From assembly GCA_011389865.1 (NCBI GenBank), contig JAABTL010000024.1:1-40581 (forward strand): a stretch of 40,581 nt of DNA. The letters are read 5' to 3'. The notes beneath the pieces were generated by a model that was not told the origin of the DNA, searched no databases, and saw nothing but the letters and a program-made list of their open reading frames with translations. Each line of letters begins with the position of its first letter. Position 1 is the first letter of the stretch. This document shows, piece after piece, positions 1 through 40,581 of the stretch. The position numbers and the translations under genes are program-made. The DNA comes from Trueperaceae bacterium (lineage in GTDB: Bacteria; Deinococcota; Deinococci; Deinococcales; Trueperaceae).

Positions 1-72
1 GCCGAGGGCCGGGAGGGCACCCTGGAGGCGCTCGCGTGGCTGGCCGCCTGGTGGGCCGCACGCGTCGGATGA
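1..72 (+). CDS. 3' end of an unidentified gene (partial)
   Basis: Reading from the first base in frame 1 gives 23 residues ending ALAWLAAWWAARVG and a TGA at 70-72. The gene starts outside the window, so its identity cannot be judged. It would converge on the minus-strand NrfD gene, and a perfect hairpin lies between the two stops, as expected at a convergent gene end. The reading is short and could be chance in GC-rich DNA. Confidence 0.4.
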   Translation, partial: AEGREGTLEALAWLAAWWAARVG

Positions 73-174
73 GGCGCGGGGAGTGCCGACCGCCCGGCGG
101 ACGTCGCCACGGTCCATTCGCGCCCGGCCAGCTTGGCGCGACGGGGGCGCCCCGAGCCGTGACCCGGGGCGCAG

Positions 175-203
175 GCGGCCCCGGGACATCGTCCCGGGGC
201 CGC
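175..203. terminator. Bidirectional hairpin terminator
   Basis: A perfect 13-bp inverted repeat, GCGGCCCCGGGAC and its complement, is separated by ATC. It sits between the plus-strand stop at 72 and the minus-strand NrfD stop at 260. There is no T tract on either side, so intrinsic termination is inferred from stem strength and position only. Confidence 0.6.
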
Positions 204-259
204 ACACTCTCGCGCCGCAGAGGGTGGCGCCAAGGCGCCCACGCGCTACGGCGCGAGCC

Positions 260-1165
260 CTAGAGGACGAGCGGCTCCCATGCGCCGGCCAGCAGCACGA
301 CCGCGCGGAGGAAGAACACCCCGGCGAGCGCGGCGATCGATGAGATCGCCAGCAGCGGCTTGCTCTTCTTGACGAGCACCGTGTACAGGCCGATGGCGAT
401 CGGGACGAGGATGCCGATGCCGATCACGCCGCCCCAGGTCATCAGGGCGTACTCGCCCGATGCCATGGCGGTCGCGCCGATGCGGGCGCCCGCGCTGCCG
501 TACGCCAGGGCGACGTGAAGGAAGGCCAGGACGGCGAGTAGTTTGATCGCATCGAGCCCGAGGCCCAGGCGGACCGCCAGGGTCGAGACGCTGGACTCGA
601 CCACGCCGAACACGTACAGCAGCTCGATGACGGCGATGGCCGCGATGGAGCCGGAGACGACCCACAGGATCGGGATGAGCGAGGTGTTCCACAGCGGGAT
701 GCCGGACGCCTGCGTCAGGAGGAAGCCGCTGTAGACGGTGGCCATGAAGCCGAGGAAGGCGTACAGGGCGAGGTAGGCGTTCGCCCGGCTGAGCGTTGCG
801 GTCCACTTCAGCCAGCCGATGCGCTGCAGCCACGGGATGTGGCTGGCCACGACGATGACGCTGAGGATGAGGTGGACGGAGAGGAGCACGATTCCGACCA
901 GCATCCACGAACTCCAGTTGAAGATCCCGTTGGTGACCATCGTCCACAGGGTGCGCGGCAGGTTCCACCAGCGCCCGAGGTGGCTGACGACGAACGCCAA
1001 GCCCAGGACCAGCGAGCCGAAGATCACGTAGGCGAGCGCGGCCTTGCGGACGAAGAAGTAGCCGACCGAGCCCATGCCGGCGATGCCGACGAACCACAGG
1101 AACCAGACGATGGTCCAGCCCCAGTGGGCGATGGGGACCTGGAAGTGAAGATCTGCGGGTGCCAT
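260..1165 (-). CDS. NrfD/PsrC-type membrane anchor subunit, operon B
   Basis: This 301-residue polytopic membrane protein has about eight hydrophobic segments and no cofactor-binding cysteine motif, as expected for the NrfD (PsrC) family. Such subunits hold the molybdenum and iron-sulfur subunits at the membrane and exchange electrons with the quinone pool. The start ATG shares its A with the TGA of the upstream ferredoxin gene (TGATG), which indicates translational coupling. It is the last gene of operon B. The family is clear from topology, length and gene order. Whether the complex reduces or oxidises its substrate is not visible. Confidence 0.88.
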   Translation of the reverse strand: MAPADLHFQVPIAHWGWTIVWFLWFVGIAGMGSVGYFFVRKAALAYVIFGSLVLGLAFVVSHLGRWWNLPRTLWTMVTNGIFNWSSWMLVGIVLLSVHLILSVIVVASHIPWLQRIGWLKWTATLSRANAYLALYAFLGFMATVYSGFLLTQASGIPLWNTSLIPILWVVSGSIAAIAVIELLYVFGVVESSVSTLAVRLGLGLDAIKLLAVLAFLHVALAYGSAGARIGATAMASGEYALMTWGGVIGIGILVPIAIGLYTVLVKKSKPLLAISSIAALAGVFFLRAVVLLAGAWEPLVL

Positions 1166-1770
1166 CAGGATCCCTCCACCACGAAGTACTTGGGTTCGGT
1201 GCCGGCGTTCTCCAGCAGGCGCCGGCTGCGCTTGGTGCGGAGCGTGACGCTCACGCTGCTGTTGGGGTCGTTGAGGTCACCGTAGTCGCGTGCTCCGGCG
1301 GGGCAGGACTGGACACAGGCGGGCTGCAGGCCCTTGTCGACGAGTTCCAGGCAGGTGTCGCCCATGCACTTCTTGGGCAGCTTGCTGTCGGGGTGGAACC
1401 AGCGCACGTTGTAGGGGCAGCTCGTGACGCAGTAGCTGCAGCCGGAGCACATGCGCGGGTCGAGCCGGATCATGCCGTTGTCGTCCATGTAGGTGGCGCC
1501 GAACGGGCACGTGTTGAGGCAGGGCGCGTCCTCGCAGTGCTGGCACTGCACCAGCAGCACCTCGGGTCGCCCCTGGGCACTGACGCTGTCGATGCGTCGG
1601 ATGTTGGAAGCGATGGAGTTCCAGCCCTTCTCCTCGCGCATCATCATGTCCGGGTTGTTGGTGGACGTGCAGGCCATGACGCAGGCGCCGCAAGCGATGC
1701 ACTTGCTGGCGTCCCAGACGTGCGCCATCCGTTTCGTGGGGGCTTGTCCCTTGCGCAGACGTGTGCTCAT
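1165..1770 (-). CDS. Four-cluster [4Fe-4S] ferredoxin subunit, operon B
   Basis: This 201-residue protein of the DmsB/PhsB/PsrB/NrfC family wires electrons between the catalytic subunit and the NrfD anchor. Cysteine groups are CIACGACVMAC near residue 24, CQHCEDAPCLNTCP near 75, CSGCSYCVTSC near 108, and a fourth group CMGDTC with CVQSCP near 135-155. The fourth group opens with C-x4-C where the family normally has C-x2-C (CDFC in the operon A homologue), a two-residue insertion. It starts 18 bases after the catalytic-subunit stop, with GAGGG upstream of the ATG. No signal peptide is seen, which fits co-export with a Tat-tagged partner. Confidence 0.9.
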   Translation of the reverse strand: MSTRLRKGQAPTKRMAHVWDASKCIACGACVMACTSTNNPDMMMREEKGWNSIASNIRRIDSVSAQGRPEVLLVQCQHCEDAPCLNTCPFGATYMDDNGMIRLDPRMCSGCSYCVTSCPYNVRWFHPDSKLPKKCMGDTCLELVDKGLQPACVQSCPAGARDYGDLNDPNSSVSVTLRTKRSRRLLENAGTEPKYFVVEGS

Positions 1771-1788
1771 CTCAGTATCCCTCGCTGC

Positions 1789-4335
1789 TCACGCCCGGCG
1801 GATGCGCACGGAGGCGTTGTTCGAGTTGGAGCCCGTGATGGGGTCGACCCACGACTTGGAGAACCAGTGCGGGGCGAGGCCCTTCGAGAGCTTGGCGAAG
1901 CGCGGATCGTCCGCGACGACCTTCTGGCGGTGGCCGCCGGAGTAGGAGTAGACGAACGCGGTGCCGGCGATCACGCGCGGCGTGACGTTGACGTTCACCT
2001 TGGCCTTCCAGCCGGTGTCGAGGCCCTCGACCTCGACCTCGTCGTCCATCGCGATGCCGAGGCGCTCGGCGTCGGCCGGGTTGAGCCACAGCCGGTTGTC
2101 GACCAGGTACTGCGTGGGGAAGGCGAGGCCCGCGACGCCGGAGCCGCCGATGGGGCTCTTGCCGTTCACGAGGAAGAACTCGTCCTCGGCCCTGGGCATC
2201 GTGTAGGCGGGCGGATCGAAGTAGGTCGCGAAGCCGTGCTCGCGGTAGCCGCGGAGCACCGGGCGGAAGGCGTAGACCTCGAGGCGGCCACTGGGCGACG
2301 CGAAGGGCCGGTTGTACGGGGTCAGGCCGTACTGCTTGGGTTGGAAGGTGATGAAGCCGTTCTCCTCGAGCTCGCGGCGGACCTCTGCGGGGTCGCGGTT
2401 CCATGCGTTCGCGAGCCCCTCGATCCGGAGTTCCTCGATGGGGTGCATCCACTCGTTCTTCCAGGTGGCCACGTCGCTCATCCAGTCGTAGTGGCCGACC
2501 ATGGCGGCGCGCTGCGGGTAGGCGCGGCGCAGGATCTCGAGCATGATCCAAGCGTCCGGGCGCGCGTCCACGCCCGCGGGTGGGTCGGTGACCTTCCGCT
2601 GGAGCGCGACGGAGATGCCTTGGGTCCACCCGATGCCCTTGATGTGGTCGCGCTCCAGGAACATCTCGGCGGGCAGGACGTAGTCCGACCAGTCGCAGAT
2701 CTCCTGGTGCACGATGTCGACGGTGACCAGCAGGTCGAGCTTCTTGATGGCCTCGATCGCGCGCGCGACGTTGGGGTCGCGGTGGAAGATGGTGGCGCCC
2801 ACCAGCATGAGGCCGGTGATGGGGTATGGCTGCTCGTCGAGGATGCCCTGGAAGACCGCGTCGAACGTCGCGTTGGTCTCCGGGTAGATTTCCTTGTCGA
2901 TCGTCTTCGTGTGCTCCATGAGGAAGCTGTCACCGGTGATCAGGCTGACGGTGCCGTCGCTGGCGCGGCCGATCATGCCCGGGAGCTTGCTGCCGAGACG
3001 GACGCCGAGCCCGCCGACCTGGTCCAGGTTGCCGAGCAGTGCGTTGACCGTCATGAGGCCCATGATCACGTCGGTGTCGTTGCCGTTGCGCGTGTTGTAC
3101 CAGGTGTCCTCGACCACGCCGCGCATGATGAAGAGATCGCGGGCGACCCGCGTGATCGTGGCGGCGGGTACGCCGGTGATCTGGGCGGCGTTGCCCGGGG
3201 TGTAGTCGGCCAGGTGCGTGACCAGGCGGTTCCAGGCGGTCGTGACGGCCGCGTCGCTCCCGTCGGCCAGGGTGACCGTGCCAGCGTACGTCAGCTCAGG
3301 CTGGATGCCTGCCGCGTCGTGGAAGACGATCTCGCCGTCGACGCTCATGAGCGCGAAGACGTTGGCGTCGCCGTCGGCGACCAGGTCCTCCTGGGTTAGC
3401 GGCTTGCCGTCGGCCTTGAGCAGGAACGGCAGGTTGGTCTGGTTGAGCACGAAGCTCTCGTCGTACTTTTCCTCGCTGACGAGGACGTGGGCGACGCCGA
3501 GCATGAACGCGGCGTCGGTGCCGGGCACGCAGGGGATCCAGTCGGAGTTGGCGAACGCCACGTCCGGGTGCGCCGGGTTGAGGAAGACGACCTTGGCGCC
3601 GTGCTCGCGTGCCTTGGCGAGCCGGTGCACCGCGCCGATCGGCGCGTTGAGACTCCGCCCGGGGAACAGCACGTAGCGGATGTTGTCGTAGTCCGGGTCG
3701 ATCGTCGCGTGGTGGTCGAAGCCCGAGCCCATCATCCAGCGGCGGCCGACGACGCCGGCCGTGTTGCACGTGCTCGCCTGGCTGATGACGTTGGGCGATC
3801 CGAGCGGCCAGGCGAGCAGCTGCATCTCCGCCTTGTAGTCGTGCGTGCTGAACGCCATCGCCTTGGCGCCGTCGCGCTCCACGATCTCGCGCACCTTGGC
3901 GGCGATCTCGTCGAGGGCCTGGTCCCAGCTGACCTCCTCGAACGAGCCCTCGCCGCGCTCGCCGACGCGCTTGAGCGGCTTGCGCAGCCGCAGCGGGCTG
4001 TTCCAGGTGTAGGGCGCCGTGGCGCCGCGCCCACACATGCCGCGTTGCGGATGCTCCGGGTGCTGGTTCCCGAAGATCAGCATGTTCTCTTCGCTGGGTG
4101 GCGCGTCTTTCTTCACCAGGGCCGTCAGGCCGCAGCCGGCGCCACACTGGTGGCAGATCGTGTGCCGCACCAGGTAGCCGGCGCGCTCCAGGCCCTCGAC
4201 GTCCACGCCCTCGGGCGTGAAGAAGGGTTGGGCGTCCACCCAACCCTTGTCGGCCAAGAGAACGCCGGCCGCGACGGCGGCCGACCCGATCAGGAACTTC
4301 CTTCGACTGATGGCCTGCTGTTCCGTTGGCTTCAT
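1789..4335 (-). CDS. Molybdopterin oxidoreductase catalytic subunit, operon B
   Basis: This is an 848-residue DMSO-reductase-superfamily enzyme. The N-terminus carries a Tat signal (SRRKFLIG at residues 10-17 followed by a hydrophobic stretch), so it should act outside the cytoplasmic membrane. A [4Fe-4S] site is formed by Cys61, Cys64, Cys68 and Cys101. The likely molybdenum ligand is Cys190 in PNVISQASTCN, the position used in the polysulfide/thiosulfate reductase branch. The C-terminal molybdopterin dinucleotide-binding domain starts near residue 720. An AGGAGG ribosome site lies six bases before the ATG. Partners are the ferredoxin and NrfD genes downstream. No chaperone gene belongs to this operon, so the operon A chaperone may serve both. 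The substrate is unassigned; polysulfide, thiosulfate, tetrathionate or sulfite are possibilities. Confidence 0.9.
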   Translation of the reverse strand: MKPTEQQAISRRKFLIGSAAVAAGVLLADKGWVDAQPFFTPEGVDVEGLERAGYLVRHTICHQCGAGCGLTALVKKDAPPSEENMLIFGNQHPEHPQRGMCGRGATAPYTWNSPLRLRKPLKRVGERGEGSFEEVSWDQALDEIAAKVREIVERDGAKAMAFSTHDYKAEMQLLAWPLGSPNVISQASTCNTAGVVGRRWMMGSGFDHHATIDPDYDNIRYVLFPGRSLNAPIGAVHRLAKAREHGAKVVFLNPAHPDVAFANSDWIPCVPGTDAAFMLGVAHVLVSEEKYDESFVLNQTNLPFLLKADGKPLTQEDLVADGDANVFALMSVDGEIVFHDAAGIQPELTYAGTVTLADGSDAAVTTAWNRLVTHLADYTPGNAAQITGVPAATITRVARDLFIMRGVVEDTWYNTRNGNDTDVIMGLMTVNALLGNLDQVGGLGVRLGSKLPGMIGRASDGTVSLITGDSFLMEHTKTIDKEIYPETNATFDAVFQGILDEQPYPITGLMLVGATIFHRDPNVARAIEAIKKLDLLVTVDIVHQEICDWSDYVLPAEMFLERDHIKGIGWTQGISVALQRKVTDPPAGVDARPDAWIMLEILRRAYPQRAAMVGHYDWMSDVATWKNEWMHPIEELRIEGLANAWNRDPAEVRRELEENGFITFQPKQYGLTPYNRPFASPSGRLEVYAFRPVLRGYREHGFATYFDPPAYTMPRAEDEFFLVNGKSPIGGSGVAGLAFPTQYLVDNRLWLNPADAERLGIAMDDEVEVEGLDTGWKAKVNVNVTPRVIAGTAFVYSYSGGHRQKVVADDPRFAKLSKGLAPHWFSKSWVDPITGSNSNNASVRIRRA

Positions 4336-4357
4336 TCCGCCGCCTCCTGAAGGGACA

Positions 4358-4375
4358 TCGTGAAATTCGTCACGA
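4358..4375. promoter_or_regulatory. CRP/FNR-superfamily-like palindromic operator
   Basis: TCGTGAAATTCGTCACGA is a perfect palindrome with six-base arms around a six-base centre. It fits the GTGA-N6-TCAC core recognised by CRP-type regulators. It starts 11 bases downstream of the candidate -10 of operon B and ends 22 bases before the ATG. That position would suit repression or roadblocking more than classical activation. The regulator is not in the window. Confidence 0.5.
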
Positions 4376-4386
4376 GATCACGCAGC

Positions 4387-4415
4387 AGTATAGACGCGCA
4401 TGAATACGACCTGAA
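4387..4415 (-). promoter_or_regulatory. Candidate promoter of operon B
   Basis: On the minus strand a TATACT -10 element (4392-4387) is preceded, after a 17-base spacer, by TTCAGG (4415-4410), a weak -35 match. It lies about 50 bases upstream of the operon B catalytic-subunit ATG and downstream of the operon A terminator, so operon B can be transcribed on its own. Confidence 0.5.
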
Positions 4416-4459
4416 GGTCCAGATGTCCCAAGGAGGCGAAAGCGTGCGGGCCAGACGTC

Positions 4460-4489
4460 GGCCGGCCCCCGAAACTCCGGGGGCCGGCC
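4460..4489 (-). terminator. Terminator of operon A
   Basis: A perfect 12-bp stem, GGCCGGCCCCCG and its complement, encloses the loop AAACTC. It lies 23 bases beyond the rhodanese stop on the minus strand and upstream of the operon B promoter. No T tract follows. Confidence 0.65.
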
Positions 4490-4512
4490 AGCGTTCGTTG
4501 GTCAGGGCGTGG

Positions 4513-4938
4513 TCAGTCGACGATCGGGTAGCCGGCGGCCTTCCAGGCGTTGAAGCCACCGCTCATGTTGCGGACGTTGGTGAAGCCGTCGAGCTTGAGG
4601 AGCGACAGGGCCCACATGCCGCGGGTGCCGGCGGCGCAGTAGATGATCATCGGCGTGTCCTTGTTCTCGGGGAGCTCACCGAGGCGGTCGGCGAGTTCGG
4701 TGACCGGGATCAGGACGGCGAAGTCGATGTGGCCGAGGTCGAACTCGTCCTGGCGGCGGACGTCGAGGAGGAACGGCTCGACCTGCTCGATGAAGTCGAG
4801 GCTGTCGTCGACGTTGATCTGCAGCCAGCCGGCCTGCGAGGCTTCTTCGATGATGGCGCCGAACTGCTCGGTGGCGCTCTGGGCGAAGGCGCCGGAGGCG
4901 ACGAGGAAGGCGATGAGGACGAGGGCGATACGCTTCAT
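4513..4938 (-). CDS. Exported single-domain rhodanese
   Basis: This 141-residue protein has a Sec signal peptide (MKRIALVLIAFLVASGAFAQ) followed by one rhodanese domain. The active-site loop is C101-AAGTRG, with the conserved upstream LLDVRRQDEFDLGHI at residues 58-71. Rhodaneses carry sulfane sulfur as a cysteine persulfide. A periplasmic copy at the end of a polysulfide/thiosulfate-reductase-like operon suggests sulfane-sulfur delivery to, or removal from, the enzyme; that role is inferred. AAAGGGAGT precedes the ATG. It is the last gene of operon A, 57 bases after the NrfD stop and followed by a strong hairpin. Confidence 0.88.
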   Translation of the reverse strand: MKRIALVLIAFLVASGAFAQSATEQFGAIIEEASQAGWLQINVDDSLDFIEQVEPFLLDVRRQDEFDLGHIDFAVLIPVTELADRLGELPENKDTPMIIYCAAGTRGMWALSLLKLDGFTNVRNMSGGFNAWKAAGYPIVD

Positions 4939-4995
4939 GGGGTACTCCCTTTCGTGTGGGGCGCGCTGGCCCCGGTTCGTTCTGGGCGGGCAGCC

Positions 4996-5787
4996 CTAGA
5001 ACCCGAAGAACTGGGCCTGACCGGCTTCGACGATCAGGCTGCGGACCAGGGTGGCGCCCAGGATCGGCACCAAGCCTGCGAGGAGGGGAAGGCGCCGGAT
5101 GAGGACCGGCGCGACGAGCAGGGCGGCGATGCCGACCGAGAGCCACAGGCCGTCGTGGCTCCACAGGTACTCGAAGGCCTGGCGCGCCTCGGCCGATCCG
5201 GTCGCCAGGGCGAAGAGGTAGACGATGCCCATGACGGCGCTGGCGATCGAGACGGTGACGAGCCAGCGTGCGGCCCAGGCCTGCTTGAACAGGTGCGCGA
5301 GGCCGAGCACGGTCACCATGCCGGTCAGTGGGAACAGCACCAGGAGGACCGGCGTCCACAGCGGGCGGTTGACGTTGACCGCGAGCGCCAGGCCGGGGTA
5401 CGTGAGGGCGAGCGCCGCGCCGACGACCAGCCCCGCGTTCCACAACATCTTCGGACCCTTGTCCAGCCACACGAAGAAGCTCGAGCCGAGCGAGATGATC
5501 AGGCCCCAGGCACCGAGCCAGATGGGCGCCGTCGGGGTGATGGTGAGGAAGAGCCACACGTGGGTGAAGCGGAAGCGCGACGGCGACTCGACCCACAGGG
5601 TGATCAGGTCGAGCACGATGAGCACCATCGTGATCAGGGCGTAGGTGCGGGTCTTGGGGTGGCCCTTGATGCTGGCGATCGCCGTGACCAGCACCATGCC
5701 GCCTGCGAGCGCCACCAGCGCGAAGTGGATCAGGGTCGGCCAGTGCCAGAAGTGCACACTGAAGGGGAGGCCGTAGAACTCGGTCAC
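4996..5787 (-). CDS. NrfD/PsrC-type membrane anchor subunit, operon A
   Basis: This 263-residue hydrophobic protein has about eight predicted transmembrane segments and belongs to the NrfD family, the quinone-interacting anchor of CISM enzymes. It is 38 residues shorter than the operon B anchor and only distantly similar to it, so the two complexes are not a recent duplication. The start is GTG at 5787, overlapping the ferredoxin stop by four bases (GTGA), which indicates translational coupling. The N-terminus MTEFYGLPFSVHFWHWP precedes the first membrane segment. Confidence 0.87.
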   Translation of the reverse strand: MTEFYGLPFSVHFWHWPTLIHFALVALAGGMVLVTAIASIKGHPKTRTYALITMVLIVLDLITLWVESPSRFRFTHVWLFLTITPTAPIWLGAWGLIISLGSSFFVWLDKGPKMLWNAGLVVGAALALTYPGLALAVNVNRPLWTPVLLVLFPLTGMVTVLGLAHLFKQAWAARWLVTVSIASAVMGIVYLFALATGSAEARQAFEYLWSHDGLWLSVGIAALLVAPVLIRRLPLLAGLVPILGATLVRSLIVEAGQAQFFGF

Positions 5788-6368
5788 AAAGTCCCTCCCG
5801 TCTCGCCGACGAGACCGAACGCGGCGGGTGTGTTGAGGTAGTAGAGATTCGGCTCGGTGCCGAGGCCGGGCCGCAGGACGTCGACGCGCCTCGCCTCGCG
5901 GATGGCGATCGAGACGGGGCTGTTGGGGTCGTCGAGGTCACCGAAGGTGCGGCACAGCGTCGGGCAGGTCTCGACGCAGGCGGGCATGCGACCCTCGTCG
6001 ACGCGGTGCTTGCAGAAGTCGCACTTGCTGACGTAGCCCTGGGGCAGCATGTGGCGCGCATCGTACGGGCAGGCCGCGATGCAGGCCGAGCAGCCGATGC
6101 ACTTCTTGACGTCGATGTCGACGATGCCGTCGTCGCGCACGAAGCAGCAGCCGGTGGGGCAGACGGGCACGCAGGGCGGGTTCTCGCAGTGCAGGCACTG
6201 CTCGGGCCGGTGCTCGACGGTGAGGTTGGGGAAGGTGCCGACCGTCGTGTTGCGGATCCACAGGCGGTTGACGCCCAGCGGGACCTCGTTCTCCATCTTG
6301 CAGGCGATCGAGCAGGCCGCGCAGCCGACGCAGGAGGCGAGGTCGATGGCCATCGCGAGGCGGGTCAT
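5784..6368 (-). CDS. Four-cluster [4Fe-4S] ferredoxin subunit, operon A
   Basis: This 194-residue electron-transfer subunit of the PsrB/PhsB/NrfC family has four canonical cysteine groups: CVGCAACSIAC (residue 13 on), CLHCENPPCVPVCP, CIGCSACIAAC, and CDFC with CVETCP. The last group keeps the usual C-x2-C spacing, unlike operon B. It overlaps the catalytic-subunit stop by four bases (ATGA) with AGGGAG upstream. It should pass electrons between the molybdenum subunit and the NrfD anchor on the outer face of the membrane. Confidence 0.92.
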   Translation of the reverse strand: MTRLAMAIDLASCVGCAACSIACKMENEVPLGVNRLWIRNTTVGTFPNLTVEHRPEQCLHCENPPCVPVCPTGCCFVRDDGIVDIDVKKCIGCSACIAACPYDARHMLPQGYVSKCDFCKHRVDEGRMPACVETCPTLCRTFGDLDDPNSPVSIAIREARRVDVLRPGLGTEPNLYYLNTPAAFGLVGETGGTL

Positions 6369-8701
6369 GCGCGGCTCCCTTCACGGGCCAGCCAGGCGAC
6401 CGGTGGGTGCTGCGGGTCGGGCGCGCCCTTGACGAGCTTCACCCAGTTGTTGCGCAGGCCGGCGCCGCCCGAGACCGGGTCGAGGTCGTAGCGGGTCTGT
6501 AGGTAGTTGTCCGATGCGCCGCGGCCGTTGGCGATGCGCATGAGCGGCGTCTTGTGGCCGAAGCCGTGGACGAGGTAGACGCAGTCGTTGCGGATGCGCT
6601 CGGTGACGTAGGCGCGTACCGGTCCCTCGCGGACGCCGTCCTGGTTCTCGAGGTAGACGTACTCGTTGTGGCGGATGCCGAGCCCGGCGGCCTCGGAGGT
6701 GGAGATCCACACGCCGTTCTCGCCGTGCGCCTCCATCAGGATGGGGTTGTTGTGGGTGCGTGCGAAGGTGTGGACCGGGCTGCGGCCGTAGAGCAGGCGG
6801 TACATGCCGGAGGGCCCCTCGATGGGCGGCACGAAGACCGGCAGCGGGTCGAGCCCCGCCTCGGCGAAGCGCTCGGAGTAGATCTCGATCTTGCCCGAGG
6901 GCGTGCCGATGGGGTTGCGGTTGAGCCGTTCCCAGTCGGCGAAGTACGGGCGCCCGCGTCGAACGATGGTGCCCTGGTCCTTCAGCGCCTCGAGGCTGGA
7001 GCCGATCGACGAGAGGCGCCGATCGAGGTACTCCTCGACGTTCTCCCAGGGGAAGTACTCGCCGAGGCCGAGGCGCTCGCCGAGCTGCTTGGCCATGTCG
7101 AACGCGCCCCGGGTGTCGTAGAGCGGGGGGTGGGCCGGGAAGCGCGCCGAGATGAAGGGCGTCTTGTACGCCTGCAGCAGCAGGTCGTCGTAGCGCTCGA
7201 GGTAGGTCGACTCGGGCAGGATGACGTCGGCCCACATGACGTGCTCCATCGGCAGGATGTCGATGGCGACGTAGAGGTCGAGCTCCTTGAGGGCCTGCTT
7301 GGTGCGCTCCACCATCGGGATCGAGTGGAACAGGTTGACGCCGTAGCTGAAGAGCCCCTTGATCGGGTAGGGCTCGCCGGTGAGCATCGGTTCGATCAGC
7401 TCCTGCACCGCGGTGGCGGTGCCGAAGAACTTGCCGCGGTCGGCCGCGGGCCGGAAGGGCGAGTCGGTGACGACGTCGGTCGAGCCGCCGCCGCAGCCGC
7501 CCGAGGCGGGCGAGAGCGGCAGGGCGGGGTGCGGGTATGCCTCGACGACCGGCGCGTCGCAGAAGTAGTAGCCGCCGGGCATGCCGTAGTTACCGAGCAG
7601 CACGTTGACGATGTAGAGCGAGCGCATGCGGTGCATGTCGTCGGGGCCGTACCACACGGTGTGTCGGTTGACGGGCAGCACGGCGCGCGGCGCGTGGGCC
7701 GCCATCTCGCGGGCGATGCGGCGGATGGTGTCTGCCGGGATCTCGGTGATCTCGGCGGCCCATTCGGGGGTGTACTGGGCGACGTGGGCGGCGAGCTGCT
7801 CGAAGCCGACCGTGTACTTGTCGACGTACTCGGCGTCGTACAGGCCCTCCTCGACGAGGACGTTGGCCCAGGCCAGCAGCAGGGCGGTGTCGGTCGCCGG
7901 TTTGATCGGCAGCCAGTCGTTCGCCTTGGAGGCGGCGACGCTGAAGCGCGGGTCGACGACGACGAGCTTGGCGCCGCGCTTGAGGGCCAGCGCGAAGTCC
8001 TGCAGCTGGGTGTTGTGGGTGTCCTCGCCGATGTGGTGGCCGATCAGGACGATGTAGTCGGTCTCGTCCCAGTCGATCTGCTCGTGCCCCGAGATGCCGC
8101 GGCCGAAGGTGTACTGGCTGGCGGTCTCGCGCGGCCCGGTGCAGAGGCTGACGGAGGGCTTGGCGGCGTTGGGGCTGCCCCAGGCGCCGGGGAGGTAGGA
8201 GGCGAACCAGGCGTCGCCGGTGCCGTGCCCGAAGAAGGCGACGGACTCGCTGCCGTGCTCGAACTTGATCTGGTTCATCTTCTCGGCGATGTAGTCGTAC
8301 GCCTCGTCCCAGCTGGCCTCGCGGTACTGGCCCGAGCCGCGCTCGCTGCCCTCCACGCGGATGAGCGGCTTCTTGAGGCGATCGGGATCGTAGGTCGTGG
8401 CGACGCCGCCCTGGCCGCGGGGGCAGAGCATGCCGCGCGACTTCGGGTTGGACTCGTAACCGTCGACCTTGCGGACCTTGCCGCCCTGGACCGACGCCTG
8501 GATGCCACACTTCCAGAAGCAGATCTCGCAGTAGTTGTACGAGGTGGTGACGTCGTCCTTCGTGAACCACTTGCCGGGGGGCGCCCGGAACGGGTTGGGG
8601 AACCCGTCGGGGAAGAGCTGCGCCTGGGCGCTCCCCCCCAAGGCCATGGCACCCACCGTGGCCCCGGACAACTTCAAGAACTCCCTACGCCGCAGTTTCA
8701 C
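6365..8701 (-). CDS. Molybdopterin oxidoreductase catalytic subunit, operon A (Psr/Phs-like)
   Basis: A 778-residue DMSO-reductase-superfamily enzyme with an N-terminal Tat signal (LRRREFLKLSG). I chose GTG 8701 because GAGGTG lies four bases before it; an in-frame GTG at 8713 would add four residues. With this start the [4Fe-4S] cysteines are 58, 61, 65 and 93, and the likely molybdenum ligand is Cys187 in SVSLCTG. Length and motifs resemble polysulfide/thiosulfate reductase catalytic subunits (PsrA/PhsA, about 760 residues). A glycine/cysteine-rich stretch (SGGCGGGS, near residue 405) is unusual. It overlaps the chaperone gene by 17 bases. The linked secreted rhodanese supports a sulfur-compound substrate, but this is not proven. 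Confidence 0.9.
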   Translation of the reverse strand: MKLRRREFLKLSGATVGAMALGGSAQAQLFPDGFPNPFRAPPGKWFTKDDVTTSYNYCEICFWKCGIQASVQGGKVRKVDGYESNPKSRGMLCPRGQGGVATTYDPDRLKKPLIRVEGSERGSGQYREASWDEAYDYIAEKMNQIKFEHGSESVAFFGHGTGDAWFASYLPGAWGSPNAAKPSVSLCTGPRETASQYTFGRGISGHEQIDWDETDYIVLIGHHIGEDTHNTQLQDFALALKRGAKLVVVDPRFSVAASKANDWLPIKPATDTALLLAWANVLVEEGLYDAEYVDKYTVGFEQLAAHVAQYTPEWAAEITEIPADTIRRIAREMAAHAPRAVLPVNRHTVWYGPDDMHRMRSLYIVNVLLGNYGMPGGYYFCDAPVVEAYPHPALPLSPASGGCGGGSTDVVTDSPFRPAADRGKFFGTATAVQELIEPMLTGEPYPIKGLFSYGVNLFHSIPMVERTKQALKELDLYVAIDILPMEHVMWADVILPESTYLERYDDLLLQAYKTPFISARFPAHPPLYDTRGAFDMAKQLGERLGLGEYFPWENVEEYLDRRLSSIGSSLEALKDQGTIVRRGRPYFADWERLNRNPIGTPSGKIEIYSERFAEAGLDPLPVFVPPIEGPSGMYRLLYGRSPVHTFARTHNNPILMEAHGENGVWISTSEAAGLGIRHNEYVYLENQDGVREGPVRAYVTERIRNDCVYLVHGFGHKTPLMRIANGRGASDNYLQTRYDLDPVSGGAGLRNNWVKLVKGAPDPQHPPVAWLAREGSRA

Positions 8702-9272
8702 ATGACACCTCACTAAGAAGAGAACCCAAGAACTCGGTCAGCGGCCCGTAGAAGCCGCTGTCGTCCGCCGCTACCACCTCGGGCGCGTAGCGTTGGAACC
8801 AGGGGGAGAGGAACCGCTCGAGCAGGACGCACGCCGCGTCGTCGCGGCCCGCCTCTGCGAGCAGCACGCCGGCCTCGGCGACCGCGGCGACGTGGTCGGC
8901 GAGGTCGTGCCAGCCGGCGGCGGTCTCGACGCCGTGGTGCGCCAGGAACCGCTTCAGCGCCTCGGCGCTGGGCCCGAGCAGCTCGCCGTCGAGGGCGAGG
9001 CCCACGTACGGTGGTGCGGGGACCCCGGCGGCGTTGGTGACGAAGAGGGTGACGTAGGTGGTCTGCAACTTCGGCCAATCGGTCACCTGGAAGACCGGCG
9101 CGGCGACGCCCGTCGCCGCGGCCAGCTCCGCGACCGCGGTCGCGAAAGCGCCCGAGTCGAGGTCGGCGCGCAGCGCGGCGTCGGGCGAGCGGTAGGTGGC
9201 CGCCACGAGCTGCAGCGCCTGCTCGACCACGTCTGCGGGCTCCACCGGGCGCGTGGCCGCGTCCCGCGTCAT
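8685..9272 (-). CDS. TorD/DmsD-family molybdoenzyme maturation chaperone
   Basis: A 195-residue, mostly helical, alanine-rich protein. Family hallmarks are Y73-VTLF, the PPY at 87-89, D-H-V at 126-128 and FLSPWFQRYAP near 155. TorD-type chaperones bind Tat signal peptides and help insert the molybdenum cofactor before export. I start it at ATG 9272, with AGGGG nine bases upstream, not at an in-frame start 60 bases earlier, because the extra residues are unlike the family and would run into the promoter. It is the first gene of operon A and its 3' end overlaps the catalytic gene. No second chaperone is present, so it may serve both molybdoenzymes. Confidence 0.8.
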   Translation of the reverse strand: MTRDAATRPVEPADVVEQALQLVAATYRSPDAALRADLDSGAFATAVAELAAATGVAAPVFQVTDWPKLQTTYVTLFVTNAAGVPAPPYVGLALDGELLGPSAEALKRFLAHHGVETAAGWHDLADHVAAVAEAGVLLAEAGRDDAACVLLERFLSPWFQRYAPEVVAADDSGFYGPLTEFLGSLLSEVSCETAA

Positions 9273-9303
9273 GCCCGTTCGCCCCTCGCCTGGATCACGC
9301 CGC

Positions 9304-9332
9304 AGTATTGCCGCGTGGTTTCGCCGACCCAA
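9304..9332 (-). promoter_or_regulatory. Candidate promoter of operon A
   Basis: On the minus strand TTGGGT (9332-9327) and AATACT (9309-9304) are separated by 17 bases and lie about 32 bases upstream of the chaperone ATG. Upstream of the -35, at 9363-9372, is the perfect ten-base palindrome GCATCGATGC, followed by a partial repeat CTCGATG. This could be a regulator site for the neighbouring ArsR protein; that link is inferred. Confidence 0.5.
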
Positions 9333-9426
9333 GGGACAAAGGTTACGTGCTGGACACGATTCGCATCGATGCTCCTCGATGTTGGGCGCTGCCCGGCGAG
9401 GCGCGGGAGGCTGGGCTCGGGGGTCC

Positions 9427-9804
9427 TCATGCGGTGCCCGTCTCCGGTCGTGCCTGGCGTGGGCGCCGCCCGGTGCGTGCGGCGCGCGGCGCGAGCGCCC
9501 GCTCCTCGAGCATCCTGCGGGTGCACTCGAAGACGCTGGCCGCGCACGGCGTGCGTAGCTCGTACACCACGGCGCCGGCCTCCCTGCGGTCGCGGACGAT
9601 GCCGTGCGCCCGCAGGATGGCGAGGTGCTTCGACACCGTGGTGCGGTCCGAGTCGATCAGGGCGGTGAGCTCGCCGACGGGGCAGGGCCCGTGCACGAGC
9701 CGGTCGACGAGCTTGAGCCGCGACGCGTTGGCGAGCGCCTTCAGCACCAACGCCTGCTGGTGGAAGAGCTCCTCGCGTTCGGCGTTCAAGGTCGTCTCGC
9801 TCAT
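9427..9804 (-). CDS. ArsR/SmtB-family transcriptional regulator with three cysteines
   Basis: A 125-residue winged-helix protein. The recognition region reads CPVGELTALIDSDRTTVSKHLAILRAHGIV at residues 41-70, followed by a beta-wing RDRREAGAVVYELR. Start ATG 9804 is fixed by GAGGAGG five bases upstream. Cysteines fall at 41, 87 and 94; Cys41 lies at the start of the helix-turn-helix, and 87 and 94 lie in the C-terminal helix region. ArsR proteins sense metals, metalloids or, in the SqrR/BigR group, persulfides through such pairs. Placement just upstream of a sulfur-type CISM operon with a rhodanese makes a reactive-sulfur sensor plausible; a metal or arsenite sensor is the alternative. The arginine-rich C-terminus is probably disordered. 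Confidence 0.85.
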   Translation of the reverse strand: MSETTLNAEREELFHQQALVLKALANASRLKLVDRLVHGPCPVGELTALIDSDRTTVSKHLAILRAHGIVRDRREAGAVVYELRTPCAASVFECTRRMLEERALAPRAARTGRRPRQARPETGTA

Positions 9805-9818
9805 CGCGGCCTCCTCGG

Positions 9819-9891
9819 CTGTGCACAGCTTGTGACGGGAGGTACATGTGGTCACAGGGTCATCTGTCCATGTGGCCACACGGCCACATGG
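9819..9891. promoter_or_regulatory. Operator-rich leader of the arsR-family gene
   Basis: Within 90 bases upstream of the regulator ATG lie several nested palindromes. CTGTGCACAG (9819-9828) is perfect. TGTGAC (9831-9836) and GTCACA (9851-9856) are inverted 14 bases apart. CCATGTGGCC (9868-9877) and GGCCACATGG (9882-9891) form a perfect ten-base inverted repeat around ACAC. The heptamer CATGTGG recurs at 9845-9851 and 9869-9875, 24 bases apart, and inverted at 9884-9890. This density suggests an autoregulatory operator array; the bound protein is inferred. Confidence 0.6.
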
Positions 9892-9916
9892 CGGGTCGGC
9901 TCGCGACCCCACGCGC

Positions 9917-9947
9917 GCGCCGCCCCGGAGATGCTCCGGGGCGGCGC
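9917..9947 (-). terminator. Terminator downstream of nirS
   Basis: A perfect 14-bp inverted repeat, GCGCCGCCCCGGAG and its complement, with an ATG loop. It lies 34 bases past the nirS stop on the minus strand and just upstream of the regulator leader. No T tract follows. Confidence 0.65.
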
Positions 9948-9981
9948 TTCGGCCGGTCGAGACCGGTCGGGACGTCGTGCG

Positions 9982-11622
9982 TCAGTACACGTCTTGGGCC
10001 GTGTTGTAGACGTTGAACTTGCCGGTCGGCGTACGGACCCAGTCGCCCTCGATGCGGTCGATCTCCTCGAGCGTGATGGCGTCGTAGACCACGATGAAGG
10101 ACGGCTCGTTCATGCTGCCCCACACTGACAACCAGACCTCGCTGCCGCCGCGGGTGAACTCGGGGTGCACCACCCGCGCGCCGAGTTCCTGCGCCCCCGG
10201 CACCTCCCAGCAGCGCTCGGTCTCGAGCGCGACCTTGTCGATGGCGCACACGGTGGCGGTGCCTGCGGGGCTGGGGCTCATCGGGCTGTCGTAGAACACC
10301 CAGGGGCTGTTGTCGTGGGTCTTGAGGAAGAGGTTGCCGGTGAAGGGGACCTCGACGCGCGCCACCACCTGCCACGCATGCTCCGGGTGCCCCTCCGGGT
10401 CGGCGCCCATGACGGTCATCTCCGCGCTGCCGAGGTTGCCCGTCGCCCACACGGGCCCGTACTCCGGGTGTACCCAGTTGGCGCCGCGGCCCGGGTGGGG
10501 GATCTCCCCCGCGGTGACCTCGGCGGCGAGGGTGCGTTCCTGGGCGTCGATGACCATGAGCTTGTTGAGCGCGTTGGCGGCGACGACGAAGTAGCGGTCG
10601 CCGGCCCAGCCGCCGTCGTGCAGGAAGAGGTCGGTGTCGAGCATGGTGATCGCCATCGGCTGGCCGGGCTCGTCCAGGCGGCTGTAGTCGACGAACCACG
10701 TCTGGCCGGCCTCCTTGATGTTGACGATCCACTCCGGGTAGTAGTGGGAGGCGACGATCGCCGCGACGCGCGCCTCCTCGACGTAGTCGCCGGCGCCGCG
10801 TTGGTAGCCGGCGGTGCCGATCATCTTCAGGGGTTCGAGCGTCAGGCCGTCGAGCACCACAGCCAGCGCGGGCCAGTAGCAGCCGACGATGGCATAGGCG
10901 TCCTCGAAGCCCTCGAACTTGCTCGACTCGATGCTGCGTGCGTCGTAGCAGGGCTTCACCTCCGCCACGACCTCGGGTGGGTCGGACCACAGGTCGATCA
11001 GCGAGGCCTTGCCGTCGCGCCCGATGGCGGTGAAGTAGCGGCCGGTGGCCGAGGAACGCAGGATGTGGATGGCGTAGCCGGTATCGACCAGGCTGACGAG
11101 CTCGTGGGTGTCGCCGTCGACGATGGCGACCTGCCCCATGTCGCGCAGGATGACGCCGACGAAGTTCTCCCAGTCGAGGTCGTGCTGGGGCTCGCTGGGG
11201 CGGTCCTCGGGGGCGACGTGGACCTGCCAGGTCTCGAGGATCTGGTCGAGCGAGATCTGGGCGGGCGCCGGCGGCTCGTTGAGCAGGAAGCGCGCCATGA
11301 CGTCGATCTGCTCCATCGTCAGGATGCCGTGCGCGCCCATGCTCGGCATGCCGCCCGGGAGTCCGCCGTAGATGATCGCCTCGAGGTAGCCCTCGCCCTT
11401 CTCGGAGAGACGGTCGGGGAACAGGTTGGGGCCGGTCGCACCCGCGCGCAGCGCGCCGTGGCAGCCGGCGCAGCGGTCGAAGTAGATCTGGGTGGCGGTC
11501 TCGAACTCCTCGGGCGTGATGGCGGGCGGCTCGGCTTGGGCGTAGCCCACGGCGAGCGTGGCGACGAGCGTCAGGGCGGCGAGCAGGCGTTTCGCGGTGC
11601 GGCGCAGTGCGGATCCTGGCAT
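9982..11622 (-). CDS. nirS: Cytochrome cd1 nitrite reductase
   Basis: A 546-residue periplasmic enzyme that reduces nitrite to nitric oxide. A signal peptide ends near AQA30. The heme c domain has C51-AGC-H55 with Met92 (GGMPSMG) as likely axial ligand. The d1-heme beta-propeller carries GYAIHILR with proximal His186, HDGG with His335 and HPGRGAN with His376, matching the two distal catalytic histidines. The C-terminus TPTGKFNVYNTAQDVY is a NirS hallmark. The paralogue NirN, a d1-biosynthesis protein, is the main alternative, but both distal histidines being present favours NirS. AGGAGGGT lies close before the ATG. No nor, nos or d1-heme biosynthesis genes are in the window. Confidence 0.88.
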   Translation of the reverse strand: MPGSALRRTAKRLLAALTLVATLAVGYAQAEPPAITPEEFETATQIYFDRCAGCHGALRAGATGPNLFPDRLSEKGEGYLEAIIYGGLPGGMPSMGAHGILTMEQIDVMARFLLNEPPAPAQISLDQILETWQVHVAPEDRPSEPQHDLDWENFVGVILRDMGQVAIVDGDTHELVSLVDTGYAIHILRSSATGRYFTAIGRDGKASLIDLWSDPPEVVAEVKPCYDARSIESSKFEGFEDAYAIVGCYWPALAVVLDGLTLEPLKMIGTAGYQRGAGDYVEEARVAAIVASHYYPEWIVNIKEAGQTWFVDYSRLDEPGQPMAITMLDTDLFLHDGGWAGDRYFVVAANALNKLMVIDAQERTLAAEVTAGEIPHPGRGANWVHPEYGPVWATGNLGSAEMTVMGADPEGHPEHAWQVVARVEVPFTGNLFLKTHDNSPWVFYDSPMSPSPAGTATVCAIDKVALETERCWEVPGAQELGARVVHPEFTRGGSEVWLSVWGSMNEPSFIVVYDAITLEEIDRIEGDWVRTPTGKFNVYNTAQDVY

Positions 11623-11762
11623 GGGGGCACCCTCCTAAACACGGATAGAGAAGTCCGAGTAACAACATCCGAGCACGCCGCAGCGGTGTGAGTTAGGGAC
11701 GTTTGTCCTCGCTGCTGGATTGCGGTCGGGGCGGCGTGGCCGATGGGGAGTCGCGCCTCTTG

Positions 11763-11783
11763 TATGATGTGATGCAACTCACG
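11763..11783 (+). promoter_or_regulatory. Candidate subtilase promoter overlapping a CRP-type site
   Basis: TATGAT (11763-11768) is a good -10 match about 110 bases before the subtilase ATG; I see no convincing -35. Directly overlapping it, TGTGATGCAACTCACG (11768-11783) contains the GTGA-N6-TCAC core also found at the operon B promoter. The site lies in the divergent nirS/subtilase interval and could affect either gene. Confidence 0.42.
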
Positions 11784-11876
11784 CGGATGCCCTCGTCGCG
11801 GCCTAGTTCGGGCCGCCGGTGTCCGCGAGGTCCACGCCGCGGCCCTTTGACCGCGACGGTTCGAGGAGGCGTGGAG

Positions 11877-14540
<2,664 letters not shown>

Positions 14541-14567
14541 TGGCACGTAGGAACTAGGCTCACCGGA

Positions 14568-14607
14568 ACCGTGGAGGGGCCCGCCGATCGGCGGGCCCCT
14601 CCACGGT
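14568..14607. terminator. Perfect 40-base palindromic terminator after the subtilase
   Basis: Twenty-base arms meet with no spacer at GATC (centre 14587/14588). It begins 27 bases after the subtilase stop and lies between convergent genes (subtilase plus, rnj minus), so it can act in both directions. Confidence 0.7.
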
Positions 14608-14663
14608 GGTGGAGCGTCGTCGTGCTTGATCCGGTCGCTGGGCGCGCCGGCGGCTCGACGCAC

Positions 14664-14708
14664 TCAGGCCGCCAGCACCGTTGGCAGGATCAACGGACTC
14701 CGCCCCGT
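14664..14708 (-). pseudogene. Duplicated RNase J C-terminal tail (gene remnant)
   Basis: On the minus strand this stretch reads ATGRSPLILPTVLAA then TGA. The real RNase J ends ATGRNPLILPTVLEG then TGA at 14732. The two stops are 68 bases apart and lie in different frames. Over the shared 13 residues only one differs (N to S), while about eight codons differ synonymously (for example CTG/TTG, CCG/CCA, GGC/GGG, AGG/CGG). That pattern implies the copy was translated for some time. It is probably the last fragment of a deleted tandem rnj paralogue. It is less likely an alternative C-terminus reached by frameshifting. Confidence 0.55.
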
Positions 14709-14731
14709 TGCCGGCCGACAGGGCTGCGGCG

Positions 14732-16390
14732 TCACCCCTCGAGCACCGTCGGCAGGATCAGCGGGTTCCTGCCGGTCGCCTTCCTCAGGTGCCGCCGCAC
14801 CGGGTAGAAGATGTCGTCGCGGATGTCCTGCAGGTTCCGCTTCTCCTTGACGCCGCGGGTGACGGCCTCGAGCGCGATGCGCTCGAGCTCCTTGAGCAGG
14901 CCGTTGTTGCCCTGCGCCACGCCGCGGGTGAGCACCTCGACGCTCGGGTGGCGGCTGGCGACCGCCATGATGACGACGATGCCCTCCTCGGAGAGCATCT
15001 GCCGGTCGCGGATGACGGGCTCGTCGATCTCGTCCGCGCTCTTGCCGACGGAGTCGATGTAGATGATGCCCGCCTCGACCTGGCCGGTCACCTTGATGTC
15101 GTCCTTGGTGATCGTGACGACGTCGCCGTTGTGGGGGATGATCGCCTTCTTCGGCGGGCGCGGCATCTGCGCGGAGAGCCGCAGGTGGTTCACCTGGTGG
15201 CGCGCCTCGCCGTGCCACGGGATGAAGAAGCGCGGGCGGGCGAGGTCGAACACCAGCTTGAGCTCCTCGCGCGAGGCGTGGCCCGAGGTGTGCACCTTGT
15301 ACGTCGGCGGGTAGAAGACGTCGATGTCGCGCTCGTACAGCGCGTTGATCACGCGGTTGACCGCCTCCTCGTTGCCGGGGATCGGGTTCGACGACATGAT
15401 GACGGTGTCGCCGCGCTTGAGCGTGATCTTGCGATGGGTGCCCGCGGCGAGGCGCGACAGCGCCGCCATCGGCTGGCCCTGCGAGCCGGTGCACAGGAAC
15501 AGCAGCTTGTCGTCCTGGATGCCGTCGAGCTTGTCGGCCTCGATGAACGGGTGGCGCAGCTTGAGGTAACCGAGCTCCTGCGCGATCCGCGCCACCTTGA
15601 TCATGGAGCGGCCCTCCATGACGATGCGGCGGTCGTGCGCCTCGGCGACCTCGATGATGTTCTGCAGCCGGTGGATGTGCGAGCTGAAGGTGGTGACGAT
15701 CACCCGACCCTTCGCCTTCGCCATGATCTCGGCGATGGCCCCCTTGACCTCGTACTCGCTGGACGTGGTGCCCGGGCGCTCGGCGTTCGTCGAGTCGCTG
15801 ATCAGCAGCAGCACGCCGTCGCGGCCGGCCTCGGCGATCTTCGCCAGGTGGCTCGACTTGCCGTCGGCGGGGTGGTAATCGAGCTTGAAGTCGCCCGTGT
15901 ACACGACCTTGCCGATCGGCGTGTGGATGACCATGCCCGAGTTGTCGGGGATCGAGTGGGTCATGCGGAAGAGGTCGACCGTGAAGTGCTGGCCGATCTT
16001 GATGCGGTCGTCGGGGCTGACCTCGCGCAGGTCGACGTCGGCCTCGCGCAGCTTGAACTCCTCGAACTTGCCGCGCAGCAGGCCCAGGGTGAGCTTCGCG
16101 CCGTACATGGGGATCTTCGGCAACTGCTTGAGGATGTACGGCAGCCCGCCGATGTGGTCCTCGTGGCCGTGCGTCAGCACCCAGCCCTTGATCTGGTGCG
16201 CGTGCTCCAGCACCCAGTCCGGGCGCGGCACCAGGATGTCGACCCCGAGCATGTCGGCGTCGGGGAAGGCGAGACCGCCGTCCACCATGAGGATCTCGTC
16301 CTCGTAGCGGAAGGCGACCATGTTCTTGCCGATCTCGCCCATGCCCCCGAAGGGGATGTACTCCAGCTTGCGATCGTCTTGCTTGGCCAT
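14732..16390 (-). CDS. rnj: Ribonuclease J
   Basis: A 552-residue beta-CASP metallo-beta-lactamase RNase that performs 5'-3' exonuclease and endonuclease steps in mRNA decay and rRNA maturation. The zinc motif is LTHGHEDHIGG, near residue 80, preceded by the N-terminal FGGMGEIGKNM. The beta-CASP part contains TFSSHIHRLQN and CTGSQGQPMAALSRL; the late histidine motif is TSGHASREE, and PWHGEARH follows. Start ATG 16390 has AAAGGA upstream and begins MAKQDDRKLEYIPFGG; longer in-frame starts add GC-driven residues unlike the family. Length matches bacterial RNase J. It lies downstream of pnp, grouping two RNA-decay enzymes, and has a structured leader. Confidence 0.93.
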   Translation of the reverse strand: MAKQDDRKLEYIPFGGMGEIGKNMVAFRYEDEILMVDGGLAFPDADMLGVDILVPRPDWVLEHAHQIKGWVLTHGHEDHIGGLPYILKQLPKIPMYGAKLTLGLLRGKFEEFKLREADVDLREVSPDDRIKIGQHFTVDLFRMTHSIPDNSGMVIHTPIGKVVYTGDFKLDYHPADGKSSHLAKIAEAGRDGVLLLISDSTNAERPGTTSSEYEVKGAIAEIMAKAKGRVIVTTFSSHIHRLQNIIEVAEAHDRRIVMEGRSMIKVARIAQELGYLKLRHPFIEADKLDGIQDDKLLFLCTGSQGQPMAALSRLAAGTHRKITLKRGDTVIMSSNPIPGNEEAVNRVINALYERDIDVFYPPTYKVHTSGHASREELKLVFDLARPRFFIPWHGEARHQVNHLRLSAQMPRPPKKAIIPHNGDVVTITKDDIKVTGQVEAGIIYIDSVGKSADEIDEPVIRDRQMLSEEGIVVIMAVASRHPSVEVLTRGVAQGNNGLLKELERIALEAVTRGVKEKRNLQDIRDDIFYPVRRHLRKATGRNPLILPTVLEG

Positions 16391-16432
16391 GTCGATGGCG
16401 TCCTTTCCGTTCCCGGACGGGTACGCGCGTGT

Positions 16433-16499
16433 GTGCGCTTCGCGCACCTCGTGCGCGCGAAGCGCGCACCTGCGCCAGGGCCCCGAATAGGGTGGGGCC
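16433..16499 (-). other. Structured 5' leader of rnj (three hairpins)
   Basis: Perfect stems lie at 16433-16447 (GTGCGC, TTC loop), 16451-16469 (GTGCGCGC, GAA loop) and 16479-16499 (GGCCCC, nine-base loop). The first two are near-complementary to each other, so they could refold into one longer stem. They lie 43 to 109 bases upstream of the rnj ATG. A weak TATCTT -10 candidate lies at 16519-16514. Alternatively, they are decay-blocking ends of the pnp message. Confidence 0.5.
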
Positions 16500-16546
16500 G
16501 GCCGTCCGGACGCAAGATAGGGGGGACCGGGCACGCGGCCCGGGGG

Positions 16547-16600
16547 GTGGGGGGGCGACGACGCCGCCCCCCCACGGTGTGGACGGGCCGCCGCCCGTCC
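16547..16600 (-). terminator. Two tandem hairpins terminating pnp
   Basis: GGACGGGC-CGCC-GCCCGTCC (16581-16600) begins 11 bases past the pnp stop on the minus strand. It is followed by GTGGGGGGGCG paired with CGCCCCCCCAC (16547-16557 with 16565-16575). Neither has a T tract. Tandem GC stems could terminate transcription or protect the 3' end. Confidence 0.55.
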
Positions 16601-16611
16601 GCAAGCTCAGT

Positions 16612-18828
<2,217 letters not shown>

Positions 18829-18979
18829 GCTCTCTCCGTCTCCTGCGGTGGCGCCGCCCTCGGCGCGACCGTCCTGTAGCGAACGGGCACGCGGGTGTCG
18901 CCATGACGCCCGGTGCCCGCCCACGATTCGACTCGCTGGCCGGTCGGCGACGGATCGGTCGCGGACCGGGTCGACACGT

Positions 18980-19246
18980 TCAGCGCCGCAGCCCGAGGTC
19001 GGCGATCAGCGCCTTGTACGCCTCGTAGTCGGTGCGCTCGAGGTACGACAGCAGCCGCTTGCGCTTGCCGACCATCGTCAACAGGCCGCGGCGGCCGTGG
19101 TGATCCTTGCGGTTCTCCTGCAAGTGGTCGGAGACCTGCCCGATGCGGGCGGTGAGGAGCGCCACCTGCACGGCGGTCGATCCGGTGTCCTGGCCGTCCT
19201 GCCCGTACTTGGCCACGATGTCGCGCTTCTGGTCGGGGGTGAGCAT
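18980..19246 (-). CDS. rpsO: 30S ribosomal protein S15
   Basis: An 88-residue protein matching S15 along its full length: [15 protein letters not shown] at the start, [16 protein letters not shown] in the middle, and [21 protein letters not shown] as the rRNA-binding segment. The start ATG 19246 has GAGG seven bases upstream; an in-frame upstream extension is unlike the family. It is followed after 151 bases by pnp, the classic rpsO-pnp pairing. No further gene is seen in that 151-base gap. Confidence 0.96.
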
Positions 19247-19351
19247 GAGATACCTCGCTGATGCGGGCGACCCGGGGGTCGCGTTGGGTGGGATGTGGGA
19301 CCAGGCCGGATCCACGGATGGGACGATGCCGGCCGAGCGCTCCAACGCGCC

Positions 19352-19360
19352 ACCATAGCA
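19352..19360 (-). promoter_or_regulatory. Extended -10 promoter of rpsO
   Basis: On the minus strand TGCTATGGT (19360-19352) is an extended -10 element about 105 bases upstream of the rpsO ATG, in otherwise GC-saturated DNA. No clear -35 is visible, as is common with extended -10 promoters. The implied leader of about 100 bases could carry the S15 autoregulatory site, which I cannot identify. Confidence 0.5.
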
Positions 19361-19366
19361 CGCCGC

Positions 19367-19381
19367 GCCGCCCCCGGCGGC
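19367..19381 (-). terminator. Weak hairpin after the S9 peptidase gene
   Basis: GCCGCC-CCC-GGCGGC lies 29 bases past the peptidase stop and just upstream of the rpsO promoter. The stem is only six pairs without a T tract, so it may not terminate fully. Confidence 0.3.
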
Positions 19382-19409
19382 GTGCGGGCGACCGTGGGCC
19401 GCCCGGGGT

Positions 19410-21416
19410 TCAGGCGTGCCGCTCGAACCAGTCCAGGATCAGGTCGATGCGTTGGATGCGGCGGTCGGGCCGGCCCCCGCGCGAGAGCTCGTGCCCCTCT
19501 TCCGGGAAGCGCGCCAGTCGGGTCTCGGCCCGGCCCAGCTGCTTGAGCGCGGTGAACCACTGCTCGGCCTGCTCGATCGGGCAGCGGTGGTCGTTCTCGG
19601 AGTGGATGACCAGCGTCGGGGTGACGACGTTCTCGACGTAGCGCAGCGGGCTGGCGCGCCACAGCGCCTCGAGGTCGACCCACGGCGCGGGGCCCACCTC
19701 GTTCTCGGTGAACCACGGCCCGATGTCGCTGGTGCCGTAGAACGACACCCAGTTGCTGATGCTCCGCTGCGTGACCGCGGAGCGGAAGCGCTCGGGGTGC
19801 TGGCCGACGAGCCAGTTCGTCATGAACCCGCCGTACGAGCCGCCGGTCAGGTGGACGGGCGCGTCGGGGCGCTCGTGGTGGGCCAGCGCGTGCTCGACGA
19901 CGGCCATGACGTCGTCGGCGTCGATCGTGCCGTAGCGCAGCAGCATGGCGGTCGCGTGCGCCTCGCCGAACGAGGTGCTGCCGCGCGGGTTGAGCGCCAC
20001 CACCGCGTAGCCGGCCGCCAGCAGCCGCTGGTACTCGAAGCGGAAGCCGAAGCCGTCGTTCGTGTGAGGCCCGCCGTGGACCTGGATCACGACGGCGCGG
20101 TCGCGGCGCGGCTTGGCCGGCGCGTACCACAGGTAGGCCAGCGCGGTGCCGTCGGCCGTCGAGAAGCGCCGCTCGACGGGCGCCGCGAGCCGGAAGCGCC
20201 TCGTCCAGCCGTCGTTGAGGTCGGTGAGGCGGGTCTCGTCGCCGTCGGGCGCGCGCAGGAACAACTCGCCCGGCGCCGTCGGCGTCTCGACGATCTGCAG
20301 GGCCCAGCCGTCACTCGCGTCGAAGGCGCTGACCACCCGGTCGCCGCCTCCGAGCGGCTCGACGACCGGCGATCGCCCCACGCCCACGCGCGCCAGCTGG
20401 CTGCGGCCGGTCCGGTTGAGCATGACCGTGAGCGAGCGGCCGTCGGCGCTCCAGCGCGGCGTGATCGGGTACGCGCCGCGGCGGACGTCCCCCGCGACCG
20501 TCGCGCTCGTCTCGACGTCCGGCTCGGTCAGCCGCCGCGGCGCGCCGCCGCCGCGGCGGCTGAGCCACAGCGAGGAGGAGCGGCCGAAGCCGGTCAGGTC
20601 GGAGGGCGCCAAGAACGCCAGCCTGGCGCCGTCGGGCGACCACGCCAAGTTGCCACCGCCGCGCAGCACCTCGCCCAGCAGGTCCTCCGGGTCCTCGGCC
20701 CGTTTGCGGCCCAGCCGCAGGGTCCAGAGCCGCTCCACGCCGGCATCGAACTCCGCGTCGTCGGTCGGCGCGAGGTACGCGAGCCGCCGGCCGCCGGGGG
20801 CGACCGCGATGTCGTCCGGCGCGTGTGCCAGCGTCGCCAGCTTGCGCGCCGAGCCGTCCGCCAACGCGACCTGGACGAGGTCGGCATCGGGGTCGGGGAG
20901 GAAGCCGACGCCGTCGAGCCGGTGCCAGCGGCGGTCGACGATGCGGGCGAGACCGCGCTCGACGTCCTCGTCCTTGCGCTCGCCGCGGGTCACGATGACG
21001 AGGTGCGCGTCGTCGCGCCAGGCGAAGGCGGTCACCGGGTTGGGGCCCTCGGTCAGCACGCGGGCCTCGCCGCCCTCGAGGTCGAGCACCGCCAGACGCG
21101 CCGGGATGGGGGCGCCCTTGGGGTCGCGGCCGCCGCGCAGGAAGGCGATGCGGCGGCCGTCCGGCGACCAGCGCGGCGCCCGGTCCTGCTCGCCGAAGGT
21201 CAGGGTCCTGAGGCGGGGCTCGCCCGCGTCGGCGCCGAGGTCGACGAGCGCCAACCGACTGCGGTAGCGCGGCGGCTCCTGCTTCTCCCCGGGGACGACG
21301 TCGGTGACCGTGACCACGGCCCGCGCCGGTCGCTCGCCCGCCGGCGTCGGGGCCAGCCGCGGGTCGGCGATCGACACGAGTTCGGTCAGGTGGCGGGTCT
21401 TGAGCTTGGCGGCCAT
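19410..21416 (-). CDS. S9 family prolyl oligopeptidase / acylaminoacyl-peptidase
   Basis: A 668-residue serine peptidase. The N-terminal part is a beta-propeller with TolB/WD40-like repeats (RWSPDGRRIAFLRGG, AWSPDGARLAFLAP, RWSADGRSLTVML), and the C-terminal part is an alpha/beta hydrolase. The triad is Ser527 (GGSYGGF), Asp609 (HSENDHRCP) and His642 (EEGHELSR). The oxyanion segment is QVHGGPH. No signal peptide is seen, so it is probably cytosolic and cleaves short peptides. Start ATG 21416 follows GAGGAGGAG. It lies 19 bases after rlmB and probably ends the transcript that continues from the division cluster. Confidence 0.9.
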   Translation of the reverse strand: MAAKLKTRHLTELVSIADPRLAPTPAGERPARAVVTVTDVVPGEKQEPPRYRSRLALVDLGADAGEPRLRTLTFGEQDRAPRWSPDGRRIAFLRGGRDPKGAPIPARLAVLDLEGGEARVLTEGPNPVTAFAWRDDAHLVIVTRGERKDEDVERGLARIVDRRWHRLDGVGFLPDPDADLVQVALADGSARKLATLAHAPDDIAVAPGGRRLAYLAPTDDAEFDAGVERLWTLRLGRKRAEDPEDLLGEVLRGGGNLAWSPDGARLAFLAPSDLTGFGRSSSLWLSRRGGGAPRRLTEPDVETSATVAGDVRRGAYPITPRWSADGRSLTVMLNRTGRSQLARVGVGRSPVVEPLGGGDRVVSAFDASDGWALQIVETPTAPGELFLRAPDGDETRLTDLNDGWTRRFRLAAPVERRFSTADGTALAYLWYAPAKPRRDRAVVIQVHGGPHTNDGFGFRFEYQRLLAAGYAVVALNPRGSTSFGEAHATAMLLRYGTIDADDVMAVVEHALAHHERPDAPVHLTGGSYGGFMTNWLVGQHPERFRSAVTQRSISNWVSFYGTSDIGPWFTENEVGPAPWVDLEALWRASPLRYVENVVTPTLVIHSENDHRCPIEQAEQWFTALKQLGRAETRLARFPEEGHELSRGGRPDRRIQRIDLILDWFERHA

Positions 21417-21435
21417 GGGGCTCCTCCTCGGCGGG

Positions 21436-22218
21436 TCAGCGGTGGCGGTCGGGCGCGGTGACTGTGACGCTGCCGGCGCCACGCGTGGTCCCGCCGGCGT
21501 CGCGCGCCATCAGGGCCTCGTGGACGAGCAGGGCGGCGGCGACGGAGGCGTTCAGCGCTGGGGTGCGACCGCGCAGGGGCAGCGCGACCAACTCGTCGCA
21601 GGCGGCCCGCACGATGCGCCGCATGCCCTCGCCCTCCGACCCGATCACCAGGGCGACGTCGCGGTCCCAATCGAGCTCGCGCGGACCGCGCGCGCCGTCC
21701 GCCGCCGCGCCGTACACCCACACGGCGCGCTCCTTGAGCTCGGCGAGGTAGCGCGGCAGGTTGGTCACCTGCAGCAGCGGCAGGTGGGCGGTGGCGCCGG
21801 CGGAGGTCTTCGCGACCACGGGCGAGAGCGGCGCGCTGCGGCGCGCCTCGGTGACGACGCCGTGGGCGCCGAGCGCCTCGGCGCTGCGGACGATCGCGCC
21901 GTAGTTCCGCGGATCGGTGACGTGATCGAGGCACACGAGCAGCAGCCGCTCGCCGCGCCGCCGGGCCAGCTCGAACGGCGCCTCGGGCTCGGCGAACGCG
22001 AGCTCGGCGATCTCGGCGGCCACGCCCTGGTGGTGGGTCGTGCGCAGCGCTTGGTCGAGCTCGATCCGCGGCAGGTCCTCGCTCGGGACGCCGACACGGC
22101 CGGCCTCGCGCCGGAACTCCGCGCGGGTGGCGCGCTCGATGCCGTTCGCCAGGAAGAGGCGCCGCACCTGGCCCTCGCGCAGGGCCGTCAGGACGGCTTG
22201 GCGGCCGTAGATGAGCAT
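21436..22218 (-). CDS. rlmB: TrmH/SpoU-family 23S rRNA ribose methyltransferase (RlmB)
   Basis: A 260-residue SPOUT methyltransferase. The N-terminal substrate-binding domain starts MLIYGRQAVLTALREG. The catalytic knot domain contains LDHVTDPRNYGAIVRSAEALGAHGVV, VIGSEGEGMRRIVRAACDELVALPL and ALNASVAAALLVHEAL, the three SpoU motifs. By resemblance it makes the Gm2251-type modification of 23S rRNA; a paralogous TrmH-type target cannot be excluded. It is eight bases from ribF, and its ribosome site is weak, suggesting translational coupling. Confidence 0.88.
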   Translation of the reverse strand: MLIYGRQAVLTALREGQVRRLFLANGIERATRAEFRREAGRVGVPSEDLPRIELDQALRTTHHQGVAAEIAELAFAEPEAPFELARRRGERLLLVCLDHVTDPRNYGAIVRSAEALGAHGVVTEARRSAPLSPVVAKTSAGATAHLPLLQVTNLPRYLAELKERAVWVYGAAADGARGPRELDWDRDVALVIGSEGEGMRRIVRAACDELVALPLRGRTPALNASVAAALLVHEALMARDAGGTTRGAGSVTVTAPDRHR

Positions 22219-22226
22219 GACCGAGT

Positions 22227-23267
22227 CTACGCTCGCCGCCCGCGGGGTGGCTCGTGGCCGTCCGCCTGCGGTTCGCCCCGATCAGGCGCAGAGCGACGGG
22301 CCGCGATCACCGCCCGCGCCGCCGCCGCGTCGACGGCGAGCTGGGCGCGTAGGGCGTCGAGCCCGTCGAAGCGTCGCGGCGCACGCAGGTGCTCGAGCAG
22401 GTGAACCGTGACGCGGCGGTCGTAGAGGTCGAGGCCGGTGTCGAAGAGGTGGGCCTCGAGCGCCGGTGCGCCATCCGGGAAGGTCGGGCGGGGGCCGACG
22501 TTGGCCACGCCGTCGAAGCGCCCCGCGGGCGTATCGACGACGACGGCGAAGACGCCGATCGGCAGCGCCTTGCGCGCGTCGGTGGCCACGTTGAGCGTGG
22601 GGAAGCCGATCGTCCGGCCGCGCTGATCGCCGCGGACGACGAGGCCAGTCACCCGGTAGGGGAGGCCGAGCATCTGCTCGGCGCGCGCGACGTCCGCGGC
22701 GGCCAGCGCCTCGCGGATGAGGCTCGACTTGGTCACCTCGCCCGCCGTCAGCTCCAGCGGTACCACCTCGATGTGTGGCAGCGTCGCGCGCAGCAGGTCG
22801 AGGCCGCCCGACCTCGCGCGGCCGAAGCGGAAGTCCTCGCCGACCACCACGACCGCCGGTCGTGCGGCGGCGACGGCGTCCGCGAAGACCTCGGACGGCG
22901 TGGCCGCGAAGGCGTGGTCGAAGGGGATCACCACGACCTCGGTCGCGCCGGCCTCGGTGAGGAGCGCGGCCTTCTCCGACGCGCTGGTGAGGAAGCGGGC
23001 GTCGCCGAAGAGCACCTTGGCGGGCGGGAAGAAGGAGACGGCGACCAGCGGGACGCCGAGCTCGTCGGCGCGCTCGCGGGCGCGCGACAGCAGCGCGCGG
23101 TGCCCGAGGTGGACGCCGTCGAAGTTGCCGACGGCGATCACCGTCCCGTGGCGCTCGATGCCCGCGAGGGTGCGGTGGAGCACGACCTGCTGGTCGTCGA
23201 CGGGCGGGGGCGGCAGCGGGCGGGGCGGACGCGCGCCGGGCGCGGCGTCGTCGGCGTCGGCGTTCAT
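22227..23267 (-). CDS. ribF: Bifunctional riboflavin kinase / FAD synthetase
   Basis: A 346-residue enzyme that makes FMN and FAD. The N-terminal adenylyltransferase domain has VAVGNFDGVHLGHRALL near residue 45 and later VGEDFRFG. The C-terminal flavokinase domain starts around residue 215 with GRTIGFPTLNVAT, followed by GVANVGPRPTF and the acidic-arginine segment LEAHLFD. Start ATG 23267 overlaps the NUDIX stop (ATGA). The N-terminal 25 residues are proline-rich and probably disordered. Confidence 0.93.
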   Translation of the reverse strand: MNADADDAAPGARPPRPLPPPPVDDQQVVLHRTLAGIERHGTVIAVGNFDGVHLGHRALLSRARERADELGVPLVAVSFFPPAKVLFGDARFLTSASEKAALLTEAGATEVVVIPFDHAFAATPSEVFADAVAAARPAVVVVGEDFRFGRARSGGLDLLRATLPHIEVVPLELTAGEVTKSSLIREALAAADVARAEQMLGLPYRVTGLVVRGDQRGRTIGFPTLNVATDARKALPIGVFAVVVDTPAGRFDGVANVGPRPTFPDGAPALEAHLFDTGLDLYDRRVTVHLLEHLRAPRRFDGLDALRAQLAVDAAAARAVIAARRSAPDRGEPQADGHEPPRGRRA

Positions 23268-23797
23268 CGCGGGCGTGAACCACGCGAACCGCGGTCGGCG
23301 CAAGCGTGCCTCAGGCCCAGCAGCGTCACCATGCTGGTGACGAGCTCGCCACTCGACGCGGCCCGCCAGGCGTCGTGCAGGTCGAGCCACTCGACCTCGA
23401 GGTCCTCGCCGTCTTCCGGTCGCCCCGGCGCGGGCCGCAGGCCCTTGGCCTCGAACAGGTGCACGCGCTCGTCGGTGAACCCCGGGCTGACGTAGCCGAC
23501 GGCCAGGAGCTCCAGGTCGGCCGCCAGCTGCGCCTCCTCGGCGAGCTCGCGGGCCGCGGCCGCCTCGGCGGACTCGCCGGGATCGATCAGGCCGGCGGGC
23601 AGCTCCCAGGTCGACGCGTCGACCGCGGGTCGCCGCTGCCGCACGCCGAGTACGCGACCGCGGTCGTCGACCGCCAGCACCGCGACGGCCTCGGCGTGGC
23701 GTACCACCTCCCAGCGCTCGTCGAGGATCTCGAGCTCGACGACCCGGCCACGGTAGACGCGGCGCACCGTGGGGGTCGGCGCGTCGTTCCCGCTCAC
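23264..23797 (-). CDS. NUDIX hydrolase (ADP-ribose pyrophosphatase-like)
   Basis: A 177-residue NUDIX protein. The NUDIX box is G-LIDPG-E-SAEAAAA-RELAEEAQL, matching GX5EX7REUXEEXGU except for alanine in place of the late glycine. WELPAGLID before the box and the DLEVEWLDL end resemble ADP-ribose pyrophosphatases (NudF type). The start is GTG 23797, seven bases after the ftsZ stop, giving VSGNDAPTPTVRRVYRGRV; an earlier in-frame stretch overlaps ftsZ and reads as an unstructured shadow. It links ftsZ to ribF, apparently in the same transcript. Confidence 0.88.
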   Translation of the reverse strand: MSGNDAPTPTVRRVYRGRVVELEILDERWEVVRHAEAVAVLAVDDRGRVLGVRQRRPAVDASTWELPAGLIDPGESAEAAAARELAEEAQLAADLELLAVGYVSPGFTDERVHLFEAKGLRPAPGRPEDGEDLEVEWLDLHDAWRAASSGELVTSMVTLLGLRHACADRGSRGSRPR

Positions 23798-23804
23798 GCT
23801 CGGC

Positions 23805-24866
23805 TCAGCGGTCGGTCTCGGGGTTGTAGCGCAGGAACGCCGGGATGTCGTAGTTCGAGGGGTCGTAGGTGCGCGCGCTGGCGGCCGCCCGCATGGTGCC
23901 CGGCCGCAGCACCTTGGTTCCCTGCTGCTGGTCGAAGCCCGCGGCGATGACCGTGACGCGGACCTCGTCGGCGGCGTCCTCGTCGTAGGTGACGCCGAAC
24001 AGCACGTTGGGATCGTCGACCTCGGTCGCCTCGCTGATCTTCTCGACGATCTCGTGGGCATCGAACAGCGTCAGGTCCTCGCTGCCGGTGATGTTGATGA
24101 GCAGCTGCTGTGCGCCCTGTACGCCGCGCTCGAGCAGCGGCGAGTGGGTGGCGCTGTGCGCGGCCTCCTCGGAGAGGTTCTCACCGCGCCCGGCGCCGAT
24201 GCCCATGAGCACGGTGCCGGCGCCGGAGAGGAGCGCCTTGACGTCGGCGAAGTCGACGTTGATCAGGCCGGGCACGTTGATGACGTCCGAGATGCCCCGC
24301 ACCCCGTGGTAGAGCACCCGGTCGGCGACGCGGAAGGCGTCGGTCAGCTTGACCTTGCGGTCGAGGGCCGTCATGAGCCGCTGGTTCTCGACGACGATCA
24401 GCGCGTCGACCTTGTCCTGCAGGCGTCGCAGCCCCTCTTCGGCCTGGCGCATGCGCTTGGGGCCCTCCATGAGGAAGGGCTTGGTCACGACGGCGATCGT
24501 CAACGCGCCCTGCTCGCGGGCGACCTCGGCGATGATCGGCGAGGCGCCCGTCCCGGTGCCGCCGCCCATGCCGGCCGTCAGGAACACCAGATCGGAGCCT
24601 TGCAGCGCCTCGGAGATGCGGTCGCGGTCCTCGAGGGCAGCCTGCTCGCCCACCTCCGGGTTGGCGCCCGCCCCGAGGCCCTTGGTGAGGTGGTCGCCCA
24701 TCTGGATGCGGGTCTCCGCGAGGCTGGTCGCGAGCACCTGCGCGTCGGTGTTGGCGGCAACGAACTCGACGCCGCGCAGGCCGGTCTCGATCATGCGGTT
24801 GACGGCGTTGTTGCCGGCGCCGCCGAGACCGATGACGCGGATGACGGCGTTCTCGTTCTGGCTCAT
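23805..24866 (-). CDS. ftsZ: Cell division protein FtsZ
   Basis: A 353-residue tubulin-like GTPase that forms the division ring. GGAGNNAVNRMIETGL lies near residue 15, the GTP signature GMGGGTGTGASP near 95, and the T7-loop region NVDFADVKALL near 197. The disordered linker is short, and the C-terminal peptide DIPAFLR that binds FtsA and other partners is kept just before the last eight residues (YNPETDR). It is the last classical dcw gene, 52 bases after ftsA. Confidence 0.97.
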   Translation of the reverse strand: MSQNENAVIRVIGLGGAGNNAVNRMIETGLRGVEFVAANTDAQVLATSLAETRIQMGDHLTKGLGAGANPEVGEQAALEDRDRISEALQGSDLVFLTAGMGGGTGTGASPIIAEVAREQGALTIAVVTKPFLMEGPKRMRQAEEGLRRLQDKVDALIVVENQRLMTALDRKVKLTDAFRVADRVLYHGVRGISDVINVPGLINVDFADVKALLSGAGTVLMGIGAGRGENLSEEAAHSATHSPLLERGVQGAQQLLINITGSEDLTLFDAHEIVEKISEATEVDDPNVLFGVTYDEDAADEVRVTVIAAGFDQQQGTKVLRPGTMRAAASARTYDPSNYDIPAFLRYNPETDR

Positions 24867-24918
24867 GCACCACTCCTCACGGGCTGCGGACGCGTCGCGG
24901 GGTCCACTCGCCTCGACA

Positions 24919-26151
24919 TCAGAAGAAATCCTTCAGCACGCGGCGCAGGCCGGAGAAGAGGCCGGCGCCGTTGCGTCCGTCGCGTCGGCCGGCCGCGGCG
25001 AGCGGCGCCGAGCCGTGCAGCATGCCGTAGCGCACGAGTCCCACGGCGGTGGCGTGGGCGGGGCTGGCGACGACGTCGACCAGGCCGGACACGCCCTCGG
25101 GCTTGCCGATCCTCACGGGCAGGCGGAAGCGTTCCGTGGCCACCTGGTCGAGCCCCGGCATCAGCGAGGCGCCGCCGGTGACGACGACGTTGCCGGCCAG
25201 CAGCTCGAGCGCGCCCATGCGCTGCTCGATGTTGGAGCGCACCAGGTCGAGGATCTCGACCACCCGCGGGCGGATGACCTGGGCGAGTTCGAAGGTGCTG
25301 ATCGAGGCGGTGTACGAGGGGTTGGCCACCTCGAGCACGACGTCGCGGTCGGCGAGTTCCGGGAGCGCCACGCCGTAGCGCTTCTTGACGCGTTCCGCCT
25401 CGTCGGGCGGGATGCGCAGCAGTTGGCTGATGTCCTGCGTCACGTGGTCGCCACCGAGCGGGATCACGGCCGAGTGCGCCAGCGTCCCGCGGCGGAACAC
25501 GCCGACGTCGGTGGTCCCACCGCCGATGTCGATCAGCACGGTCGTGACGTCGCGCTCACCGCGGTTGAGCACGGAGAGTCCCGACGCCAGCGCCTGGACC
25601 ACGAGCCCGTCGACGCCGGCCCCGGCGTCCTCGGCGCAGCGCCGCAGGTTGGCCAGCGGCCCCTGGGCGCCCGCGACCAGGTGGACGTCGACCTCGAGCC
25701 GCACGCCCGACATGCCGATCGGGTCCTTGATCCCGTCGTTGCCGTCGACCACGTATTCCTGCGGGATCACGTGGAGGATCTCCATGTTCGCCTCGAGCGG
25801 CACGGCCTGCGCGTTCTCGATGCAGCGGTCGACGTCGCTGCGGGTGATGTCCATCCCGCGGCGGATCGCCGCCATGCCGTGGCTGGTCAGCGCCCTCAGG
25901 TGGCTGCCCGCCACCCCGACCCAGGCGGAGTGCACCTCGACGCCGGCCACCCGTTGGGCGGCTTGGATCGACTGCCGTACCGAGGTGATCGTGCGCTCGA
26001 GGTTGACGACGACGCCCTTGCGTAGGCCGTCGCTCGGGACCGTGCCCTCGCCGATGATGTCGAGCACACCGTCGCCGGCGACCTCACCGATGACCGTGCA
26101 GATCTTGGTGGTGCCGATGTCGAGGCCGACGATGATGCGTTCGTCCGTCAT
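24919..26151 (-). CDS. ftsA: Cell division protein FtsA
   Basis: A 410-residue actin-like protein that tethers FtsZ to the membrane. Nucleotide-binding motifs are VGLDIGTTKICTVIG at the N-terminus, LIDIGGGTTDVGVF near 205 and VVVTGGASLMPGL near 340. The C-terminus GLFSGLRRVLKDFF is an amphipathic membrane-targeting helix. Start ATG 26151 overlaps the ftsQ stop (ATGA); a longer in-frame reading upstream is the shadow of ftsQ. Confidence 0.96.
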   Translation of the reverse strand: MTDERIIVGLDIGTTKICTVIGEVAGDGVLDIIGEGTVPSDGLRKGVVVNLERTITSVRQSIQAAQRVAGVEVHSAWVGVAGSHLRALTSHGMAAIRRGMDITRSDVDRCIENAQAVPLEANMEILHVIPQEYVVDGNDGIKDPIGMSGVRLEVDVHLVAGAQGPLANLRRCAEDAGAGVDGLVVQALASGLSVLNRGERDVTTVLIDIGGGTTDVGVFRRGTLAHSAVIPLGGDHVTQDISQLLRIPPDEAERVKKRYGVALPELADRDVVLEVANPSYTASISTFELAQVIRPRVVEILDLVRSNIEQRMGALELLAGNVVVTGGASLMPGLDQVATERFRLPVRIGKPEGVSGLVDVVASPAHATAVGLVRYGMLHGSAPLAAAGRRDGRNGAGLFSGLRRVLKDFF

Positions 26152-26744
26152 GGTGCGCTGCTCACTCCCCAGGGGTAGACCGCCACGCGGCTCCCACGTT
26201 GGCTCTCGAAAGCCGACCATTGCGTCCGAAGGGCGTCCACGCTCGGCGTGAAGAGCTCCACGTTCGCGAGCACGACCTCGAAGCCTTCCGGCCCGTACGT
26301 TATCACCCTCACCCCGCGACCGGCCAACATACCCAGGAGCTCCAGCGCCTCCGCGATGCGCGGCGTGCCCCAGCCCGTCACCGTCGGCAGACCCTCGAGG
26401 CGCGCGGGGTCGGCCCTTGGCAGTGCGGTGCCGTCCGCCGCCCACGCGCGTTCGCCGTCGCGGATCACCGGCTCGCGCTCCACGACCGAGATGGCGACGG
26501 CGTCGGGCCACAGGCGCGTGACGCGCGCCTGCAGCACCCACGGCTCGGCGGCCAGCGCGCGGACGCCGAAGCGCGTGACCCACAGCAGCGGGTCGCCGGG
26601 GGCGACGTTCGCGAGGCGCATGACCTCAGAGCGCGAGAGGTGCGCGTGGCCGGTCACCTCGACGGTCTCGATCGCGGGCCAGAAGCGGGTCACGACCAGC
26701 AGCGCCACGAGGAAGCCGCTCAGCGCCATCCAGAAGGCCCGCAC
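26148..26744 (-). CDS. ftsQ: Cell division protein FtsQ (POTRA domain)
   Basis: A 198-residue bitopic protein: a very short cytoplasmic end, one membrane segment (FWMALSGFLVALLVV), then a POTRA domain starting IETVEVTGHAHLSRSEVMRLANV, and the beta domain with LWPDAVAISVVEREPVI. It recruits and balances division septum proteins. The start is GTG 26744, five bases after the murB stop; the open frame upstream is a murB shadow. The short cytoplasmic part suits a Gram-negative-like or Deinococcota FtsQ. Confidence 0.88.
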   Translation of the reverse strand: MRAFWMALSGFLVALLVVTRFWPAIETVEVTGHAHLSRSEVMRLANVAPGDPLLWVTRFGVRALAAEPWVLQARVTRLWPDAVAISVVEREPVIRDGERAWAADGTALPRADPARLEGLPTVTGWGTPRIAEALELLGMLAGRGVRVITYGPEGFEVVLANVELFTPSVDALRTQWSAFESQRGSRVAVYPWGVSSAP

Positions 26745-26749
26745 CGCAC

Positions 26750-27673
26750 TCAGCCCTCGTCCGTCGAGGGTCGCGCGGCGGGACGGCCGTGGTCCCAACC
26801 GCGGGCGGCCGCTTCGCCGCCCGGGAGGCCCCAGCGGCGCCACTCGACCTCGAGCGGGACGCCGACCTCGGCGCGCACGCGTTCGAGCAGCATGGCGACG
26901 TCCGCCGCGGTCGCGTCGCCCAGGTTGACGACGAAGTTGGCGTGTTCGTGGGCGATCATCGCCCCGCCGACGCGGAGGCCCTTGAGGCCGGCGGCGTCGA
27001 TCAGCCGGCCCGCGGCGTCGCCCGGCGGGTTCTTGAAGGCGCAACCGGCGGAGCGCGCCTTCGGCTGTCCGCGGCGCGCCGCGTCGACGGCCTCCTCGGC
27101 CCGCGCCACGCGCTCGGGCGTCGACGGCGTAAGGCGCAGGTGGGCGCGCAGCACCACGGTGCCCGGCGGCAGCTCGGAGCGACGGTAGTCGAGCCCGAGG
27201 TCGGCGGCCGGGACGCGCTCGACGCGGCCGTCGAGCATCAGATCGACCTCCTGCAGCGCGTCGCCGATCTCGCCGAAGCGGGTGCCGGCGTTCATGACGA
27301 CGGCGCCGCCGAGCTGCGCCGGGATGCCGAGCACGCCCTCGAGGCCGGAGAGGCCGAGCTGCCGGGCGCGCCGCACCAGCCCGGGGAGCGGCACCGCGGC
27401 ACCGAGCCACGCGTCGCCGGCCGCGTCGAGGGCGCGTGCATCGGCGTACGCGCGCCCCAGGCGCACGACGCGCTCGGGCACGCCGCCGTCGCCGACCAGC
27501 AGGTTGGAGCCGCCGCCGAGGACCCGGAAGTCGGCCCGGGTGGCGTCGCGTACGTCGGCGTCGGCTTCGCAGGTCCAGACCTCGGCCTCGCCGCCGACCT
27601 TCAGGGTCGTCAGCGAGGCGAGCGCGAGGCGCGTCACCGTGGCGCGGGCGCGCACGGCATCAGCCTCGGGCAT
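26750..27673 (-). CDS. murB: UDP-N-acetylenolpyruvoylglucosamine reductase MurB
   Basis: A 307-residue FAD enzyme that reduces the enolpyruvyl group to give UDP-MurNAc. FAD-binding motifs are VLGGGSNLLVGDGG near 46 and GVLGIPAQLGGAVVMNAGT near 110. The catalytic segment reads RSAGCAFKNPPG, with Cys where E. coli MurB has the proton-donating Ser229; cysteine at this site is known in some MurB proteins. The ATG 27673 lies inside the 3' end of murC, 14 bases before that gene's stop ends, with GGAGGT as ribosome site. Confidence 0.94.
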   Translation of the reverse strand: MPEADAVRARATVTRLALASLTTLKVGGEAEVWTCEADADVRDATRADFRVLGGGSNLLVGDGGVPERVVRLGRAYADARALDAAGDAWLGAAVPLPGLVRRARQLGLSGLEGVLGIPAQLGGAVVMNAGTRFGEIGDALQEVDLMLDGRVERVPAADLGLDYRRSELPPGTVVLRAHLRLTPSTPERVARAEEAVDAARRGQPKARSAGCAFKNPPGDAAGRLIDAAGLKGLRVGGAMIAHEHANFVVNLGDATAADVAMLLERVRAEVGVPLEVEWRRWGLPGGEAAARGWDHGRPAARPSTDEG

Positions 27674-29075
27674 CGGGCACCTCCAGGGGCTCGCCGGTGG
27701 CGAGCGCCCGCGCGACCCGCCAGACGTCGCCGGCGCCGAGGGTGAGCACGAGGTCACCGTCGCGCAGCGTGGCGCGCAGGTGAGCGACGGCGCTCGCCAG
27801 CGTATGGCGTGCGGCCGGCGTGCCGGCCGCACGCACGCGCTCGACGATGCGGTCGACGTCCACGCCGGCGATCGGCGCCTCGCCGGCGGCGTAGACGTCG
27901 AGCACGAGCACCTCGTCGGCCAGCGCGGCGGCGTCCGCGAGCGCCGGCCACAGGCGCGCGGTTCGCACCCAGCGGTGCGGCTGCAGCACGGCGCGCACGC
28001 GGCGGCCGCTGGCTCGGGCGGCCGTGAGGGTGGCGTGCACCTCGGTGGGGTGGTGGGCGTAGTCGTCGACGATCTCGGCGCCGCCCGTCCGCCCCCACAC
28101 CTGCCAGCGGCGGCCGACGCCGGCGAAGCTCGCCAGCGCCGGCGCCAGGGCGACCGCATCGAGGCCGATGCGGTCGATGGCCGTCAGCGCGGCGGCGGCG
28201 TTGAGCACGTTGTGCAGACCCGGCACGCACAGGTCGACCTCGGCGCGCCCACCGCCGGCGAACGCGAGCGCGAAGCTGGCGCCGGCGGCACCCAGGACGA
28301 GGTCCTCGATGCGGGCGTCGGCGTCGGGGGCCAGACCGTAGCGCGTCGCCCGTGGGTGGTCGCCGAGCAGCTCGTCGAGCCCCGGCCAGTCGGCGCAGTA
28401 CACCAGCTGCGGCGCCCCGAGCGCGTAGCTGCGGGCGGCCGCCTGCAGGTCGGCGAGGCTGGCGTGGTAGTTGCGCCGCTCGTCGAACTCGCCGGCGACG
28501 TGGTCGTCCTCGAGGTTGGTCACCACCGCGACCGCGGCGCGCAGGTCGGCGAAGCCCGGGTCGGACTCGTCGACCTCGGCCGCCAGGTGGGGCCCGGCGC
28601 CGTGGCGCATGTTGCCGACGAGCCCCGGCAGCGAGGCGCCGAGCTGGATCGAGGGGTCGACCCCGGCGGCCAGCAGCAGCGTGGCGACCATGCCGGTGGT
28701 GCTGCTCTTGCCGTGCGTGCCGGTGACGCCGATCGTCTGCCGGCGCGCGAACAGGTCGCCGAGCAGGCCGATGCGCGGGCGCACCGTCACGCCGCGTTCG
28801 CGCGCGCGCAGCACCTCCGGGTGGTCGCGCGGCACGGCCATCGTCGTCACCAGGACGTCGGTCTCGCGTTCGACGTGGGCGGGGTCGTGGCCGACGGCGA
28901 CGGGGATGCCGTCGGCGCGCAGGGCCGCCTGGGCGGGCCCGTCGGCCACGTCGCAGCCGCTGACGGCGAAGCCCTCGGCGCGGTACCAGCGGGCGAGGCC
29001 CTGCATGCTGACGCCGCCGATGCCCATGAAATGGACGCGCTGGGCGGTGGGGTCGCGGTCGTCGGTGTCGTTCAT
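27660..29075 (-). CDS. murC: UDP-N-acetylmuramate-L-alanine ligase MurC
   Basis: A 471-residue Mur ligase adding the first amino acid of the peptide stem. The N-terminal Rossmann part starts VHFMGIGGVSMQGLARW. The ATP loop is GVTGTHGKSSTTGM, followed by the central LEDDHVA and the C-terminal VDDYAHHPTEV. The start ATG 29075 shares one base with the murG stop (TGATG). A much longer open frame extends upstream across murG but is a codon-bias shadow. Confidence 0.95.
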   Translation of the reverse strand: MNDTDDRDPTAQRVHFMGIGGVSMQGLARWYRAEGFAVSGCDVADGPAQAALRADGIPVAVGHDPAHVERETDVLVTTMAVPRDHPEVLRARERGVTVRPRIGLLGDLFARRQTIGVTGTHGKSSTTGMVATLLLAAGVDPSIQLGASLPGLVGNMRHGAGPHLAAEVDESDPGFADLRAAVAVVTNLEDDHVAGEFDERRNYHASLADLQAAARSYALGAPQLVYCADWPGLDELLGDHPRATRYGLAPDADARIEDLVLGAAGASFALAFAGGGRAEVDLCVPGLHNVLNAAAALTAIDRIGLDAVALAPALASFAGVGRRWQVWGRTGGAEIVDDYAHHPTEVHATLTAARASGRRVRAVLQPHRWVRTARLWPALADAAALADEVLVLDVYAAGEAPIAGVDVDRIVERVRAAGTPAARHTLASAVAHLRATLRDGDLVLTLGAGDVWRVARALATGEPLEVPDARG

Positions 29076-30196
29076 CAAGGGTGGCTCCTGGGGTCGCGGT
29101 CCGGGGTCTCGGGCGGGCGTCGCCGTGCGAGTGGCGACAGGGCCTCGAGCAGCAGTTCGCCGCCGCGCTCGGGGCTGCGGGCGCGGGCGGCCTCGGCGGC
29201 GAGGGCCCGGCGGTCGGGTTCGAGCAGGGCGCGCCAGGCGCCCTCCAGGGCGTTCGGGTCCCCCTGGGGCGCCCACAGGCCGGCGCCGTCGGCGGCGAGG
29301 GCCTCGGCGTTGTGCCGCTGGTGGTCCTCGGCCGAGGTCGGTAGGGGGACCACCACGAGGGGCACCCCGTGGAAGGCCGCGTCGGCCAGGGTACCGAAGC
29401 CGCCGCGGGTGATGGCCAGGTCGGCGGCGGAGAAGGCGGTCGCCGCGTCGACGAAGCCGGCCAGCAGCGTCCGTGGACGCGCGCCCCAGTGCCCTCGGAC
29501 CGCCTCGAGCCAGCGTTCGCCCGTCTGCTGCAGCAGCCACAGGTCGGGGTGGTCCGCCTGCACGCGCTCGGCGACGACGGGCACCGTCTCGTTGAGGTAG
29601 ACCGATCCCTGCGAGCCGCCCAGCACCAGCGTCAGCGTCGCGTCCGGCGGCACGCCGAGCGCCGCGCGCGCCTCGTCGCGCGGCACGCGCCGCCCGCGCA
29701 CGGGGAGCGGGACGAGGGCCGTGGCGGCGTGCGGGAGGCGCGCCCCGGTGACGGCCTGCGTGAGCACCACGAGGCGGGCATGACGGGCGAACGCTCGCGT
29801 CACCAGTCCGGGCACCGCGTTGGTCTCGTGCAGCGCGTAGGGCGTGCGGGTGAGCCGGGCCGCGGCCACGCCGGGGAGGCTGGCGAAGCCGCCGAAGCCG
29901 ACGAGCAGGTCGGGCCGGGCGCGGCGCAGCAGCGCCGTGGCCTGAGCGATCCCCAGGAGCGCGCGCGCGAGCGCGGCCGGCGAGGGCCGCTCGCGGTCGA
30001 GCTTGCCGACCGCGACGCCGTGGAACGCCACCCCCGCCTCTCGCGCCCAGCGCGCCTCGGGGCCATCGGCGCCCCCGATGAGGGTGACGGACCAGCCGTC
30101 GTCGCGCGCCTCGGCCGCCAGGGCCAGGGCGGGGAAGACGTGCCCCCCGGTGCCGCCGGTGGCGAGCCACAGCGTGGGGGCGGCGGGTGGGGTCAC
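29075..30196 (-). CDS. murG: UDP-GlcNAc:lipid I transferase MurG
   Basis: A 373-residue GT-B glycosyltransferase that makes lipid II at the inner face of the membrane. Motifs are ATGGTGGHVFPALALAAE at the N-terminus, GFGGFASLPG near 100, LHETNAVPGL near 122, and the C-domain LGGSQGSVYLN and TRGGFGTLADAAFHGVPLVVVPLPTSAEDHQ. The start is GTG 30196, overlapping the ftsW stop by four bases (GTGA). The last 20 residues are arginine/proline-rich and probably unstructured. Confidence 0.95.
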   Translation of the reverse strand: MTPPAAPTLWLATGGTGGHVFPALALAAEARDDGWSVTLIGGADGPEARWAREAGVAFHGVAVGKLDRERPSPAALARALLGIAQATALLRRARPDLLVGFGGFASLPGVAAARLTRTPYALHETNAVPGLVTRAFARHARLVVLTQAVTGARLPHAATALVPLPVRGRRVPRDEARAALGVPPDATLTLVLGGSQGSVYLNETVPVVAERVQADHPDLWLLQQTGERWLEAVRGHWGARPRTLLAGFVDAATAFSAADLAITRGGFGTLADAAFHGVPLVVVPLPTSAEDHQRHNAEALAADGAGLWAPQGDPNALEGAWRALLEPDRRALAAEAARARSPERGGELLLEALSPLARRRPPETPDRDPRSHP

Positions 30197-31245
30197 AGCG
30201 GGGCCCCCTGGGCGCGCGCCTCGCGGAAGGCGGCATGCACGAAGCCCAGCGCGACGGCCACCGACAGCGTCGAGTTGAGGCCGAAGCTGACGAGCGGCAG
30301 CGGCACGCCGGTGACGGGCAGCAGGCCGGCGGCGACCAGCAGGTTCAGCGACGCCTGCCCGCCGACGTAGAGGCCGGCGCCCGCCGCCAGCAGCGCGCCC
30401 GGGCCGCGGGCGGCGGCGGCGATGCGGAAGACGCGACCGACCAGCAGCACGAACGCGATGACCAACACCGAGATGCCGACGAGGCCGAGGCTCTGGCCCA
30501 CGGCCACGGCCACCATGTCGGTGTCGGCCTCCGGTACCCGCACCGGTCGTCCGGGGCCGATGCCCAGCACGCCAGCGGCCTGCAGGGCCGCGCGAGCGCG
30601 GTCGGCCTGGTAGCCGGCGCCGAGGACGTCGGCCTCCCCGCGCAGCATGTCGCGGAAGCCGAGCAGGCGGTCGCCGAGGTAGCCGAACTGCGCGAGGTAG
30701 GGCGCGCCCACCACCACGGCGATGACCGCGGCAGCGGTGCCGATGGCGAGCAGGCGCTGCAGGCTGGTGCCGGCGGCGACCATGATCGCGAAGGCGAGCG
30801 CGAAGAGGAACAGGGCCGTGGAGACGTTGGGTTGCGCGACGATGAGTCCCGCGGCGACACCCACGACGAGCATGGGGCGCCAGATGTGCCAGTCGCCGAG
30901 GTGGTTGTGGAAGAAGGCGGCGAGGTAGGCGATGACGACGACCTTCATCAGCTCGGAGGGCTGCAGCGTCACCGGGCCCACCGCCAGCCAGCGACGCGCC
31001 TGCAGGCCCTCGGGCGAGATGCCGGTGGCGAGCACCAGCACGAGCAGCCCCAGCGTCACGAAGTACGCCAGCGGCGCCAGGCGCACGACCACCCGGCTCG
31101 GGATGCGCCCCACGAGCAGCACGATCGCCACCCCGCCCACGGCGCGCAGCGCTTGCTCGAGCGCCGCCTCGGGGGCCGCCGCCGCGACGCCCAGGACCCC
31201 GAGCGCGGAGAGCAGGACCTGCAGCGTCAGGAGGAGGGGGTCCAC
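30193..31245 (-). CDS. ftsW: SEDS glycosyltransferase FtsW
   Basis: A 350-residue polytopic SEDS-family protein that polymerises septal glycan strands together with FtsI. Family features are LQPSELMKVVVIAYLAAFF, GPGRPVRVPEADTDMVAVAVGQSLGLVG and the late LLPVTGVPLPLVSFGLNST. The usual SYGGSS is SFGLNS here, and the glutamate common in the fourth loop (GEELG) is replaced (GQSLG). The GTG start at 31245 lies inside murD, giving a 17-base overlap beyond the murD stop, with GAGGGGGTGAC upstream. It could be a RodA paralogue, but the dcw position favours FtsW. Confidence 0.87.
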   Translation of the reverse strand: MDPLLLTLQVLLSALGVLGVAAAAPEAALEQALRAVGGVAIVLLVGRIPSRVVVRLAPLAYFVTLGLLVLVLATGISPEGLQARRWLAVGPVTLQPSELMKVVVIAYLAAFFHNHLGDWHIWRPMLVVGVAAGLIVAQPNVSTALFLFALAFAIMVAAGTSLQRLLAIGTAAAVIAVVVGAPYLAQFGYLGDRLLGFRDMLRGEADVLGAGYQADRARAALQAAGVLGIGPGRPVRVPEADTDMVAVAVGQSLGLVGISVLVIAFVLLVGRVFRIAAAARGPGALLAAGAGLYVGGQASLNLLVAAGLLPVTGVPLPLVSFGLNSTLSVAVALGFVHAAFREARAQGAPL

Positions 31246-32621
31246 GTCACCCCCTCGTCGGCGACGGCGTCGCGCGCGAGCTCGGCGACGGCCGCGCGGA
31301 AGGCGGCCGCGCGCTCGACGTAGTCGCGGAACTGGTCGAAGGAGGCTGCCAGCGGCGCGAGCAGCACCGCGCCGCGGCCGTCGTGGTGGTCGCGCAACTC
31401 GCGCCAGCCGCGGCGGACGGCGGCGAGCAGGGCCGTCTGGCCGTTCGTTTCGGCGATCACCTCCGCGGGCGCGTAGCGGGCGGCCGCCGCCGCGTACGCC
31501 TGGCCGCTGGCGCCGACGGCGAGCGTCAGCGCGACCCGCTCGCGCAGCAGTGGGCCGAGCGCGTCGACGTCCGCCCCCTTGTCCACGCCGCCGGCGATCC
31601 ACACCAGTGGCGCGGGCGTGGAGCGCAGCGCCGCCTCGACCGCGAGGGGGCGCGTGGCGATCGAATCCTCGATGAAGCGCACGCCGCCCAGGCGGCCGAC
31701 CTCGGCGTAACGGCCCGGCAGGCCGGCGAAGGCCCCGAGCGCGCGTGCGATCGCCTCGCGCGACGCGCCTGCCGCGTCGAGCGCCAGGGCGGTCGCCAGG
31801 GCGTTGGCGACCTGGTGCTCGCCGACGATGCGCAGCTCGTCCACGCCCATCAGCGGGGCGCCGTCGAGCCACAGCAGGCCGCTGCTCCGCTCTAGGAAGG
31901 CGTCGCCCCGCGCGGCGAGCGAGAAGCGGCGCACGCGCGCGGGGCTGTCGTCGAGCCAGGCGGCCACGAGCGGGTCGTCGGCGTTGCCGACGAGCGTCTG
32001 CTGCGGGCCGAGTTCGCGCAGCAGCGCGCGCTTCGCCGCGTGGTAGGCGGCCACGGTGCCGTGACGGTCGAGGTGGTCGACACCGAGGTTGAGGACGACC
32101 GCGACGTCCGGCCGCAGCCCGGGGGCACGCTCGAGTTGGAAGCTGGAGAGCTCGATGACCAGCGTCGCCTCGGGGCGCGCGACGGCGGCCAGGGCAGGCA
32201 CGATGTTGCCGCCCGCGACGGCGTCGAAGCCGGCACCAAGCAACCCGTCCGTGATCCAGCGGGTGACCGTGCCCTTGCCGGCCGTACCGGTGACGCCGAT
32301 ACAGCGAGCGGGGGTGCCACGCAGGACCCAGACGACCTCGCCGATCGTCTCGATGCCGGCGGCGCGCAGCCGCGCGAGGTCGGGGTGGTCGATCGGGACA
32401 CCGGGCGCCGCGACGCAGGTGCGCGGCGTTGGGTCGCGCGCGAGCGCCTCGGCGACGTCGGCCACCCGTTCGGCGCCGGCCGCGAGCGCGGCGGCGACGT
32501 CGGGCCCCTCCGCGCGCTGCTCGTAGAAGAGGACGGGGGTGCCGTGGCGCCGGGCCCGCGCCACGACCGCGCCGCCGCTGCGGCCTAGGCCGTAGACCAG
32601 CAGGGGCGCGACCGGGTTCAC
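31227..32621 (-). CDS. murD: UDP-MurNAc-L-alanine-D-glutamate ligase MurD (divergent)
   Basis: A 464-residue Mur ligase. VYGLGRSGGAVV lies at the N-terminus, and LSSFQLER, NLGVDHLDRHGT, a candidate carbamylated lysine in YHAAKRALL, and LVWIAGGVDKGADV are present. The ATP loop is TGTAGKGTVT (Lys116, Gly117): the usual Asn before GK is Ala, and the Ser/Thr after Lys is Gly. The DSKATN motif reads DSIATR. It is therefore recognisable but diverged at several conserved positions. GTG 32621 overlaps the mraY stop by four bases. Only the gene order separates it from other Mur ligases with full confidence. Confidence 0.9.
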   Translation of the reverse strand: MNPVAPLLVYGLGRSGGAVVARARRHGTPVLFYEQRAEGPDVAAALAAGAERVADVAEALARDPTPRTCVAAPGVPIDHPDLARLRAAGIETIGEVVWVLRGTPARCIGVTGTAGKGTVTRWITDGLLGAGFDAVAGGNIVPALAAVARPEATLVIELSSFQLERAPGLRPDVAVVLNLGVDHLDRHGTVAAYHAAKRALLRELGPQQTLVGNADDPLVAAWLDDSPARVRRFSLAARGDAFLERSSGLLWLDGAPLMGVDELRIVGEHQVANALATALALDAAGASREAIARALGAFAGLPGRYAEVGRLGGVRFIEDSIATRPLAVEAALRSTPAPLVWIAGGVDKGADVDALGPLLRERVALTLAVGASGQAYAAAAARYAPAEVIAETNGQTALLAAVRRGWRELRDHHDGRGAVLLAPLAASFDQFRDYVERAAAFRAAVAELARDAVADEGVTWTPSS

Positions 32622-33565
32622 GCCGTCGGGCCCGCCCCGAGGGCGACCGCGAGCGCGACGAGGACGCCCGTCACCAGCCAGAAGCGGAGCACGATGCGCG
32701 ATTCGGGCCAGCCGGAGAGCTCGAGGTGGTGGTGGAAGGGGGCCATGCGCAGCAGCCGCTTGCCGCCGGTCGCGCGGAAGTAGGCCACCTGGACGATGAC
32801 CGACACGACCTCGAGGACCGGCAGCAGGGCTAGGAGCGGCAGCCACCAGACGGTGCCGCCGAGGATGGCGAGGCCGGCGACCGCGGCGCCGAGGCCCTCG
32901 GCGCCGACGCCGCCCATGAAGACCCGGGCGGGGTGGGCGTTGTACCAGAGGAAGCCGAGCAGCGCGCCGAACAGCGCGGCCGCCATGGGGTTCCCGAGGA
33001 AGAGCAGCAAGACGATCGCGGTGGTGCCGGCCGCCAGGCCGTCGAGCCCGTCGGTGAAGTTGAAGGCGTTAACGCTGCCGACGATGACGAAGGCGAGGAA
33101 GGGCACGTCGAGCCAGGCGATGCCGAGGGGCCCGTGGCCGCCCTGGACGGCGTAGGCGGCGAACGCGAGGGCGTAGGTCGTCTGGCCGAGCAGGCGCCAG
33201 CGGGCGAAGAGCCCGGTGGCGGCGCTGACCGAGGAGGCGTCCTCGCCCAACCGGGTCGCGCGTTTGCGCGCCAGGGCGACCGCGTCGTCGCCGAGGCCGA
33301 GAAGCGCGGCGGCGAGCAGCAGCAGGCCGAGCGCCAGGAGGTCGCCGTCGCGTGGACCGGTCGCCCAGGCCGCGGCGAGCGCCACGAGCACGAACGCGGC
33401 GCCGCCCATCGTCGGCGTGCCGTGCTTGGGCCGGTGGCTCTCGGGTCCGTCGCTGCGGACCACCTTGCCCCAGCCGACGCGGTGGGCGAGCTGGATGAAG
33501 GCGCCGGTCGCCAGCAGCCCGAGGACGGCGGAGGCGGCGATCAGGGCGGCAGTCGTCGCGGTCAT
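32618..33565 (-). CDS. mraY: Phospho-MurNAc-pentapeptide translocase MraY (catalytic-Asp variant)
   Basis: A 315-residue membrane enzyme that joins the MurNAc-pentapeptide to undecaprenyl phosphate (lipid I). Present motifs are KHGTPTMGG near 48, Asp93-Asp94 (GLGDDAVAL), NAFNFTDGLDGLAAG near 167-180, and the late APFHHHLELSGWPE with His278-280. The segment that normally reads MGDxGS reads MGGVGAEGLG, with Gly219 where E. coli has Asp267, considered essential. The codon is GGC, one base from GAC. About ten membrane helices fit the family. ATG 33565 overlaps the murF stop (ATGA), with GAGGAG upstream. Confidence 0.92.
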   Translation of the reverse strand: MTATTAALIAASAVLGLLATGAFIQLAHRVGWGKVVRSDGPESHRPKHGTPTMGGAAFVLVALAAAWATGPRDGDLLALGLLLLAAALLGLGDDAVALARKRATRLGEDASSVSAATGLFARWRLLGQTTYALAFAAYAVQGGHGPLGIAWLDVPFLAFVIVGSVNAFNFTDGLDGLAAGTTAIVLLLFLGNPMAAALFGALLGFLWYNAHPARVFMGGVGAEGLGAAVAGLAILGGTVWWLPLLALLPVLEVVSVIVQVAYFRATGGKRLLRMAPFHHHLELSGWPESRIVLRFWLVTGVLVALAVALGAGPTA

Positions 33566-34977
33566 GGCAACTCCTCTCGCTGCGGTTGTGCCGTTCGTGC
33601 CGGGGGTGGCGCCTGAGACGTCCGCAGGGCCGCGACGACGGCCTCGAGGCCGATCCCGCGCGAGCCCTTGACGAGCAGCGTTCCGTGCCGTGGCAGGTCG
33701 TCCACGGCCGCGGCGGCCGCCCGCGCGTCCGCGAAGTGGCGCGCCACGCCGCAGGTCTCCGCGATCGCGGTGGCGGCCGCGCCGACCGTCCACACGAGGT
33801 CCGCGCCGTGCTCGGCGACACGTCGACCGACCTCGCGATGGAGGTCGGCCGACGCGTCGCCGAGCTCGAGCATCGAGCCCATCACCAGCGCGTGCGGCCG
33901 CGGCGCGCGCGCGAGGACCTCGAGTGCGGCCGCCACCGAGGCCGGGTTGGCGTTGTAGGTGTCGTCGAGGACCCGCAGGCCACCGAGCGCGAGCGGGGTG
34001 AGGCGCCCGGCCTCGACGCGGGCGCGCTCGATGCGGTCGGCGGCCACGCGCGCCGGCACCCCGAGGTCGACGGCGACGAGGAGCGCCGCCAGCGCGTTCT
34101 CGGCGAAGGCGCGCCCGGCGCCGGGGAGCGCCAGGTCGACGGCGTCGCCGCCGAGGGTGGTCCGCAGTCGCTCGCCGTCGGCAACGAGGACGTGGCGGCC
34201 GGTGGTGGGCTCGTCAGCGGCCCCGCCGAGGGCGTCGGCGCCGACCACGGCAGGGTCGCCGCCGTCGGCGTCGACCCGGTAGCGGCGCACGCCTGCGCGC
34301 AGGTCCTCCGGCAGCCGCCGCCAGGCGGTCTCGGAGGCATAGCGGCCGGACGTCGCCGCGCGCAGCAGCACGCCCTTCTCGCGGGCGACGCCGGCGAGGT
34401 CGCCGAGTCCCTGCAGGTGTGCGGGGGCGACCAGCGTGAGGATGCCGTGGGTCGGTCGCACCAGCTCGGTGAGGAGCGCCATGTCGCCCCTGCGGTCCAC
34501 GCCGAGTTCGAGGACGAGTGGGCGCCCGCCGTCGCCGGCGAGCCACAGGTCGACGAGCACCGTGGCGAGGGCGTGGGGCGTGTTGAGGTTGCCGGGCGAG
34601 GCGGCGGCGTCGAGGGCGGCGGCGAGCAGCCCCTTGGTGGTCGTCTTGCCGGCGCTCCCGGTGATCCCGACGAGCGGCCCGGAGCGGTCGGCGCGGGCGG
34701 CTCGGCCCAAGGCGAGCAGCGCTGCGCCGGCGTCGTCCACCAGGACGGCACCGGGGTGCGGCCGATCGCTGACGACGAAGGCGGCACCGCGCGCGAGGGC
34801 GTCGTCGGCGAAGCGCACGCCGTGGGTCGCGGCGCCTTGGAGCGCGAAGAAGGCGTCGCCGGGACGTACGCGGTCGCTGTGGAAACGCACGCCGGTCGCC
34901 GGCGTGAACCTCGCGTCCGGGACGTCGAGCAGGTGGGCGCCGAGCGTGCGTTGCAGGGTCGCGAGGTCGAGGGTCAT
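33562..34977 (-). CDS. murF: UDP-MurNAc-tripeptide-D-alanyl-D-alanine ligase MurF
   Basis: A 471-residue Mur ligase adding D-Ala-D-Ala. The N-terminal part has VRFHSDRVRPGDAFFALQG, the ATP loop is GITGSAGKTTTKGLL (Ala where Asn is usual), and the C-terminal part has VLDDTYNANPASVAAAL and LVKGSRGIGLE. Start ATG 34977 follows GGAAGG; an in-frame start 45 bases upstream lacks a ribosome site. In this cluster murF directly follows ftsI, without murE between. Confidence 0.94.
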   Translation of the reverse strand: MTLDLATLQRTLGAHLLDVPDARFTPATGVRFHSDRVRPGDAFFALQGAATHGVRFADDALARGAAFVVSDRPHPGAVLVDDAGAALLALGRAARADRSGPLVGITGSAGKTTTKGLLAAALDAAASPGNLNTPHALATVLVDLWLAGDGGRPLVLELGVDRRGDMALLTELVRPTHGILTLVAPAHLQGLGDLAGVAREKGVLLRAATSGRYASETAWRRLPEDLRAGVRRYRVDADGGDPAVVGADALGGAADEPTTGRHVLVADGERLRTTLGGDAVDLALPGAGRAFAENALAALLVAVDLGVPARVAADRIERARVEAGRLTPLALGGLRVLDDTYNANPASVAAALEVLARAPRPHALVMGSMLELGDASADLHREVGRRVAEHGADLVWTVGAAATAIAETCGVARHFADARAAAAAVDDLPRHGTLLVKGSRGIGLEAVVAALRTSQAPPPARTAQPQREELP

Positions 34978-35034
34978 GGCCGCCTTCCAGTGCGGGGCGG
35001 GGGCGCCGACATGGACACCCACATCGCCCTACCG

Positions 35035-35052
35035 TTACACATCTTACACATC
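35035..35052. repeat. Tandem 9-bp repeat in the ftsI-murF gap
   Basis: TTACACATC occurs twice back to back in the 141-base gap between the ftsI stop and the murF ATG, the only sizeable gap between core dcw genes apart from the 52-base ftsA-ftsZ gap. It is an AT-rich patch in very GC-rich DNA. The minus strand reads GATGTGTAAGATGTGTAA, where TAAGAT could serve as a -10. It is a candidate internal promoter or binding site for murF and the genes after it. Confidence 0.45.
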
Positions 35053-35118
35053 ACATGGCTACTCGGTGGCGGAGGGTCCCCGGCGACCCCACGGCGTCGG
35101 GCGCCGGCCCGCGAGCGT

Positions 35119-36507
35119 TCAGCGCACCGCGCCGAGGGCCCAGGCGGGCGCGTCCGGCGCGACGGCCCAATGGGCCACGACCTCGGAGGCGATCTCGCGG
35201 AACAGGGGTGCGGCGACCAGGGTGGACGAGGTCACCGTCGTCGGCTCGTGCACCGTCACGACCATGACGACCTCGGGCCGCTCGGCCGGGAACATGCCGG
35301 CGAACGACACGGCGTAGCGACCCGCGACGTAACCTCCGGCGGCGGCGTCGTAGACGTCGGCCGTGCCGGTCTTGCCGGCGGTGGGCACGCCGGGCACCGC
35401 GCTGCTGCGCAGGCTGCTGGACTCGACCGTGTGCTGCAGCATGCTGCGCACCGCCATCGCGGTCTCCGGGGAGAGCACCCGGTAGGGGTCGGGCGTCCAC
35501 TCGTCCTCGACCAGCCGCGGCGCGACGTAGAGGCCGTCCTGCGCCAGCACCGCGTAGGCCGCCGCGAGCTGCAGGTTGGTGGTGGCGATGCCCTGGCCGA
35601 TCGCGATCGTGGCGTGGTCCTGCGGCACCCAGCGGGCGGGGTCCGTCAGCGAGCCGCGGGCCGTGAAGGCCGAGCGCATCGCCAGTTCCTGGCCGAAGCC
35701 GAAGGCCGCCAGCCAGGCGTGCATCTCCGCGCTCTCGAAGCGGCTGGCGAGGTTGATCGTGCCGCTGTTGCTCGAGTAGCGCAGGACGTCGGGCACCGTG
35801 AGGACCGGGTCATGCTGGGCGACGTCGCGGAAGGTCTTGTGCCCCACGCGCAGGGTCATCGGCGTCTCGACGGTCTCGTCGGGCGCCAGGCGTCCGCTCT
35901 CCAGCAGGCCGGCGACGAGGAAGGGCTTCATCACGCTGCCGGGCTCGTACTGCTGGACGAGCGCCCGGTTGCGCATCGACGCGACGTCGGCCGTGCGCCA
36001 ATCGTTCGGGTCGTAGGTCGGCCAGCTCGCCGCCGCCAGGATGCGGCCGCTGCCGACCTCGAGGACGACGGCCGTGGCCGCGCGGGCCTCGTAGCTGGCG
36101 ACCGCCTCCGCGAGGCGCGATTCGGCGGCCGCCTGCAGCGTCGCGTTCAGCGTCAGGGTGACGTGGTCGCCGGTCTGCAGTCGGGTGTCGAGCGTGTGCT
36201 CGAGGCCCTCCAGGCCGTAGCGGCCGTCGGGTTGGATGGCGCCGCTGAAGCCGACGAGCGATCCGGCCAGCTCGCCTTGGGGGTAGCGGCGCGCGTCGAC
36301 AGGCCCGTCGGCCAGCACCTGACCGTCGGCGGTGACGATCCGGCCGCGAGGGACGGCGTCGACGAGATCGGCGGGCCAGGCGGGCGCGCCACGCTGCTGC
36401 GAGGCGAACCCCCACAGCGCGAAGACCAGCGGCATCACGGCGACGATCGCGATCAGCGCGCCACGGTGCAGGCGGAGTTCTGGCGGGGCGTCGTGTTTCA
36501 CCGCCAT
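35119..36507 (-). CDS. ftsI: Septal peptidoglycan transpeptidase FtsI (class B PBP)
   Basis: A 462-residue class B penicillin-binding protein that cross-links septal peptidoglycan. One membrane segment lies at about residues 17-33. The dimerisation domain is short, and the transpeptidase motifs are S191-VMK194, S245-S246-N247 and K379-T-G. It is about 100 residues shorter than E. coli FtsI and has no PASTA domains. The ATG 36507 lies within the end of ftsL, a ten-base overlap, with GGAGGTG upstream. A longer upstream reading is an ftsL/rsmH shadow. Confidence 0.93.
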   Translation of the reverse strand: MAVKHDAPPELRLHRGALIAIVAVMPLVFALWGFASQQRGAPAWPADLVDAVPRGRIVTADGQVLADGPVDARRYPQGELAGSLVGFSGAIQPDGRYGLEGLEHTLDTRLQTGDHVTLTLNATLQAAAESRLAEAVASYEARAATAVVLEVGSGRILAAASWPTYDPNDWRTADVASMRNRALVQQYEPGSVMKPFLVAGLLESGRLAPDETVETPMTLRVGHKTFRDVAQHDPVLTVPDVLRYSSNSGTINLASRFESAEMHAWLAAFGFGQELAMRSAFTARGSLTDPARWVPQDHATIAIGQGIATTNLQLAAAYAVLAQDGLYVAPRLVEDEWTPDPYRVLSPETAMAVRSMLQHTVESSSLRSSAVPGVPTAGKTGTADVYDAAAGGYVAGRYAVSFAGMFPAERPEVVMVVTVHEPTTVTSSTLVAAPLFREIASEVVAHWAVAPDAPAWALGAVR

Positions 36508-36824
36508 ACCGTCTGCACCTCCAGCCACGGGTTCGGTGGGGTGGGAACGGCGGGTGGGGTGAGGCCCGCCGCGGCCGCCTCGACGTTCGGCGCGTCGGGC
36601 GCGGGCACCATGCCAGCCCGGCGGGCCCAGTTCGTCACGGCCAGGGGCCCGTTGACGCTGGCTGCGGCCGAGCGGGCGGTGGCGAGCGCGACGATCGCCT
36701 GCTCCTTGTCGACGAGCAGGCCCGCTTGGGTGCGGTAGCGCAGTTGTGAGGTGGCGCCCAGGCCGGCGAGCAGCAGCAACGCGGCCACGTAGAGGGCGGC
36801 GGCGTTGCGCGCGAGCGGGCTCAC
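36498..36824 (-). CDS. ftsL: FtsL-like small bitopic division protein
   Basis: A 108-residue protein starting at GTG 36824, overlapping the rsmH stop by four bases (GTGA). One membrane segment (AALYVAALLLLAGLGA, residues 9-24) is followed by a predicted helical stretch (YRTQAGLLVDKEQAIVALATARSAAASV), then a proline-rich C-terminus. Sequence alone does not identify it; size, topology and position between rsmH and ftsI point to FtsL. The coiled-coil part is shorter than usual. Confidence 0.7.
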   Translation of the reverse strand: MSPLARNAAALYVAALLLLAGLGATSQLRYRTQAGLLVDKEQAIVALATARSAAASVNGPLAVTNWARRAGMVPAPDAPNVEAAAAGLTPPAVPTPPNPWLEVQTVWR

Positions 36825-37810
36825 GCGCTGGCCTCGACCTTCTCGGCGGCGCGCAGCTTGGCGCTGCGCGCCCGGGGGTTGGCCTCGACCTCGGCCTCGG
36901 TGGCCTCGAGGGGACGCTTCTGCAGGGGTCGCAGGTCGGCGCGGTCGCGGAACGCACGCTTGACGATGCGGTCCTCCAGCGAGTGGTAGGCGAGCACCAC
37001 CAGCCGTCCGCCGGGTACCAACACCTCGGCGGTGGCGGCCAGCGCCGCCTCCAGTGCGCCGAGCTCGTCGTTGACCACCAGGCGCAGCGCCTGGAAGGTA
37101 CGCCGGGCCGGATGGTCGCGTCGGGGGCCGGGCGGGTAGGCGGCCTGGACGACCTCCTTGAGGCGCGCGGTCGTCACGATGGGCGCCGCGTCGCGGGCGG
37201 CGACGATGGCGCGGGCGATCCGGCGGCTGTGCCGCTCCTCGCCGTAGCGATGCAGCCAGGCCGCGAGCTCCTCGACGCTGGCCTCGCGCACGAGGTCGGC
37301 GGCGCTGGGGCCGCTGGCCGCCATGCGCATGTCGAGCGGGCCGTCGTGGCGGAACGCGAAGCCGCGCTCGCCCTCGTCGAGCTGCATCGAGCTGACGCCG
37401 AGGTCGAGCAGGACGCCCCGCACGTCGTCGAGCCCGGCGTCGTGCACGAGGTGCGCCAGGTCGCGGAAGTTCCCCCCGACGAAGCGGAAGCGCTCGGCCG
37501 GATCGGCGACGCCGGCGCGCCCGAGGTCGGTTCGCAGCGCCTCGACGTGCTCGCTGGAGCGCGGGTCCTGGTCGATGGCCAGGACGCGGGCCCCGCGCGC
37601 GAGCAGCGCGCGTGTGTGCCCGCCCGCCCCGAACGTCGCGTCCACCACCCAGGTGTCGGGCACGATCGCCAACGCCTCGAGACACCGCTCCAACATCACG
37701 GGCACGTGGTGACTCGGCGGGGCGGGATCACGGCGCGAGGCCGTTGACCCCGAAGGCGTCTCAGGCCTCGCACCGTGATCCCGCCCCGCCGCCACCAAGA
37801 CCCGCGTCAT
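36821..37810 (-). CDS. rsmH: 16S rRNA m4C1402 methyltransferase RsmH
   Basis: A 329-residue SAM-dependent methyltransferase. The SAM site is VVDATFGAGGHTRALL near 54 with AIDQDP near 77, followed by LDLGVSSMQLDEGERGFAF near 134 and YHSLEDRIVKRAF near 285. The family core normally begins at the equivalent of HHVPVML, here residue 34. The preceding 33 residues (RDHGARPETPSGSTASRRDPAPPS and neighbours) are extra and encoded largely by a 28-bp inverted repeat. Start ATG 37810 overlaps the mraZ stop (ATGA); a later GTG at the HHV position lacks a ribosome site. Confidence 0.94.
   Translation of the reverse strand: MTRVLVAAGRDHGARPETPSGSTASRRDPAPPSHHVPVMLERCLEALAIVPDTWVVDATFGAGGHTRALLARGARVLAIDQDPRSSEHVEALRTDLGRAGVADPAERFRFVGGNFRDLAHLVHDAGLDDVRGVLLDLGVSSMQLDEGERGFAFRHDGPLDMRMAASGPSAADLVREASVEELAAWLHRYGEERHSRRIARAIVAARDAAPIVTTARLKEVVQAAYPPGPRRDHPARRTFQALRLVVNDELGALEAALAATAEVLVPGGRLVVLAYHSLEDRIVKRAFRDRADLRPLQKRPLEATEAEVEANPRARSAKLRAAEKVEASA
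37715..37791. repeat. 28-bp inverted repeat in the rsmH N-terminal codons
   Basis: The arms 37715-37742 and 37764-37791 are complementary over 28 bases with one mismatch, which becomes a G-U pair in the minus-strand RNA. The loop is 21 bases. The stem contains GGGATCACGG and its partner CCGTGATCCC. It encodes most of the non-conserved RsmH leader, so it may be an inserted palindromic element or a regulatory hairpin just after the mraZ/rsmH junction. Confidence 0.75.
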
Positions 37811-38235
37811 CCGACCAGCTCCCGGAGGAGGTCGGGGGCCGGCGGACTCGATTGGACCTCTTGGAGGTTGGCGAGCCAGCGCTGCTCGTCCCAGATCTCG
37901 AGGCGGTTGGGTGCCCCGGCCACGACCACGTTGCCGGTCGTGGAGGCGAACTGGCGCAGCGTGGGGGGGAGCGTGACGCGGCCGGCCGCGTCGATCTTGG
38001 CCTTGCTCGCGCCGGAGTAGAAGAAGCGCACGAAGTTGCGCGCGTCGGGGTCGGTGAGGGGCAGCTCGGTCAGGCGCTCCTCGATGCGGTGCCAGGCCGA
38101 CATGGGGAACACGTAGAGGCAGCCCTCCATCCCGCGGGTGACGACCATGCCGTCTTCGACGAAGTCGCGGAAGGCCGGTGGGATGACCACACGGCCCTTG
38201 TCGTCCACGGTGTACGGGAATTCACCGAACGGCAA
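37807..38235 (-). CDS. mraZ: Transcriptional regulator MraZ
   Basis: A 142-residue protein with two SpoVT/AbrB-type DNA-binding repeats: FPYTVDDKGRVVIPPAFRDF and SGASKAKIDAAGRVTLPPTLRQF. MraZ represses its own dcw operon by binding direct repeats near the promoter. I start at TTG 38235, which gives the family-like start (L/M)PFGEFPYTVDDKGR with GGAAGG seven bases upstream. An in-frame GTG at 38253 would add six glycine-rich residues. It is the first gene of the dcw cluster. Confidence 0.93.
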   Translation of the reverse strand: MPFGEFPYTVDDKGRVVIPPAFRDFVEDGMVVTRGMEGCLYVFPMSAWHRIEERLTELPLTDPDARNFVRFFYSGASKAKIDAAGRVTLPPTLRQFASTTGNVVVAGAPNRLEIWDEQRWLANLQEVQSSPPAPDLLRELVG

Positions 38236-38355
38236 GGCCCCACCTTCCCCCACCGGCGTTGCGAGGCGCGCCTCCCGGGGGTGGCGTCGTCTTCGCGTCG
38301 GTGGCGTGGGAGCGCGTGTTCATGGGGTCGCGGCGGCCCTTTCCCGAGATGGCCA

Positions 38356-38393
38356 ACAATACCACGATTCCCCACGAATTCCCACCCCTCCAC
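38356..38393 (-). promoter_or_regulatory. MraZ box array and candidate mraZ promoter
   Basis: On the minus strand four pentamers run GTGGA (38393-38389), GTGGG (38385-38381), GTGGG (38375-38371) and GTGGT (38365-38361). The last three are spaced exactly ten bases apart, like the TGGG-N5 repeats bound by E. coli MraZ. TATTGT (38361-38356) directly after them could be the -10. The array lies about 120 to 160 bases upstream of the mraZ start and after the glnA stop. Confidence 0.7.
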
Positions 38394-38446
38394 CCGGTTC
38401 CGCGCGTTTCCCACCAGGCGGCCCCACCGGGGTGCGGTGCGCGGCG

Positions 38447-39799
38447 TCAGACGTTGAAGTAGAGCTCGTACTCCTGGGGCGTGGGTGCGCGGTACACGGT
38501 CTCCGCCTCCTGCCGCTTGAGCCGGATCCACAGGTCGATCAGCGGCCTCGGGAACGCGGGCAGCAGGTAGGCGTGGTCGGCGGCGAGGCCGTCGAGGGCG
38601 GCGAGGAGCGAGAGCGGGAAGACCTTGCCGTTGGTCGGGTCGTCGAAGCCGAGCGCCACCGGGTCGGCCTCGCGGCGGACGCCGTCGGAACCGGCCAGCA
38701 ACATGGCGCTCAGCGCGTAGTGCACGTTGGCCGAGGCGTCGCCGGTGCGGTACTCGAGCCGGCGCTCCTCGGGCCGTAGGTAACCGGGGACGCGGACCGA
38801 CGCCTCGCGCGACGCCTCGGCGAAGGTCGCGGCCACCGGCGCCTCGAAGCCCGGCACCAGCCGGCGGTAGGAGTTCGTCGACGGGTTGGTGAAGGCCAGC
38901 AGCGACCCGGTCAGGCTGTGCTCCAGCAGGCCGGCCGTGTACGCCAGAGCGAGGTCCGTGAGGCCGAACCTCGCCTCGCCCGCGAACAGGGTCCGGCCGC
39001 CGCGCTCCAAGTACTGGTGCACGTGCATGCCGTTGCCCGCCACGCCGCCGAGCGGCTTGGGCATGAAGGTGACGTGCAGACCGTGTTCGGCGACGACGCT
39101 GCGGACGATCCACTTCGCGAGCGCGACCGCGTCGGCCGCGCGCGCGAGCGGGAGCAGGTCCAACTCGATCTCGAGCTGCGAGGCGGCGACCTCGTGGTGG
39201 TGGTACTTCACGGGGATCCCGATCGCGGCCATCGCCTGCACGACCTCATGGCGCACGCTCTCGTAGCGGTCGTGCGGCGCGATCCGGTGGTAACCGTGCT
39301 GCGGGGCGAAGCGCGGCAGGTCGTCGAACCCGGGTCCCAGGCCCTCCGCGCTCTGGACCTGGTAGGACGCGTGCGCGAGCCCCGATCCGTAGCGGACGCC
39401 GTCGAGGACGTGGAACTCGAGCTCCACCAGCATCTGGGCGTCGTCGGCGATGCCCGCGGTCCGCAGGTGCTCGACGGCGGCTCGGGCGACGTGGCGCGGG
39501 TACTGCGCGAAGCCGCCGCCCTCGGTGAGTTCGACGTCGCACAGGACGTGGAGGATCGTCCGGCCCTCGACCTCGCGCACGAAGGCGGTCGCCATGTCGG
39601 GGATGGCCACCATGTCGGAGTCGTGCGTCTTCGCGTAGCCGAGGTTGCTGGCGTCGAAGCCGATTCCCTCGGCCTTCAACCTGTCGGAGACGTAGCCCCG
39701 CGGGACCGACACGTGCCGGATACCGCCGTGGACGTCGAGCATCAGCAGGTCGAGGAAGTCGATGCCCGACTCGTCACCGTCGAACTGGCGCAGTTGCAT
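38447..39799 (-). CDS. glnA: Type I glutamine synthetase family protein
   Basis: A 450-residue enzyme joining ammonia to glutamate. Metal and substrate motifs are VELEFHVLDG near 130, HHHEVAASQLEIEL near 200, FMPKPLGGVAGNGMHVHQ near 250, NPSTNSYRRLVPGFEAP near 300 and LEYRTGDASANVHYALSAMLLAG near 345. No adenylylation tyrosine segment (NLYDLP) is seen, and the length fits the GSI-alpha type. ATG 39799 has GGAGAAGGG upstream. It is upstream of mraZ on the same strand, separated by the MraZ box region. A glutamine-synthetase-like enzyme using another amine is possible. Confidence 0.85.
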   Translation of the reverse strand: MQLRQFDGDESGIDFLDLLMLDVHGGIRHVSVPRGYVSDRLKAEGIGFDASNLGYAKTHDSDMVAIPDMATAFVREVEGRTILHVLCDVELTEGGGFAQYPRHVARAAVEHLRTAGIADDAQMLVELEFHVLDGVRYGSGLAHASYQVQSAEGLGPGFDDLPRFAPQHGYHRIAPHDRYESVRHEVVQAMAAIGIPVKYHHHEVAASQLEIELDLLPLARAADAVALAKWIVRSVVAEHGLHVTFMPKPLGGVAGNGMHVHQYLERGGRTLFAGEARFGLTDLALAYTAGLLEHSLTGSLLAFTNPSTNSYRRLVPGFEAPVAATFAEASREASVRVPGYLRPEERRLEYRTGDASANVHYALSAMLLAGSDGVRREADPVALGFDDPTNGKVFPLSLLAALDGLAADHAYLLPAFPRPLIDLWIRLKRQEAETVYRAPTPQEYELYFNV

Positions 39800-40080
39800 G
39801 CGAACGACCCTTCTCCTCGGTGCCCCGTCGGGGGGGCGGCGAAAGCCGGGGCGCCGACGCGGCCCGCCACGGCCCAGGAGCTTCCGAGACTGGCGTTGCA
39901 TGGAAGGATATCCTGGATGCCGTGCGCTCGGAGGGGAGGTTTGCCTTCCTGGCGGTGCGCGGTGGACACTTTTCGCTGCCACGCGAGGCACTCCAGGGTG
40001 CGCCGCCGGGGTTCGGGCGCATCGAGGTGGCTTCCGGCGGTGGCCGCCGGCGTGCCCCACGCTGCCCCCCGATCGACGTC
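39800..40080. other. glnA-rnpB intergenic region with possible gene remnant
   Basis: No confident gene. A protein-like plus-strand frame reads WKDILDAVRSEGRFAFLAVRGGHFSLPREALQ from about 39901 and continues as GFGRIEVASGG. It has no start with a ribosome site and runs into rnpB before its stop at 40146, so a decayed gene is possible. AGGATATCCT at 39905-39914 is a perfect palindrome in a lower-GC patch that could lie near the glnA promoter. I found no convincing -35/-10 pair. Confidence 0.35.
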
Positions 40081-40106
40081 GACCGGCCCCCTCGCGGAGG
40101 CCGGTC
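40081..40106 (-). terminator. Terminator of rnpB
   Basis: GACCGGCC (40081-40088) pairs with GGCCGGTC (40099-40106) around a ten-base loop, immediately beyond the rnpB 3' end on the minus strand. Confidence 0.6.
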
Positions 40107-40111
40107 GGTCG

Positions 40112-40519
<408 letters not shown>

Positions 40520-40526
40520 ACCGCGG

Positions 40527-40535
40527 ATGCTAGCA
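40527..40535 (-). promoter_or_regulatory. Extended -10 promoter of rnpB
   Basis: On the minus strand TGCTAGCAT (40535-40527) is an extended -10 ending eight bases before the predicted rnpB 5' end at 40519, the expected spacing. No -35 stands out. Confidence 0.6.
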
Positions 40536-40553
40536 CGCGGCCCCATGAGAAGC

Positions 40554-40581
40554 GGCGCGTGGGGGCTGAGCCCCACGCGCC
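40554..40581. terminator. Hairpin terminator at the window edge
   Basis: GGCGCGTGGGG (40554-40564) pairs perfectly with CCCCACGCGCC (40571-40581) around a six-base loop. It probably ends a gene lying beyond the window and separates it from the rnpB promoter. The stem may extend past the edge. Confidence 0.6.

What the first reader, a model, noticed from the sequence alone, without database searches (positions are those of the whole stretch)
37715..37791. 28-bp near-perfect inverted repeat embedded in the rsmH N-terminal codons
The repeat sits just after the mraZ/rsmH stop-start overlap and encodes about 25 residues absent from the RsmH core. Its one mismatch becomes a G-U pair in the transcript, so the RNA stem is intact. 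It could be an in-frame insertion of a palindromic repeat family, or an attenuator separating mraZ expression from the rest of the cluster.
Basis: partly seen in the sequence, partly recalled or inferred. Interest (0 to 1): 0.6.

Follow-up and report, generated by a model that had tools for sequence, protein, structure and literature searches.

The report
Stem-swapping hairpin repeat inside rsmH
The hairpin in the first codons of the rsmH gene is one copy of a small, apparently undescribed family of repeated DNA hairpins in an uncultured Trueperaceae genus; these keep their tip but change both arms of their stem together, so that in the nearest sister species most of the mid-stem sequence is different and the pairing is intact.

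Summary
Window 37715-37791 holds a 28-bp GC-rich hairpin in the first codons of rsmH (minus strand), between the mraZ/rsmH ATGA overlap and the RsmH domain. The arm occurs nowhere else in the genome, but the apical cap does. A 1.09-Mb hairpin survey and covariance models found about 12 copies at six loci in this genome, and copies in all four other held species of the genus. Each has a different 21-27-bp stem and a shared cap (CCTGGAG-ministem-CCAACGG). The rsmH copy is the only coding one seen here. In the sister species (95% identical RsmH) foot and cap are identical, while 9 of 12 mid-stem bases differ on both arms with pairing kept; the encoded residues change instead. At rplQ/deoB all five species carry the hairpin, with different stems and an inverted cap in two. 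Other sites are empty or hold single-arm relics. No RAYT-type transposase, T-tract, Rfam family or plasmid match was found. Best reading: a dispersed palindromic repeat inserted in frame, with arms kept complementary, probably by template-switch correction plus selection for the fold. An rsmH-specific attenuator is not supported as its origin. How it moves, and any function, remain unknown.

The parts
37715..37791 (-). whole hairpin element in rsmH codons (sense strand = minus)
   Evidence: covariance models R1 and R2 hit 37716-37790(-)
37766..37791 (-). 5' arm on the mRNA strand (G-rich foot GGCGGGGCGGG, then variable block, then GG)
37741..37765 (-). conserved cap CCTGAGACGCCTTCGGGGTCAACGG; its first and last two bases extend the stem to 28 bp
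   Evidence: identical in G014; shared pattern with other copies
37715..37740 (-). 3' arm on the mRNA strand
37768..37779 (-). mid-stem block of the 5' arm, 9 of 12 bases differ from sister species G014
37726..37738 (-). mid-stem block of the 3' arm, 9 of 13 bases differ from G014, complementary to the changed 5' block
36821..37810 (-). rsmH; domain begins at residue 33, directly after the hairpin
37807..38253 (-). mraZ, stop overlaps rsmH start (ATGA)

Best explanation
The hairpin is one copy of a dispersed, non-coding palindromic repeat family of this Trueperaceae genus. It landed in frame (about 84 nt, 28 codons) in the first codons of rsmH in the common ancestor of three sister species, and is tolerated because it only lengthens the N-terminus before the RsmH domain. 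The anatomy is a G-rich foot, a freely varying mid-stem and a conserved cap with an asymmetric internal loop and a ministem. SHOWN: the family, the shared cap, covariation of the arms, a block-wise change of both arms between sister species, inversion of the cap at one orthologous site, and presence/absence at others. INFERRED: that the arms are kept complementary by templated correction inside the hairpin (template switching, as in quasi-palindrome mutagenesis) together with selection for the fold; that the cap is the part recognised by whatever spreads the element; and that the element is mainly selfish, with at most secondary effects on rsmH expression.
For: Family: the top hairpins in 1.09 Mb of own genome share length (about 76 nt) and cap but not stem sequence. 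A covariance model finds copies at C16 (rsmH), C22, C11, C13, C7 and C41 of this genome and in all four other species of the genus. Covariation over 11 members: 97% of cells paired, 25 of 34 pairs with double-sided changes, 69 such cells against 17.7 in shuffles (0/500), slid controls 9-17. Stem change: own and G014 have identical foot and cap, but 9 of 12 mid-stem bases differ on both arms with pairing kept, while the surrounding DNA differs by 6.8%. G015, an independent assembly, carries the G014-type 5' arm. Cap inversion at rplQ/deoB in G013 and G016 relative to own, G014 and G015, with a similar foot. Multiple simultaneous compensatory changes and loop inversion are the footprints predicted for template switching (PMC8794818). 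Turnover: rsmH copy absent in G013/G016; first C7 copy absent in G014; C41 copy cleanly absent in G014, with a 3'-arm relic in G015; C11 copies absent in G013/G016. Mismatches are rarely wobble (3 G-T of 12, 387 of 399 stem pairs Watson-Crick), which leans towards DNA-level homogenisation over RNA-only selection.
Against: No mobilising enzyme was identified: Y1 transposases (RAYT type) are absent from all five genomes. No clear target-site duplication was seen, and several absences look like deletions, so transposition itself is inferred. Copy number is low (about 12). One stem (C13/G013 C134) is nearly conserved across the genus, so stem turnover is uneven. All genomes of the genus are drafts in tens to hundreds of contigs, and this species rests on one assembly. 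The donor of the changed block was not found.
Confidence: 0.72

Rival explanations
1. A cis-acting RNA attenuator or translational brake between mraZ and rsmH: the mRNA hairpin 19 nt after the rsmH start slows ribosomes or polymerase and lowers expression of rsmH and the genes after it relative to mraZ.
For: Very stable predicted RNA stem; pairing kept between sister species; the rsmH mismatches are all G-U on the mRNA strand in both species.
Against: The same element occurs in unrelated contexts, including a divergent promoter region and a site upstream of a promoter-like sequence; no T-tract; relatives lack it; mismatches in other copies are mostly non-wobble.
Confidence: 0.12
2. A protein- or RNA-binding site family: the cap is a conserved ligand for a host protein (as DNA hairpin or RNA), kept at certain loci such as rplQ/deoB for a host function (mRNA ends, chromosome structure).
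For: Cap conserved across non-homologous loci while stems vary; the rplQ/deoB site is occupied in all five species.
Against: Most sites differ in occupancy between close species; no shared genomic context; no Rfam family reaches its gathering score in the loci tested.
Confidence: 0.1
3. Classical REP/BIME or REPIN element moved by a RAYT transposase.
For: Short palindromes, several in facing inverted pairs (C11, C13, C7, C41), mostly intergenic.
Against: No Y1 transposase in five genomes; no GTAG or CGTC tag at the foot; stems of 21-27 bp against mostly 6-13 bp in described REPs (PMC3733652); low copy number.
Confidence: 0.04
4. Assembly artefact or chance palindrome.
For: Single draft assembly for this species; contigs in relatives often end at the hairpins.
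Against: Independent assemblies share the cap and covarying arms; z = -9; the family recurs at orthologous loci.
Confidence: 0.02

Closest known systems
Rickettsia palindromic elements (RPE)
   Same: palindromic repeat inserted in frame in protein-coding genes, tolerated by the protein (as cited in PMC6649704 and PMC3733652)
   Different: here one coding copy among about 12, conserved cap with variable stem; different phylum; homology to RPE families not tested
REP/BIME and REPIN repeats with RAYT transposases
   Same: small, mostly intergenic palindromes, often in inverted pairs
   Different: no RAYT in the genus, no GTAG/CGTC tag, stems two to four times longer, few copies, mid-stem not conserved
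Repetitive hairpin-forming elements of sponge mitochondria and palindromic repeats of Volvox organelles
   Same: dispersed, putatively selfish hairpins whose fold is maintained
   Different: in the sponge elements the stems are conserved and the loops vary (PMC2800124); here the reverse; bacterial chromosome. The Volvox comparison rests on an abstract (PMC2670323)
Coding palindromes in Nematomorpha mitochondrial genes
   Same: long inverted repeats inside coding sequence, with template switching proposed to keep the arms complementary (PMC6649704)
   Different: those arms encode conserved parts of the host protein; here a repeat family with a shared cap, in added codons
Template-switch-maintained RNA hairpins
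   Same: multiple simultaneous compensatory changes and loop inversion (PMC8794818)
   Different: a mutation mechanism, not a family; here 8 compensatory pairs in one 12-bp block

Membership tests
REP/RAYT repeats | RAYT (Y1_Tnp, PF01797) transposase in the genome | tested here: not met
   0 of 5 genomes; controls ring; genomes are drafts
REP/RAYT repeats | GTAG or CGTC tag at the foot of the stem | tested here: not met
   feet are GGCGGGG, GCGGGG, GTGGGG, GGTCGTGG and similar
REP/RAYT repeats | high copy number (usually over 100 per genome, abstract of PMC2817692) | tested here: not met
   about 12 copies
Rickettsia palindromic elements | in-frame insertion in a protein gene | tested here: met
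   rsmH open through the hairpin in own and G014; relatives lack it
Rickettsia palindromic elements | sequence homology to an RPE family | not tested
   no RPE alignments at hand
intrinsic terminator / attenuator | T-tract directly after the stem | tested here: not met
   none on either strand at the hairpin
Rfam RNA families | score above a curated threshold | tested here: not met
   no family at gathering threshold in 9 loci that hold other members; in the window only sub-threshold hairpin matches, mostly microRNA families
template-switch-maintained hairpin | several compensatory changes at once with loop unchanged | tested here: met
   own vs G014; that they arose at once is inferred from the low flank divergence
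template-switch-maintained hairpin | loop inversion between orthologous copies | tested here: met
   rplQ/deoB site, G013/G016 vs own/G014/G015; independent insertion not fully excluded
mobile element | occupied versus empty orthologous sites | tested here: met
   rsmH, C7, C11, C41; some absences are probably deletions
mobile element | target-site duplication or identified mobilising enzyme | tested here: inconclusive
   only a 7-bp direct repeat at C41, also explained by deletion; no RAYT

The most novel reading that the evidence does not exclude
A new class of bacterial hairpin element in which only the cap (and partly the foot) is heritable sequence, while the stem is repeatedly rewritten as a block on both arms by templated synthesis. 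The element would spread by its cap and regenerate its own complementary arms at each site, including inside a gene of the division and cell-wall cluster.
Probability: 0.12. Interest if true: 0.8.

Novelty: new variant of a known kind. Interest (0 to 1): 0.55.

Why it matters
Small palindromic repeats are usually found by sequence similarity; this family is nearly invisible to that because its stems share little sequence, and contigs in relatives often break at it, so such families may be overlooked. The rsmH copy gives a close species pair in which 8 stem pairs changed in one block while the DNA around differs by about 7%, a natural test case for how long hairpins keep near-perfect pairing. 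It also shows a strong hairpin tolerated in the first codons of a conserved gene.

Tried and rejected
Arm-sequence search of the genome: unique, does not reveal the family. Rfam: only sub-threshold matches in the window, none in other loci. RAYT transposase: absent. Loss of the palindrome-cutting nuclease SbcD as a reason for tolerance: rejected, SbcD is over cut-off in own, G013, G014 and G016. Phage origin: the single viral-contig match to the cap is a chance hit in a protein repeat without a hairpin. Plasmid match: none. Intrinsic terminator: none at the site. Donor of the changed stem block: not found. The idea that one arm is pre-existing host DNA copied at insertion was considered because of single-arm relics in G014 and G015, but the 7-bp direct repeat at C41 and the lack of a clear arm in G013 fit deletion better.

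Full report
OBSERVATION. The window belongs to a draft genome of a Trueperaceae bacterium (Deinococcota; the closest named RsmH relatives are Trueperaceae or Deinococci MAGs). The inverted repeat lies exactly where described, 37715-37791: 28 pairs, one mismatch that is U-G on the mRNA strand. It folds far better than shuffles (z -9.2). rsmH runs on the minus strand (36821-37810), its ATG overlapping the mraZ stop. The RsmH domain begins at residue 33, directly after the hairpin. The hairpin-encoded residues are an insertion: same-genus species G013 and G016 read MTEVP-HVPVML and VTTPP-HVPVML, and of the 30 rsmH loci of the family scanned only those of own and G014 have a hairpin there; G015, whose contig ends inside the hairpin, is the third carrier.

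SISTER SPECIES. In G014 (JAABRV010000052.1; RsmH 95% identical, DNA 93.2% over 3.3 kb) the hairpin is at the same place and of the same length. Foot and 25-nt cap are identical, but in the mid-stem 9 of 12 bases differ on the 5' arm, and 9 bases differ on the 3' arm. Eight pairs changed on both sides, and the two single changes give G-U on the mRNA strand. At the flank divergence of 6.8%, 9 of 12 differences would arise with a probability near 7e-9 for one arm alone (own arithmetic, assuming independent sites). The encoded residues change (RDHGAR to RGSGSG; SRRDPA to QTQSSA). So the fold, not the peptide or the stem sequence, is retained. A third species, G015, has the G014-type 5' arm. G014 and G015 are closer to each other (95.5%) than to this genome, so one change between the two lineages suffices.

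A FAMILY. The arm occurs once in the genome. A structure-based survey of 1.09 Mb of the genome found that the three top hairpins share the rsmH architecture: about 76 nt, a long G-rich stem of individual sequence, and the cap CCTGGAG-[ministem]-CCAACGG. The ministem covaries too (CACC/GGTG, CACG/CGTG, CAGC/GCTG, CGGG/CCCG). A covariance model finds copies in this genome at C16 (rsmH), C22 (between rplQ and a deoB-like phosphopentomutase gene), C11 (four copies, two of them degenerate, between divergent dgt and inositol-monophosphatase-like genes), C13 (a pair), C7 (a pair, between an acyltransferase gene and uvrC) and C41 (a pair, one cut by the contig end). There are copies in all four other species of the genus and one in G009 of another genus. 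The remaining held Deinococcota genomes (111 searched in all) showed no further copies, with the caveat that the first look scores only a capped number of candidates per genome. Gene names other than rsmH and mraZ are read from translated sequence, not from profile searches.

COVARIATION. On 11 members, 97% of cells pair, 25 of 34 pairs change on both sides, and 69 cells carry double changes against 17.7 in shuffles (0/500); partner-slid controls give 9-17. The alignment is fitted to the structure, but the stems are nearly ungapped from the cap outwards, so this bias is small. Over 16 members, 387 of 399 outer-stem pairs are Watson-Crick. Of the 12 mismatches only three are G-T, with A-C, G-G, C-C, T-C and A-A among the rest. 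Selection for RNA pairing alone should enrich wobble pairs among tolerated changes. The small sample leans towards homogenisation or selection at the DNA level.

ORTHOLOGOUS SITES. rplQ/deoB is occupied in all five species, with different mid-stems; the cap lies in one orientation in own, G014 and G015 and inverted in G013 and G016, while the feet of G015 and G016 are alike. Cap inversion by exchange or template switching between inverted arms is the simplest account, though independent insertion is not excluded. Other sites turn over. The first C7 copy is absent in G014, and the second is a 3'-arm relic there. The C41 copy is cleanly absent in G014 between 7-bp repeats, and a 3'-arm relic remains in G015. 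The C11 copies are absent in G013 and G016, and in G015 one lacks its 3' arm. The C13 copy is shared with G013 and has a nearly conserved stem, so turnover is uneven. Four loci carry facing (convergent) pairs.

MECHANISM. Best account: a dispersed palindromic repeat family, one copy of which entered rsmH in frame in the ancestor of three species. The arms are kept complementary by templated correction (template switching; PMC8794818 predicts multi-pair compensation and loop inversion), probably with selection for the fold. Translation must pass through the hairpin, because the domain's conserved histidine follows it directly. Not shown: how copies spread (no Y1 transposase; no clear target duplication), what reads the cap, and whether rsmH expression is altered. 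There is no T-tract, and SbcD is present, so neither intrinsic termination nor absence of this palindrome nuclease explains the element.

KNOWN KINDS. It resembles Rickettsia palindromic elements (in-frame palindromes), REP/BIME repeats (but no RAYT, no tag, longer stems, few copies), organelle hairpin elements (where stems, not loops, are conserved) and Nematomorpha coding palindromes. No description of this family was found in the searched library; that library lacks most subscription papers. Judged a new variant of a known kind.

Noticed in passing
window 14568-14607: Perfect 20-bp palindrome with no loop (ACCGTGGAGGGGCCCGCCGATCGGCGGGCCCCTCCACGGT); it lacks the family cap.
   Followed up: no
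window 33810-33865: Another long imperfect hairpin of the window (loop 6); it lacks the family cap.
   Followed up: no
L174 (G015:C295 end), L256 (G015:C306), L259 (G014:C259), L252 and L257 (G013:C134, C97), L264 (G000:C41): Contigs end within or close to the hairpins, so copies are undercounted and the family may be a common cause of contig breaks in these assemblies.
   Followed up: partly
L195 15315-15707: Four hairpin copies, two of them degenerate, packed in the 390-bp region between two divergent genes; G013 and G016 have only a short spacer there.
   Followed up: partly
L260 1501-1804, L265 470-708, L264 1-257, L195 15325-15680: Four loci carry copies in facing (convergent) pairs about 90-200 bp apart, never divergent, which suggests a composite unit or directional insertion.
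   Followed up: partly
L267 288-357: G009, another genus, has one hairpin with a perfect 24-bp stem and a shortened cap (CTAGGGGCTTTGCCCACG).
   Followed up: partly
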